From the NCBI GenBank assembly GCA_037176885.1, contig JAWWNJ010000045.1:1302001-1366000 (forward strand): DNA of 64,000 nt, in the 5' to 3' direction. The stretch's first letter is position 1. Each line of letters opens with the position of its first letter. Below the pieces are notes generated by a model. The model had not been told where the DNA came from and ran no database searches. It saw only the letters and a list, made by a program, of their open reading frames with translations. Both the position numbers and the translations under genes were made by a program. The DNA comes from Favolaschia claudopus. Lineage: Eukaryota; Basidiomycota; Agaricomycetes; Agaricales; Mycenaceae. Below are positions 1 through 64,000 of the stretch, piece by piece.

Positions 1-2
1 AA

Positions 3-3000
3 TACGTGGATATGGACAAAGAGTTATCTGAAGACGATATCCGGGAAGCACTGCGACTTTCGAAGAATAGCAAGGCCCCCGGGCTGGATGGTATCCCGTA
101 TGAATTTTTCAAACACTGGGATCTTCTCTACTTGCAGTCTTGCCGTGTCGACCGTAAGCTGCTGAACCTATTAGATGTATTGAGGCTACTGTATGCCGAC
201 ATACGAAGGAATGGGATTATGAACGACACGAAATTCAACTGGGGTTGGTTATGCCCATTTTACAAGAAAGGTGATAAGTCTCTGGTTGCAAACTACAGGC
301 CGATTACTCTACTGAATACAGATTACAAGTTGATGACAAAAGCTTATTCTCTGCGCCTAATGAAGGTCGCCCCCAGTTTGGTCCACCCAGATCAAGCAGG
401 TTTCATGCGGGGCCGTAAAATTGAAGACCAGGTGAAGCTAGCAAAATTCCTCCTGAATTACGCTGAAGCGGCGCAGGAAGATGGTGTGGTCATCGCGCTG
501 GATCAAGAAAAAGCGTATGACAGAATAAATCATGATTACTTACTTCGAGTTCTTGAACACATGCGATTCCCGCCGAGTTTCCGCAAAATTGTGAAAGATC
601 TGTATTCAAAGGCCGAGACAATGGTCTTGATAAATGGCCAATTCAGCGAACCTTACGTAGTAACGCGGGGAGTCAGGCAAGGCGACCCTCTGTCCTGTCT
701 TCTCTTTAATTTGGCGATTGAACCGCTCGCATGCTTAATCCGAGCATCCGATTTGAAAGGAATCAAAATCCCCGGTATCAAGTCAGACCAGGAACTCATC
801 ATCTCGCTCTTTGCGGACGATACGACAATCTTTCTTTCTTGCAAGAATTCTTTGGCCCGGTTGTGGGCCATACTTGATCTCTGGTGTGCCGCTTCCACGG
901 CAAAATTCAATGAAAACAAGACGGTGATTCTACCTTTCGGACAGGTTGACTATCGGGCTCGGGTGGTCAGAACGAGGAAGATCAACACTGATGCTGCGCA
1001 GGAGTGTTTCAGTGAAGGGATTAAAATAATCGACGACGGTGATACCTGCCGAATTCTTGGCGCCTGGATCGGAAATGAGATTGAGTACAAAGTCCCATGG
1101 CCTAGCGTGGTCTCCAAAGTGAGAAACGACTTAGAAAGGTGGAGTATGTCGAACCCAAGTTTGGAAGGGAAAAGACACATTATTAATATGGTCATTGGAG
1201 GAAGAACTCAATATTTGACGCGTGTGCAAGGGATGCCAGAAGATATAGAGCGAGAACTGATTGAACTCCAACATAGCTTCCTGTGGGATGGTAAAAAAGC
1301 CCGCGTGGGGAAGGAGACAATGTCGTTGAATGTCCGTGAAGGCGGAAAGCAAATTCTTGACCTTGCGGCCCGAAACGAAGCGATCGACTTAGTAAATCTA
1401 CAGACATATTTGGTTCATGGGAATAGGCGCGCAACTTGGTGTTACTTCGTAGATTTTATTCTGGCAGATTACCTTGAGAAGAGTTATCTGCACTTCTATC
1501 CAGGACAAGTAAAAAACATTTTCTTGCAAGGAATACACGTCCCAATCTCGAAGAAAACGAAGCTGCCAGACCAGCTAAAACGTATGATTGAGTCTGCCGA
1601 GAAGTACGGATTGAAATTCACGGCACTTTCCTTCAGTACGGACATCCGAAAAGAGATGCCAGTCTGGAAACATCCATCGGCTGTGCCCAATACTTATAAT
1701 TCAGCGTGCCGCACCAAGCATGCGAGGTGCCTCCGTCTGGATCACGAAATAAATTCCGTCGGAGAGCTGTGTGCAATCGCTCGCAGAGTAACCGTTGTGC
1801 CGCGGAGGCCGCATATGGTAAACCCGTCGGGAATCGGGCGAAAAAATTGTGGTTGTCCCGCCTGCCAACACGACCGCGTGGAAATTGGCTGTGAGAATCC
1901 GGGGAAATGTGTGGAAATAGCACAGATTGTGCTGAACTCTATCCATCCCAAATGGAATCCGACGATGGTAAATCATGACATGTGTGATGAACTGAGGCTG
2001 ACTGCGGAAGAACAGGCCGTGAATGAGCTCGCACCGGATGTTGAGCGTCCAGTCTATTTTGACCCAGATTATGAACTCACGGACTTGACCCGGGGTTTCC
2101 GAATCTTCGCTTTTGAGGACTGTTCGGATGAAGTTCCTGCAAGGAGATGGAGACTTGGTACACCGGGCGAGGAAACAATGGTATACCTGCATCCTCGCAT
2201 ATCAAATGCGGGCGAATTTGAGCCCGAGATTGATCTACTAATAAAGTTAGTGTGCGGAGAGACTGTTGAAGAGATTAGATTACTGCTATCATTCGACAAT
2301 CCCGATATTAGGCACACTGCCTGCAATGCCCTCTTGGGTGGAGTGTTGTATTGCGTAGAAAATGTTTCAAAACTTACCCCAATTACATTCTGCTCGAGTT
2401 CGGATTTCTTGCTTCGGGTGTTGGTACGTGAACGGCTGAAATTTGAGAATGACCGTGTGAATCCTAGTTGGCCCTTGATTAAGGCTGCTTTGAGTGCCCT
2501 GTGCGAGAGAATTGGGCGGACCAAGTTTATGCTGACTAAAACAAAAAGAGAGAAGGTTACCCCCACCGTGGATGCCGTTGGAACGGTTATAGACACCGAC
2601 TGTGACATCATGTTCACCCTGCCGGGCGTGGCTCTGTGTGAGGGTTCGCAACGCTCATTTTATAAAGTAATAAAATCAGTTAGACCGAAGGCTGTTAGAA
2701 AGTCAACCTTTGTCAACCTGGACCGAATCCGTTGCTCAGTAGCAGAGCTGTGTGATTACACTCCCTCCGACGAGGATATTTGGAAATCCATCAGATCAAA
2801 GAATTTACTGCGCTTGAACAGAGAATTTTATTGGAAATGTATCCACAATTACTTTCGTGTCGGGGATTTCTGGCACCACCAGGAATCTTTGAGCATGTTG
2901 GGTGATTGCCCTACCTGCAAGGTGACAGAGTCACTAGAACATATTGCGTTGGAGTGTGATGCTCCGGGTCAGAAATTGATATGGAACCTGACAGAGAAGC

Positions 3001-3428
3001 TTTGGTCGCGAAAGTTCGGAACTTGGCCGTGCTTGAACTGGGGCCTGATCCTGGGCTGTAACTGTGTGAAATTTAGAACGGAGAACGGTCAAATTATATC
3101 TCACAAGGGGAGACTGTTTGCTGTCCTTGTCTCGGTAGCATGGAGATTGATCTGGAACCTGCGGGTAAGCCGTGTTATAAGTAATCCGGGGAAATTACCA
3201 TCCGATAATGATATTGAGACTATGTGGTTGAGGGACGTTAATTCTGCGCTCTCCCGTGATCGCATCCTCACCAATAAAGCAAAATTTGGGACACTCGCGT
3301 TGGGTAAAAAGGGTGTTCTGAGAACTTGGTCAGGTTTACTAGAAAACGAAGATTCCCTGCCGGATGATTGGACTACCTTAAGGGGGGTTTTAGTGGGTAT
3401 GCAGCCTGGTCGTACTGGTATTGGTTGA
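3..3428 (+). CDS. LINE ORF2: reverse transcriptase with C-terminal zinc-binding region (5' partial)
   Basis: The frame is open from base 3 and the true start is upstream. Reverse-transcriptase blocks run over roughly residues 20-320: an FYKKGDK-type block, YRPITLLNTDYKL, DQAGFMRGR, ALDQEKAYDRI, GVRQGDPLSCLLF and the catalytic LFADD box (about residue 270). Further on is a cysteine-rich stretch (CGCPAC, about residue 620) and near the C-terminus a reverse-transcriptase-type zinc-binding segment with WKC, CPTC and HIALEC. I see no recognisable RNase H domain. The product would copy the element's RNA at a nicked target site. There is no stop or frameshift in about 1,140 codons, so the visible part could be functional. 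Clade assignment (Tad1-like) is a guess from the fungal setting. Confidence 0.9.
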   Translation, partial: YVDMDKELSEDDIREALRLSKNSKAPGLDGIPYEFFKHWDLLYLQSCRVDRKLLNLLDVLRLLYADIRRNGIMNDTKFNWGWLCPFYKKGDKSLVANYRPITLLNTDYKLMTKAYSLRLMKVAPSLVHPDQAGFMRGRKIEDQVKLAKFLLNYAEAAQEDGVVIALDQEKAYDRINHDYLLRVLEHMRFPPSFRKIVKDLYSKAETMVLINGQFSEPYVVTRGVRQGDPLSCLLFNLAIEPLACLIRASDLKGIKIPGIKSDQELIISLFADDTTIFLSCKNSLARLWAILDLWCAASTAKFNENKTVILPFGQVDYRARVVRTRKINTDAAQECFSEGIKIIDDGDTCRILGAWIGNEIEYKVPWPSVVSKVRNDLERWSMSNPSLEGKRHIINMVIGGRTQYLTRVQGMPEDIERELIELQHSFLWDGKKARVGKETMSLNVREGGKQILDLAARNEAIDLVNLQTYLVHGNRRATWCYFVDFILADYLEKSYLHFYPGQVKNIFLQGIHVPISKKTKLPDQLKRMIESAEKYGLKFTALSFSTDIRKEMPVWKHPSAVPNTYNSACRTKHARCLRLDHEINSVGELCAIARRVTVVPRRPHMVNPSGIGRKNCGCPACQHDRVEIGCENPGKCVEIAQIVLNSIHPKWNPTMVNHDMCDELRLTAEEQAVNELAPDVERPVYFDPDYELTDLTRGFRIFAFEDCSDEVPARRWRLGTPGEETMVYLHPRISNAGEFEPEIDLLIKLVCGETVEEIRLLLSFDNPDIRHTACNALLGGVLYCVENVSKLTPITFCSSSDFLLRVLVRERLKFENDRVNPSWPLIKAALSALCERIGRTKFMLTKTKREKVTPTVDAVGTVIDTDCDIMFTLPGVALCEGSQRSFYKVIKSVRPKAVRKSTFVNLDRIRCSVAELCDYTPSDEDIWKSIRSKNLLRLNREFYWKCIHNYFRVGDFWHHQESLSMLGDCPTCKVTESLEHIALECDAPGQKLIWNLTEKLWSRKFGTWPCLNWGLILGCNCVKFRTENGQIISHKGRLFAVLVSVAWRLIWNLRVSRVISNPGKLPSDNDIETMWLRDVNSALSRDRILTNKAKFGTLALGKKGVLRTWSGLLENEDSLPDDWTTLRGVLVGMQPGRTGIG

Positions 3429-3592
3429 GTTCTCGGCTGGAGCCCCACACTATGGTTTAATTGTGCGTAACGGCATTTCCTCCCGGACAAACTTTCCCCG
3501 GCTCTCACTGGTTCTAAAACTAGTAAACAAAGTGGACGACCTTGGAATGCTTCTGCAGACTAAGAATCGTTAGGTTGATAACCAAACACTCC

Positions 3593-3614
3593 AAAAAAAA
3601 AAAAAAAAAAAAAA
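3593..3614 (+). repeat. Poly(A) tail of the LINE
   Basis: Twenty-two consecutive A residues follow the LINE stop codon by about 165 bp and mark the 3' end of the insertion. The host sequence after it begins with CCGGACTTGC. The matching upstream copy of the target site is outside the window. Confidence 0.9.
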
Positions 3615-4075
3615 CCGGACTTGCATGTAACTCAATGACTATTCGCCAGGCGTGGGTTTGCTACCTTCTGCTGCCTCTCGCTTTTGATAGGATAGTGATA
3701 CGCAGTGTGCGCAGTTACGAATGCCGAAGAGCGTGCGCAGCGTGGTCACGCCGCAGTGTTTCTTGAACAAACCTGATCTTGCTTGATTCACTGGGAAATT
3801 ACTGTTGAATCTCATGTAATACTTAGTTCCTCCATACTCTACAGTATTCTAGCGATGTACAACGAGTCTTCATCGAGCCTTGAGGCTAGCGGCCGGAGAC
3901 GACCTAGAACCCTCGAAATATTTAAGGATTTTGGGCCTTGGCCGCGGCGCGAATGTTCGCGGTTGTGCGGTAATTAGGTTGTCCGGTTCTTAGTCAACGC
4001 GTATGACCGATTTATGCTGATTTATGGCAGAAATTTGTCTGCTGATTTGCGTCTGCCTCTTTGCTTTCGTCCACC
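3615..4075. other. Intergenic, probable fatty acid hydroxylase promoter
   Basis: This lies between the LINE tail and the hydroxylase start. Short open frames are present but none has recognisable content. It presumably holds the hydroxylase promoter and 5' leader; I see no clear TATA box. Confidence 0.4.
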
Positions 4076-5734
4076 ATGTCCAAGCAACGCGTCCGCATCT
4101 ACACCGCAGAGGACGTCGCAGCGCACACGGGCCAGTCAAGTTGCTGGCTCTCGCGCCGCGGGAAGGTATACGACGTCTCCAAGTTTCTTGACGATCATCC
4201 CGGTGGAGACGATATCGTCCTCAAGTATGCGGGCAAGGACGTCGGCGGGATCATGGCCGGCAAGGCGGAGGGCGAGCAGCATGAACACTCTGAGTCCGCG
4301 TACGATATGCTCGAGGAGTATCAAATCGGGAAGCTCGGGACAGAGGAGACCATCGTGAACGAGGGTGAGTTGCCAATAGGGTGTTCCAGATATCTCAATT
4401 TCGTCCCAACTTGGGTCCTACCTCGATAATCCAACCTGCCAAGTCGGAAAGTGAAGTTGGGACGAAGTTGTACCGAGGTTAGGATGCAAGTCGCGCATCG
4501 GACCACGACCTGCATCCCAATTTTCGTTCCAACTTTGTCTCCAACTTCGGATAATGCGTTTTTTGACGGGCATGGCTGGCTTCGATGTTAACTTATGAGA
4601 TTTCGTCTTGTCGGTCGTTCAAAGATGAAACTTTTCGAGTTGGAGACCGAAGTTGGACCCAAAGTTGGACCTCAAAATTGTGATATCTTAAACACCCTAA
4701 TAACTTTCTTTACTATGATTCGTGGCTCATTCTTTAACAGACTGGGAAGCGCCAGATGATTTCCATCCGGAAGAGACAAACTCGGTGGAAGATTACAAGA
4801 AAAACCAGTTCCTCGATCTCAGCAAGCCGCTCTTGCGCCAGGTCTGGGAGGGCAACTTCAGCAAGTCGTATTACCTGCAGCAGATCCACCAGCCCCGTCA
4901 CCTCCACGAGTCCGCGCGGCTCTTTGGCCCCGATTTCCTTGAGGCCTTCACGCGGACCGTCTGGTGGGTCGTGCCCCTCTTCTGGGGCCCCATTACCTCG
5001 TACCTCTTCTGTCGCTCCCTCATCCAATTCTCCGGCGTCGCGCTGCCCCTCTTCTCCGTCCGCCCGGCCCTCCCTTTGCCCCTTCTCTATGCCGCATTCA
5101 CGCCGGACAATCTGGGCAAGGTGAGTACATCTATCTCATCTCTATTTTCAAACTAAAGTAGTCGCTAGGTTCTCGCCTGCTTCGTCACGGGCAACGTTAT
5201 CTGGACCCTTCTCGAGTACACCCTCCACCGCTTCCTCTTCCACATCGACGATATGCTGCCCGACCAACCCGCAGCCCTCTTGCTTCACTTTCTGCTGCAC
5301 GGCGTGCACCACTACCTCCCCATGGACCGCCTCCGCCTCGTCATGCCTCCGGTCCTCTTCGGCGCGCTCCAAGCCCCGTTCACCGCGCTCGCACATAAGA
5401 TCTTCCCTACCGCTGTCGCTAACGGGATCATCTCCGGCGCGTTCGCATTCTGTGAGTGCCTCTTTTCTTCTTTTTGGTAAAGCCATCTCGCTGACTGCCC
5501 GAAGACATTCTCTACGACTGCATGCACTACGCCCTGCATCACACGCAGCTCCCCGCCTACCTGCGCGAGCAAAAGCGCTACCACCTCGCCCACCATTACA
5601 AGAACTTTGAGCTTGGGTTTGGTGTTACCAGTGAGTGTCTTTGCGTGCGATGCAGAATCGATAAACTGATTGGCTCTGAAGGCAAACTCTGGGACTACGT
5701 GTTCAATACGCAGCTCTCTCTGCGGCCGTTGTAG
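4076..5734 (+). CDS. SCS7: Fatty acid 2-hydroxylase (cytochrome b5 + sterol-desaturase fold)
   Basis: The gene hydroxylates C2 of the very-long-chain acyl group of ceramide in the endoplasmic reticulum. Five exons are frame-checked to 376 aa: 4076-4364, 4741-5120, 5169-5451, 5505-5630, 5682-5734. The N-terminus is a cytochrome b5 domain with the haem motif DDHPGGDD and a second histidine in EQHEHS. The C-terminal half carries the di-iron histidine boxes HRFLFH, HFLLHGVHH, HYALHH and HLAHHYKN between hydrophobic segments. The start at 4076 is preceded by CACC and sits directly before the b5 fold. The first intron is 376 bp, far longer than the 48-54 bp of the others, because it hosts a MITE. 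Confidence 0.93.
4379..4697. mobile_element. MITE-like element in hydroxylase intron 1, flanked by TA
   Basis: The two ends are inverted copies. The left starts GGGTGTTCCAGATATCTCAA and the right, read on the minus strand, starts GGGTGTTTAAGATATCACAA. Both continue into a related CCAACTT(T)GGGTCC stretch. The dinucleotide TA flanks each end (4377-4378 and 4698-4699), as expected of Tc1/mariner-type insertions. The interior is rich in CCAACTT/AAGTTGG repeats that can fold back, and there is no coding capacity. It makes up nearly all of the abnormally long intron. Confidence 0.8.
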
Positions 5735-6468
5735 ATAATATGATGAGTGCATGGAGGATTTCAAGTAACTTAGATGCGGAAGGATGATTGAGGATTTATG
5801 ATTCACGGAGAAAAAAATGCGAGCAGCTAGATTCTGTTATTACTTTACAGTCAATTTACACTATATGCGTTCTTTGTTTCAACGAGCCAGGTGTGGTTTC
5901 GGCGTATCATATAATATATCTCTAAGAGTAACTTTTTTCTCCTTGTTTGCGGATGTGATGCTGCCCATCACTGTGATCCCAACTCGCCTTGTTGCGCTCT
6001 TCGCTGTATACACGCCCCTACCACAACTTTCGCAAGCTTGTCTCAGACCATGAGCCATGGCAGCTGTTGAAGATAATATACTTCCTTGTGTCCTATCCAA
6101 CAGTGATTCTCTCGCCGGAACATCGCCCCGGGCGACCCAACTGTATTCTTTGTCTCTTCTCAGATTCGCACCGGAAACCTGGGCCGATATGCGTTCCCAC
6201 CAGGGCGCCAAACTCGGTACCACATCGACTACTAAGTATACGGCGCTGTGTGCAGATTCAGCAGAACTTGTGCGTCCCTACTTCAGAGTCCTTGCTCTTG
6301 TTTAAATGCCCACTGATTGTGATGCAGCGACGCTAGAACACGCCACAACACGCCTGGAATGAACCTTACATACCAACAGCGCTAGCTTGCTGCTCGTATC
6401 CTCATCCATCGTAAAACCCATATCGAATCTGCCTTTTTGCCATCGCTCAACTACTCGTCGATTATTCG
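5735..6468. other. Intergenic between hydroxylase and kinase 1
   Basis: This holds the hydroxylase 3' end and the presumed promoter of the first kinase. Overlapping short open frames occur on both strands but none shows family motifs. I see nothing else here. Confidence 0.4.
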
Positions 6469-8753
6469 ATGTCGATTTATACTGCTCCGCGATCGGTACC
6501 CACTGGCACCAGTATGTCTTACCTGGCCCACAACCCGAAATGGTCCTTAGAATCAGAATTCGAACCAGACGATGAGTGGATAGTGAATCAGGGATTGGAG
6601 TTTGAGCCTAGCTTCCATGCCTTGATCGTGGAGGCGACACAGCGCTTGGAAAACAATATTCAAGAATTGCTACCAATGCTAGTGCCAGAAAGAGATTCTC
6701 CTGAATGGGTGGCGGAAAAACAGAGGATGGTTAACGATTACCATGCTGAAATAGAGAATATCAAGATGGCGCAAGCGATGTCGGCGGATTCTAGCTCGCT
6801 CACACCGTACTACTCTACTTCGGCAATGTCTGCGTCGACGTATTTACCCCCTTTTTCGGCTTCTACGAGCGGTCGTCCGGAATCATTTAGGCATCCACCA
6901 GCCGTCCCAGCCTCAGAATGGAATACCCTCGGTCCTGGAACGTTACCCACCCAGCCACAGCCTCTATATCCAAGCTTCCTCCACCAGCAGACTTCCCAAA
7001 CATGGAAGCAAGCAACTGCATCCCCCATCCCGACCGCCTCCCACCCATCCTCTCTCAACACCAAGAACCCCCAGAGTAATCCAAAGACTGTATCGACTCA
7101 TTCTGGAGGCAGAGGTGTCGACCCTTGGACAGGAGAGGTGTTCTCCGAAGAGCCAGAGGATGACTTTAACAAGTTCGGTCCCACGCGTCCGCTGCGATTG
7201 GATGCTCCAGTTACTAAGAAGGAATCAGGCAAGTTATTCCTTTGAACCTTAGTCAGCAAGGCCTGAGCTCTGCGTTTTCAGGCCCTCCACGAGCTCTACA
7301 ACCTCGCCCTCACCCTGGAACCAAAGAGTCTCACGGGTCACTCGTACCGCCCGTGGAAAGACTTGTTACTCAGAGACTTGCTTCGACGATCGACAGTCTA
7401 CTTGCCAGCTGGAAACTTCGGCAGGATCTCCTCCTCATGCCGCCCGACCAAATCCTTCAAGCCAAGGATCAAATAAAGCAGGCTGAAGCTGAGATCGTCG
7501 CGGCTTTCACAAATTTTCTTGACTGCGACTCCGAGGGCGTCAGTTCTGCGGCAAATGGACTTGAAAGAAATCATTCCCAGACTTTCATTGACATCATTCA
7601 CGAGGTTCTTGTTCCATCCATGCCAGACTACAGTGCTTATATCAGGTATGCAGGTACTGAATTGGGGAACGCTTCCGGATGCAGCGCTACGTCGAAAGGC
7701 TCGACGATTGTTGCAAAAAGTGACTAAAGCTCGAGAGCAATTACCTTCGTCTCTTTTCATCGAAGGCGTCAGCGATCACGATCAAGATCCATCATTTCAC
7801 GGAGGGTTTGGGGACGTTTTTCAAGCCTTGTACCAGGACCGGGTGGTTGCATTAAAGCGCATAAGGATATTCACGGCTGATCATGCCACCAGTGAGCGAC
7901 ACCGTTTGGTCAGTCACCCACTTTTCGTGGTCCAGTGCCACTCAAGTCTTCTTATTATATAGGCATTGTATAAGGAGGCGTTGATCTGGCAGGGTCTCCA
8001 CCATGAGTTCATACTTCCTTTGCTGGGCATCGATTGCTCAACGTTTGCGCCGGCGTTTACCATGGTGTCACCATGGATGAAAAACGGGACTGTGCTTAAG
8101 TATCTCAAAGAACGCGGGCCGCGGGATCTGGATAGATTGGTTTGTTCAACGGCTTGCTCATGAATTCTCTTGCTGACTACGCCATAGCTGCTTGAAATCG
8201 CGCAAGGGCTTGCGTATCTTCATTCTGTCGATGTCATCCATGGCGATCTGCGTGGGACGAATATATTGATTTCCGACGAAGAGCATGCCTGTCTTTCAGA
8301 CTTTGGTCTCGCCACGATAATTCCGGACTCTTTAGCGACTAATACATCCAGTTCGAATCATGCAGGGAGTGTACGATGGTTTGCTCCTGAACTTTTCGAA
8401 CCGGAGCGCTTCGGGTGTCAACGAACAGTGCGGACAACTGCGACTGATGTATACGCGTATGCTGTAGTTTGTGTTGAGGTGGGTGTCTATGTTTTCTCCT
8501 GCGGTAGAGCATCTCAGTGAAGAGCATTCAATAGCTGTATACGGGTACCCCGCCGTTCTCCCAGCTCAGCGATGGTGCTGTCTTATTCCAGATTATGCAA
8601 GGCATGCGGCCACAGCGCCCTCAGTCTATGTCGACGGCATTGTTTGAGCTTGTGACGTCCGCGTGGGCTGCGGACTTTCGCACTCGACCTACCAGTCGTG
8701 AGCTTGTCACCTCCCTGCGAGGCCTTGCCGCGGTTTCGTCGCTTTCGACCTAG
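6469..8753 (+). CDS. TKL-type protein kinase 1 of a tandem pair
   Basis: Six exons are frame-checked to 674 aa: 6469-7228, 7282-7604, 7654-7908, 7963-8139, 8188-8478, 8535-8753. The first intron uses a GC donor (GCAAGT). Residues 1-250 are low-complexity, rich in S/T/P. Around residues 290-350 is a helical region shared with the next gene. The kinase domain begins near residue 410 with glycine loop GGFGDVF and lysine in VVALKRI. It has catalytic loop HGDLRGTN, with G in place of R of the usual HRD, and DFGLA, then a WFAPEL activation-segment end. These point to a Ser/Thr kinase of the tyrosine-kinase-like group, as is common in mushrooms. Substrate unknown. The HGD loop is frequent in fungal TKL kinases and does not by itself imply loss of activity. 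Confidence 0.85.
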
Positions 8754-9412
8754 ACTCTTGGTGCCATCTCTCGTAGCATTTCTTATTGCTTTCCCACTTT
8801 CGTGTTTCTTTGCTATCGTTCGTATCATCATCGACTTTAGATCAAATCTATTCGTTTTTTGGGACTGTCAAGGGCTTTATGATCTGCATGTACCTCAACT
8901 CGCGCATTCAATGCAAAGCTTCTTTACAAGGTGCAGGAGGATGGAGCTCCAAAGTTCCAGAGGACTGAGAAACGACCAACAGTGAACATTGAAAGAACGG
9001 GAGCAGCTGGAATTTACATTCAGAGTGATATCTTCATCGAATGAAAATCCTGTTGAACCACCGTCGCTGAAACTGGGAAGACAACTCTGGAAAGGATCGA
9101 TACGCGTAGCAGCAGCAGAAATTCGGCAGAAATTATGGAGAACCCAAAGCAGAATTTATAATAAATAAATGATCTTTGGACGATCCTAGCCTGAAAACAA
9201 GGTAAGTTCATGGAAGCAATACGACGGATGGATGGTGCAGTGGACTAGGAACTCACATGTAAACGATACATAAGCGCCGATAGACACCTGAGGCCTGAGG
9301 CCTGAAAGTTCTAAGGTACACTGGCAGTATGGGATGGCAAGTCAGACCAAGCGGTTACGTAATCGCGAGGACAATCTTACTACTAAGTTTTGACTAAAGT
9401 TTTGTTCCTCTT
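8754..9412. other. Intergenic between the two kinase genes
   Basis: No supported gene. It is A/T-richer than the flanking exons and presumably contains the terminator of kinase 1 and promoter of kinase 2. A short direct repeat of CCTGAGG lies near 9290-9304. Confidence 0.4.
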
Positions 9413-11432
9413 ATGCCTTCAATCGACTATCGCGCCGTTTCGGAGGTTCACTTCCTCGAAATCGACATCTATCTCCAGGCAGCAAGGTCTGGCGTATTCG
9501 CTGTAGATCCCCCAGATTTTCGTGCCATCGCCCGCCAGAAACTCACCCGTTTAACCACAACACAGTTCCATGAACTGTGCACCGACGTTTACGACGAGCT
9601 CGTTCGCAGGAGGTACAGGAAGAAAGGCATGCGCGTTCTTCATTGTTCCTCCTACTCTCCTTATGTCGCACAGTGCATTTCCTCCCCATCCGCGAGGAGC
9701 TCCATCCATTACGAAACAAAGCACGCCAAAAGCTCGCAACTCTCACAGTCCCTCGTTTTGAACTTTTATCTGGCGACGTGCGTTTTGAGCTAGCCCGGCG
9801 ATACCCCGAGTCAGTACAAGGATCCTCTCTCCAATGTTCGCCTACCGACGAGGAGGGTGATGGATCTGAAGGTACTGTCCAATGTGCCATAGCCTTAGCA
9901 GCCGTCATTCCGTGCCATACTCTCATACAAGTGTCTCAGAGTCCACCGCTGTTCCCATTTCCGTGGAAGATACAAGGATGCATGCGCCCCCAGAATTAAA
10001 GTGCTGGTCCGACTTGAACAGTACGTCGACGCCGGGCTACTTGGGTGCTCTCCTTATAAGTTGGAAAAATCGACAACGTCTTCTGATGCTGCCTGACGCC
10101 GAGAGGAACCGTCAAGTTCATCACCAGCTAGAACAGGTCGAGACTGAGATCATAACGTTTTATACCAACATTATTGACTGTGAAGACGCCGGGTTTGAGG
10201 CGCAGCAACTCGAGGAGAGCCATGCCCAAGCGCTTATAGACGCCACTCAGGATGTTCGTGTCTTTTTGTATTCGATTCAGGTGCTCATGCTGAGATGACC
10301 ACCAGGTAATAAATTGGGGGGCACTTCCGAATGCAACGTCTCGCCGGAAGGCTCGGCAGTTGATGCAGGAACTGTCTGAGGCTCGTGAAAAACTGTCAAT
10401 ACCTGCTTCCCTTTACATAGAGGGCGTCAGTGACCACGACGAGCATCCAACATATCACGGAGGGTTTGGAGACGTTTTTCAGGCTTCATATCAGAACAAG
10501 GTGGTTGCCTTGAAGCGTATCAGGGTCTTCACCGCTAATCCTACCGCCAATCGGCGACACCGTCGGGTGAGTTTTCTATTGACCCGAGTGCGTCCCGCTT
10601 CTTGAACAGACGCGATAGGAGATGTACATGGAAGCTTTGCTTTGGCAGGGTCTCCGCCACCAGTTCATCCTACCTTTATTGGGCATCGATCGTACAACAT
10701 TCGCCCCGGCATTCTGCATGGTTTCACCATGGATGAAGCACGGAACTGTGCTAAAATACCTCAAAGACCGTGGGCGCGGTGATGTGGATAGATTAGTGAG
10801 CATGTCATGTCTCCCTTTCTACCGTATTCATAAAGTATGTCGCAGCTACTCGAAATTGCGCTAGGGCTGGAGTATCTTCATTCCGTCAGCGTCATCCACG
10901 GTGACCTGCGTGGGTTGAATATCTTGATCTCTGACGAGGGCAACGCCTGTCTCTCGGACTTTGGTCTCGCCACAATGATTCCGGACACCGATTCCAGCAC
11001 GGGAATGCTTTTGTCGAGCTCTAACCATGCAGGGAGTATACGATGGTTTGCTCCGGAACTCATCCGGCCGACCTCTTTCGGGCTTCAACGGTTTTTGCGC
11101 ACAACTGCGAGCGACGTGTACGCATATGCTTTGGTGTGCATAGAGGTCTGTGCCTGTTCTATCTCCATGTTGATCGTTCAATTGACTGTCATGGCGAGTA
11201 GCTGTATACCGGCGAACCACCTTTCTCCCAGCTCAAGGATCCTGCAGTCTTACTTGGGGTCATTGACGGCATGCGACCTGAGCGTCCCCCCTCCATGTCG
11301 ACTGCATCCTTTGAGCTGGTTACCTCCGCATGGGCCGCCGACTTTCGCATTCGACCCAACAGTGGGGACATCGTCTGCGCTCTGCATGGCATGGGTGTGG
11401 TTTCTCCGGGTTATGATCATCCAGTGGCTTGA
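9413..11432 (+). CDS. TKL-type protein kinase 2 with Spa2/GIT-like (SHD) N-terminal repeats
   Basis: Seven exons are frame-checked to 564 aa: 9413-9626, 9674-9871, 9940-10253, 10306-10566, 10619-10795, 10846-11145, 11202-11432. Intron 1 uses a GC donor. From exon 3 on it is a paralogue of the upstream gene, with the same intron positions and equal exon lengths in part. It has glycine loop GGFGDVF, VVALKRI, HGDLRGLN, DFGLA and WFAPEL. The N-terminus is different: two similar blocks, RQKLTRLTTTQFHELCTDVY and RQKLATLTVPRFELL, the second preceded by FLPIREELHPLRNKA. This matches the tandem Spa2-homology (SHD) pattern of polarity scaffolds Spa2 and GIT. Such a fusion could tether the kinase to polarised growth sites (inference). 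Confidence 0.82.
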
Positions 11433-12048
11433 AAGACGGACATATCAAAGTTCCGCAATTAGCATCTCTACTGCTTTCGCGCTTTCCCGCTCTTTGTTAT
11501 CGCTTGTATCTCACTACAACCATCTGATACCTCATGTATTTATATGTAACTCAATTTGCTTGCCTGAATGCATGTTTTTATTCCATTCAGGCTTCGGTTC
11601 TTCAGTTGCAGACTTTTTGCAACTGTGATTGGCAGCTAGGGCTCTTTCAGCCTCTCCTGTATGGGGGACGTGGAATCTGAAGACAGTCGTTCAGATCACT
11701 CAATACAAGAGAAGCCTGCGAGCCAGACACTCGATGTACTTGTGCTGCGTGCCTTCGACTCGCACATTCCACCTTACTTGTTTATAAACAGTCCGGGAGG
11801 ACGGATTGCCAAAATTGCAGCGAACTCAGGTACGAGGACCGTATTGTACCGTCTGTCTCCGTCGTCCGAGACCACTCTGTACGCGCGTCTCGGAAACAAC
11901 AGTGCATAATTGAAAATATTATTGGAAATATGGAAGATTGACATTCTGCCTCATTCTGCAGAGAAAGCCACGGATACATATCAGAAGACGGGATGCATGC
12001 TGGCGGATCGACTCACCCTGTACATACACAAAGCGCCTCTTGATCTAC
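11433..12048. other. Region without a supported gene
   Basis: An 82-codon plus-strand frame (11661-11909) exists, but it has no recognisable motif and no splice continuation that I can justify. I leave it uncalled. Confidence 0.35.
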
Positions 12049-12388
12049 TCAACCTACTATCCGAGACTCCTTATCTGCATCCTCATCACCGGGCGGTCTG
12101 CTCTGAAGAGACAGACCGGCCCATCCTGCGACGCGGTCATCGATCAACAGACGAACCAACGCTACTCTCGCCCTCTTCAGCACTCTACCTGTGACGGCTC
12201 CCAAAACTGCCGAGTTGAATTCGGTGTCAGCCTTGCAAAGAAGAACTCTATGCACTGTTTCTACCGCGTCCCACATGATGGCGTGGGCTTTGTCGCGCTG
12301 CTCTGGAGGTAGAGAGTCCAAATTCTCCAGAGCTTGAAGTACTTGCTCGGTTTTTTTCGCTGAGACCTCATAGACGTCGCTCTCGCTT
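12049..12388 (-). pseudogene. 5'-truncated copy of a small unknown protein family (copy 1)
   Basis: The minus-strand reading EQRDKAHAIMWDAVETVHRV resembles KRDRVHAIVVEAAQKVHTLL of the intact gene at 19473-19997. The preceding residues (TEQVLQALENL versus HQKFFERLAAL) also align. A splice acceptor at 12389-12390 would open the exon, but only about 135 bp remain before the end of the P450 gene and they contain no start codon in frame. I read it as a 5'-truncated copy. Function of the family is unknown. Confidence 0.5.
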
Positions 12389-12524
12389 CTATTGAATCAA
12401 TTAGCAAACCTGTTTATCTGGTCTATTTGGGGCTTGCGCCAATTTAAATGGCTCTGGATGTACAGCAGTATATAGAGGTCTAACTTCAAAGTTCGGTGTA
12501 TGCAATATTCAAGAAATTCTACAT

Positions 12525-14631
12525 TCAACTGCGTCCCTCACCCGATAGAATGGTCTCTACATGAGCAGCACTGCGAGGAATGAAGTTGGCAGGGAAAGGG
12601 TTCGGCCGTCTACAAGTGCTATCAGTAACCGGTCAGCATGAAATGCGAAGGACACATACGAAGTCAGTCCCTCCGTGCAATTGTCGGGGTCGATCTTCAT
12701 AGGCATGCCGTTGCCGTCCTTCAAAGGCTCGATGTGGAAGCCCCAGAGCATGCGAACGATGGCAATCCACATGCTCTTAGCAGCCAAGTGTTGACCAGGG
12801 CACTCACGACTGGACAATTTGGTCAACAAGAGAGGTCGACGAAGAGAGTGAAGAGCATACCGGCCGAATCCGAAGCCATAGTTGCCCAAACCGAGAGTCT
12901 CCGTGTTAAAGAAGTCGGTGCCAGGCTCCTTATACATGAATCGATCGGGGTTGAATCCATACGAGTCGGGGAACTCCTCTTCGTTGTGGTGCTTCGGTGA
13001 TGTTAGCAGAAGGCAAGCAAACATCCGGGACAGCGTTTACCATGTTCCACAGGGATGAGATGACCGTTGTGCCTTTGCGAATCTGCCGAACGTCAATCAG
13101 ACACAACGAGTTGCGCTCAAGGGGAAGCATACAGTGTAGCCCTTGTACTCATCGTCCTCGTCGAGATAGTGCGGAAAAGACAGTGAGACTGTCGGTGCCC
13201 ATCTTCAAAAGATGTCAGCTCGGCATATTCGGGAGACAACTACGAAAAAGAAACCGACCTGATCACCTCCTTAATGAGCGCAAAGCAGTAGGGGAGGTCC
13301 ATTCTTCTCGAGAAATCCGGGACGGTGTCGGGGCCGAAGACAGAGTCCAGCTCTTCTTGCGCTTTCTTTTGGGCAGCAGGGAACATGGCCATGGCCATGA
13401 CGAACCAGAGCAGGGTTGCAGCGCTGGTACCAGTTCCAGAGGCGAAAGCAGTCCCGGCGACTACGGGACGAAGCTCAGGGCAAATTTATGACATAAAGGA
13501 AGGAACACACTGTAGAATATTTCCTCATCGGGCATACTCTGCGTCTTTTGCTGATCGAACAAGCGGGCAGTGAAGCACTCCAACTCCGGATCTTGCGCCA
13601 TTCTATCCTTGACCTCGTTGCAGAGACGGCCGTAGAGCTATAACACAATGAATCGCAGAACCACACGTGGATCGTGCTCAAACCTACAGTCAGTTCCCGC
13701 TTGCGCTTGCGGAGAGCTTCTTTGCGCCACCTAGAACAAGAATAAAATGACAGGCTTGGACCATGGGATCAAGACGGCGTACGGGGACAAGATATCTGGC
13801 AGATAGTCCAGGAATGGGAATGTGTCAACCACATGGGCGCCGGGATTGATATCGTATACGAAGTCCGCCAGAACCTTCTGCACCTCAACGAGGTCTTTGC
13901 TGTCCTCGGCAAGCTCTTGACCGAAAGTAAGAAGGAAAATGAGGGATGCGGGGAAACGCGGGACGTGACGGAAGAATTCCGTAGGCGCTTTGACAAGGTC
14001 CACCAGCAAGCGGTGGGACTTCTCCAATTGCAATCCCTCATAACCGCCGACAGCTAGGATACATGGATTCTCAGTCTACCTTGCGACACGATGCGAAATG
14101 AACGACAGACCACGGGGCTCAAGCATGGAGTGGAAGGCGGCGATGTGTCTCTTGAACATCTCTCCGTAGGGTAGAAGCGTGAATCGCATATTATTCGACT
14201 GATACTTTCCGGCATAGACGAGGGGTCTCCGGGATGAATAGATGCGAGAGCGGCGCGCGAGCTGCAATCACGCGTTAGTGAAGATACATAGCTGAGAAAG
14301 AGTCGCGCACGAGTTCTTGAGCATCAACAGGATCGCTCAGAATGAGAATATCATCTCCTGCGAAAGTTAATTTGACAATCGGCCCTGTGTATGATTTCGT
14401 GTGAATTCTTGGCCTCCGAAAAAACACTGGATAGAAAGAAAACACACCGTATTGATGCCAGAGATTTTCGTAGTACTTCCATGTGTGAATTGTTGGCACT
14501 TGGAATGTGTGGCCGACAAATGGATGGGCACGCGGGCCAGGAATCCGCTTCCCAGTCGATCGCCCGTTAATCCAGTAGTAGGCAAGGAGAATAGGCACCA
14601 GAAGGCCAGCTGAATTGAGAAGAATACCCAT
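12525..14631 (-). CDS. Cytochrome P450 monooxygenase, microsomal
   Basis: Twelve exons are frame-checked to 512 aa: 14448-14631, 14311-14384, 14111-14261, 13783-14053, 13688-13730, 13511-13637, 13259-13460, 13133-13202, 13041-13082, 12861-12991, 12660-12809, 12525-12618. Introns are 41-63 bp. The N-terminus is a hydrophobic membrane anchor followed by a proline hinge (RIPGPRAHPFVGHTF). The I-helix reads AGTAFASGTGTS, the meander region has the PDRFMYKEPG type sequence, and the haem-binding loop FGFGRRECPGQ (cysteine ligand) is split by an intron between the two arginines. The last exon encodes the usual PxPF...IPRS tail. It would oxidise a small lipophilic substrate on the endoplasmic reticulum, with electrons from the P450 reductase. 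Substrate unknown; no biosynthetic cluster is evident beside it. Confidence 0.93.
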
Positions 14632-16001
14632 TTTTCGTTGATAGAAAGGGGGCTCGGCTCCCCAAAGACACTAAGGGCGAAGCGAACTGTGTCGAGGATT
14701 TTATATCTAGTCCAGCCACGAAAAATCCCGACAGCGATCGCGTTCGCAACGAGATCCCGCCATTCAATGTCATGTCAAAGCAGTTTTTGAAGCCCATCCG
14801 TAACAGAAAAAACACCTGCGCGTCGAAGGCAAAGATCGTACACAGGTCAGATTGGTATAGGTAACGCCCGATTCCAGGGCAACCCGCCTGCAGTGCAATC
14901 GTTTGTGGATATGATACTATATAGACCGGGGATCCATACCAGCAGATCCGAGGGAGCGGAAGAAGCGGGTGAATAATTGATTTCTCGTTTACCAGGCTGG
15001 TATCTTCGAGGAAAAGTAGGGAAAAGTAACCCGTAAAGCAGTTTCAGCGCACGCTTGTGGTGGGTTTGAGAATGGAGAATAGATTGCGCGATTCAATGAG
15101 CTGACCAGGCGAAACACGTCAAGTCGAAGTTGAAGGACAGTCAGAGCTCTACAAGGCGTGACCGTCCACAACCGGAAGTAGCCCCATCTGATGGGAAGTT
15201 GCTTACGGAAACCCGCGCTCAACCCAAACGGGATTCTTGTTCCTCGAATCCTCGCCAATTGGCACGGTTTTTGTATACTCTGCAACGAAACTCTCTCGAT
15301 ATCCGAAATGTCTTGATCTGATACAGCATGGCGGCATGCTGCAATATCTTCACCCCAAATAGTCGTTAAGCTGTTGATTTGGGATTCAGACGCCAAACTT
15401 CCTTTCCATTTTCCTGGCATCGACATCTGAAGATCTGGACTGGGATCCCGCCTTAGCTCAAAGATACCGCCGTCAATGACTCTGTTACCTGAGCAGCCTT
15501 AAATTTTCTTTTCGACCTATTGTCTCATGGACTTCTCGCTAAGCGAAGAGTTGCGCCCACGGCTGACCCGCGCTCTCTACGCTCCGTTGTCGTCGCTTTC
15601 TGCTTAGGTTACGACTGACGTTGGACGTTACTTTGGGATTGGAATTGACATTCGAGGCATTTCTCCCCGGCATGTCTCGCAACCGGTCTCCTGCTTTCCT
15701 TGCACTCCCTTCGAATTTTTCGACCTTCGCGATATGCTAATGGAGCCGAGATTCATTTGCGCACTGCGTCGTTTGCTATGAGAAGAGGTAGGCGTGATGG
15801 ACGTCGCGGCCGCAACTCTGCGGAGTTCCATGATAATGAAGTGATGGCCTATGGTGCCGCCTTACACCGGGGGAGATTTAGACAAGACTATCGGGGCAAC
15901 AGATGATTGCATTATTGGACGTGGATCGGCGCTTGGGTGTGGGGCGCTGAAACAAGGGGATTTGAGAATGAGTTACGGCTAAAATGAACAAATTACACAC
16001 A
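14632..16001. other. Long region without a supported gene
   Basis: This contains the P450 promoter and the 3' flank of the Rtt106 gene. The longest frame, 14989-15426 on the minus strand, has no motif and no matching exon. I see no repeat structure or transposon ends here. Confidence 0.4.
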
Positions 16002-17450
16002 TCAATCTTCCAGCTCATCTTCCCCATCCTCCTCACCATCGCCGACAAGGTCGTCTTCCACCATTGCCGCGACCATATCAATTGCGGCACGGGACATGCG
16101 AGGCATAGCTCCAGGTCGCATCAAGGGATGATTCTCAGCTTTCAGCTCCTCTTCTCCATCTTCATCCATATCATCTGCGTCGCTGTCCTCGGCTTCTTCA
16201 CTACCACTCCCAGAACCTTCTCCATCTTCATCCGATGAGGAGCTGGTAGCCGAGCCGCCATCGCTCTCAGAGTCAACCTCGAAGTCTCCATCTTCTTCGT
16301 CCGAGTCTTCCTGTACCTGCATCGCACCAGTGCCGACCTGCTTTGGCTTCCCAAATAGATTTCGATACTCTCTCACCCACTTGTTTATCCCCTCCTGCTC
16401 CTTCCCATCGACCATCGAAAACGCCGTTTCGATACCGGGATCAGCCTCTCCCTCGTCAAGCTGCGCAACATCTTCAGGTGGACTTTTGCGCGTCAGAACA
16501 ACCGTGCATGTGCGTCCAGTTGCTGTGATAACGCGGAGCCCATCAAACTTGCTCAATAGGCCTTCCAGTGCCCAGAACTCGCATGGTTTGCTCTCTCCCC
16601 AGAGCACGCCGTCACGAAGAAACCAGAGTGTCCCCGCTTTGGCGGCGCGATAAGCCTCGATACCGGGGACACCGCCCTCGGAAGCGCTGACCGCCACTCC
16701 CACGCACGCGCTCTTGAAAACCTCCGGCACAGGCTCTAGAAGGGGAAGCCCAAGACGTTGGATGAAGTCAAGCAGGAGATCGCGAGTGGGTGTGCCGCTC
16801 TTGAGCGTTTTCGACTCAGCATCGGATCCAGAATATGTGGTGTATTTGAGCGCAGCAGGCGCGGCAGCGTCTAGTCCAAATATTATCTGCGGAGCGGCTG
16901 CTTTCTTGTCTTTGCCTGGGGAGTCAGACCCCAGAATGACAACGGTCCAGTGGGGTTTCATCTTGCCGCGCGTCGGGAGAAGAAATGCTCGTGTAAGAGC
17001 TGAGAGCGGAATAGAGGCTTCCACCGCATGACTGGACGAGTTTACAAAACTGAGAGATGACGCGTGGACGTTGATGTCGACCTTTTTGCGGACGGGGGAT
17101 GTCGCAGATACAGCATGAAGGGTGAAGAGGGGAGAACCATCGGATTGGTCATCGTGGTCAGTTTTCTGGCGTTTCACTGCCGCGACTGAGTCAGTAGTAT
17201 CTTGTTCTCTTGGGCGCTTCCCATTGGTAGTCGGTTCAGTTAACGTAGCCAAGGCCGCCATTGCTTCACGCTGCTGCTCAGCCCACGCATGTTGTGTCGC
17301 AGGATCCGAAGAGTCACCACCGCAAACAAATCGGAGCAGTGTATCGAGCGCCTGAGTGCCAGCAGGATTTTGGAAATCGACCAAAGAATTCGAGAGTTCT
17401 TTGGGAAGCATTGGTGTGACAGCGGATAGAAATGGAGTAGAGGTCGACAT
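16002..17450 (-). CDS. RTT106: Histone chaperone Rtt106 (tandem PH-like domains, acidic tail)
   Basis: A single exon of 482 aa. Residues about 105-370 correspond to the Rtt106/Pob3-Spt16 middle domain pair. They include the segments LFTLHAVSATSPVRKKVDI, SIPLSALTRAFLLP, GKMKPHWTVVILGSDSPGKD and the insert-rich second PH region ending with IETAFSMVDGKEQEGINKW. The C-terminal 110 residues are almost entirely Asp/Glu/Ser, as in histone chaperones. The protein would bind newly made H3-H4 (with K56 acetylation in yeast) and deposit it during replication and silencing. The start ATG at 17450 is the first in frame. Identity rests on fold-like motifs recalled from the family, so moderately high confidence. 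Confidence 0.82.
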   Translation of the reverse strand: MSTSTPFLSAVTPMLPKELSNSLVDFQNPAGTQALDTLLRFVCGGDSSDPATQHAWAEQQREAMAALATLTEPTTNGKRPREQDTTDSVAAVKRQKTDHDDQSDGSPLFTLHAVSATSPVRKKVDINVHASSLSFVNSSSHAVEASIPLSALTRAFLLPTRGKMKPHWTVVILGSDSPGKDKKAAAPQIIFGLDAAAPAALKYTTYSGSDAESKTLKSGTPTRDLLLDFIQRLGLPLLEPVPEVFKSACVGVAVSASEGGVPGIEAYRAAKAGTLWFLRDGVLWGESKPCEFWALEGLLSKFDGLRVITATGRTCTVVLTRKSPPEDVAQLDEGEADPGIETAFSMVDGKEQEGINKWVREYRNLFGKPKQVGTGAMQVQEDSDEEDGDFEVDSESDGGSATSSSSDEDGEGSGSGSEEAEDSDADDMDEDGEEELKAENHPLMRPGAMPRMSRAAIDMVAAMVEDDLVGDGEEDGEDELED

Positions 17451-17939
17451 TATATCTCGCGCGAGAGCCTGGCAATGAAACCAGATATGGGTCGTCGTGG
17501 TGAGTGAGAAAACGCGCCGAAGATGGTGGCAGCAGTCAAAGGGAGAACGTGGGGAACACGGTCACGGGATCGATCTTCCTCTCTAGTCTCTTCCACTCCT
17601 TCCGACTGTCCTATCGCTGGCGGTGGCGAAGATGCTGAATAGACCTGATGTCTAGGAAGGGAGGGCCAGGTAGTCCGTGCGTGATTTCTCAGACTCCCCG
17701 AATTTTATAAATGTCATGAATTGATAATATTATTTTACAAGTATGAATATTTATACAACGATACTTTTCCGGACGCAGGACTCCATTCGACTACCTAACC
17801 TGCGATTTGCGGAACCCTCGGCGCAGGGCCTCGCAGCGTTGCGCAGAGATATCGGCCGGAGGCCCGAGGGAGAAAAGCTATCCCACTACTTCAGGCTCAT
17901 CTGCTTCACTGGAAGTTTTCGGAATCGTTTGACAGTCAA
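17451..17939. other. Intergenic upstream of RTT106
   Basis: The presumed promoter of the leftward RTT106 gene. An A/T-rich patch lies at 17700-17760. No gene is supported. Confidence 0.4.
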
Positions 17940-18295
17940 ATGAGCAGCAGTGAGCTCGAAGCTAACGGCGACAAGATGTTGCGTGATGAAGCACGCACCA
18001 TCATCGTTGAGGCCGCGCACAAGGTGCGCACGATTTTAACAGGGAGAACTTCGAGGACGTATCCGACCGGGCGTTGGCGAAGGTGGTTATGCTTACTATC
18101 ACGAAGGCAGGGAAAAAGCTGTTGCGGGTGTTAGGCAAAACTCAATCCCCTCTCCGAAAGATTCAGCTCGAGCTGGAGCGGCCGTTGAGGCTACTGTCCG
18201 GTTCCGGAAAGAAACGTTTTGCGCGACACTGTCTATGCGCATTCAATGCCAGACTCCGGACAAGGGTTCATACAACAACTCGGTATGGCAGGTAG
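17940..18295 (+). pseudogene. Broken copy of the small unknown protein family (copy 2)
   Basis: The plus-strand segment RDEARTIIVEAAHKVRTIL matches the VHAIVVEAAQKVHTLL core of the intact gene at 19473. The similarity then continues in another frame (ALAKVVMLTITKAGKKLLRV, from about 18060), so a frameshift or an unrecognised intron separates the two parts. It is read as a decayed copy in opposite orientation to the other two. Confidence 0.45.
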
Positions 18296-18462
18296 AAATA
18301 TTCATCTGGGTATCTTTCAAGTCGTTCAAGCATATCTAATAATAGTTGTACAACGAACCGTCGGGTCCACACAGAGACGACGGCGGCTCGCAATCCACAA
18401 TCGTCAATTCAAATCCTTGTCGTCCAGTGCGCCAGCCATATCGTCGCAAATCCTCCCTCAAC

Positions 18463-19102
18463 TCACGACTCCATTAAATTGGGCTCTATGCGAGGCTCAA
18501 TGGGGTGCTCGACTCGCGGCGCTGCTGGACCATTACTGCCATTCTAAAACACGCCTCAGTTGCCGATCAAAGCAACGATAATCGGACGGAGAGCAAACTC
18601 ACCTGCCGCAGCTTCGCAAGATGAATCTTCAGCGCCTCCGCATAATTGTCAAACCCCAACGTTCCCATCGCATACAAGATATCCTCCCCGCCAATAGTCT
18701 TGCGCTTTTCAGACAGACAGCGTTCGGCGGCCTCCGACGTGATGAACGAGATGAACTCGGACACACACTCCTGCACACACTCCTTCGCGTCCTTTGCGAT
18801 CTTCGCAGTGGGCGGAACGGAGGCTTTCATGATGCGCGACACATTCGCGATCTATTTCGTTCATCCACGTCCAGAAAAGCTTGTGGAGGAAAACTCACAG
18901 GCAAGAACCGGTCCTGTTCTCTGTATTCGCCTACCTCCTGTTCTGTGATTTCGCGGTCTGCGGGAACATCGGGTGCGATGATGCAGTCGGAGGGGTTGCC
19001 GCCGTCCGGGTTGGCGGCGGCGATGTTGATGGGGTGTGAGGGCCCTGAGCCAGTATCACGGTTTTGCTGGGTGATGGTTATTGGGTGCAGCCCATCCGAC
19101 AT
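18463..19102 (-). CDS. HAP3: CCAAT-binding factor subunit B (NF-YB / HAP3)
   Basis: Three exons are frame-checked to 177 aa: 18899-19102, 18603-18851, 18463-18543. The histone-fold domain spans about residues 60-150. It opens with [20 protein letters not shown] (split by the first intron after FLP) and includes [43 protein letters not shown] and [14 protein letters not shown]. This is the near-invariant NF-YB core that pairs with HAP5 (NF-YC) to bind CCAAT together with HAP2. The N-terminal 60 residues are Asn/Gly/Pro-rich and the tail is short (27 residues). Start at 19102 is the first Met giving a normal family length; an upstream in-frame extension exists but looks non-coding. Confidence 0.93.
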
Positions 19103-19472
19103 GTTCAGAACCGATTGGCCAATCCGAGCGGGTGTTTGGCGGTTGCGGGCTAGTATGGCAGTGCCTTGATCGCCTTTGGATTCTAACAACGCGCACACAA
19201 CGCGTCTACAATCAATATTTCTAAAGTGAATTGGACTCTGCGGTATTGTACGTATGGTAGCTAGGTACAGTAATATTTTACGAATGCGTTCAACAGCCTG
19301 TGGGCGGCGTTGATTAGAACGGAAAGTATCAAAATTACAAGAGGCACTTGCCAATCCGATTGATTTGTCTGGAAAGCAAGATCTTTGACCGGCATTCAAT
19401 GCAAAAGTTGAACTTTAGGAAATCTAGTCTTCCCAGCCTCCACAGGGCTCGAGTACGCCCGATAGAGAAGAG
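19103..19472. other. HAP3 promoter region
   Basis: The upstream region of HAP3, between it and the 3' end of the next leftward gene. The frame open through 19399 lacks recognisable protein content. Nothing else seen. Confidence 0.4.
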
Positions 19473-19997
19473 CTATCCAACTACCTCTGGAGTATCTGCC
19501 TCTGGAGATGGCGAACGCGGCTGAAGGACGTCTACCAGAAACAGCTCAAGGCGCTCATCCTTGTCGTTGGGATCCTCCACAATCCTGGTCAATGCTTTGG
19601 CTGCGCCAAATACAACGGCGAGAATTTGAAACGCAGTTGCCGTCACCATCCCCTCGGACGAATGTTCAAACTTCGCCTCGATGAGCAATGTATGCACTTT
19701 TTGCGCGGCTTCAACGACGATGGCGTGCACCCTGTCCCGCTTCGTCGGGTCGTGCGATGGTGACGAGTTATCGTTCAAGGCAGCGAGACGTTCAAAGAAT
19801 TTTTGATGGACGTCTGCCTTATCCTTGGAAATTAACTGGGCTTCCTGGTTAAATAGGCGGTGGAAGTAGTCCAACGAAGACTGATAACTGGTGAAATCGA
19901 CACTGCCGTATGCGTCGGTGTCGACCCGCTGTACGCGCACAAGCCCTGAGACTACGGAGTGAAAGGCGGATATGAACTGAGATCTTTTCGTCGTCAT
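19473..19997 (-). CDS. Unknown 174-aa protein (intact member of a local family)
   Basis: A single open frame from ATG 19997 to a stop at 19473. I do not recognise the family. It is largely helical by composition, with a central segment KRDRVHAIVVEAAQKVHTLL followed by a hydrophobic stretch (MVTATAFQILAVVFGAAKAL) and an acidic, proline-rich tail ending in EADTPEVVG. Related but damaged copies lie at 12.0-12.4 kb and 17.9-18.3 kb. It may have further 5' exons; the ATG chosen gives the longest continuous product. Confidence 0.55.
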   Translation of the reverse strand: MTTKRSQFISAFHSVVSGLVRVQRVDTDAYGSVDFTSYQSSLDYFHRLFNQEAQLISKDKADVHQKFFERLAALNDNSSPSHDPTKRDRVHAIVVEAAQKVHTLLIEAKFEHSSEGMVTATAFQILAVVFGAAKALTRIVEDPNDKDERLELFLVDVLQPRSPSPEADTPEVVG

Positions 19998-20806
19998 GTA
20001 TGACCAGAAGACTGATATTATCAGAGAGGCTGTGGAGGTGTTTACGTTCAGGCAAAGTGGTATGCTCGTTGGTGTGCTAGATCACGGACTTGTTAAGAGC
20101 CCTCGTACTTTTGAGCGAGGAGTACCATCGGCGCGATACCATATTCTTGAGCTCCAAGGGCGGCGCAGAGAAGGTAGGGAATATGATCGAGCATGAAAAC
20201 GAGGAAATGGGAGCGGGCGATGTGGAATGTGTAGCAAACGCAGTCGCGGTATCATGGTCGTTGAGTGAAAGAGGGTGAGAATTTTTGGCCGCTTCTTTGA
20301 TCTCTTCTTCTATACAACGAGTCCCGCGAAAGGTGGGCCAATTGGGCTGCTTATGTTGAATGCAAGAAGGGGAGGGGTTTCGAGGGATTTGAGAATATAG
20401 GACGTAGGGAACTCCTCACAGCCCAATTCACTTCGAAATTTTTGGTTTTGATAATCCACACGCTCTGTACTGACCAAGAACCATGATCATCTCGCGTCTT
20501 AGACGCATCCTGCGTATTCCCCACCATTCGGTTGGCCTCCAAGCCCGTAGCTATCCAATCATGTTAAGTTCGTATTCCAAAGCTCTTGTTTATTGACTTT
20601 CGTCTTTTCGACAACACGAGGCGGCATCTAATGGATTCCAGTCTACAAGCATTCAACAATAGCTTCGTCTGCCTCTAACTTCTTCATCCACCCCAACCCC
20701 AGCATAGTGCTCGTAGTTAGCTCCAAACTCTGCCCGATCCTCTTGCTGCCTCTTGACATGGAGAGCCACTATGTGTGGTAGTGCAGCCGGCGGGCCTCGA
20801 AGCGTC
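19998..20806. other. Intergenic between unknown gene and hydantoinase 3' end
   Basis: No supported gene. Several frames of 60-70 codons are present on both strands without motifs. It contains the promoter of the leftward 174-aa gene and the 3' untranslated region of the hydantoinase. Confidence 0.4.
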
Positions 20807-23800
20807 CTACCACTCGGAAGCCGCGGGGGCGGGAGTCCCGTCTGTCGAGTATGGTCTCAGCACACGCTCTAAAAGCGGCAGCAGTCAACAAACGCGCACC
20901 TCGGCTTCACACCTCGCGAACAACTCCGCAAGCGTCCCTCCGCGGTCGATCTCAAATGCACCTTCTTCGCGTCCTTCCACAGTCTTGCGAGTTTCCATCT
21001 CGGAGCGCACAGTCGATGTCGCCACGGCGTCCACTTCCAGGGTGTCAGTCAGTACGACACCGTATCGCAGTGCTCCGTTGCGAGATACAAGTCCCTCCCG
21101 CACCTCGCGCGCTACCACTTCGGCAGGTCGCTTGTGCGGCACTCCGTAGCCCCCGCCACTATATTGTACACGAGCTTTCAGTTCAGTTACAAGTGCTACA
21201 AATCAGCACTAACCCCCATGTGCGCCTGGGATACGGGCACACATTGAGTATGGGCAAACGTTGGCTCATTGGAAACGCACCATTCCAGGATGTCTCCCTC
21301 TCGAACAGCGATGTAATCAGCCTTTGATGGAAGGGGGACACGAACGCCATCTGCAGCGCGTACAAGCGTCTTAGAGGACCGAGCGCCGGGTTCACCACCT
21401 TGTTCCATCAGCGATAAAATCAGCGAACGCAAAGCGAACTACCATTTACTCCCCACGGCTTGGTTAACCACCTTAAATACGTGTCGGTTTCATCGAAAAA
21501 AAAGACGGCGGTCAACTCACCGATCGTCATGAAGCGAGATCTCCCCGGGACGAAGGAAGCAGTAGTCTAGCAGAAACAGATGTTGAAGACGCAAGATAAC
21601 GGGAATGTGGAACTGTACCTATGCGTATTCCATTCCCGCCTCGATGAAGTCCTGCGCCACCAGAATCTGGGATAGTGGAATAGTGCTCTATACGCAAGGG
21701 AAAATATAGCTCCAATATCTGAATTGTAAAGCGATCATCGTAGGTAAGAAGCGGCTGTCCGAGTTCAAGCCTACCTCGTTTGGGACCGTCTTCATCGACG
21801 GAAACATCGAGTGACCGTCCAAACCATCACCCACGGGACGGCCGGGTACACCTTTGAGTGATGTTAGCTCAGGTTAGATTGCGTTTCAAAGTTTTCACCC
21901 CCGAACGAAATCTGATATAGCTGAAAGTAGGTTCCGTCGGTCCGCCACCCGCTGTAGAAAAAGTGTGGACCTGGCAACATGGGTCCTTCATGTATTTTGT
22001 AGAGCATACGCACAACGTACTGTCGCTAAAGCCGGCCGCAGTCATGAAGCGTGGCTGACGCTGTCCTATCAGCCCAAGGATCAGGTCCAAGGTGCGTCCC
22101 AAAAGATGCGTTCGGCAGGAGAGAGCAGCTGGTCGGATGGGGTTCAGAAGCGTTCCAAGTGGGATGCGGACGTCCATGAGATCATACGCGCCTACCAGAA
22201 GTATATACGTGTTTTGAATAGAATGAATGGAGTCCGATAGACGCACCGTCATTGAGCGTGATACTTGGGTCCAACGCCTTGATGAGGTAGGCACTCGAGC
22301 GCCTGTGCGTAAGAAAGTATTCGTCAGCTACGAGAATGCTCGATTGTTGATTCAATGTGTACATTTTCCAGGTCGTCTGTGGCGCACATTAGCTCAGATT
22401 AAACGCGACTCATCAAGACGACGAACCGGACTGACGAGCCAATTGACGCTGGACTCTGCTTGCGGGTCTGCAACACCGAATTTCAGTTCGGACTTTCTCT
22501 CCAAGCAAGCACCCAAGGACAAACCCGTGCCATCGAAATCATAGACTAGTCTTTCACCCGATCCATCTTCCAGCGGCTCCTTGAACATCGTACAAGAGAC
22601 TTTCCACGGACCGAGTCCTGTCCCATCGTCATCCATCCAGTCACTGTGCCATACTTACTATTGAGTGTCGTTTTTCGAGACTAGGTTGACGCACTGAAAT
22701 GTCATTCGTCTAGCGGGGATATTTGTCTTCAGCAGTTGCGCGAATGCGATCTTGTTTCGGTCGAGAAGATCGGCCAGTGCCTGCTCGAATGCCTCGGTGC
22801 CGAAACGGGTGCACATCTCGGAGACTCTGGGATAAAACATGAGGGAGACGTGGTAAGACGATGAAATACCTACCTCTGACCGGCAATGCGACAGGCTGCG
22901 ACCAGTGCGTGAAGGTCGGCACGCGAAAAGTCGGGGGTACGCGAGTTGCGACATATCACCTGAGGACAAACTCTTGAAACACATTTCGCAGACGAACTTC
23001 GGAAGCCGTACATTGACAAGTGCCTCGTTGAGTTGCGCCTTGTCGTAGAGTTTGGACAACGGTATCTGAATCCCGTCCTCAAAGATCGTGCGACCATGAA
23101 TGGGGAGGGATCCAGGAGTTTGCCCGCCAACGCTTAAAAGCAGACGAGTCAAATGGAGGGTAGGGGTAGTTGTTGGGCCAACCTACTCGGTGAAATGACC
23201 CTGATTCGCAGTCCATGCTACACGTTTTCCATTATGATACACCGGTAGCATCACAAGCATGTCATTGAGATGGGAAATCCCGCCCTGCACTTTCGTTCCC
23301 CCGTGTAGCAGGACGAAATGATGAAGAAACGAACCTGCACATCGTAAGGATCGTTCGTAATGAACACATCGCCCTCTTCGATTGAGCCCTTCCATATATT
23401 AAGGAAATGCTGTGGGATATTATGACAGTCATTTGCTTAAGAGAGACGAGATTTGCTCACCTGAATATATGACCCAAATTGCCCGATGACCATCTTTCCC
23501 TCATCTGCAAACGGATGAGCCAGCCAAACCGATGACACACTCACAAACACAAACTAGGGCCAGAGCCAGCGCTGATCATGGGGAACTACGAATTCAGTTA
23601 GTTACTTGAGGCTTGCTGTCATAGGAAATAGTTTACACACATAATCTAACTGTTCTCGCCTTTCGGAAATCAATTTATTCAACGTTTTCCGGCGAGACAG
23701 TTAGTTAGACACCTACATGGCGGGAGACAAGGCCGAACGCAATATCAAGGCATCCATCTCGAGTCTTGCATTGGCGAGAGAAGCTTCCACGAGCTCAGTG

Positions 23801-26772
23801 ATGATTTTCTGATTGTCCTCTGCTTCCGAACGTACTGCAGCTGATTCGCTGGGCCACAAAAGAATATTCCCAAAGCGATCGACTTCCGCGCGATGGTCTG
23901 GCATTACAAGTGTGTTAGAATCCATCTGTACAAAAGGTTATGAGCTTCGATATCCGCAAGAGGGTGGGCTTTAACACCTCTGTAATAATGGCCGGCCCTA
24001 CAATACGGTCGCCACTTCGTAGTTCATTGCGCTCCCACACGGGAACGTCGTAGTAGAAGTTACCATTCCAGTATATTTGCGTTCTCTCAGCGAAGGCGTT
24101 ACTGGACGGATTGACTTCGTTCTCCGACTTGACGAGGTCGACGAGAATGACATCGTCGGATATTTCTTCGACGCGACTGCGCAGATTGATGATTTCAATG
24201 GATAGATCAAGTGAATAGGTAAAGAGGGTGTGGTGGAGGGTTGTGAAGCTGGAAGTTGCCGTGATGAGCGCTGTCTCAGGTCATGCTTCTCAGAAACTTC
24301 TCAGACGCACCTGCGTTGCAGAATCTCCAGGCCGTCTCGCTCTAATACTTCTAATGAGAAGGCAACCGGCAGACTCAATGCTTGACCAGAGTATCTCATA
24401 TCGGCTTCAAATGCATGCCTCTGTCTACCGCCATCAACACCCTGCATCTCTAGAACAGCAGACGCCTGAGTCAAAAGACTTTTGCATATGTCGAGAATAT
24501 CGGCAGCCAACACATCGGCGAGCTTGCAAATATGGGTGCGGCCAACTTCGTGACGGAGTGATGTTATGGCGTCTCCAAATGCACACAGAACTAAGTTCGA
24601 TGTTAGTTTGACACAGGCTCATCTCGAAAGGGCAACAAACCGCCTGGCGAAGGGGGGACGATCACAGGATACGATTGACATAACCTGGCTACAAATGGTG
24701 TCACTGAGATGGTCATGAAACGTTGGGTGAATTTACCGAGCGCGCAGGCATGCAGAGGGCCAGCTCCGCCAAAAGCAACAAGACTGTATTCCCTCGGATC
24801 GTGTCCCTGTCTTGCGTAAGCGCAAAACTAGCGTCGTGGAGACAAGTGCTCACTCGCTCAACTGAAACGCTCTTCAAAGCACCATACATCTTCTCATTTG
24901 CCACTCTGAGGATGCCCTCCGCTGCCTCGTACAACGTTAGGCCGATAGCATCTGCTATAACCTGAACCGCTCTCTCGGAGGCGGCAATATCCATCTTGAA
25001 CGCGCCGCCGAGCAAAGCAGGCGGCAAGTATCCCAATACAACATTAGCACTGAACCGATCAGCTCATCGTCAACGCAAACCTAAGGCAAGTACTGACTCT
25101 GTCACTGTCGCCCTCACACCGCCCTTGCCATAAGCTGCGGGGCCGGGAGTAGCGCCGGCACTTTCTGGGCCGACGCGGAGGGCCTTGGTTACTTCAGGAA
25201 CGTGGGCAATGCTGCCGCCCCCAGCGCCAACTATGGTAGTTCAGTATCGACGGTGCACAGAATGAAGTGCGTACCCGTCCGAACATCGACGGATGGCGCT
25301 CGCACGGCGAGATCACCAACAGTAGTTTCCCGGCGGAGACTGGGGATGCCATTCTGGATAAGACATACGTCTGGGAAACCATTATCAGCCCTGGATTTCA
25401 TGTGCATTGCCTAGTACCTGTCGACGTTCCGCCCTGAGCACAGGCGTCAACAATTACTCTCGCTGAGATCTGAAGAACTTGCCATGTCAAACGTCAAAAG
25501 ATTACTGTAGCGCGTTTTCTGGGCTATGATTCCGGCAACGCCAGCGACTCCTCCAGCAGGTCCAGAATACAGCAAATTGCAGCTGAACTCTTTGGCGAGA
25601 TTGACACTGGTGAGGCCGCCATCGGACCTCAATATACGGATAGTGAAAGAATCCCCAAGAGCGGCCTGGAGGGAGTCGAGATACTTCTCAACCTTGGGAC
25701 GGACCATGGCCGCAACGACTGTCGTCTCAGAACGGAATGTTCGTTAGACTCAAGTATTTGAAAAGATCAAAGAACGACTTCTCACAAGTGTACGCTCATA
25801 TTCCATCAACTCAGGTAAGATGGTACTCGATAAACTTATGGGGAGCCCGGGAAACTCTTCCTGTAATGTTCGAAAAGCAGCTGCCTAAATCACGTTGTAA
25901 CAAATGTTGAAGGCAGCGGAAAATGTATCGCACGCACCTCATGTGAACTATTCGCAAAACTGTTGATGAGGGACACAGTAATCGCTTCTACGCCTTTGTT
26001 CTTGAGCGGTTGGAGACGTTGTCGGAAAATTTGATCGTCCAAAGGTCGAATCTCCGACCCATGTATGTCAATCCTGCCAGGAGCTTCGACGGTCTGCAAA
26101 ACTCGTGAATTTCTGTCGAAATTTTTGAACAAGAGAGAATTCGCACAAGCTCGAGAGAAGCTATAGGCTGGGGTTTCGGATACACCACCCATGCTCCCAA
26201 CCCTCCAGGCACTTGTGACCTTTTCGTCAAGAGGATATCACGGAATCCTGCACGAAGCAATTGTTAAGTACGGAAATAATGTCTGGAGAATAATCCCTTA
26301 CCTTCGGTCACTATGAGCGCTACTCGCGCCCCCGTCCCCTCGAGAAGGGCTGAAGATTCGAGGTTGAGAGAGAATTCCAGAACAGATTTATAGATATTGA
26401 CCATTCGTTGCTACCGTGGTGCCATGATGCAGGGATAACGATAGCGGCGCTTCTGGCGGTAAATGCGCTCTGTGTTTGTGATTGAAACTCTGCCGCAGCA
26501 ACTCATACAAGATTGGCTCACTGAAGCTGTCTAACGACATTTAGGACGCCCTGAGCTTGGTTTTCTGTGGTTAAAACCTTTGCGGAGAATGTCTGTCCAG
26601 TCGCAAAGTCATAAAGAATGCCATCTGCTACAATCAGAGCGTTGCTTCAACGGAATAGCGGCGCAAATACCGGTAAAGGTTCCTATCAAAAGATTTTCAT
26701 ATTTTGAAACTTATAGTGGTTTGGAGACTAACCTCCAACGTCGATTCCAAGTCTCCAGGTTGACTCTTGCAT
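20807..26772 (-). CDS. Hydantoinase/5-oxoprolinase-type enzyme, HyuA-HyuB fusion
   Basis: An ATP-dependent ring-opening amidohydrolase of the hydantoinase A/B - oxoprolinase superfamily, interrupted by many (more than 20) short introns. The start at 26772 gives the sugar-kinase-like phosphate loop GIDVGGTFT (split by intron 1), then [41 protein letters not shown] and [12 protein letters not shown]. Next come a MGGTSTDVC block split across introns and [18 protein letters not shown]: all HyuA marks. From about 23.9 kb leftward come HyuB marks: [51 protein letters not shown] and [17 protein letters not shown]. An alternative last acceptor puts the stop at 20807-20809. Frames that look broken are joined by plausible introns, one with a GC donor after the FDM of the phosphate loop. 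The HyuB part resembles N-methylhydantoinase more than yeast OXP1. Exact substrate unknown. Confidence 0.85.
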
Positions 26773-27581
26773 GATACAGTGGCGAGAAAAGTACCCTGGG
26801 ACGCGTCTTCATTTCAAGTTTTCGAACGGAACTCCGCTGCAAGTCATTCGGCTTCTTCCTGGCTTCTTCTATCGGAAAAGACGTTTGAGATAGGTGAACG
26901 GCTGCCGATACGATTTCGTTTTCTTCCAAAGCCCATTCTGCCTCGATAACCGTCTTCCACGAACGAAGGTGGAGACATTGATGAAGGACTTTGAAAGGTG
27001 AATTGTTGGGTTAGGGTCATGCCACTGAGGCCTGGGAAAGTTCCACTCTCCAACTTGCCGCCAACGTCCACCTCCAAACTTCAGGCTTCAAGTTCCAGAA
27101 GGGTCGGAAGCGCGGCCCCGTGTCTACAGCTTCCTCGTAATGTAAAAGTGCACATTTCCTTGGGTTGACCACTCTGGTCTGGGCTTACAGCATTGCTGCT
27201 CCTGACTAAAAAAGGGAAAAGTCCGACTTGACAAGTTCAAATTCGAAACTCCGATGCAATTGTGCAATACCAACCATTCAACTGGTTCGGTAATTAAGAA
27301 AATATCAGAGCCGTCCTCGTCGTAGAAGTTACTAACATCGTCCTTATCTCTGTCTCCTCGCAGCACTCCCAAATTCTCATGTTCGACACTGACCCCATGA
27401 CAAATTTCCGACTTCCTTAAGCTATATGTCTCCTTGAAAGGTTCTTATTCTCACCGCGCGGCCAGGTTTGCGCGGAGCCTTTATCTTTGTTCATTAGTAT
27501 CATTTCGCATCGGCTCCTCAAAGGTATGTTCCGCCAATATTTATTGTAGCTGCTCAGTCAACTATCCCTTCGCGTCAAGTC
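26773..27581. promoter_or_regulatory. Shared divergent promoter region, hydantoinase and NCS1 permease
   Basis: The two genes start facing away from each other with about 810 bp between their start codons (the permease start is uncertain). No motif is decisive. The shared region would allow joint control. Short frames here are not supported as genes. Confidence 0.45.
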
Positions 27582-30327
27582 ATGCAGAAACTCAAAGGAT
27601 TCGCTACATTCAACAATATGAGCACTCGGAACTGGAAGAAGTTGTCTTTACCTAAAATGTCGCCTAATCCATTCAACGATGGCTTGTAGCTGAAAGTATC
27701 ATATCCTACAGCGACACAGTTGAAGATATCGGCAGTACCCAATGGTACAATAAAGATCTCGTCCCCGCACCCATTAAACTTGTCAGTGAAATTACAACTG
27801 ATACACAGGTAGTTGGCTGAACTGGCTATCTCTAGCGCAAATGGAAAATGCACACCTACGTCTTTTTCTGTTTGCGTTTCTTCCTTGTCCAGGCGACTGG
27901 TTGCTGATTGATGAGAATTGAAGGGTGGGCTTCGTCTTTCAACCAGGCTGAATGGCACGCACCTGTCCGCACTAGATATATCCTGCCTTTTCAATGACCA
28001 AATTTGTAGGTCCATCGGATCCTCGCTCATCGCTGTCGGGTTAACTTTTCGACAATCAATGGTTTCCGTCTGTATTGGTGCCCTCTTATGCGCTGTAGCA
28101 ATGGTCTTAGCCGCTCGTCCCGGAGCAAAACTGCACATCGGCTACCCAACGCTCCTACGCTCGAGTTTCGGGATGTGGGGATCCAAGATATTTGTAACCA
28201 TGCGCGGAGCAGTCGCCATTGTTTGGTTTGGGGTGCAGACCTACTTTGCGAGCACTCTGTTTGCGGTGGCATTACGCTGCATGTGCGTTGAACTTGTTAT
28301 CTAGCAAGCCTGAATACTTACTTTCGCACAGATTCGGGTATAAATGGATGGAGATCCCGAATCATCTTCCTGAGAGTGCGGGAATCACGTCGCAGGGTCT
28401 CATTGCTTTCTTTTTGGTTTGGCTTTTACAGGGTCCACTCATCCTCATTCACCCCTCCCGGATTTACTGGCTCTGGTAATGTGACATTGTCAGACAAGCC
28501 CGGTCAATGTATACTCGACACTTATCCCAAGTTGTTACAGGCCGCTGAAAGGGATATTTGTTCCTCCTGGTTCATTATCTCTTTACTTCGCCCTAATTGA
28601 ACTACTCAAGCCCCTTCTTTCCAGCCGTAATCGGATTTTTCATTTGGGCTGTCACTCGTGCTGGTACGTCAGATTCAAAGCAGTTCCACCGCATACTTCA
28701 TTATCAAGCCAGGTGCCGATTGGGAGAGTTTCGATACGAACATCACAGTCGCCCCTGCGCACGGTGCCGCTTTAGGATGGGGTAAATATATCCAATGCTT
28801 TCCGGTGCCTATACTCACGTCCCGAGATAAGCTATCGTTAACGGAATCAACAGTGTTATGGGAACTCTCAGCCCTATGATATTAAATCAACCAGACATTG
28901 CGGTACTTAAAACTGACAGATCAAATCCTTCGTTTCCTTAACCTGTTTTGTAGCGGTATGCTCGCAAACCCCAGGACGCCGGCTGGCCGCAAGGCATATC
29001 TATGCTCATTATCAAGGTCCATTGGACTTCTTTTTTTCGTCTGTGTCTGCTCACTGAGAAGTCTAGACACTGATGTTCTTCTTTTCCATATCCACGGCCT
29101 GCGCTACCCGAGTTCTCTATGGCCAAGCCTATTGGGACATGTGGTAAGCTTCATATGCTGCGATGATTCAGATCTTATTTTCCTTGTCTTCAATGAGGGA
29201 TCAACTCGATGCAGTTCTTGACACCAATTGGAACGCCACTGCTCGCACCGGCTGCTGTTTTGTCGCTATATCTATGTGCCTGGGTACCATTGGAACGAAC
29301 CTGTCTGCCAACTCTGTCCGTTCATTTGATCCTTATTATGCCGCTAATTCATGACTACATCTTCATTCAATGTTCGATGTAGATTCCGTTCGGTGCAGAC
29401 ATGACAGGGTTGCTTCCTAGATATCTCACAATTGTCCGGGGGCAAATCATTGTATGGATTCTTGGATTTGCAATTGTAAGTTATCGAGTCCGACTTGGCA
29501 ATTTGGGATTTGGTCCTAATTTGTTTCGATTGATGTCCTTTCAGGTCCCTTGGAAATTTCTCACAAGCGCCGCGAAATTTATAACTTTCCTTGGATCGTA
29601 TACTGTTCTGATGGGCGCGGTTCTCGGTCCGCTTTGGGCTGACTATTACATCCTGCGCAAAGGAAAGTAAGTATTTCTGCCAGTTGTCATAGGAAATCTT
29701 TTTGACATGGTGCACTGTTGCAGCATTCATGTGTACGCGCGCTTTCGGGGCGAGTTGCCGTACTGATGTCTGTGGTGCTGTGTAGCCCGTCCTTGTTCGA
29801 TGCAGAACCAGGATCTCTGTACTGGTTTGCTCACGGATTCAACTGGCGAGCAATTCTGGTAAGTACTAAGTACAATGCTCAGGATAACAATAGATACCAA
29901 GAACTCGTGTATTACTAGGCATGGTGTGCAGGAACTGGCCTTACAATCTCAGGAATTGCCGAAGGCTACAGTCCCAACTCCGTGAGCGTCGTCGCCGTTA
30001 ATTTATACAGGTATGTGACTTTTAGTTCTTATTTGTTCAGAGTGAAGATAGCTTTTCGCTTCGCCATTTAGTTTAGGATGGATTCTGTCCGTCTCAACCT
30101 CAGCGGTCGTTTATCTTGTCCTCAGTTTCGTATTCCCTGTTCCAATCTCTCCCGCATCCGGATTCAAAGCGACAGAACCTTACGAGTACTTGGCAAACAA
30201 AGAGGGATTCTACGACGAAGATCTCCCTTGGAATGTAACATCCAGCACGGCGAACTCCCGAGACGAGTCGATAACCGAAATTCAAGGCAGCGAACCTGAG
30301 GGTGTAAAAGGAGAGAAGGTGTCCTGA
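27582..30327 (+). CDS. NCS1-family permease (allantoin/uracil/hydantoin type)
   Basis: A plasma-membrane symporter of the nucleobase-cation-symport-1 family with about 12 hydrophobic segments and many introns. Splicing the 5' part gives WYNKDLVPAPIKLRKWKMHT, then YVFFWWASSFNQAEW and SIGSSLIAVGLTFRQS. These are the family's first substrate-binding helices, and the AEW/SIG junction needs a GC donor. Further blocks are HIGYPTLLRSSFG, AIVWFGVQTYFAS, LNQPDIARYARKPQDAGWPQ, GTIGTNLSANSV, PRYLTIVRGQIIVWIL and LWADYYILRKG. The last exon runs to the stop at 30325-30327. The first exon is the weakest part of the model. Divergent pairing with a hydantoinase suggests a cyclic ureide or amide substrate; this is inference. 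Confidence 0.82.
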
Positions 30328-30467
30328 TGTATCTCAGAGTTGAGAGCTGCAACTCATATTGTTCTCGTGCGAAAAAGATTTATCAATTGCCATCCTTTTC
30401 TCTTTTTTTGTGTATGTCTCTAGCAAAGGGGAAAGAGATTTCAACTTGAACTTCCGGTTGAACCGGG
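30328..30467. other. 3' flank of the permease, before the transposon
   Basis: 140 bp of untranslated sequence between the permease stop and the left target-site copy of the transposon. An insertion this close to the stop may alter the permease 3' end. Confidence 0.5.
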
Positions 30468-30477
30468 CGAAATGGTA
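30468..30477. repeat. Left target-site duplication copy of the KDZ-type element
   Basis: The 10 bases CGAAATGGTA recur at 39776-39785 and nowhere else that I noticed nearby. Both copies lie 13 bases outside an inverted TGTAGAGAA box, the geometry expected of a duplicated target site around an inserted element. Confidence 0.72.
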
Positions 30478-30525
30478 TGAAAATCCGGTCTGTAGAGAAC
30501 CCGTCCGCCGGATCCGGCGTATCCG
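30478..30525 (+). repeat. Left terminal inverted repeat of the KDZ-type element
   Basis: TGTAGAGAA at 30491-30499 is followed by a GC-rich, itself palindromic block CCGTCCGCCGGATCCGGCG (30501-30519). The right end read on the minus strand has the same box at the same 13-base offset, followed after a short gap by CCGTATCCGCCGTATCCGGC. The repeat is imperfect. Confidence 0.65.
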
Positions 30526-30599
30526 CCAGACCTTACCCTGAACGACACCTCACTACTTGAACACCCTCTTTCTGTCTTTCTTGAGCCTCTGGATGTCTT

Positions 30600-31025
30600 G
30601 AACGAGCTTTGTTTTCGCTCACTCGACGCCGGTCTCCTTCACGAGTAACCGTATATTCGTTCACGAATCCCTCCTTCCTTCAAGATTTTCAGGATCCTTA
30701 ACGAGCGTTCCTTATTCGTCCACGACATCCACCCTCGTTCACGGCCGTTTCTCGCTCGTCCACGACAATCCCAACTCGTCCACGACATACCACCTCGTCC
30801 ACGACATACCACCTCGTTCACGACATCCCGTCTCGTTCACGGTCTTTGAGTACTCGTCCACGACATGCACATTCGTGAAAGGTTGTTCCTTCCTCGTCCA
30901 CGACCTCCGATTCCTTTCACGGACGTTCCTCTATCGTTCACGACATGCTCGCCGTGAATGGCTGTTCTTTACTCGTGCACGAGATTCACGCTCGTTGACG
31001 GTTCTCTCTCTATCGTTCACGGCAG
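30600..31025 (+). repeat. Left subterminal repeat array of the KDZ-type element
   Basis: About 15-20 degenerate copies of a motif around CTCGTCCACGAC / CTCGTTCACGAC recur at roughly 20-bp spacing. They are best preserved at 30716-30815, where CTCGTCCACGACATACCAC is repeated in tandem. Subterminal arrays of this kind are usually transposase binding sites. The opposite-strand form occurs at the right end. Confidence 0.75.
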
Positions 31026-31194
31026 CGCCTCTCTTCTTGTCGACCCTTCGTAACTTACATGTCTTTCACAACCAATCTTGGTAGTCGTGCACATTCAATT
31101 TCGAAATTTGTCTCTCCTGCACGAATATTCATTATGAAACCACTACATAATTTTCGACGGTCAGTCTTTCTGTGGCCTCCACCTCAACCTCGCC

Positions 31195-32912
31195 ATGTCA
31201 GACATCCCCCCGCCATACAATCACTTGCAGCACCTCGACCAGTGCACTGTATGCTTTGCGGCCCCCGACCGACCCAATCAGTACATGAGAACTATGAAAA
31301 TGAGTACAGGAGCATTGAATGCGAGTAATAAAGATGCTTGGTACCAGACGGTAATTAGGTCAATTGTTATTTGCGTTCAATATCTGACACGTCCGCAGTG
31401 CCTCAGTAATCCAGGTCCCTGCACCAACTTCAAATGGGTTCAGCGGGAAAGAGGACCTCGAAAGCGCGAAGAAGCCGCGTTTCGCTGTCCAGGCAGGTTG
31501 TGTCGTGATAGACCATGCGCTAGGGCGGGCTCTAACAGCTGCCATATCGGGCTCTGCGCGCAATGCTGTGTTCTGGCTCATCAAGAAACTGAACGTATTC
31601 CTGCCTGCCCTGTCCACCACCAGGCATTGAGAAAAATAGGGTCAGTGCTGCCAACTCCCTCTGCACCCGTCGTTCCGAGTGCAACACCTGCTCTCCCCAT
31701 TTCCGTCGTCTCTGCTACCTTAACCCCACCGACACCAACTCCACGACCCAAATCATTTGCGATTGCCATTTCGGAGACTTACCAAAATCAAATACAAGAA
31801 CTCGATGACCAGCAGATTCAGCAAGTACAAAGTGCGGCGAAGGCGCGTTCATACGCTCGCCAGGCCGCGGTTTCAGCGACCATCCAATGGTGGCATAAGG
31901 TTCGTCCCTTCACGCGGTCATTTGATTCATTTTCTCATTGTTAAATTCGCCCACAGGATGACGAGCAACCCGATGTGATAGACGTACCCGCTCCGAATCA
32001 TTATTTCCATCCCCTTCACTCGCAGATGCTGATCGACATGTACAGTCTCTCTAACAACAAGTTGTTCGAGACATTTGATCGTGTCAGCAATGTGTGGAAA
32101 GTCTCTTCGGCCACCACTCCCCCTCAGCATGTAGAGAAGGGCGTTGCTCTGCTTTATCGGAGTCGAGGTGTCAAAGCCGGGTTGGGAATGCCTCAAGGCA
32201 TGGTTTTCGGCGCACCCATGGTCGCAACAGGGAGAAGAGAGACTGAGGGCGATTACAATGCAGATGCAGACAGCGGATTGTGCGTTCAATTCTCTTATAT
32301 GTCTACTGATTTGAACACAAGCCCAGGACCGCATCTTTTTATGGTCCACCGCAAACTCCGTCTCGCTCAACTACGGTGTCTGCGCCATCGAGACTCAATA
32401 GTCCCTCACCTCCATGCTCTGCCACACCGTCCTTGACCTCATCACCCGCCACTCCAATTTCACTTTTCACATTGTCTCCGTCTCTCTCTTTTCCTTCATC
32501 TTCCGGCACCCGACCGTCACTGTCTATCTCGGACAACACCTTGGACGTCTTTGGCTCAACCCCCATTGTCCCCGCTACTACCACCACGAACACAACCCAG
32601 ATCACAAACGAGGCATTGCGTGCTGTTGTAGAGTCTGCGGTACAGGGGCCCGCGGGCTGGCCTTTCCGCTTCACACGCGATATGGCCGCTGGTTGGATAT
32701 TGTTCGACCGTATAAAAGGTTCTGTGAAATCCCGTGCCAATGATTTTCGCGCAGCATTTGGCCATGAATACAAGAATGCGACCTTCAATGACAATCGTAG
32801 GATATGGGACCGAGCTTGCAAGGAGGGAAATATAGATCCCCTGGCAATTGTTTTGAAGGATGATAGGGCGGACACCTGGAAGAAATTCCGAGCGCGTTGG
32901 CCAGCTAAATAG
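31195..32912 (+). CDS. Cysteine-cluster protein of the KDZ-type element, function unknown
   Basis: Four exons are frame-checked to 521 aa: 31195-31350, 31399-31899, 31957-32279, 32327-32912. The N-terminal 140 residues are rich in Cys/His (CTVC; CPGRLCRDRPC; NSCHIGLCAQCC; CPVHH), so a zinc-binding region is likely. Next is a Pro/Thr linker, a Gln-rich helical stretch and a long Ser/Pro/Thr region. The C-terminal 90 residues form a conserved-looking module with WPFRFTRDMAAGWILFDRI, RANDFRAAFGHEY and a final WKKFRARWPAK. I do not recognise it as a named domain. Its place directly before the transposase and in the same direction suggests a role in DNA binding or transposition. An accessory CxC-type protein is the closest known category. 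Confidence 0.72.
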
Positions 32913-33646
32913 ATCACACCGTAAATCTATCCACTTAATATTCCAAATTGTCCAAATTTTTATGCCCTTCTATTCAAGCTATTTGTACTGCACACTCAAT
33001 AATTGACGTTCTTTAATATGATATTGTTTCAAGCATTTTTGCTGGGAGTCTGAGCCGTATTAGGTACTTCAGGGGCAGGAGAACTGCGTGTCATGGATTC
33101 AGCGAAAAGTAAAGGACATAGCAAAAGCCAGAATACAACACACTTCTCTTGCACTTCGATGAGCAAAGGCAGGTCAAGCCCGGGCCCAGTTTCAGAATCG
33201 CATGCAGATTCCACTGAATATTGCCGATTTTGTGTTGCGGTAGAAGGCGCCGAAAGAAAAAGGAGCAGCGCACCAGCGTGGTCGACACAGATACCATCCG
33301 TGATCACTGCTGACAAGATGGGACCACCGAGTTCGTGGTTCTCCATTCCAGAGTTTTTCAAATGTAAAATAGTTTCGTGTATCTTGAGCGCGTCAGAAAT
33401 TGTCCGTCGTGGACAATTCTTGACGCGACTCACGTGCCAATTGCATGACATGCCCTTTCTGGATCACCACGTCACGGCAGCAGCAAACCTCAAAATTTGA
33501 AGGGAATATTTGACTCAACTCTGCCGATACTAATGATAGGCTGAGGTCTATGAGCGCATGGACAGTTACCTCTCGTATCTCGGCACTAAAATCTCAAACT
33601 CCCCCCCACCCAGTTTGCGCATTAGGTGAGTGACAACTATGTGACC
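32913..33646. other. Spacer between the two rightward transposon genes
   Basis: This contains overlapping frames of 135-140 codons on both strands (33029-33500) with no motifs, which I do not call. It presumably holds the 3' end of the cysteine-cluster gene and the transposase promoter. Confidence 0.4.
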
Positions 33647-33713
33647 GTGGCTGTCCCGCTGAGCACCTTTACCATCAGTAGATGATGGTAAAGGTGCTCA
33701 GCGGGACAGCCAC
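33647..33713. promoter_or_regulatory. Perfect 31-bp-arm inverted repeat before the transposase start
   Basis: Arms 33647-33677 and 33683-33713 are exact reverse complements around a 5-base centre (GTAGA). The right arm ends 15 bases before the transposase ATG. As RNA in the leader it would form a very stable hairpin likely to hinder translation; as DNA it could be a cruciform or a protein-binding site. It is also palindromic enough to be the relic of a fold-back insertion. Perfect identity of the arms implies recent origin or active conservation. Confidence 0.9.
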
Positions 33714-33728
33714 AGTGCGCTTGTCCTC

Positions 33729-35902
33729 ATGCCTGCCCTCGATGTTGTAGTTTCACGACTCTCCAAGTTTCCTCAGCTGTCAAACTCCGTCACTGTGTCC
33801 CAGCTTGAATCTTTTATACGACTTGCCTCACGCCTCCAGCATATCATTGTTCCAAGCAACAGCAACGAACAGCACAATCTTCGTGATCTCAGCTTGCCCG
33901 ATCCGGTGGTTGGTTTTCTTGCGGCGGTTTTGAAGCTCGCAGAACCAACTGTTCTTCTCTGTTGGGCAGCATTTGCTGACTGCATTGCTGAAAGGGTACA
34001 TCTACCATCGGAAAATGAGGCTCTTGCTTTATTCGGCTCTGCTTTTGGAATCGGTATGGAGAATTTTACTCAGATTTGTGATTTCCTCTCTTACTTCTGT
34101 GTAGTTGCTGATTGCCTCAATCCACCCGCAACCTGTAGCACGGACACCTGCAACAACGCGCGCTTGACAAAACGTCAAGAATTCACGGGAACTTTATTCA
34201 CCTTGCATCGAGGTGTTGTGCCCATTACAATTGCTTCCTTGTACTGTCATCGTACGTATGTGTAATTCCCTCTATCCTTGCAGTCCTGACTCGTGTCCGC
34301 CGTTGCGCCTACAGACTGCCATACGACGTATCATCACAATTACAAAATTCATCGCGCATCCCAGCCCTCAGCTCAACGTGAATACTATGGCGGCGTACCT
34401 GAACACATTCAAGTTTCAATGCATTTTGTTGTTGAGAGAGAGCTTGTGGTATTCTGGGAGACGCAGATGGTGTTTTCACAGTGAGCTCTCCGTGATCCGC
34501 ATTTGAGCTCTTCCCTGTTTGTTCTTACATTTCGTTTCAGTACCTCGGCTGAAAGTGCATCTCGAATATATAATCTAGCCCTTCGCGGCTCACAAGTCGA
34601 GTCCTCTGACAGATCGTTAAGTCCGGACACAATCTGGGATGCATTTTTTCTCCATGCACTGCTTCGGGATGCAGCTAAGCGTCAAACTCCGCTGTCTGTC
34701 GATCATAATGGGCTGCAAATGGATCGCTTGAACGACGCTCTTCGGGCCAGGAATGCTCGCATGGTCGGAACTGGCCAGGATCAGTGGGCACATGCATGTA
34801 ATAATTGTCAGAAGATACTGGGTCACGGTGCGCATTCATGATCATTAGCTTAGATCCCTGAGTAATTTCATGCTTCCTTCTCTAGCTCGTCTTTCGGCGT
34901 GTGTTACTGATGGAGTGACACTGGGCCATCCGTGTTGTGGAGTGCACAACTGCCAGGTTGCTCTTGCAAATCAAAAGGCATGGTATTGTCCCACACATTC
35001 TAAGTTTCGTTTTGTATGTGCTATACAGGGGTGTAATGCAAAATCAGAAGCAGGATGGCGCACCTGCTCTGCTTCTTCTCACCGAAAGTATGAAGCTGAA
35101 AAGCGAGCGGAAGGAAAAGCAATGTTTGCTCTGCGAGCCAGACAGGCTCGACACCTGGGGCAGGCAACACTTCGAGCCCCGGCTAGCGATATTGATTATC
35201 TTGATGAAGTTCTCGAAGACGACACCTGCGACCTCCAACCCATTTCTTCTCAATCATCCTCGAAAATTAGAGGACGTTTAGGTAGACGCTGGACACACAA
35301 TGAGCAGTTGATGGTTCGCTGTTGTGGTATTATCGTCTCGCGAGCTACATTCTTTGGTTCGGAAGCGATCACATCTGTGAAGGTCAGTTCGACACTATTC
35401 AATGTGTAACCAATTATTGAGCCGCATTCAGCAATTCATACACGTCACCTTTCCTGTCAATTTCCCCGGCTCTCTGCCTTCTTTCATCTGGTATGACAAC
35501 AATTGTCAGCTGCTTCGGCATCTCTTTGCCTCCACAGATCCTAGAGATGCTCGACTAGCTGATGTCGGGTTTCCTGTCGATGTCTTCCACGCATCACGGA
35601 AGCACAAGGACTCTGACGAGTTTTGTGTCTTCAATTGCTCTCCCGTAACATTTCCGGAGCTTATGGACGGGAAGAATTGGGTGTTTAACTCATCTGCTGC
35701 TGAACAAACCAACAAATGGTTCGGACAATTCCAGCCAATTGTCAAGGAGATGGCTGTCTTACGCTACAATTTCTTTCTCGATGAGATGATCAGCTTGCGA
35801 AACGAGTGGATGGTAGAGCGTTTGCGCCTTGAAGGGCATCGGCCGCACTTCATACCATTGGAAGATTTGGAAGTACGATTACCATTGTCATCATCGGTAT
35901 AA
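33729..35902 (+). CDS. KDZ-type transposase with CxC5 and CxC6 cysteine clusters
   Basis: Six exons are frame-checked to 630 aa: 33729-34053, 34105-34251, 34315-34480, 34541-34827, 34886-35382, 35432-35902. Residues about 110-230 match the CxC5 pattern (CLNPPATCSTDTCNNARL, LFTLHRGVVPITIASLYC, CHTTYHHNYKIH). Residues about 320-390 match CxC6 (VTDGVTLGHPCCGVHNC, YCPTHSKFRFVC, WRTCSASSHRKY). The C-terminal third is the KDZ transposase end: SFIWYDNNCQLLRHLF, VDVFHASRKHKDSDEFC, WVFNSSAAEQTNKWFG and RYNFFLDEMISLRNEW. Plausible catalytic acids are the D of TDG, the D of YDNNC and the E of AAEQTN; this assignment is inference. The frame is intact, so the protein could still be active. Confidence 0.85.
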
Positions 35903-35913
35903 TTGTAAAACTA

Positions 35914-37540
35914 CTAAGAAACCGTTTGCCCTTTAAGTTCAGCTTCTACTTGAGCTTTCTGCTGTTTTTCCACTGCCGCCTCAAGGAACTCAATCCATGC
36001 TTTGATGCCCCAATACGCATCTTCCATATCACCGTCAAGATGCGCCTTCACAGATGGAATGTGGCTTGCAACGACCTGTAACGCTCCTGCCGTCTTGGCT
36101 TTTCCAACCCAGTCGGCAGTGCGAGAGAGAAAGTTGGCCAAACAGGCATTTGTGATCTGTGTGCGACCAACCTCATCGCAGTCTTCATCCGGTGTAATGT
36201 TTCCGAGGATATAGACATATGAGCAAAATATCGCCAACGCACAAGTGGGTCTGGGCTGTTTTAATTTTTCCTTGGAACGAATGGCGGCTGAAATAGCATT
36301 TTCGTAGTCCGACGGCCCTCGTAGCCATTCAAGTTGGGCACTGTCCCTTTCGGCGACTGTCCCACTACGCGCTACGGATCCTGCTCGAACAGACGGAGTA
36401 GAACGGTTGGATTTAACGGTAACCTGCCTGTACTCTGTGTCATCCTCGCTGCCGAGTACAGAGGCCGAACGCTTTGTATCCATTTCTTTCTGTTTTGGGT
36501 CTGCGTCAAAGAGGGAGGATGTGGTGGAAACGGAACACACATTGTTTCCCTTTGACCCATGAGGCTCAAGGGAGTCGAGATAAATGGTCAGTGTATGTTT
36601 GCATCCAGTGGAAGCTTCGGCAGCTTCAAGGTGGAGTTCAGGGAAATCGGGGATCCCTACGCAGTCTGCACCTTCCCTAATTACGTAGAAGGCAGACCGA
36701 AGTGGGATGCCTCCAACTGTCAGACCAATAGACAGCCGAGCAGCACCGGTGACCCTCTCCGATGAGGACTGCAGCTGTTCGATGAGCTCTTTGGTGTTGA
36801 CGAGATACTTCCCCGGGCTGTCGTCTTCGTGTACGCCATATATGAAGAGGGTGGCAGCGCGAGGCATCACAGTGGTGCTTCTTTCGTCCACCAAGATGAG
36901 GAAAACCTTGACCATTTGACGATCCTGTGGCTCCACCGAAGGTGAGGATGCAGGAACTTCTGCCTTGGGTTGCAGCGGTTTCGGTGATTTGTTTTCAGGA
37001 GGAGATTGCTACCAAAATACATTCAGTGGGTAGGACGAAAAAAAGAAGAAAAAGAAACATGAGGTAGTGAGAAACCTACACACCGAAAATCCGGCTGGAA
37101 GACTGAGATTACCATTAGCAATCTCGACCATCAAGAAGTGGTCAATATTGCGGTTCTCGAAACTGGTGTGTTGTTCGTATGCCTCGAGGTCCAAATTAAT
37201 TGCTGCCTTTGCTGCCTGCGAGATGTAAGACCAGTTGGCCGAAATTTTCAGCGCGACAGCGTGATTGCAGGCTGCTGCATGGTCGGTGATCTTCCAAGAA
37301 CCCCTCAGTTGGTTGACGTTGCGATGGAGCTTAATGAGACTCTCAAGGTGCTCCTTAGTCAGAGGAAGAGGGATAAATTGAGTGAGACGCACCTTGAGCA
37401 TATTAATATCCAATGATGCACTGGTTGAGACGGGCTAAGTGAAAAAGAAGCCCAGAGAGTGCAGGACGAGCAACATACAGATATTCTGCATTCAAGATCT
37501 CACGTTGCACTGTTTCAGAGCCGTCAACGCTGGAAGACAT
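35914..37540 (-). CDS. Unknown 497-aa protein carried by the KDZ-type element
   Basis: Three exons are frame-checked: 37479-37540, 37084-37420, 35914-37008. I do not recognise any domain. Exon 2 encodes a helical segment (HLESLIKLHRNVNQLRGSW, ALKISANWSYISQAAKAA). Exon 3 begins with a Pro/Ser linker and continues with a beta-rich stretch (VKVFLILVDE, RLSIGLTVGGIPLRSAFYVI). After a serine-rich middle, the last 130 residues are helical (EWLRGPSDYENAISAAIRSK, CALAIFCSYVYILGN) and end in a likely coiled coil. It is transcribed toward the transposase, with only 11 bp between their stop codons. It is probably an element-encoded accessory or a captured host gene. Confidence 0.7.
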
Positions 37541-37842
37541 AGTTGCTGAGGTTTCAGATGGTAAGGCAAGAAGGAGAAAATTGAGCAGTGCGGCGGCTAC
37601 GCTAGTACAAATGTCAAAGACGAAGCCGGATCACTTCATCGTGCGCAAACTAATTGGCGGCACAATTCAGACTTTGAGTATTGGAAAGTTGTTCCTGCTT
37701 GTCTTACGGTTTGAACAATTGCAGGAGCCCGTAGTAATCAAGACTTTCAGGACCATGAGAAGAAACCCGCTCGCCAAATTTATTGTATAACGCCGACACG
37801 AGCAATTTGTGGATCTACTGTACTGGCCCCTCCCCTACTGTA

Positions 37843-38965
37843 TTACGAGTCCTCAGCGGGAAACATCAAAGCTCCGTACGTCGAACTGGCTAGAAGGTTT
37901 TCAATTGCTTTGGCGTAATCTATGTGCATGTCGTCCATGATGAGTCGAGTCGCCACCTCCGGCATTAGAACGAAAGAGATCAACTGTAGAACTGTGAGAG
38001 GTAGAGCAGTTTCATTGCTCATCTTGAGAACACGTAGCAATGTGTGGTGGATGATTTGTTGGCCTTGCTCCCCGTAGCTAGATCAGTGAGTTAGTTCACT
38101 ATCATAGCCTGGTGGGAACATGAGGCTCACTATCCAGGTTGCGTGAAATGAGAATTCGAAAAATTGCCTGCAAGGCCAACGTTGGCCTTGTTCGTCACCT
38201 TGACCGCATTTGTCCAAAAGAAATTGGTCCCGCGAGGGCCGTTTGCGTCCCCGCTAGTGTCATCAACCAGTGTTTGTAGGAAGCTGGCCATAGATTCAAC
38301 CCGTCGCTCTACATCCTGAAAATCTATAACTGCCTTCCACCCAAAATACTGGGCTTTGGGGATGAGATCGCGCTCCAGTCGATGCTGAGCACAAATTGGT
38401 GCTTTCACGGCTGTCAGTGCCATTCGGCCGAGAGAGTTGTCTGGTCGAGGGTCGGCAGTAGAGTTTTGAAGTGCGGTGTTCAGCAAGAGCTGCAACTTAG
38501 CAGATGGAGACTGCGGAAGGGGGAGGTCGCAATAAGGACAGAGAGTTTCTGGGTTGAGAAGGGCTACATGTACATGCTGTCAGCTATCAAATAAATAGTA
38601 GAAGCGAAGCGGGAAACACGTACGGGGCTCAGCCTCAGCAATCTCCTCGTATTTGCGCTGCACAAGAGGCGCTAAAACTCTCCTGTGCGATTATTACAGC
38701 AAACACGAGCAGACAGACAGATAGAAACTTACAGGTCATCTTCATTTTTTATCTTGACCTGGATGTTGCGCTCCGTCTCGAGCACCCTTTCTTCCGCCGA
38801 CAACCCCTTTTTTTTCGACGGCTTGAGCCTATGACCACGTCCGGAGGGGGCAGACTTTTTGCTAGGGATAGCTTTCGACCCATCTTTAGGTAGGGTTTTA
38901 TCCCCGAGCGCTACCCAACGTTGCACTAATTCGTCCATGTCAGGGACTGTTCGCGCGGCCGACAT
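37843..38965 (-). CDS. RTC4-domain protein carried by the KDZ-type element
   Basis: Four exons with consistent splicing; exon 1 is 38733-38965 and the last exon ends at 37843. The N-terminal 80 residues are Lys/Ser/Pro-rich and basic (GRGHRLKPSKKKG), suiting nuclear DNA or chromatin binding. The rest matches the RTC4-like domain: LCPYCDLPLPQSPSAKLQLL, then APICAQHRLERDLIPKA, GWKAVIDFQDVERRVESM, and after the last intron YYGEQGQQIIHHTLLRVL and LISFVLMPEVATRLIMDDM. The CxxC plus CxxH pairs look like a zinc site. In yeast the domain was named from telomere-capping genetics; its biochemical role is unknown. Presence between transposon ends suggests it serves the element. Confidence 0.78.
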
Positions 38966-39289
38966 AGTGGACAAAGAAAAAGAGTGGCGCCACCTCAGAA
39001 TGACGCGTATATTATTTAGTCGATGTTTGCCGAACACTCTTGAGGTTGTTGAAGACGTCGTAGCATCCGTGATCGGTCCTGACGAACTCGTTCAAGAGAA
39101 TTGGCGGATCTTGTATTGAGTGATCTGAACGATTATCTTTAGATTTCACGCCCCGTACAAAAGAGGCTGAAACGAGCCTAATCTAGCACAAGACGATGGT
39201 GTTGAGCACGGTCGAAATCGCTGGCCGCTTGCATAATCCAAGCAGAAGTCACCGTGAATGTGCCCGAGAGTTTATAATAGTCAAAGTTC
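38966..39289. other. Upstream region of the RTC4-domain gene
   Basis: The promoter side of the leftward RTC4-domain gene, ending where the right subterminal array begins. No further gene is supported. Confidence 0.45.
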
Positions 39290-39705
39290 CCGTATGAGAG
39301 GAGTGTGTCGTGGTTGAGCCAAGACATTCTTGAACGAGTGGAGTCCTCGTGCTCGAGATCATCAGCATCGTGAAAGGTATCCGTGATGCTGAACGAGTGT
39401 CATGGGTGTGCACGAGCCGAGAGTCCTTGAACGAGCCCGAGACTCGTGTTCGAGGTGGTCAATCTTGAACGAGTCTGAGACTCGTGCTCGGAGTGGTTAA
39501 GGTCTTGAACGAGAAGACGTATTCGTGTTCCAAGGTATGCAATCGTGAAGGAGCGCAACATTCGTGCACGGATTGAACAATCCTGAACGAGACGGGTGAC
39601 CTTGAACGATTATGCCGAAGCTGAACGAGGTGGAATGTCGTTTTCGATGTGAATGGAATCGTGCAAGAGCTGTATTTACTCGTGAACGCCGGCTATTCTC
39701 GTTCA
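39290..39705 (-). repeat. Right subterminal repeat array of the KDZ-type element
   Basis: Around ten copies of GAACGAG (mostly CTTGAACGAG or CTGAACGAG) occur, with intervening GACTCGTG(T/C)TCG copies at roughly 50-bp spacing between 39420 and 39530. Read on the minus strand this is CTCGTTCAAG, close to the CTCGTTCACG motif of the left array, so the arrays are in inverted orientation relative to each other. Confidence 0.72.
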
Positions 39706-39719
39706 CGATGCCGTCCGCC

Positions 39720-39775
39720 GGATCCGCCGGATACGGCGGATACGGCAGTTCAATTCTCTACACATTACTTGTTCT
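39720..39775 (-). repeat. Right terminal inverted repeat of the KDZ-type element
   Basis: The box TTCTCTACA (39754-39762) is the complement of TGTAGAGAA at the left end and lies the same 13 bases from the flanking direct repeat. The GC-rich block CCGCCGGATACGGCGGATAC lies just inside it. The 15 bases from 39711 also repeat those from 30501 in direct orientation, because the block is itself palindromic. Confidence 0.65.
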
Positions 39776-39785
39776 CGAAATGGTA
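39776..39785. repeat. Right target-site duplication copy of the KDZ-type element
   Basis: A second copy of CGAAATGGTA, identical to 30468-30477. See the left copy. Confidence 0.72.
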
Positions 39786-40546
39786 GTACTCACAGCCACT
39801 CAGGCTCGACCGGAGTGTTCCGAACCTCCCCGAGTCACTCCCGAACTGAATCTCAATCACCCAGCACACTGCTCAGTGTGTGCAGACTGATACAGTATGT
39901 TCCAACATGACCGCACAAGCACTCCGCCTAATCTCAGGATCCTCCTCCCACTTCGGGTTCAAGTCGTTCATGAGCGCCGCTGGTGGTCCCCACTGACTCC
40001 CCCACACCTGCCTTCCCAAGGTAGCTCCCGGTCGGCGTATTTTGCTCATCATGCGGACTGGGAGACTGGTCTCGTTCGTTGCATAAAACAAAAGCTTTAC
40101 CCGAAATCATCGGGCTAGAATGCAACGAATATCGCGGAACTCCCTCCATTTTCTGGACCGCTAGTGGCATCAACCACGAACTAAATCTGTTGAGATAGGA
40201 ATGAGAATGCACATCGGGCAAGGGACCGACTCCGACGATCTGACCAATCTTACTCGAAGGCTGACCACTGGGGCTGCCGATGAAAGACTACTTGGCGGCC
40301 TCTCGGTATTATAATCCTTCCTCTCCGCAACGCCGACTTTCCGGCCTTCCGACTCTGCGATGGCGAAAGACACCGGTATTTAGAATTAATGCTAACTGCG
40401 ATATTCTCCATAATGCCCTTGACAGTTGATAATGAAGCTTTCATTTGGTTTCATGCAGTTTAGTGCGAAGCACAGTCATCATCGGACTAAAATTCGCATA
40501 TAAGGAGAGGAAATGGCTGCTTGCCTAGCGGTCGTCGAACCATAAC
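39786..40546. other. Region right of the transposon, possible decayed coding on minus strand
   Basis: Two overlapping minus-strand frames (39873-40091 and 39934-40221) contain protein-like stretches (WGSQWGPPAALMNDLNPKW; YLNRFSSWLMPLAVQKMEG) that seem to continue one another across a frame change. I cannot assign a family and see no start or end, so I treat this as a possible gene remnant. The last 100 bp are the methyltransferase promoter. Confidence 0.3.
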
Positions 40547-42401
40547 ATGATCACTCCAGCTACAGACCCAGTCTCTTCTCTATTGGATTTGATTAAGGAT
40601 GCGGCCAGAACTCTTCAGGCTGGGTATATCGAATCTGACGGCCACTTACCTTCGTTGGACGACACCAAACCCCATTCCCTTGATAGAAAACTCTCGACCC
40701 CCGAAATGCAAGAAGCTGCACAGACTCTTGAAGGTGCCTGCGCGCAGTTGTGTGCAACTTTGACGCGCCCAAACCACACGGTCCTCAACGTGGGTTGATA
40801 CACTTGTTCGCATCGATATTACTTATTTTCCCTATTCATTCAGAATCTATTCCTGACGGTGAGTTTCGTTGTCCAGCAGTAATTATACCAGTAGTCATTT
40901 GACAGGGTCTCGAACCGAATTGCGCGCGTATCGCGCTCACGTTCAAAGTTCCTGACATATTGCAGCAAAGTCCATCTGGAATGCATATTACTGAGCTCAG
41001 CAAAAGATGTGGTGGGGTAGAGCCTTCGAAGCTGGCGAGAATCTTGCGTTTGCTCTCCGCCAAACATTGCTTCCGCGAAGGTACGATACCATTATTTTTA
41101 TTCAATCAAAACACGTTTCATCATGTTTGAAGTCAAGAGAGATGTATTCGCAAACAATCGGCTCAGCGTCCAACTTCTGGCCGCGAACCCTCTTCATAGT
41201 CTGGGATTACATATGTTCGTCGCATGGCCATATTTCTCTTACTGGAAGTCTCCCGATCATTAATAATGTTCATACATAGGACGGAAGACACCACAGAGGG
41301 AGCCTGCAAGTTGACAGAAACACTAGCTGATCCGGAATGGGGCCCTTCGTCTGAGATCGGGCACTCAGCATGGAACAAGGCCACTGGACAACCTTTACCG
41401 ATGTTTGATTACTGGGCCAAGGTGAGCATACTATTCATGAACCAGTCTAGATCTCACTCAATGCATTGGCTTGATGAGACCCTTGGCATGGAAAAATATG
41501 GCGAGCGATTCGGGATTGGCATGCTTGGATGGGGTACGGCGGTTGAGGCAACTGCTGTTGTATCCGGTATGCATTCTCTCTCGCGAACCGTCTGCATCGG
41601 AAGGTTCAAATTAGTGTCATCTTCCAGGCTACCCATGGGCAAACCTCAAAGCAGGCGCAACTGTTTGCGACCTCGGTGGCGGCGTCGGAGCGATGACGAT
41701 TCAACTCGCTCGCGCGTATCCTCAACTCCATTTGAAGTTGCAGGACTTACCCGACCGGATGGTACAGGCTGAAACTGTCCTCTGGCCCGCGGAATGCCCG
41801 GAGGCGATCAAAGAGAATCGAGTCGAGTTCAAGGTCGATGGGAGTTTGAACCGTCGTTTCTACCTGCTGACGCTGAAATGGAATAGGCAATCGATTTCTT
41901 TGTTGAATCTCCGATTTCCGGATGCGACGTGTACTATCTGAAAAACATATTGCATGCATTTTCTACTCAAAACTGCATCACCATCCTAAAGGGCATTCGC
42001 AAAGTAATGAAACCAAGCAGTCGTGTTCTCCTTCGTGAGTGATCATGTCCACGTTAGATCTAATGTAGCTTGAGCGACAATTCAATTACGCTATCACAGA
42101 CGAATACATTCTGCAGACTGCGCCCGACAGCAATATTGACTATGAGTCGGACTCGGAGAAAGACGCCAAAGCAGATATGCAGCTCAAACAAGCTCCATGG
42201 CCCTTGCTAGGAAACTATGGACAAGGGCGAATTCGCCAATATTATCTCGATGTCAGCTTGATGGTGCTCATGAACAGTCAGGAGCGCACCTTGGCGGAGT
42301 ATTCGAAACTAGCGGAGGAGGCTGGGTTACAATTCATCAAGGTCTGGGACTTTGGCGATATGGGTGGGGTGGAATTGTGCGTGAGAGATGCGGCGATTTG
42401 A
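40547..42401 (+). CDS. SAM-dependent O-methyltransferase (plant-COMT type)
   Basis: The winged-helix dimerisation half is encoded by the first exons: 40547-40789, a 15-nt microexon at 40844-40858, then one starting LEPNCARIALTFKVPDILQQ. Then comes the substrate region and a Rossmann domain with the SAM motif ATVCDLGGGVGAMTIQLARA, the acidic D of LQDLP, the DVYYLKNILHAF motif that normally positions the catalytic histidine and KGIRKVMKPSSRVLL. The C-terminal exon ends GVELCVRDAAI at the stop. It would methylate a hydroxyl of a small aromatic or polyketide-like molecule. At least six introns are needed. Substrate unknown, and there is no adjacent biosynthetic core except LYS2, which belongs to primary metabolism. 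Confidence 0.85.
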
Positions 42402-42735
42402 AGTTGAAGTGTTTTAGTTCCAGTATCATAGCGCGAGTTTATTGTATGTTTATGTAGAATATGGACAAAGCCATTCAGAATTCTAAGTAGCTGTTCTGAA
42501 ACTAGCGTTCCATGGAAGAGCCTTCATTTCAATACATATATAGTGATAGATATTCGTTCACACCGTTAGTCGATGGCTGTCATTTTGAATGGCTGCAACG
42601 GATCCTGATGTAGAAACGTCTGCCAGACTGCAGCGTAAGCGCAATGGCCGCAATTATTATCCATTCATTTCCACATTTACAAAAGGATTGTGGGTGAATA
42701 ATTTTGATGTAAGGAAATGAAGAAAACAGATATAT
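42402..42735. other. Convergent intergenic spacer
   Basis: This is shared by the 3' ends of the methyltransferase (rightward) and LYS2 (leftward). A/T-rich, with no gene or repeat seen. Confidence 0.45.
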
Positions 42736-45700
42736 CTACGTCCCGGTGCGCCCAGCAGCCTTGATGACTCCCGAACCCAGAGTCGGCAGTGTTTTTACAG
42801 GGGAAGATTGCGTAGGCGACGGCAGGAAGTCGGCGCGCACAAGCCAGGCAAGGTATTTCCCCATCAGCTCTTCCGACACAGTGCTCTCCTGAGCTGCTTG
42901 CGCTCCGGAAAGGACGGCAACAGTATTAGTATCATCAAGCTCCGGCGACTTTGTACTTGTAGGGAGGTCATCCAGCACAAAGTGCAGGAGCGGAAAGAGC
43001 GCATTGTCTTGCGTCTCCATCACATGTTGCTCAAGGCGCCGCCGCCAGACGATATATTCGCACTGCGTGGTGCCGAAACCGTACTGTGCGAGCGGCCCAA
43101 GCAAGTCGTTGTAGCTCGGAAGAGGGCGTGCGGTGACGTGCATGACAGATAATGCGGCACCAGGGAGCGGTGCGACAGCGGCGAGAGTTGTACAACGCGC
43201 AACATGGTCAACGGGGACCATGTTAACCGTATTATTGATGTCGGGTACGAGCCCGAGCTGGATGCAGCCTTTGACAAGCCGCCAAAGGAAATCATCCGTG
43301 TTGGTAACTATTGACACCTTCAGTGAGGGGTACAAAAAAGGATCGGAACAAAAGACTAACCGGCAGTTGAAGAGTCACCGACAACATAGCCAGGTCGCAC
43401 AATGTGCCCTTGCAAGCCTCTTCGACCCGCTTCGAATAAAAGCTTCTCGGATACCCATTTGGTCTGGCCATACCCTGTTTTTAGAGTAGATCGAGCGCCC
43501 TCCAAATCGTCGATCTCGGGAACCCCGCGATACTGGGAGTGTCCACCGACCAATGAATCAGAGAGTTGCACATAATGTTCCGAATCGATGGCGGATGTAG
43601 AGGACACAAATACGACCAGCTTTTGCTTTCCCGCTGAAGCTAGATCGATCGCTGTTAATGTCGCTAGAACGTTTGCATTGCGAAGCTTATCATAAGGGAA
43701 GACCCAGTGAACCTGTCGCTCATGAATTAAGGTAACAAAAGTTGATGTTTACACAACGTACCAGGGCACCGTTATGAATGATGGCGTCCGCCTCCTCAGC
43801 GATCCTTTGCCAGCCACTCTTGTCAAGGCCAAAAAATTCGACACCCAAGTCACCGGTAACAACCTCCAGCCTGTCATTCTCGACCCAGTCGTCGTGCCAC
43901 ACTCCACGATCAACGGAGCCACTCCTGAGTCTGTCTAATCCATTGTCGGGGTTTGAGGCACGAACAAGGCAAATGACCTTCTTCACTCGAGCGGAGCGGG
44001 AGAGCAAATCCTTCAATACAAAAGCTCCAAGGAATCCAGTCGCTCCGGTCAAGAATACTGTAAGAGGTTTGATATTATAGTCTTCTGGTAACGCGGGGTA
44101 CGAATCCTGGAGGTGAGGTAGCAGTTTTTCCAAGTCGTCTCCGTATTCAAGCGGAGCCGCAGCGGGTGCTTGCTGAGCTCCCGGGACCACGAGCAGATTA
44201 CTGGACACCTGAGCGTCAGAGGAATTATACGAGAGACCGAGATCAGCGTTCCGAAGGGTTTCGACCGCTTCGACCAGCCCAGCAATAGTCGGTCGCTCGA
44301 AAACAAGTCCCAAAGGGGCGTCCACCACGAAAGCCTTGCGGATCTCGAATATAAGACGGGTAGCGAGGATTGAGTGGCCACCGAGATCGAAGAAGTTCTC
44401 ATCGGTGGGAATGGGTTGCGGCGGATTTGGCAGCATTGACGCCCAGATTTGACTGATCGTCTCTTCAGTGACGTTAACCTTGCGGGTATTGGGGGCAGCC
44501 GAGGCAGCCTGAGCGGTATCTGGGAAGGGAAGTGCAGGTTTATCAACCTTGCCATTAGGATTGAGTGGCATCCGGCGCAAGGGCACAAATACTGCGATGG
44601 AGAAATTAGACTTTCACACTCCAGATACGCCGAAGAAAACGACATACGAGAAGGTACACTGTAGCTCGGGAGCTTTTTCTTGAGATGTTCTCGAATGTCT
44701 TTGATCAGCCGACGATATTTCTTGATTCCTTCCACCAGTCCCTTCTCCTCTCCGTCCGTAACATCGCTCGCGTAGTCATTCAAGGCAGGCCCATCCAGCG
44801 GCACGAAATAGCTCACGAGAATCTTCTCCTCATCCTTGTCGCGACGCACCAGCGTAACATTTTCACGCACGAGGGGATGCTGGCTGAGATGTGTGTCGAT
44901 CTCCCCTAGCTCAATTCGGAAGCCACGAATTTTGACCTGATCGTCAGCCCGTCCAGTGCACTCGACAATTCCGTCCGGAAGGTAACGCCCAAGATCGCCT
45001 GAGCGGTACATTCGATCGCGGATGCCTTTCCAGTGGCGGGCCTCGGGGCCAGGAAGTCCGTTGGTAGGGTGACGAATTGTGTCCTTGCGTGCAAGGGCGC
45101 TGGTTGCAAACCAGTTGTCCACGAACTTCTCGGCACTCGCGTTGGCGTCGAGATAACCTTCAGCCAATCCTCCAGAGCGTACATAGATCTCGCCAACCTC
45201 ACCGACCGCGCAAGGCACAGTGCGGTCATTGCGGTTGACAACGAGGAGCTGAACATCAATCATCCCCGCGCCGGCGGGCATAATGTCTTTTTGAGTAGCA
45301 AGGAAGGTTGGGTCGCCGGAGACGGGCGGGATGGCGAAGTACGAAACAGCGCGTTGTGTCTCTGTCGTTCCGTACATGTTGATGATACGCACATTAGTAG
45401 CAAGAGCTTGCAAGCGGAGACAGTCACGTTTGGTGAGAACATCGCCAACGAAAAAGGCGTTCAGCAGTGAGGGGATCTGTCGGGTCGCCTCGGCAGATAA
45501 GAGCTGCCCCATTGCAGGTGTAAGATGCGTGATAGTGACCTCGCTGTTGGCCATCCACTCGGCCAGTCGTCCAGGAATCCCGATGTCGTCAGTGGTTGGT
45601 ACATGCAACTGAGCGCCAAAGAATAAAGGAGTGAACACTGGACAAGGCCGTTAGGCATTTGACAGCGAACGTGCTAGGGTACGAACTGTCTCGCTGTATC

Positions 45701-47282
45701 GGATCATGCGCGATACCACTGAGCATGGTGAACTTGGAATTCTCGTCCAGCCCGAAGCGCTCCCCCATCCATGGGAAGAAGTGCGTCAGACTGAAGTGCC
45801 TGCCCTTGACACCTTTCGGGATACCCGTACTGCCGGTGGTGAAGGAGAGTGTTCCAATGCTATCTGGACCTAAGGTCACGTTCGGGTCCGTGGCACCAAG
45901 GTGGGCGTGCGATTTCAAGACATCTTCCTGGTCGCCGCTGCTGCTTCCACCAGATATTTCACCGTTAGGAAGGACTTCTACTGCAGGAACCTCAACACGA
46001 ATCTGGAGATCGGACGCACAATATTCTCGGACTGTGGGATGGAGGGTCCCTGCGCCCTTCAAAATGACAAGACCTCGAGGCTGGGCCACCTGTAGATACA
46101 AAATTTGTCTTGCCGGTGGGTATGCGGGGTCTTGGAAGAAATCGAATAAGCAGAACTCCGGCCTGATAAAGATAAAGTAGTACCGATGACGGAGAACGTG
46201 GCCCCAGCCTTGAGGACTGCCATTACAGCGACAACAAGGTCCACGCTCCGATGGGCGTACACCATCACGACTTCCTCCCGCTGCACCCCTCCTTTGATAA
46301 GGTGGTGCGCCAGAATATTGGCCGCATTTCGAATTGCGCCGTATGAGAATGTGATCTTTTCCTGAATATCCGCGAGCGACGGCGCGGGTAGGCTTTGGAC
46401 AACACAAGGCCGTTCGGGCCATTGCATTGCATTGCGCGAGAAAACATCCGTGATGGCGCCTTTCCAGCCGCACCAATCAAGGTCCCCAACTGGATCAGGG
46501 AGTTGTGTCTTTTGAGATGTGGTCATCAAGGGGACGGATCCGACGAGAGAGAGTGGTGTCGATGCCACCTTTCTCAGCAGGGCAGAGAGTTGGTCGATGA
46601 CCATCGATATACGTGCGGGGGCAAACAAGAGAGAGTTGTAAAGAATTCGAAGAGATATACGGGGGGCCAAAGCTGCACGAGTCGAAGCTGGAGGACGAGT
46701 GACAAAGACAGTCAGGTCGGAAGTCAAGCTCGTAGAGCGAATGAAATTTTCCGTAGGTTCATCTGTCTCGTCGAAGAACCGTACACGGAAAAGCGGTACC
46801 GTCAACGTTTCGTCTTTGTTTTTATTCAGCTCCTTGGTTATGACTTCGAAAGGAAGCGCATCCGCCTCTGCCTCCTTCTCGACTTGCTGAACGCGTCGTA
46901 CAATGGACCAGAAAGGGTCAGAGGGGTCAACAGATAACCGTAAAACCAAGGGATCGCGCGCGGTGGGAGACGATGAACCGATCACAATGTCGGTGTCGCC
47001 TGTATACCGGTGTAAAAGCACGGTAAAGGCCGACAATAACAGATGAAAAGCAGAGGGGGGGATCGTCTGAGTTTCTGCATCCTCTTCGACGTTCACATCG
47101 CTGCTCTCGTCATACAACGCGAGCTTGAGGAGGGCAAGAGATGTTTGATCAGAGAGTTCGGCTAAGTGTGCTGCCTCTACCAACTTGTTAGAGCCAGATG
47201 GTCGTGGATAGTCTGTTGGAAGGGCAATCGAGGGAAGATTTTGAAGTCTGCCGACTACTCTGGCCAGCCTGGAGTCTCCCAT
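42736..47282 (-). CDS. LYS2: L-2-aminoadipate reductase (A-PCP-reductase)
   Basis: The fungal lysine-pathway enzyme that activates 2-aminoadipate as adenylate, loads it on phosphopantetheine and reduces it with NADPH to the semialdehyde. The start at 47282 gives the family opening [20 protein letters not shown]. The adenylation domain shows [45 protein letters not shown] and [20 protein letters not shown]. The carrier domain has [15 protein letters not shown], whose serine takes the pantetheine arm. The reductase has [19 protein letters not shown] and [13 protein letters not shown]. Several short introns interrupt the gene. Overall size fits the usual ~1,400 aa. It needs the phosphopantetheinyl transferase LYS5, not in this window. 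Confidence 0.95.
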
Positions 47283-47655
47283 CGAGGACGGTGAGAGAAA
47301 AATTCGAGTCAAAATTTTATGCGCGTTCGGACAACGTTCGGGCTTAGGTCGGAGCTCGACCGAAAGCAAACAAAACGCGATCACGGGTCGTCGCCGCGGC
47401 GCGCTGTTTCTGTCGGCCAAGATCGAACTTGCCAACAAAACGCGATTGCTCTTATGAGTATGTTAATACCAGCTGTGACCAGATACTATTGACTTGCAGA
47501 ATGTTTTTGACACGACATTCGCGTCGACCGGTATATGTTGGACATGATTAAGATACTGACCGACGGGATAAACCGTCGAGTGCGTGAGTGTGGGTTAAAA
47601 CGCCGTGTACAATCCCGCCGGCGCGAAAATGAGATACAACAAGAAACTAATCACT
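47283..47655. other. LYS2 promoter region
   Basis: 373 bp between the LYS2 start and the 3' end of the RBR ligase gene, both leftward. A short frame here is not supported. I see no certain Gcn4 or LYS14-type site. Confidence 0.4.
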
Positions 47656-50020
47656 TCACATCGGATGGAAATGTCTGCCCCGAGACCTCGATAACGCCTC
47701 AACATGTCTATCATAATCCTGCTCACGGCGGAAAAATCGTCCGCAACAGAAAAAGACAGGATGATGTCGGACATGCGAGAGATGGAAGCGCAAGTCCGCC
47801 AGCGAGTTCAGCCTGACATTGCAATACCCACAGACGAGATTGCGGATCATATCGGTCGTGAATGGATGACGGCTGCACACAATATCTAGTAAAAAAGGGC
47901 ATCAGTCAGGATTCGATAGAAGACAGGAACAAAATTCGTACTGGGATCGTCTATCCAGTCTAAGGAACCAGCGGCCCTACGGATAACAGCGGGCTGCGGT
48001 ATATATGGCGCTGGCGCCGGATTGTACGCTGGGGGAGGATGCACCGGAGGAATGGCGTTAGCCGCCAGTTCTCTATCGCGTTCTCTTTCTTCGAGCAACA
48101 TTTCTTCGTCCCAGAGGTCGCACGGTGGAACCCTTTGACACTGCCCTTTCGTCGTAGCAAGTGAACCACATTTGAAGCAAAAATGGGTTCCACATCTGTA
48201 GTCACTGAGTCGACGAAACGCAAGCACGAACCATTGGAATTCAACACACCTGCAGGTCATATGATTGCATCCAGAAACAAGTTCAACGAGAGACTTGAGG
48301 CGAAGAGATAAGCACTTTTTCATTGTTTAGCAGAAAGAAACCCCTCAGATACGCACTGAACAATTTGGACAACGGCGCCAGCGTTTCGCCTACGTTTGCA
48401 TTTCCGTCAATTAAGAGACTAAACCATCTCATGGAAAAAATACCTTGGCTAGTTCATGTAACAGACGATCTTCCGGAGATCTCTCGTCGGGGGGTAGAGC
48501 CTAGAATAACCTAAATAAACCGAAGAGAACAAATCAACGGTATCCGACCTGATATTGTTCGCAAGAAATATCTGAAACAATGTCACGTTGAGTAGATAAA
48601 CCAAAAATCGACAAGGATAGACTACCATTGTGCCAGGCGACACGGCAAGGTACACATAACAACAGCTGGCAAGAAGGGCAAACAGCTTGCGGGTTATCCG
48701 TTTCCTCTGGCGTCTGAACGATTGCCGAACATTTCGGGTTGGGACAATATAAGTGAGGTATCGAGTTCAACAGCTTTTGATGGTCCTGTATTGCCGAGTT
48801 CGAAACAGAAGAATTCGATACAATTTGGCGACATACCCATAGAACCATTTTTTCGGGACCCATGACGCGAGCAGCAATATCATCTGGGATTCCATCCATG
48901 AAATCGGTGATAGGACACTCGGGGCATCGGATTGGAAAGACAATGATCCCTGAACTTCCGGCACCTTTGCCGTCTGGATCTAGTTTGCTTTCAATATAGG
49001 TTGTTAGACATCCAACGCAGTATGCGTGTTGTTCCGGACATGGAAGTCGAAGGCCAAACTGAAGCCGGCTTGAGGAATTGGCGGAAAGCGATGCAGTGTA
49101 TGGTGAGAAGGTCGGCTGGAAAGCGTCCATGCAGATTCCACACGTCGTATAAATTGCTAGCTCTGCCTGAGGCTCTTGCTTGATTTTGATATCAGGCTCT
49201 GGATTGCGATTGTCAGATTGAAAGCGCTCAGAAATTATTCGCCGGCGAAACATACCGGATACCATGCGAAAGCGTTTCTGGCGGGGATTCATCCCGTCGT
49301 CAAACTCAGGTCTCTTTCCCTTGCCTCGCCCCATTTCAAAGTCATGCTGCTCTTGTTTGACTGAAATTGAATGTTTATTGTCCAAATCAATTTTCCCTTT
49401 CCCCTTTTCATTCAAATCCGAGGCCTAAAATGGTGAACGCCAATGTAGCAATGAACATAATTTTGACTAGACTACTTACCATGATGTGGTCGACGACATC
49501 CTGGCCGAGTAAACTACTCCCAAGTCAAAAGGAGATCGATCAATTAGGAAACTGTCCGCACCTTTCCGCATCTTGAACTTGGTCCGTATCCTGTCCCTCA
49601 TCGTCTACAGCCTGCAAACGTCGCGCAAACTCTGCATCAAGCATGAACTTCCTGGAAAATTCAGATGAACCCTCAGTGTGAGGTGCAACAATCGAAATGT
49701 GCCGACTTTTCCGCAGCCGCGACTTGCTGTGCGTATTGCAAGTCCGCAATCGTCGACGCCTGAACCCGTTGTGCAAATGCCGCATCGCTACTAATTCTCG
49801 CATCCGCGGCTAGGAAAGCTAAAGCAACGTCTGCGTCGTTCTGAATTACCGATGCCTTCGCCGATGCCGAAAACTTTGGGATTCGACCACTGGCGCGCGC
49901 GGAGACGGCAAAGACCTGGTCGAGTTGAAGGCGTTCTGCTTCTTTGGCAGATTCTACGGCTCGTAAATCTTCTTCAAGCAACTGGGCTATGAGGATTTCG
50001 CTGAGAATTTCGTCCGCCAT
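47656..50020 (-). CDS. RBR-type E3 ubiquitin ligase with extra C-terminal zinc finger
   Basis: The start at 50020 opens a helical, Ala/Glu-rich N-terminus (about 170 residues with repeated short D/E-A-x-F-A motifs). A basic linker follows, then RING1 (CGICMDAF, CPEQHAYCVGC, IRCPECP). The IBR reads LYCPNPKC...VCPSCQLLLCVPC with WHN, then SCEQYQALPP...DERSPEDRLLHELAK joined by introns. RING2 is CPNCSSLVELVSGCNHMTC, RCGTHFCFKCG, where the cysteine of NHMTC is the expected thioester residue. A final exon adds CGYCNVRLNSLADLRFHLSH and FFCCGRFFRREQDYDRH, a C2H2-like pair not usual in ARIH-type ligases. It would pass ubiquitin from an E2 to an unknown substrate. Many introns; the joins quoted keep frame. 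Confidence 0.82.
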
Positions 50021-50144
50021 GAGCGAGACCAGGAGAACAAAAGAAAGGAGGGTTTGCCGTGGCGGATCAATTTACTTCGGCTCCCCAGCGGCCTACCTTC
50101 CACCTTATCGCAAACTATTTTGCAAAGAAACAAATCCTCTGAAA
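50021..50144. promoter_or_regulatory. Compact bidirectional promoter, RBR ligase and dehydrogenase
   Basis: Only 124 bp separate the two start codons, which face away from each other, so both leaders and core promoters must fit or overlap here. No TATA box is obvious. Confidence 0.6.
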
Positions 50145-51801
50145 ATGAACGCGGTCTACTACCATGGCGTATTTGCGTTTCTCTTGGCCTCGACCGTTTC
50201 AATGGTTTCATGCTCAGCCCATTTGTTACACAGGTTGAGAATTTTGAAGTCCTCACTTCCGCCCCGATGGCAGAAGTACGCGACGACGAGGTGCAGATCA
50301 AGGGTAACACGATTCTTATATCACATTCGCATGGATATAAAATGGGGGTCCAGTTTCTTGTTGCGGGATATGTGGAACAGACAGGTCGGTACCTTGGCCG
50401 CCTGCATTCAAATCGCCGCTGATCACCAGTTGCAGCCACATCGCCAAGGGTGGCACGTTTTACTTCATGAATTTTTCTGGTTTTTGAACCCACTCGCTTA
50501 GGAGAATTCATCGCAAAGTTTCCCGTATGTTTTCCTTTTTTTGTTATGCTTCCAGCCTAGCCTAGACTGAATTATGTTATAGCTCATCCCCGGGTAAGGA
50601 TAAATAAATTCATCCACGATCGTCAACCCACGCTATTATATCAAGCCATGAACTCGTTGGTACCATCTCGAAACTAGGGAAATCCGTAACAGGATTCTCC
50701 ATCGGCGACAGATGTGTGGCTGATCCTGGTGTAACTGTCTGTACTTGAAGCCCTATTCTCACTCCCTTTCCTTCGACTTCTGAATAACTATGGCCAGTGT
50801 GGAAACTGCTTCTACTGCCGCCGAGGACAGAGCCTACTATGCCAAAACTTCGAAAGTCTCGGCGTCACCATGTCTGGAGGTTTTGCGGATTATGTTACAG
50901 TGTATGTATTATTTTCCCCTCGTTCGCACAGGGTTCGCTTGCCTACTTCTTGATACAGGGCAAGCAAAAAGGTCTACAAAATATACAACTTAACAGACGA
51001 AGACGCTACCCTAGTCGAACCCGCCGCCTGTGCAGTCCACGGCGCAGATCAACTCAATCTACCCGTTGGAGCGGAAGTACTTATCCTCGGCGCGGGGCCC
51101 ACAGGCCTCATCCTCTACCAACTCCTCAAACTCAATGGCGCATCCAAAGTCGTCATCGCGGCCAACAAAGGAATCAAAACCGACATCGCACGCCAACTTG
51201 ACGCCGCAGACGAATACGTCGAAATCGATCGTGACGCACCAGATGAGCATTGGGCGAAACTCAAGAAAGATTATGCGTACGGGTTTGACGCTGTTGTAGG
51301 CGCCGAGAATTTCTCATTCCTCATATTGAAAATTATAAACCTTTTGCCTATACTTATAGGTCGAAGCGACTGGTTCCGAAAAAGTCGCCAACGACAGTAT
51401 TAACTACGTCCGACGAGGAGGAACGTTGATGTTATACGGAGTGTACGCAAACGAAGCTCTGGTGCACTGGCCACCAGCCAAGATTTTCGGCGACGAAATC
51501 AGAGTGAGTTTTTCGTCCAGTCCGGTTCGCAAGACTGAAAAGATTGATGCAAGATAATCGGCTCCTTCGCTCAAGTATATTGTTTCCCGCGCGCCGTAGC
51601 GTATCTGGACAGCGGGAAAGTGCGTGTCAACGGAATGGTAAGTCTTCTCCGTGATAACATCGCGTCACCTCACCCTATCAATGCACCAACGACTTGTAGG
51701 TGACCGACGTCTTCTCCGTAAACGACTACCAGAAGGCGCTCGACAAGCTCGAAAGCAAGACAGCCCTCAAAGTCGTCGTCAAACCCGCTACGGCTATGTA
51801 A
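50145..51801 (+). CDS. Zinc-dependent medium-chain alcohol/polyol dehydrogenase
   Basis: An MDR-superfamily oxidoreductase. The 5' half is split into very short exons that, when joined in frame, read [57 protein letters not shown] and [11 protein letters not shown]. Next come [15 protein letters not shown] and [14 protein letters not shown]. These hold the catalytic-zinc residues (C of GICGTD, HE of PGHE) and the four structural-zinc cysteines. The later exons give [18 protein letters not shown], the nucleotide loop [27 protein letters not shown] and a C-terminus ending at 51801. Sequence style is that of D-arabinitol/sorbitol-type dehydrogenases, so a sugar alcohol is the likely substrate. 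At least ten introns. Confidence 0.85.
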
Positions 51802-51982
51802 ATTTCTAATTACCGTATTATTCTATCTATGTACAGAGAAAGCTAGATGGAGCATCGATACAGGTATATATGTATATCAGAGACGCGGATTCAGAATGCT
51901 ACACGTTAATACTTAGATACATCGCGTGAGTGAAGACCAGACAACAACAGCGGACACGACCCAGAGGCACCCTTCACAACCA

Positions 51983-53776
51983 TTAACCCCACTTTTGATG
52001 TACGCCATTTGTCCGAGGCACAGGTGCAGGCCACCCAGCAGTCGACGCATTCATATAGGCCGCAGCGGAGGGCCGCATCCGGCCGGGCTCGAACGGCGCT
52101 GCGCGGCTCGACAGCGTCGACGTCATGGCACTGGCAGCAGCCACCGCAGGTGCAGGTGTCGGCGAGGACGACGAAGACGAGTCCGATGGCGTAGACGTGG
52201 ATTTCAAGGACGAATGCCGTTGTGGGAGAGCATGAGTATATGGCACGGACGTATGGGCGGCGCGCGAAGAGGCGGAGCGTTGGTGTTGCGATTGCGAGGG
52301 GACGGTGGGAGGTGGTGGCTGATGGCGTGGGGCAGTCCACTGCGGGAACCCGGCACCAGAGGCGGACAACGACGTCTGTCCTGGCCGCTGGATGGGGATG
52401 GGCGACGGTCGGGTTAGTATGCCGGGTACTTGTTGCGGACGGGCCCATTGTGGGGGATCGACTTGCTCAAAGTCATCGCTCGTCTCTGGCGTATCCTCGG
52501 AGTACGCGTAACCCAGCGGGTCGGCCTCAACACGCTCGATCTCCAACTCGATCTCCCGAAGTTGCTCCTCCAAATCAGGAATCACGCTGCTCTCAAGCTT
52601 CTCCCTCTTCCCAGTCAGCCGTTCCATCTTATTGTTCAAACCCGTCAACTCGCCCTTCATATGGTCAAGCTTCCGCCTCTCCTTCTCCTCCTCGCGCTCG
52701 CGCTCCTTGCGAGCCCGATCAGCCTCCGCCTTGACCTTCCCATACGCATCCTCCTTCTCCGCTCTACACTCTCTCAGCGAAGGCAGCTCTGCCTCGACCT
52801 CCACCACGAGCTCCTCCATCTCATGCGTCGAAATCTGCGCGCGCTTCGCCGCCTCTTGCAGCGCCAGGACTTTCTGCCGCGCGCGATGTTCCGCGACGGT
52901 GTGTTTTTCCGAAGCGCGTTTGAGGATCTCGATCTCAGACCGTAGAGCCGCGTCTGCTTTTTGTGCGTCTCGACGGGCGGCTTTGAGGGAGGAGGTGAGG
53001 GAGTCGCGTTCGGAGGTGATCGCGGAGAGCGTCCTCTGCAGTTGGTTGAGGCGGTCCTCGAGGGTCAGCTGAGGATGAGGGGCGGCGAGAGGAGGGGTGG
53101 AGGGCATGGGAGATGTGGAAGGCGGAGAGTCAGTGTCGAAGCTGGCACTGTCCGCTTCTGGTACGCTTGTCGAGTTCGGCTCGAGGTCTGAAAATCGATA
53201 TTTAGCACGCAAAAGAAATTCAGGACTGAGTGAAAGCATGGGTTCGATGAAGGCCATTTCACAAAGACCTCACGCTTTCGACCTCGATAACCACTGTGCC
53301 CCAGCGCAAAAAACCAACGTACCATCAGTAACAACCTGTCTGCGTATTTGTCCTCCCTGCACCAAGGCCAGGTCGATGTCGTATTTCTTGCCAGGCATGA
53401 GACCGTAGATGATGATGACCGCCTCGTCGGTTTTGTCATCGATGCGTATGTACACGCCTTTCCAAGTCGCAGAATTGACATTGACGGATAGACCCTTTGC
53501 GAGGACTTCTGAGATAACCGACGGTTTCTTTTGCTCAGAATCGTCGGTATCATCGCCCCCGTCATCTTCGTCGTTGTCCTCGTCAGGCGGGAGTCCCAGA
53601 GATGCCAGAAAAGGTTCAGCTTCGGCACCAAAGTCGGAGAAATTGGAGGACAAGATGAAGGTGACAGAGACCGATGTAATTTCGCGAACAGAAAGAGACA
53701 AAGGCGGTTTTCCTGGGCGTATTGTATGCCATTCTGAGGTGGCCAGAGGATCCAGAAACGCGCCATCGGGAGACAT
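51983..53776 (-). CDS. Coiled-coil protein with Ser/Pro-rich tail, function unknown
   Basis: Two exons are frame-checked to 552 aa: 53323-53776 and 51983-53187, separated by a 135-bp intron with a CTAAA branch-like site near its 3' end. The N-terminal 150 residues look beta-rich and include an acidic patch (PPDEDNDEDDGGDDTDDSE) and IIIYGLMPGKKYDIDLALVQ, reminiscent of a fibronectin-III strand pattern. Residues 190-400 form a long coiled coil (LEDRLNQLQRTLSAITSERD, then REREEEKERRKLDHMKGEL). The tail is Pro/Ser/Gln-rich. I do not recognise a named family. It is probably a cytoskeletal or scaffold-like fungal protein. Confidence 0.72.
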
Positions 53777-54307
53777 GGTGAAAGTAAAGAGAAAGGGATG
53801 ATAGTCACGCGGCCAGTGCGCGGCGAGGCGCGGCGCCGCCGGCGGCCGTTGATCTCTCTTAAACTTCTTCTCCCATCTCAAAGCTTCAATACAGTACTAC
53901 TGCGCTCGTATCTGCCCTATCCGACATCTCTGCGCTCTCTGACTTGTTTAAAACATACTACTCCGCCCTGGAAATATTCTGTTAATTGGAAGATGATTGG
54001 ACAGTTGAACAGTTTGCAACCGCCGATACTACCTGTCTTTCTGTGTCAAAGTTCTCGTGAGCAGGCAGTATACGCATCCAGTCCGCTACTAAAGGGATTG
54101 GTTCATAATCTGCTCTGCGCCAAACAAGAAACCCAGATTGTCTAGAATTTCATTTTCTCAAACTCTAAATTTACGTGGAGTCAAGCCTCCCGTCCCGCAG
54201 TATGGCACTGATGGAAGCCCTTCCGCGAGGCGTTAGACGCCAAACAGACGCCGCACAGTGACTCCTTACCACCATCCGCTGCAGGCTAAACCTCGAGCAG
54301 CATTCAT
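53777..54307. other. Divergent intergenic region
   Basis: This lies between the starts of the leftward coiled-coil gene and the rightward GNAT-like gene. It contains one 115-codon frame without motifs, not called. Confidence 0.4.
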
Positions 54308-56170
54308 ATGGTCTGGCTCAAGGGTGAAAAAGTCTCAATCTCGGAGGGACTGGAAGGGCAGGATGATCATTTCGAGACCCTCTTGAAAATGTTTGAGGAT
54401 CTGGGTTTGGCGACATTGGACATCGCATCCCAGCCGGAATGTGACTTGTTGTCGTTTGCTCAGACGGCATTTTTCTTTGGGGTCATTACACTGGACCCGG
54501 AACCGACGCGTCCGCCCCCTCCTCCATCTGAATTGAAACTCACCCACCGCGGGGACGAACTTCCGGAGCACTTGCGGTATTCGACGACCCGTGAATCTTC
54601 GAAACTAGAAACCATTGTCAATGATAAAAAGTCGGACGACGACCTGTTTTTCGATACAAAATCTGAGCAGGCGACGCATACACATGGATCTGCGGTGAGT
54701 GTGCATTGATACACGTGTCGCCATACTGCGGCTAATGCTCTGGTCAGCTCTCTCTTCACGAAGAATCTGATAAATCTGACTCCAGTACCACTGAGGTAAC
54801 TACATGCTTCGTATTCTCGCAATGCAGTTTCTCAAACTATAACAGGAGGTCTGGCTTTGTAACGACTGCAATCATCCGAAGTGCATCGCGGGAAGAGCTT
54901 CCAAGGTAATCAAAGGCTTCATGCCCTTCGCTTCCGTGGTTAATATCTTGGTACAGTACGATGCCTGGACCACTGCAACAGAAATTTCGGCTTTATCAAG
55001 CGCACCCTCCGGTCGGGACTGGAACCCGGGGTCAATTCGATCCGGTCAGGGCTCCAGTTCGGAGTCCAAATTAGTTGCATCCAGTGGCAAGAGAACCGCA
55101 CTTTCGACAAAAACCCAGCACGATAACGACTCTCTCTCATCAAAAATCACTCCTTTCACCAACTACTTTTCCTGGGGAGAATTCGAGGCTGAGGATGACT
55201 CGTGGCCGCACGTAGCTCAAGAGCCTCGACTGAATTATGGCTCAAATTCTGCACAAACGCTCCGCATAGACACTGAGCGAAAAGTTGTCGGCATCGTCTA
55301 CCTCGTTACCTCCCCGCTCGCGCTCTCTCCTCCTGGTCAGATCGGAGAGTTGAATCTCGGGATCATCATCAACAATCCATATCGCGGGAAGGGTTTTGCG
55401 CGGGAGGCTATCCAGCTCATCCTCAAGTATGCGTTCGAAGATAGGAACTGCCACCGCATTCAGGCGTCTCTTCTCAGTCTGTCGTCGAAAGAGCGCTTGA
55501 TCTCTCTCCTCACGCACCTGTACGCCCCGCTGTTACCTGGTCTCAAACTCTGCTAACAATCTTGTTCTGCAGCCGATTCGGACATGAAGGGATAAAGCGC
55601 CAGGCCTTCTTCAACCCCTTGATCAACGAATGGCAAGATGTGACGACCATGGCCATCGTCGACATTGATTGGGTCATGCGTAGCATTCGCAAACCCGCGC
55701 CGACATCGCTCTGGGAAGAGTTGTTTGTACGTCATCAAAGGGAACGCGAAGAGCTCCTGCATTGGGAGGAGTTCCAGAGTAGACTGAAGCGCACCGCCAG
55801 TATGGAAACTCTTCGCGCCGTGCCTGCCGATCCCGAGACCAGTGGAAACGAGTCCGATGCTGCAGGCAGGCTCAAATCCGATGCCGGCTCGAGCAAGGGT
55901 AAAAAGAGAGCGGTTCCCTCTGACTGGACCCGCGATCCATATGACGGATCGAGTTCGGACGCAGATAGCGAGTTTGACTTGGACGGGGAAGCGATTGCGC
56001 TCGTGAGGAAGAGACGCGACAGCGTACCGGATAGTCCGACGCTCAGCGAAATCTCTCTACCGTCAATCCCACGCTCTACACCACCTGCTTCATCCAGTGG
56101 GTCGGATTGGGATTTGATGGACATGTCCCCGTGCTCGAGTGACGACGACGAAGATGAGGAAGAGGAGTGA
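54308..56170 (+). CDS. GNAT-family acetyltransferase-like protein
   Basis: The start ATG at 54308 is followed by exons separated by short introns near 54690-54750, 54800-54850, 54900-54960 and 55520-55572. The central part carries the acetyl-CoA-binding signature of GNAT enzymes: beta4 GELNLGIIINNPYRGKGFA with the R-x-x-G-x-G/A turn (RGKGFA), then REAIQLILKYAFEDRNCHRI. It resembles the RimJ/RimL-type N-terminal acetyltransferases. The N-terminal part is Ser/Lys/Asp-rich and contains an additional CNDCNHPKC cluster. The last 110 residues are disordered, with repeated Ser-Asp and a terminal DDDEDEEEE run. Substrate unknown; activity is plausible but the long flanks are unusual. Confidence 0.75.
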
Positions 56171-56415
56171 GTCTGAGTTTCAAGGCATATAGATATTGCA
56201 ACGAAAAGAAAGGAGCAGCTTTCTTGTGCCGGTGTCCAATTTACGAATGTGTTTACTGACTAGCAGATGATCCAGATGTAGCGAGCTTTTTTTTCACTGA
56301 AGGTTACTGTACGAGTACATCCCAATACATATGAATCCCAAACCCAAACTCTAATGCGGTAAAGCCAAACATATCATCTAGTTATTTAGAAATAAAAAGC
56401 GCTGCGGCGTTGCAG
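56171..56415. other. Convergent spacer
   Basis: This lies between the stops of the GNAT-like gene and transaldolase, which converge. A/T-rich, likely polyadenylation signals for both. Confidence 0.45.
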
Positions 56416-57638
56416 CTACAGCAGAGCAGAAGCTCCTGTTCTAAGATCCATCACCTTCTGCCGCAATACATCCTCCAAAATTTGTGCATCAGCGGAGAAT
56501 TTCGCCAACCCCTCGGCAACCTTTACAGCCGCAATCTTCTCTTCCAAAATATCCCGTGCATAGAGCGATGGGTCGTGGGCATTGCTTGAGCCAAAGTACG
56601 TGGTGGTGGCATCCATATCCACCAGAACAGGATGAAACTCAACCACGGGGTCCACAACATTGCGGCTTCTCAGCCCGCTCAACAGATGCGGCGGCAGCGT
56701 CACCAAATCAGGGCCACCCGCCACGCCATGCTTCCCCAGCTCCACAATCTCCTCGACGGTCCGAAACCCGGCAGCCATGATCTGCGTCGAATATCCAAGG
56801 GCCGAATACGTCGAACGGATGTTCCGAACGAGGAGGATACCGGGGTGTTGCGAGATCTCCTTGTAAGAACTTTCGCCTTGCGCATCCCACCAGTCCTTCA
56901 CTCGGCCGATGAAGGGCGAGATGACGGATACACCTGCTTGCGCACAGGCGATGGCTTGTACGCGTCCGAAGATGAGAGTCATGTTTGTGTGTATGGGTTG
57001 CTGTTCTCGGTCTGGGTGTTCCAGAGTCTCGGCCGCGAGAATACCCTCGTACGTTGCAGGAATCTTAATCAAGATTCGATTTCTTGGTATACCGAGACTT
57101 TCAAGGAGAGCTGCCAGGGTTTCGCCCTAAGAATGGTTGGCGCGAACCACGAAGGAGCGGGGACTCGAATCACACCTTGCGAATCATGGCGGGGGTATCA
57201 TATGCGAGCCTTGGATCGACGGACACGGACACCCGACCAGGGACGATGCGAGATATGTTGGCGCCGACCTGAGCGAGCTGCGCACGAGGTTGGTCAGTAT
57301 GAAGCGTAGTGGCAGCTAGATACGCGCGCAACGCACCACTCGATCCATCGCATACCCAGCAATTTCCTTTGGAGACGCCTCTGGATGTTTATTGAGCTCA
57401 TGATTGACAGCTTCCTCGGTGATGTGTGCATATGGTTGCTTGGTCACAGCAGCGAGCACCAGAGAGGGATTGGTCGTAGCGTCGGATAGATCGATTCTGA
57501 ACTCGGGTATCTCTTCACGATAATGTTGAACAAATCAATATTTGGAGGGACATGCGACGCACGATGATATTCTGCTGTATCGGACGCGACATATATTCCG
57601 GAGTCGCTAAGTCCTTGAAGGGCAGTAGTGGACCGCAT
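56416..57638 (-). CDS. TAL1: Transaldolase
   Basis: A pentose-phosphate-pathway enzyme that moves dihydroxyacetone from sedoheptulose-7-phosphate to glyceraldehyde-3-phosphate in the cytosol. The start at 57638 gives a short first exon (TTALQGLSDSGIYVASDTAE) spliced to IPEFRIDLSDATTNPSLVLA, which holds the conserved DATTNPSL signature. Later exons give VSVSVDPRLAYDTPAMIRK, ILIKIPATYEGI with the Schiff-base lysine of KIPAT, HTNMTLIFGRVQAIACAQAG and VSVISPFIGRVKDWW. The C-terminal exon runs to 56416. Compared with classical TAL1 the N-terminus is slightly shorter and the DATTNPS context is a little divergent, so a paralogous transaldolase is possible. Confidence 0.9.
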
Positions 57639-58664
57639 TTCAATGGACAGAGAAATGGAGGGCGCGAGATGGAACTTGCTGCCGAATCTTCAAAGGATGA
57701 TAAAGATGTCGCCATTCGTTTGAATACGATGACTGATCGTCAGCAGCAATCAATCGATGAGGGCCAGAAATCTCGGAGTTTGCCAAGTCGGTGCAAACGT
57801 GCATATGGACGAGCTGCTTTGAAAGGAAAGCTCTCGGGATTGTTCCGCGTGGGGTCCGGGTATGGCGGGACATCCCGCGCCCGATCGAGTCGTCGACTGA
57901 CTCACGGTGAAGACAGCGAATAATATCGAGCACAGCCTCCGTTCTGCCTGTGTATCGTCTCGTAGCATTGCGCTAAAGGACGGCCGGAGCACGATATGAT
58001 GTCGAGTCTTCGTTAAGACGAGAAGAACTAGCCAATTCCCCCATTCATCCTCCGAGGGCTCGAACGTCATGAGAAAAGACTCACTATCTGAGTGGGCGTA
58101 TCAAGCTTTCAGAAAGGCGACGAATCGATGCAGTCTCTGAGCTTCAGCGGAGCGTTGGCTGACGAAGGACTGAGGCGAGGCATTGGTTAACCCAGGAAAA
58201 CCAACAATCTTGGAGGCGATCCGTGCCCGTTCGACATACCCTGTACTTGAAAGAAAGCTGACGGATATGCGAGCTTGAGCCTTCGAAGCATGGTCTGACC
58301 ATTCGGAGCGAAGATAGGCGAAGATCGACGTTTTTGGACGAACTTCGGCTGTATTGTTGCTGAGTGGGATCCAGTGGGCACCACGAATCCTGAGCAAGGC
58401 CCTCAGGCCCCTCACAGAGGTCGAGAGCTTAGCTGGCAAGGAACTGAGCATGTTGTGGTCGAAGTTCAAGTTTGTTAGAAAATGCCCCACAGCCACCCGC
58501 TTCCCTTGAAGTTGCTAATACTAGTAACGTACAAAATTCAGGAGCAGAAATTCGAGAAAGGCGACGCAGCATAAACTTGGATAAAGAATCGAGATAGGTA
58601 AATAGTGTATATCTATGATGGAGTCATGAGGTCAACTAGGGCGAGTCGCGACATAGAAAACTGA
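57639..58664. other. Region without a firmly supported gene
   Basis: A 131-codon minus-strand frame (58101-58496) lacks an early ATG and motifs, and a 123-codon plus-strand frame (57552-57923) overlaps the transaldolase exon. Either could be part of a spliced gene I cannot resolve. The transaldolase promoter lies at the left edge. Confidence 0.35.
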
Positions 58665-59435
58665 TCATCCCAACAGCTCAACCTCCCGCCGCGCATCGAC
58701 CAAAATATCTAAAACCATCCCAACAGCAGTTTCGACTGCCTCCCGATCCTGCTCTATCAACCTGCTCAGAAAGTGCTCATCAACTTCCTTCCATCTAGCG
58801 ATCTCCTCGTCCAATCTCTGAACCGCATACAGCGGAACATCGCCAGTCAGTCTCGCATCCACATCCAAACCCCCGGCGCTACCAATGACAAACCAACGCA
58901 CAAGATCGCGTTGGATGTGTGCTTCGGTGAGAGCCATGTGGTACGTGATGGGCCAGGGAAGGTCTTGAAACCGAAGCGGAATCATGAATGCGTCTTGTGG
59001 GTCTTGGTCGACCTCGTCGAAAACGTCGCGCCAGCGCTGGCGGTGACGTTCCCAGTGTGCGACTGAGGCTGGGTTGTGGCCGAGGGGTCGTGACGCGTGG
59101 TAGACCTTTCGTACTTTCCGCGTCGACCTCATACTGGTATTCAATTGATTAACGGAGGATGGCTCTGCGGTTGAAGAGAATGAGGACGTGGTCGAGAAAA
59201 ACGGCGACTTGTATTCAAAAACGGGAGTGGGTGGTGAAAACGGAGCTGCTGCCTCAGTAGCCGCCGTCGCCGAATCCTCAGGAGATACTGCGAACGACGA
59301 CGATGCCGCAGACCAACGAGGCTCCGCATCCGCAAAATCACAACCAAAAAGCGGCTCATTCGCAACGTTCGGATGGCGGACCGAGAATCGTTCCGGGCGC
59401 CGATGTTTCTGTAAGAGCAGCCGTGAGACCTCCAT
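58665..59435 (-). CDS. Unknown 256-aa protein
   Basis: A single open frame from ATG 59435. The first 100 residues are Ser/Ala/Pro-rich. The remaining part looks folded: HNPASVAHWERHRQRWRDVF, then DAFMIPLRFQDLPWPITYHM, EAHIQRDLVRWFVIG and a helical C-terminus (RLDEEIARWKEVDEHFLSRL). The Trp/Arg-rich W-x(6)-W segment and DLPWP look like a conserved fungal domain of unknown function with a J-domain-like charge pattern, but I cannot name it. Confidence 0.6.
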   Translation of the reverse strand: MEVSRLLLQKHRRPERFSVRHPNVANEPLFGCDFADAEPRWSAASSSFAVSPEDSATAATEAAAPFSPPTPVFEYKSPFFSTTSSFSSTAEPSSVNQLNTSMRSTRKVRKVYHASRPLGHNPASVAHWERHRQRWRDVFDEVDQDPQDAFMIPLRFQDLPWPITYHMALTEAHIQRDLVRWFVIGSAGGLDVDARLTGDVPLYAVQRLDEEIARWKEVDEHFLSRLIEQDREAVETAVGMVLDILVDARREVELLG

Positions 59436-60380
59436 GGCGAAGTGGATCTGCTCTGGAGGGAGAGGGTCTGATGAGGGCGAGGAGGGATCGAAACAACCGG
59501 ATTCGTCTGCTTCGAATGCGCTGGATGTGCTGGCTGCCTCCGTAGTGCTAGCATGGCTAGACTGGCGCAGAGAGGGCGTAGGCCCGGATTGAGAAAAGCT
59601 TTGGTGCTGGATGAAAGGGAGGAAGTGAGTATGGATGCGATGAGAGTGGGGAACTTAGACTGCGTACATCACCACCGTCTGAGAAAGCGTTTGAGCACTG
59701 GGACATTGTCAGGCTGGCAGCAAGGAGGTGGGATTCTTTCAGATGAAGAGAAGGGAGTGTTGTGAGGAGGGTCTGTATTGGGGTTGAGTGGCATCCGTCG
59801 CATTGGCTTTATACCTGGCAAAGCGTCCACCATTGTCTACCTCAATCTTTCTGAGAAAGGCAAGTTCAAGCGAACGCCAAAGCGTTTCCAAGCGTTTTTT
59901 AAAACGCAGTCGCCAAAGCTTTGACCATACAAAGCAGGTCAAAGCGCGCCGGGCGGATCAAATGCTTTGCGCCAAAGCAGTCACAGTCAAAGCAGGTCAA
60001 AGCAGTGCGTTATGCATCGGCTGTCGTACACGATGTGCATGTGGCGGGTCTGAATGAGTTGTCGCGCGCCATACATGAGACAGCGATGCTGGGTTTGCCC
60101 GACGGACGGAGGTTTAAACACCGTCCGTCGGTCCCGACGTCCCGCCCTCAAGACCATAGAAGTCCAAATATGGAAGGTGACACACAGCCACAAGAATGAC
60201 TCTTTCTGAAAGTACAAAAGCGCGACGCTTTGTACTCGTTACCACATTCCCAGTGCCACACTATCAACGTCAAAGCCTTTTGACAATATATAAGAAAAGC
60301 AAGTCAGAATAAGTGGTAGATCAAACCATACCTTGAGCCACACAACGAACGCCCACTTCACCACTACAACTTCCCTACCG
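59436..60380. other. Intergenic with CAAAGC-rich tract
   Basis: Between about 59840 and 60010 the words CAAAGC / AAAGCG / GTCAAAGCAG recur around ten times, for example GCAGGTCAAAGC twice, without a strict period. A fold-back GTACAAAAGCGCGACGCTTT lies near 60210-60235. No gene is supported; an old non-autonomous element is possible. Confidence 0.5.
60099..60131. promoter_or_regulatory. 33-bp palindrome with CCG...CGG ends
   Basis: Arms CCGACGGACGG (60099-60109) and CCGTCCGTCGG (60121-60131) are exact reverse complements around AGGTTTAAACA, which itself contains the palindrome GTTTAAAC. CCG/CGG half-sites in inverted order are the usual target of fungal Zn2Cys6 factors, though the spacing is atypical. 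It lies about 250 bp before the next rightward gene. Confidence 0.6.
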
Positions 60381-61034
60381 ATGCAAACGCGTAGCCAGGC
60401 TAGAGCGGCGCGCGAGCAAGAGGCAGAGAGAATTGAGATCACCGCACAAGCCGAGGCACGATTCCATACTCCGGGCTGGGGAGAAGTCTTTGGTGGTCCC
60501 CTGCCTCCGCTGACGCCCTCCAATTCCTCCTCCTCTGTAGGGTCTGACAGTGGGCGAGTGTTCCATTTCGGCCACGCGTTCTACCCCCAAGGACCGACAT
60601 GCACTCCAACGCATTCCCTTGCAAACATGAACGACGAGATACGGGAGGCACAGCAAACACCGGGGAAACGAAACTCGATGCTGCCACCGAGCAAAGAAGA
60701 GAGGGAGGCAGCTGAACGACAGCGAGACTTGGACATTGACAGCGGTAGAGGGGTGCGCCCGTTGAGAGGAGAAGATACGCTGGTGCTCAATCAATCTGCG
60801 GATTCGACGCCGAGAGGAACAGACGCTGGTCCCCGGACGCCTAGGGGAACAGGTGCTGTTCTTCTGTCGCCGTTCCACAGCCCAGAATCTTCACGGCGGA
60901 CTGCGCCCCCATCCCGTGTATTTGCAGGAGCGACTCCGCGACCTCGAAACTTGAAGGTGACTTTCGCCGAGCAGTTGCGAGAAGCGGAGACACAGGTGAT
61001 CGACCCAGACACGGGATTATCGGAATGGGATTAG
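60381..61034 (+). CDS. Unknown 217-aa, low-complexity protein
   Basis: The ATG at 60381 is the first in frame; the upstream extension starts without ATG. No named domain is seen. Composition is rich in Arg/Glu/Ser/Pro/Thr, with a charged helical start (RSQARAAREQEAERIEI), a GWGEVFGGPLPPLTP segment, two TPRGT repeats (SADSTPRGTD and RTPRGTG) that resemble CDK phosphorylation sites, and a more ordered end (RNLKVTFAEQLREAETQVID). It is probably intrinsically disordered, possibly nuclear. Confidence 0.6.
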   Translation: MQTRSQARAAREQEAERIEITAQAEARFHTPGWGEVFGGPLPPLTPSNSSSSVGSDSGRVFHFGHAFYPQGPTCTPTHSLANMNDEIREAQQTPGKRNSMLPPSKEEREAAERQRDLDIDSGRGVRPLRGEDTLVLNQSADSTPRGTDAGPRTPRGTGAVLLSPFHSPESSRRTAPPSRVFAGATPRPRNLKVTFAEQLREAETQVIDPDTGLSEWD

Positions 61035-61838
61035 GAATCCCTTCATTTTCTGGATTTGAATGAGTGATATCAACGGGCTCAACTAGAGGAAGACTTGAAA
61101 CGGACCTTACAATATATACTCACTAATGCTGTCGATGAAGACCTATGTATCATGCTTGTTCGGATTCTCTATATATGTATCCATGTTTTCTCGGGGTCGT
61201 TGGACAGAATGCAAGGTAGGTTCTGGCGGCGGTTCGTAGCTGGCGAAGTTGTTGAGTTCAGGAACCTGCGGACGTGCGGACCGACAGCTACCGACAGTAA
61301 ACGTAAGTACCTGTGACTGGATGTGACAACCGTCACATCGCCTTTGCGAATTTTCACAACTCAGGCTGAGCCGCAGCGCTGCTCTGCGCTGCTTCTGTAC
61401 TATCTGCTTGCTCCGTTTTCAGAGTCGGGAACGTCTTTGGAGAAACATCTATAACAAGATACTGTATTGTTCAAGTTGAACAATTGCCCAGCTTGAAGGC
61501 AGGAAGGAAGGCCGGATGTGTACGGGTTCTGCACTTTGAATCTTGATACTCTCGCGATTCTGTCAGCGTCGCGGCCCATCTGTAGGTCGGCTTGGGTCAA
61601 CGGAGGTCAGCAGACAACGGCCATCGTCACCTTCCCGCGTGGAATCAATGGCGATCGCCTTCATATTGACATTTACTCGTCGAAGTTGCGGTTCCATGCT
61701 CCCGAACTCCTGCTCACACTCGTGCAACGCTCTGGCTTTGGCTTTGTCGTTGTTCTCGGCGCTGCCCGCGTGACGGTGTTGATGTTAGTCCCCCCGGCTT
61801 CAAAATGCTTGACCGCATTGACAAAACGATCAGCAAAA
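61035..61838. other. Intergenic before the arabinofuranosidase
   Basis: No gene supported. A frame open from 61518 is continuous with the arabinofuranosidase but upstream of its signal peptide and not credible as protein. The secreted enzyme's promoter should lie here. Confidence 0.4.
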
Positions 61839-63449
61839 ATGTTCCCCTTCTCCTCACTCCTCGCATTATGTCTTGCCGCTACCCTGGTCGCGGCAGGTCC
61901 TTGCGACATTTACGCCTCTGGGGGTACGCCTTGCGTTGCAGCACATAGCACCACCCGTGCACTATTCAACGCATACTCCGGCCCGCTCTACCAAGTCCAG
62001 CGTGGTTCTGATAGTGCAACTCGCGACATCCTTCCACTCTCCGCAGGCGGCGTCGCCAATGCCGCAACGCAAGACTCCTTCTGTGCTGGCACGACCTGTC
62101 TCATTCACATCATCTACGACCAGTCAGGACGAAGCAATCATCTGAGTAAAGCTCCGCCTGGTGGAAATGCCGCTGGCACTGATCCCGGTGGTTTCGACAA
62201 CGAGGCAGCGGCCGATGCTGCGCCTGTGACGCTGAACGGGCACAAGGCGTATGGTGTATTTGTAGCTCCGGGAACGGGGTAAATCTCGTCTGCAAGATCC
62301 TGAACTCTTCTGAAGATGGTCGTTGAAATAGGTACCGGAACGATGCGACGAATGGTATTGCTGTGGTGAGTGTGAATGCATCTCAATGTACATGTCCGCA
62401 TGCTGATTATTTGTCTCAAGGGCGACGCTGCAGAGGGCATGTACGCGGTCTTTGATGGCACCCACTACAATGACGGCTGCTGTTTTGACTATGGCAATGC
62501 GGAGACTTCCTCTACTGACACAGGCAAGGGGCATATGGAGACTATCTACTTCGGGCTCGGTACCGGCTTCGCCACAGGCGCGGGAAGTGGTCCTTGGGTT
62601 CTCGCTGATTTGGAGCAAGGCCTCTTCACCGGACCGGACAAGAGTGTCAATCCCAACAACCCGACTGTCACTTCTCGCTTCGTCACCGCCGTTGTGAAAG
62701 GTGAGCCGGGAAACCACTGGTCGGTGCGTGGTGGCAACAGCAACGCCGGCTCGCTCGCGACGTACTACAGCGGCGTGCGCCCCAGCGGTGGATATAATCC
62801 CATGAACAAGGAGGGCTCCATCATTCTTGGTATTGGCGGAGACAACAGCAACCGGGCGCAGGGCACATTCTACGAAGGCGTGATGACTTCCGGCTACCCC
62901 CTCGACGCAACGGAAAATTCAGTGCAGGCCGACATCGTCGCAGCTCGTTATGCTGCAACCAACATAACGAGTGGACCTGCCATCCGCCCTGGGTCCACGG
63001 TATCCCTCCGCGCCACGACCGCATGCTGCACGACGCGGTACATCGCGCACAGCGGCACGACCGTCAACACGCAGGTCGTCACCTCGGGCGACAGCGCGGC
63101 GCTCAAACTCTCCGCCAGCTGGAACGTCGTCGCAGGCCTCGCCAACAGCGAGTGTGTGTCGTTCGAGTCGCGTGATACGCCGGGAAACTTTATCCGCCAC
63201 GCCAGCTTCCAGCTGCGTATCAGTCCTAACGACAACTCAAAGCTGTTCCGCGAGGATGCGACGTGGTGCTATAGGGCGGGACTGAATGGGCAGGGCAATA
63301 CCATTCGGTCGTTCAATTACCCTGCGCATTATTTCAGGCATTTCAATGCCCTGATGTACGCTTCGAGCAATGGCGGCGCGAACACTTTCGATGCGAAGAC
63401 ATCGTTCAATGACGATGCCAGTTTTGTCGTCGTGCCCGCCTTCGCTTGA
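61839..63449 (+). CDS. abfB: Secreted alpha-L-arabinofuranosidase, GH54 + CBM42
   Basis: Three exons are frame-checked to 500 aa: 61839-62278, 62332-62365, 62421-63449. The start was chosen because the first 19 residues form a signal peptide (MFPFSSLLALCLAATLVAAG) right before the conserved GPCDIYASGGTPCVAAHSTT opening of GH54. Active-site segments are DLEQGLFTG, whose Glu is the expected nucleophile, and GIGGDNSNRAQGTFYEGVM, whose Asp is the expected acid. From about residue 340 a CBM42 arabinose-binding domain begins (GSTVSLRATTACCTTRYIAH), followed by FRHFNALMYA and DASFVVVPAFA at the end. It would release arabinofuranose side chains from arabinoxylan or arabinan outside the cell. Confidence 0.95.
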
Positions 63450-64000
63450 GATGAAAGTCGTTGCAGAAAACTCGAAAGACTTACTTACGACAGTGAATGT
63501 GGCAAGCCGCGTAAGGCTGTAAGCACAAACTACAGTACTCCACACGTGTTGCATGTTGGGTACATAGAACCTACGGTCATTGAATTGTATTCTTTTCATG
63601 AGGGTTTGATGATGAGGGTAGAAAAAATGCAAACGCGATTTCTGCCAGCCGAATCCCGATTTCCCGGGGCCTCTCTGTGACACACCGTGACGCCATAATA
63701 TTTTGCTCCTTGCGCACTGGGCTGAATTCTCGTTCAACCAGTCCTCTAGTTGCCCTTGAAGTCTAGTAGCCCAAGCCTGCCATAGTGCTCCGAACCACTG
63801 CCCAATTCCGTATAAGGCTATAAGCGGAATCATGGAATTGTCTCGCATCTTCCTCTCAAGCCTTTTAACGAGCAATCTCCCCTTGTTTTCCGATTTCGGG
63901 AGCCCGCATGCGGCCTGCCTTTCACTCAAATCTAGGCTGCAGCTAGAAAACACAACAGTTATCGACGTTTCTTATGTGCCTGGTGGTTCCAGGGTCGCAA
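63450..64000. other. Right end of the window, no supported gene
   Basis: The minus-strand frame 63237-63953 overlaps the arabinofuranosidase exon and has no motifs. It is read as a shadow of that gene plus non-coding flank. Confidence 0.4.

Follow-up and report, generated by a model that had tools for sequence, protein, structure and literature searches.

Proteins with the CxC5 and CxC6 cysteine clusters are numerous in mushrooms, where they are filed as KDZ-associated; the CxC names reportedly originate from Iyer et al. in 2014. Pfam also describes both clusters as associated with KDZ transposases, as a preliminary description of the present locus had stated. KDZ elements (Kyakuja, Dileera and Zisupton, and KDZ1-3 of Cryptococcus), large DNA transposons of fungi, encode a cysteine cluster, and some of them carry other genes (TET/JBP); Zisupton, one Dileera family and KDZ1 are described as making 8-bp duplications (available passages of PMC12730594 and PMC12810828). 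In sporeless Pleurotus ostreatus, MSH4 contains a 6,792-bp CxC5/CxC6 'insert', for which the authors proposed the involvement of a Copia retrotransposon (available passages of PMC7641404).

The window analysed here, a stretch of 64,000 nucleotides from the wood-rotting mushroom Favolaschia claudopus, contains a DNA transposon of 9,300 bp with four genes, g1 to g4 (Table 1). It resembles the Pleurotus insert, a multi-copy insertion with a CxC5/CxC6 open reading frame (739 aa) near which no KDZ transposase was found; for that insert, however, the passages at hand describe neither ends nor a duplication, and neither a catalytic core nor an RTC4 partner (PMC7641404). It differs from KDZ elements by its CxC5/CxC6 clusters, its short imperfect ends, its RTC4-domain protein and the absence of any Pfam match to a TET/JBP dioxygenase at E <= 1 in its four proteins. 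According to the passages on them, KDZ1-3 have terminal repeats of 139 to 241 bp and a KDZ domain with CxC1, and Kyakuja has 7-bp duplications and no terminal repeats (PMC12730594, PMC12810828). We consider, with a probability of about 0.85, that the Favolaschia element is a complete DDE, cut-and-paste DNA transposon, in which g2 is the cutting enzyme and RTC4 a recurrent partner.

Table 1. Features of the Favolaschia claudopus transposon (positions in the window)
Feature	Position	Strand	Basis
Left target-site duplication GAAATGGT	30469..30476	.	10-copy end comparison; single GAAATTGT at unoccupied C10 paralogous site
Whole transposon	30477..39776	.	Both ends in 10 copies; full-length match in C34 and C5
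Left end: 14-bp tip ATGAAAATCCGGTC, inverted block TGTAGAGAA (30491-30499), GC-rich block	30477..30530	+	
Left subterminal array, CTCGTTCACGA-like sites, pitch about 20 bp	30634..31022	+	Motif counts
g1: 521 aa, 4 exons (31195-31350, 31399-31899, 31957-32279, 32327-32912)	31195..32912	+	
Near-perfect 34-bp inverted repeat, 5-bp spacer, 12 bp before g2 start codon	33644..33716	.	
g2: CxC5/CxC6 transposase, 630 aa, 6 exons (33729-34053, 34105-34251, 34315-34480, 34541-34827, 34886-35382, 35432-35902)	33729..35902	+	
g3: 497 aa, 3 exons (37479-37540, 37084-37420, 35914-37008)	35914..37540	-	
g4: RTC4-domain protein, 319 aa, 4 exons (38733-38965, 38624-38682, 38131-38563, 37843-38077)	37843..38965	-	
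Right subterminal array, orientation mostly opposite to left	39328..39690	-	Motif counts
Right end: GC-rich block, inverted block TTCTCTACA (39754-39762), 14-bp tip	39711..39776	-	
Right target-site duplication GAAATGGT	39777..39784	.	10-copy end comparison

The edges were set by the ends common to ten copies. The sequence CGAAATGGTA is found at 30468-30477 and again at 39776-39785, and had been taken for a 10-bp direct repeat; since all ten copies start with ATGAAAAT and finish with CTTGTTCTC, the true duplication is the 8-bp GAAATGGT, to which the outer C and A add one chance match per side. The 8-bp duplications of the ten copies are all perfect and all different. Three copies (that of the window, C45, together with C34 and C5) contain the four genes in the same order, and seven do not; C34 and C5 align to the window element along its whole length; they share its genes and ends but have duplications of their own, which the preliminary description had named as support. 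For seven of the ten insertions, including that of the window, an unoccupied counterpart exists. At the paralogous site in C10, the permease 3' flank is followed by a single GAAATTGT and the right flank, almost as foreseen in the preliminary description. The element has therefore moved as one unit with its four genes, producing an 8-bp duplication. A fixed host gene cluster, bordered by repeats through chance, would account for the shared gene order and for nothing more; ten different duplications, unrelated flanks and unoccupied sites refute it, and its probability is practically nil.

Short copies with the element's own ends also exist, among them the 2.4-kb copies C200, C26 and C57. C11 was considered as a larger autonomous element: its ends match those of these three, but they enclose 17.2 kb of other sequence in which tblastn with the gene panel was negative, and we rejected it. 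In the stretches around six orphan left ends (C304, C30, C3, C186, C152 and C123), neither a gene-panel match nor a right end was found.

The transposase is strongly indicated to be the CxC5/CxC6 protein itself, as predicted from its modelled fold. g2 matches CxC5 (E 1.4e-33) and CxC6 (E 6e-24) in Pfam, and its AlphaFold model (pLDDT 89) contains an RNase H core, inside which the CxC6 cluster falls, with a candidate catalytic set D317/D496/E565 that is conserved in 56, 55 and 56 of 56 aligned relatives, respectively. A Foldseek search with the model returned nothing at E <= 0.001. Identity with the ISCth4 transposase (6xg8_A), a member of the IS256 family, is 4%; ISCth4 is an insertion sequence of bacteria and is not known to have CxC clusters or partner genes. 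Searching PDB sequences with the alignments of RTC4, the transposase and g3 gave nothing convincing; the best match, of the transposase profile to a foldase (E 0.0077), falls outside the catalytic core and was discarded.

The question arises as to whether the element deserves the label 'KDZ-type' initially given to it. All 56 aligned relatives of g2 match CxC5 and CxC6, and none has a listed match to the KDZ transposase in Pfam at E <= 1, in a search run without a positive control, so that the label is unproven. KDZ-like features are nevertheless present, namely the KDZ-associated cysteine clusters and a duplication of 8 bp, the length known from Zisupton and Dileera. They fit a g2 that is a KDZ transposase too distant for the Pfam model, to which we give slightly less than even odds; the 'YDxxC'-like motif at its second aspartate, which presumably resembles that of KDZ proteins, also counts for this view, and the 0/56 count, with the reservation just given, against it. 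If it were true, the family name would change and the mechanism would be unaffected. The same Pfam association, together with the 8-bp duplications that KDZ elements also make (available passages of PMC12730594 and PMC12810828), could instead mean that a KDZ transposase from elsewhere cuts the element and that the CxC5/CxC6 protein is a mere accessory. This we regard as very improbable, given that a predicted RNase H core and its conserved D-D-E set lie in g2 itself, that no gene of the three full copies has a listed KDZ match (Pfam, E <= 1), and that the intact KDZ elements of Pleurotus have CxC2, never CxC5/CxC6, in the passages at hand of PMC7641404. The Favolaschia element gives CxC5/CxC6 genes a mobile context in which the ends, the 8-bp duplication and short derivatives are defined and a protein has a predicted catalytic core, and the insert that disrupted MSH4 in sporeless Pleurotus thereby becomes testable as a DNA transposon.

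The four gene models proposed earlier hold, among them that of the protein of 497 aa, and so does the RTC4 domain. Comparison of the window copy with C34 and C5 gives dN/dS ratios of 0.07 to 0.37 (g1, 0.37 and 0.29; g2, 0.10 and 0.07; g3, 0.22 and 0.21; g4, 0.36 and 0.20), which indicate that all four genes are under purifying selection (g4 versus C34 alone, p = 0.063); g3 of C34 carries a 1-nt deletion. g1 is cysteine-rich in its N-terminal half and has no Pfam match at E <= 1. g3 has no known domain, and its fold prediction (pLDDT 31, from 4 sequences) is unusable; it looks lineage-specific, and may have been added in this lineage.

RTC4 is a telomere-linked yeast protein whose function is poorly known. 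g4 has the PF14474 domain in common with it (E 5e-16, 59.4 bits versus a gathering score of 23.7; residues 231-314 aligned to profile positions 30-120 of 121), preceded by a conserved CPYC...C..H stretch, but lies inside a transposon. At least 13 further RTC4 loci exist in the F. claudopus genome, and the flanks of six were covered (C12, C4, C30, C17, C105, C21 and C16 were left out). In five of these six, a diverged CxC5/CxC6 transposase gene lies immediately tail-to-tail with RTC4, in four independent families; the sixth, C22, is without transposase. The linkage of RTC4 to the transposase thus extends beyond this one unit, and beyond what the preliminary description had noted. These five loci support the view that RTC4 recurrently accompanies this class of transposase as a partner instead of being one-off cargo. 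More weakly, g1 may be another partner: a frame with modest similarity to its C terminus is present in two of the five loci, and tblastn with g1 gave a match in C7 (E 0.001) and none in C37 or C140.

RTC4 is not always present, since the relative in C212 has g2 and g3 with neither RTC4 nor g1 within 10 kb. That locus, and the short copies that move without any of the four genes, would suit a scenario in which RTC4, g1 and g3 are passengers captured by chance and kept through their position inside the element. Purifying selection on all four genes (with the p value above for g4) makes this unlikely, as does the fact that RTC4 recurs next to diverged transposases of four independent families. 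Of the seven RTC4 relatives listed in other species, only one putatively lies on the contig of a listed transposase, and one on that of a g3 relative. Only 2 of 10 inner branches of the RTC4 tree were starred, and we therefore make no statement on the origin of the transposon RTC4.

Among the CC-licensed papers listed as matches, none contains both RTC4 and KDZ. PMC9370660 and PMC5948300 mention RTC4 and 'transposon', but the available RTC4 passages draw no link between them. PMC9674265 does not mention KDZ or CxC. The association with DNA transposition might account in part for expansions of RTC4, for instance to the 45 copies that the available passages of PMC9370660 report from a rust fungus.

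As for the ends, the block TGTAGAGAA was rightly described as inverted at both: each carries this 9-bp block 14 bp inside, with related GC-rich blocks and opposed arrays, while the outermost 14 bp form no clear inverted repeats. The arrays are real: with at most 2 mismatches, the left 500 bp contain 15 sites of CTCGTTCACGA and the right 420 bp contain 11 on the other strand. In 1000 first-order Markov simulations, the means were 0.49 and 0.27, and the count never exceeded 3. Orientation is mixed, with 16 plus and 3 minus sites below element position 700, and 11 minus and 2 plus above 8800. The CxC clusters, g1 or both might act as the DNA-binding part that reads these sites, which follow one another at about two helical turns, and pairs the ends; g2 would then cut the ends and join them to a target cut with an 8-bp stagger, short copies would be mobilised in trans, and RTC4 could, at a guess, assist in the handling, repair or shielding of DNA ends. 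Tentatively, CxC5/CxC6 proteins could be the transposases of their own superfamily-level DNA transposon lineage, many with RTC4 and a g1-like cysteine protein as dedicated second and third transposition proteins, RTC4 handling or shielding the ends, and g3 being a later Mycenaceae addition; we put this somewhat below an even chance.

In the flanks of the RTC4-transposase locus C7, the 20-bp phasing is absent. The inverted repeat upstream of g2 has an RNA fold z of -11.6, and is also present in C34 and C5.

The window element is a mobile unit that has defined ends and carries four genes. Used as queries, its left and right ends gave at least 16 and at least 14 matches, respectively, in the F. 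claudopus genome, and both ends were present in ten copies, named here after their contigs: C45 (the window copy), C34, C5, C11, C26, C200, C57, C237, C7 and C91. Every one of them begins with ATGAAAAT at its left end, finishes with CTTGTTCTC at its right end and is flanked by a perfect 8-bp duplication that differs from all the others; the first base of the duplication is a purine in nine copies, and the eighth is a pyrimidine in nine. The preliminary description had placed a 10-bp direct repeat at the edges: 8 bp of it are the real duplication, and the one outer base on each side is a chance match. As far as the available portions of the reports go, Zisupton and a Dileera family (PMC12730594) and Cryptococcus KDZ1, an element of about 11 kb with 241-bp repeats and CxC1 (PMC12810828), likewise make 8-bp duplications, unlike Kyakuja with its 7 bp (PMC12730594). 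For six further left ends, no right end was found in the stretches read around them. One flank of these orphans is common to C30 and C3, and one to C186, C152 and C123, and we propose that they may have travelled with a duplication or with another repeat.

Flanks were joined at all 10 junctions and then used for searching, and an unoccupied counterpart was found for seven of the ten insertions. Matches crossed the junction for C200 (up to 100%), C11 (98%), C91 (98%), C5 (95%, three places), C57 (93%) and C237 (88%, partial), with none for C34, C26 and C7 among the matches listed (40 of 96 candidates scored). The window junction matched two paralogous places at 74%, on C234 and C10 (40 of 67 candidates scored). 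Base-by-base inspection covered C45 and C5. The C10 place reads permease 3' flank, a single GAAATTGT, right flank, almost the unoccupied site that had been predicted; at the C234 place, a small deletion removes most of this stretch. Both inspected unoccupied C5 sites hold a single GGCCTCTC.

Other loci with the whole unit, anticipated from the window alone, do exist: C34 (94.8%, end to end) and C5 (91.9%, then 84.1%) match the window copy over its full length and have their own, different 8-bp duplications. The other seven copies have only the ends and subterminal parts in common with it, and the gene panel gave no match in them (tblastn, E <= 0.01). Six of these short copies measure 1.7 to 2.6 kb, and C11 is a 2.4-kb type copy that also contains 17.2 kb of other sequence, probably a nested element. 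Identity among the three full copies forms a mosaic (see table), which suggests that exchange may have taken place between them. In the part of the genome report available, the assembly is 265 Mb with 86.8% of BUSCO genes duplicated (PMC10905254), so that much sequence is present twice.

Positions of features in the window, or on the contig or contig stretch named
Feature	Position	Observation
Near-perfect inverted repeat	33644-33716	34-bp arms, 97%, 5-bp spacer; ends 12 bp before the g2 start codon
Right part of the element	35877-39776	right third of C45 and C34 nearly identical; window g3 diverges in places at which C34 and C5 are closer to each other
Stretch within it	36777-37076	identity C45-C34 0.864 versus C34-C5 0.930
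Remainder	from 37077 on	C45-C34 0.970-0.997; C45-C5 0.83-0.91
C11 short copy with internal sequence	C11:159744-179743	
Stretch in the C212 transposase gene	L044:4150-4814	about 0.6 kb, perfect 27-bp inverted ends

The gene models, all with GT-AG introns, encode proteins of 521 aa (g1, with a cysteine-rich N-terminal half), 630 aa (g2, the CxC5/CxC6 protein), 497 aa (g3, without known domain) and 319 aa (g4, RTC4 domain). Transferred to C34 and C5, they keep GT-AG at every intron and their frames stay open, save g3 of C34, which has a 1-nt deletion; in C5, g3 and g4 lack a stop codon at the aligned position, and their proteins therefore end slightly further on. Nei-Gojobori dN/dS ratios against C34 and C5, respectively, were 0.37 and 0.29 for g1, 0.10 and 0.07 for g2, 0.22 and 0.21 for g3, and 0.36 and 0.20 for g4 (p < 0.003 in seven of eight tests, the exception being g4 against C34, p = 0.063). 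The inverted repeat ahead of g2 is also found in C34 and C5, and a 161-nt stretch containing it folds as RNA at -87.7 kcal/mol (z -11.6). The question arises as to whether it is a leader hairpin or a source of small RNA.

That g2 is the DDE transposase of the window element is strongly indicated; roles for the RTC4 protein, g1 and g3 are ones that we infer. In Pleurotus ostreatus, MSH4 is broken by an insert of 6,792 bp whose CxC5/CxC6 ORF encodes 739 aa. According to the accessible text of that report, the authors saw no KDZ transposase nearby, intact KDZ elements of the species carry CxC2, and an involvement of Copia was proposed (PMC7641404). A simpler reading, which we offer here, would be that the CxC5/CxC6 protein itself is the transposase.

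RTC4 appears to be a recurrent partner of such transposases, as supported by five loci. Besides the three full elements, g4 matched at least 13 further contigs (best match E 9.9e-21, 42% over 103 residues), and three of these contigs have two RTC4 stretches each. Six loci were examined (C140, C7, C37, C13, C1 and C22; left out were C12, C4, C30, C17, C105, C21 and C16), and at the first five RTC4 has a CxC5/CxC6 transposase gene as its immediate tail-to-tail neighbour, with about 8 to 75 bp between the matched stretches. All five transposases have the D, D and E motifs and are 27 to 63% identical to g2 by stretches. For C13 and C1, the reading covered just 1.2 kb on the 3' side; the two show 99.6% identity across 1,177 bp, and the five loci thus represent four independent families. 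The pair may be alleles, or else copies that arose recently within another element family. At C22, where RTC4 lies in a longer open frame, no transposase was found within 8 kb, and this RTC4 is probably the host gene. Near the C7 and C37 loci, a cysteine-cluster frame (seen by eye) is followed by a stretch resembling the g1 C-terminus (BLASTP E 3e-5 and 4e-4 against the C7 and C37 pieces alone; profile E 3.5e-4, where the best among 2000 shuffles reached 0.07). With g1 as query, tblastn gave a match at C7 (E 0.001) and none at C37 or C140.

The subterminal arrays consist of CTCGTTCACGA-like sites, 16 on the plus and 3 on the minus strand at the left end, 11 minus and 2 plus at the right. In the three full copies they are spaced by 19-22, 38-42, 59 or 78 bp (exceptions 102, 102, 92 and 45); short copies also have such sites, in less clean orientation. 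At the left end, 139 of 158 six-mer coincidences fall at lags near multiples of 20 (total expected 25.5), and at the right end 54 of 61 do so (total expected 14.3). This phasing of about 20 bp would fit a protein reading one face of the helix. The C37 RTC4-transposase locus has opposed subterminal repeats spaced by 38-40 and 79 bp, with an interior control that also gave 21 of 32 phased coincidences, their source being one 20-bp tandem repeat; the flanks of the C7 locus showed no phasing of about 20 bp.

Outside Favolaschia, two of seven RTC4 relatives probably share a contig with a relative of a second gene of the unit, which does not imply any distance between the paired genes. RTC4 and a 68% identical transposase in Mycena epipterygia each lie on a contig of 1,312,397 bases, and RTC4 and g3 in M. 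galopus each on one of 1,014,886; given the equal base counts, each pair is probably on one contig. Database relatives of g3 (7,998 candidates scored) are one each from the C5 contig, C212, M. galopus and M. belliarum, and within the genome g3 occurs in the three full elements, at C212 and as a broken piece at C75. At C212, g3 and a g2 relative (72-83% by stretches) are convergent, with neither g1 nor RTC4 in the 10 kb read. The C212 transposase gene contains a short stretch with perfect inverted ends (see table), probably a small inserted element.
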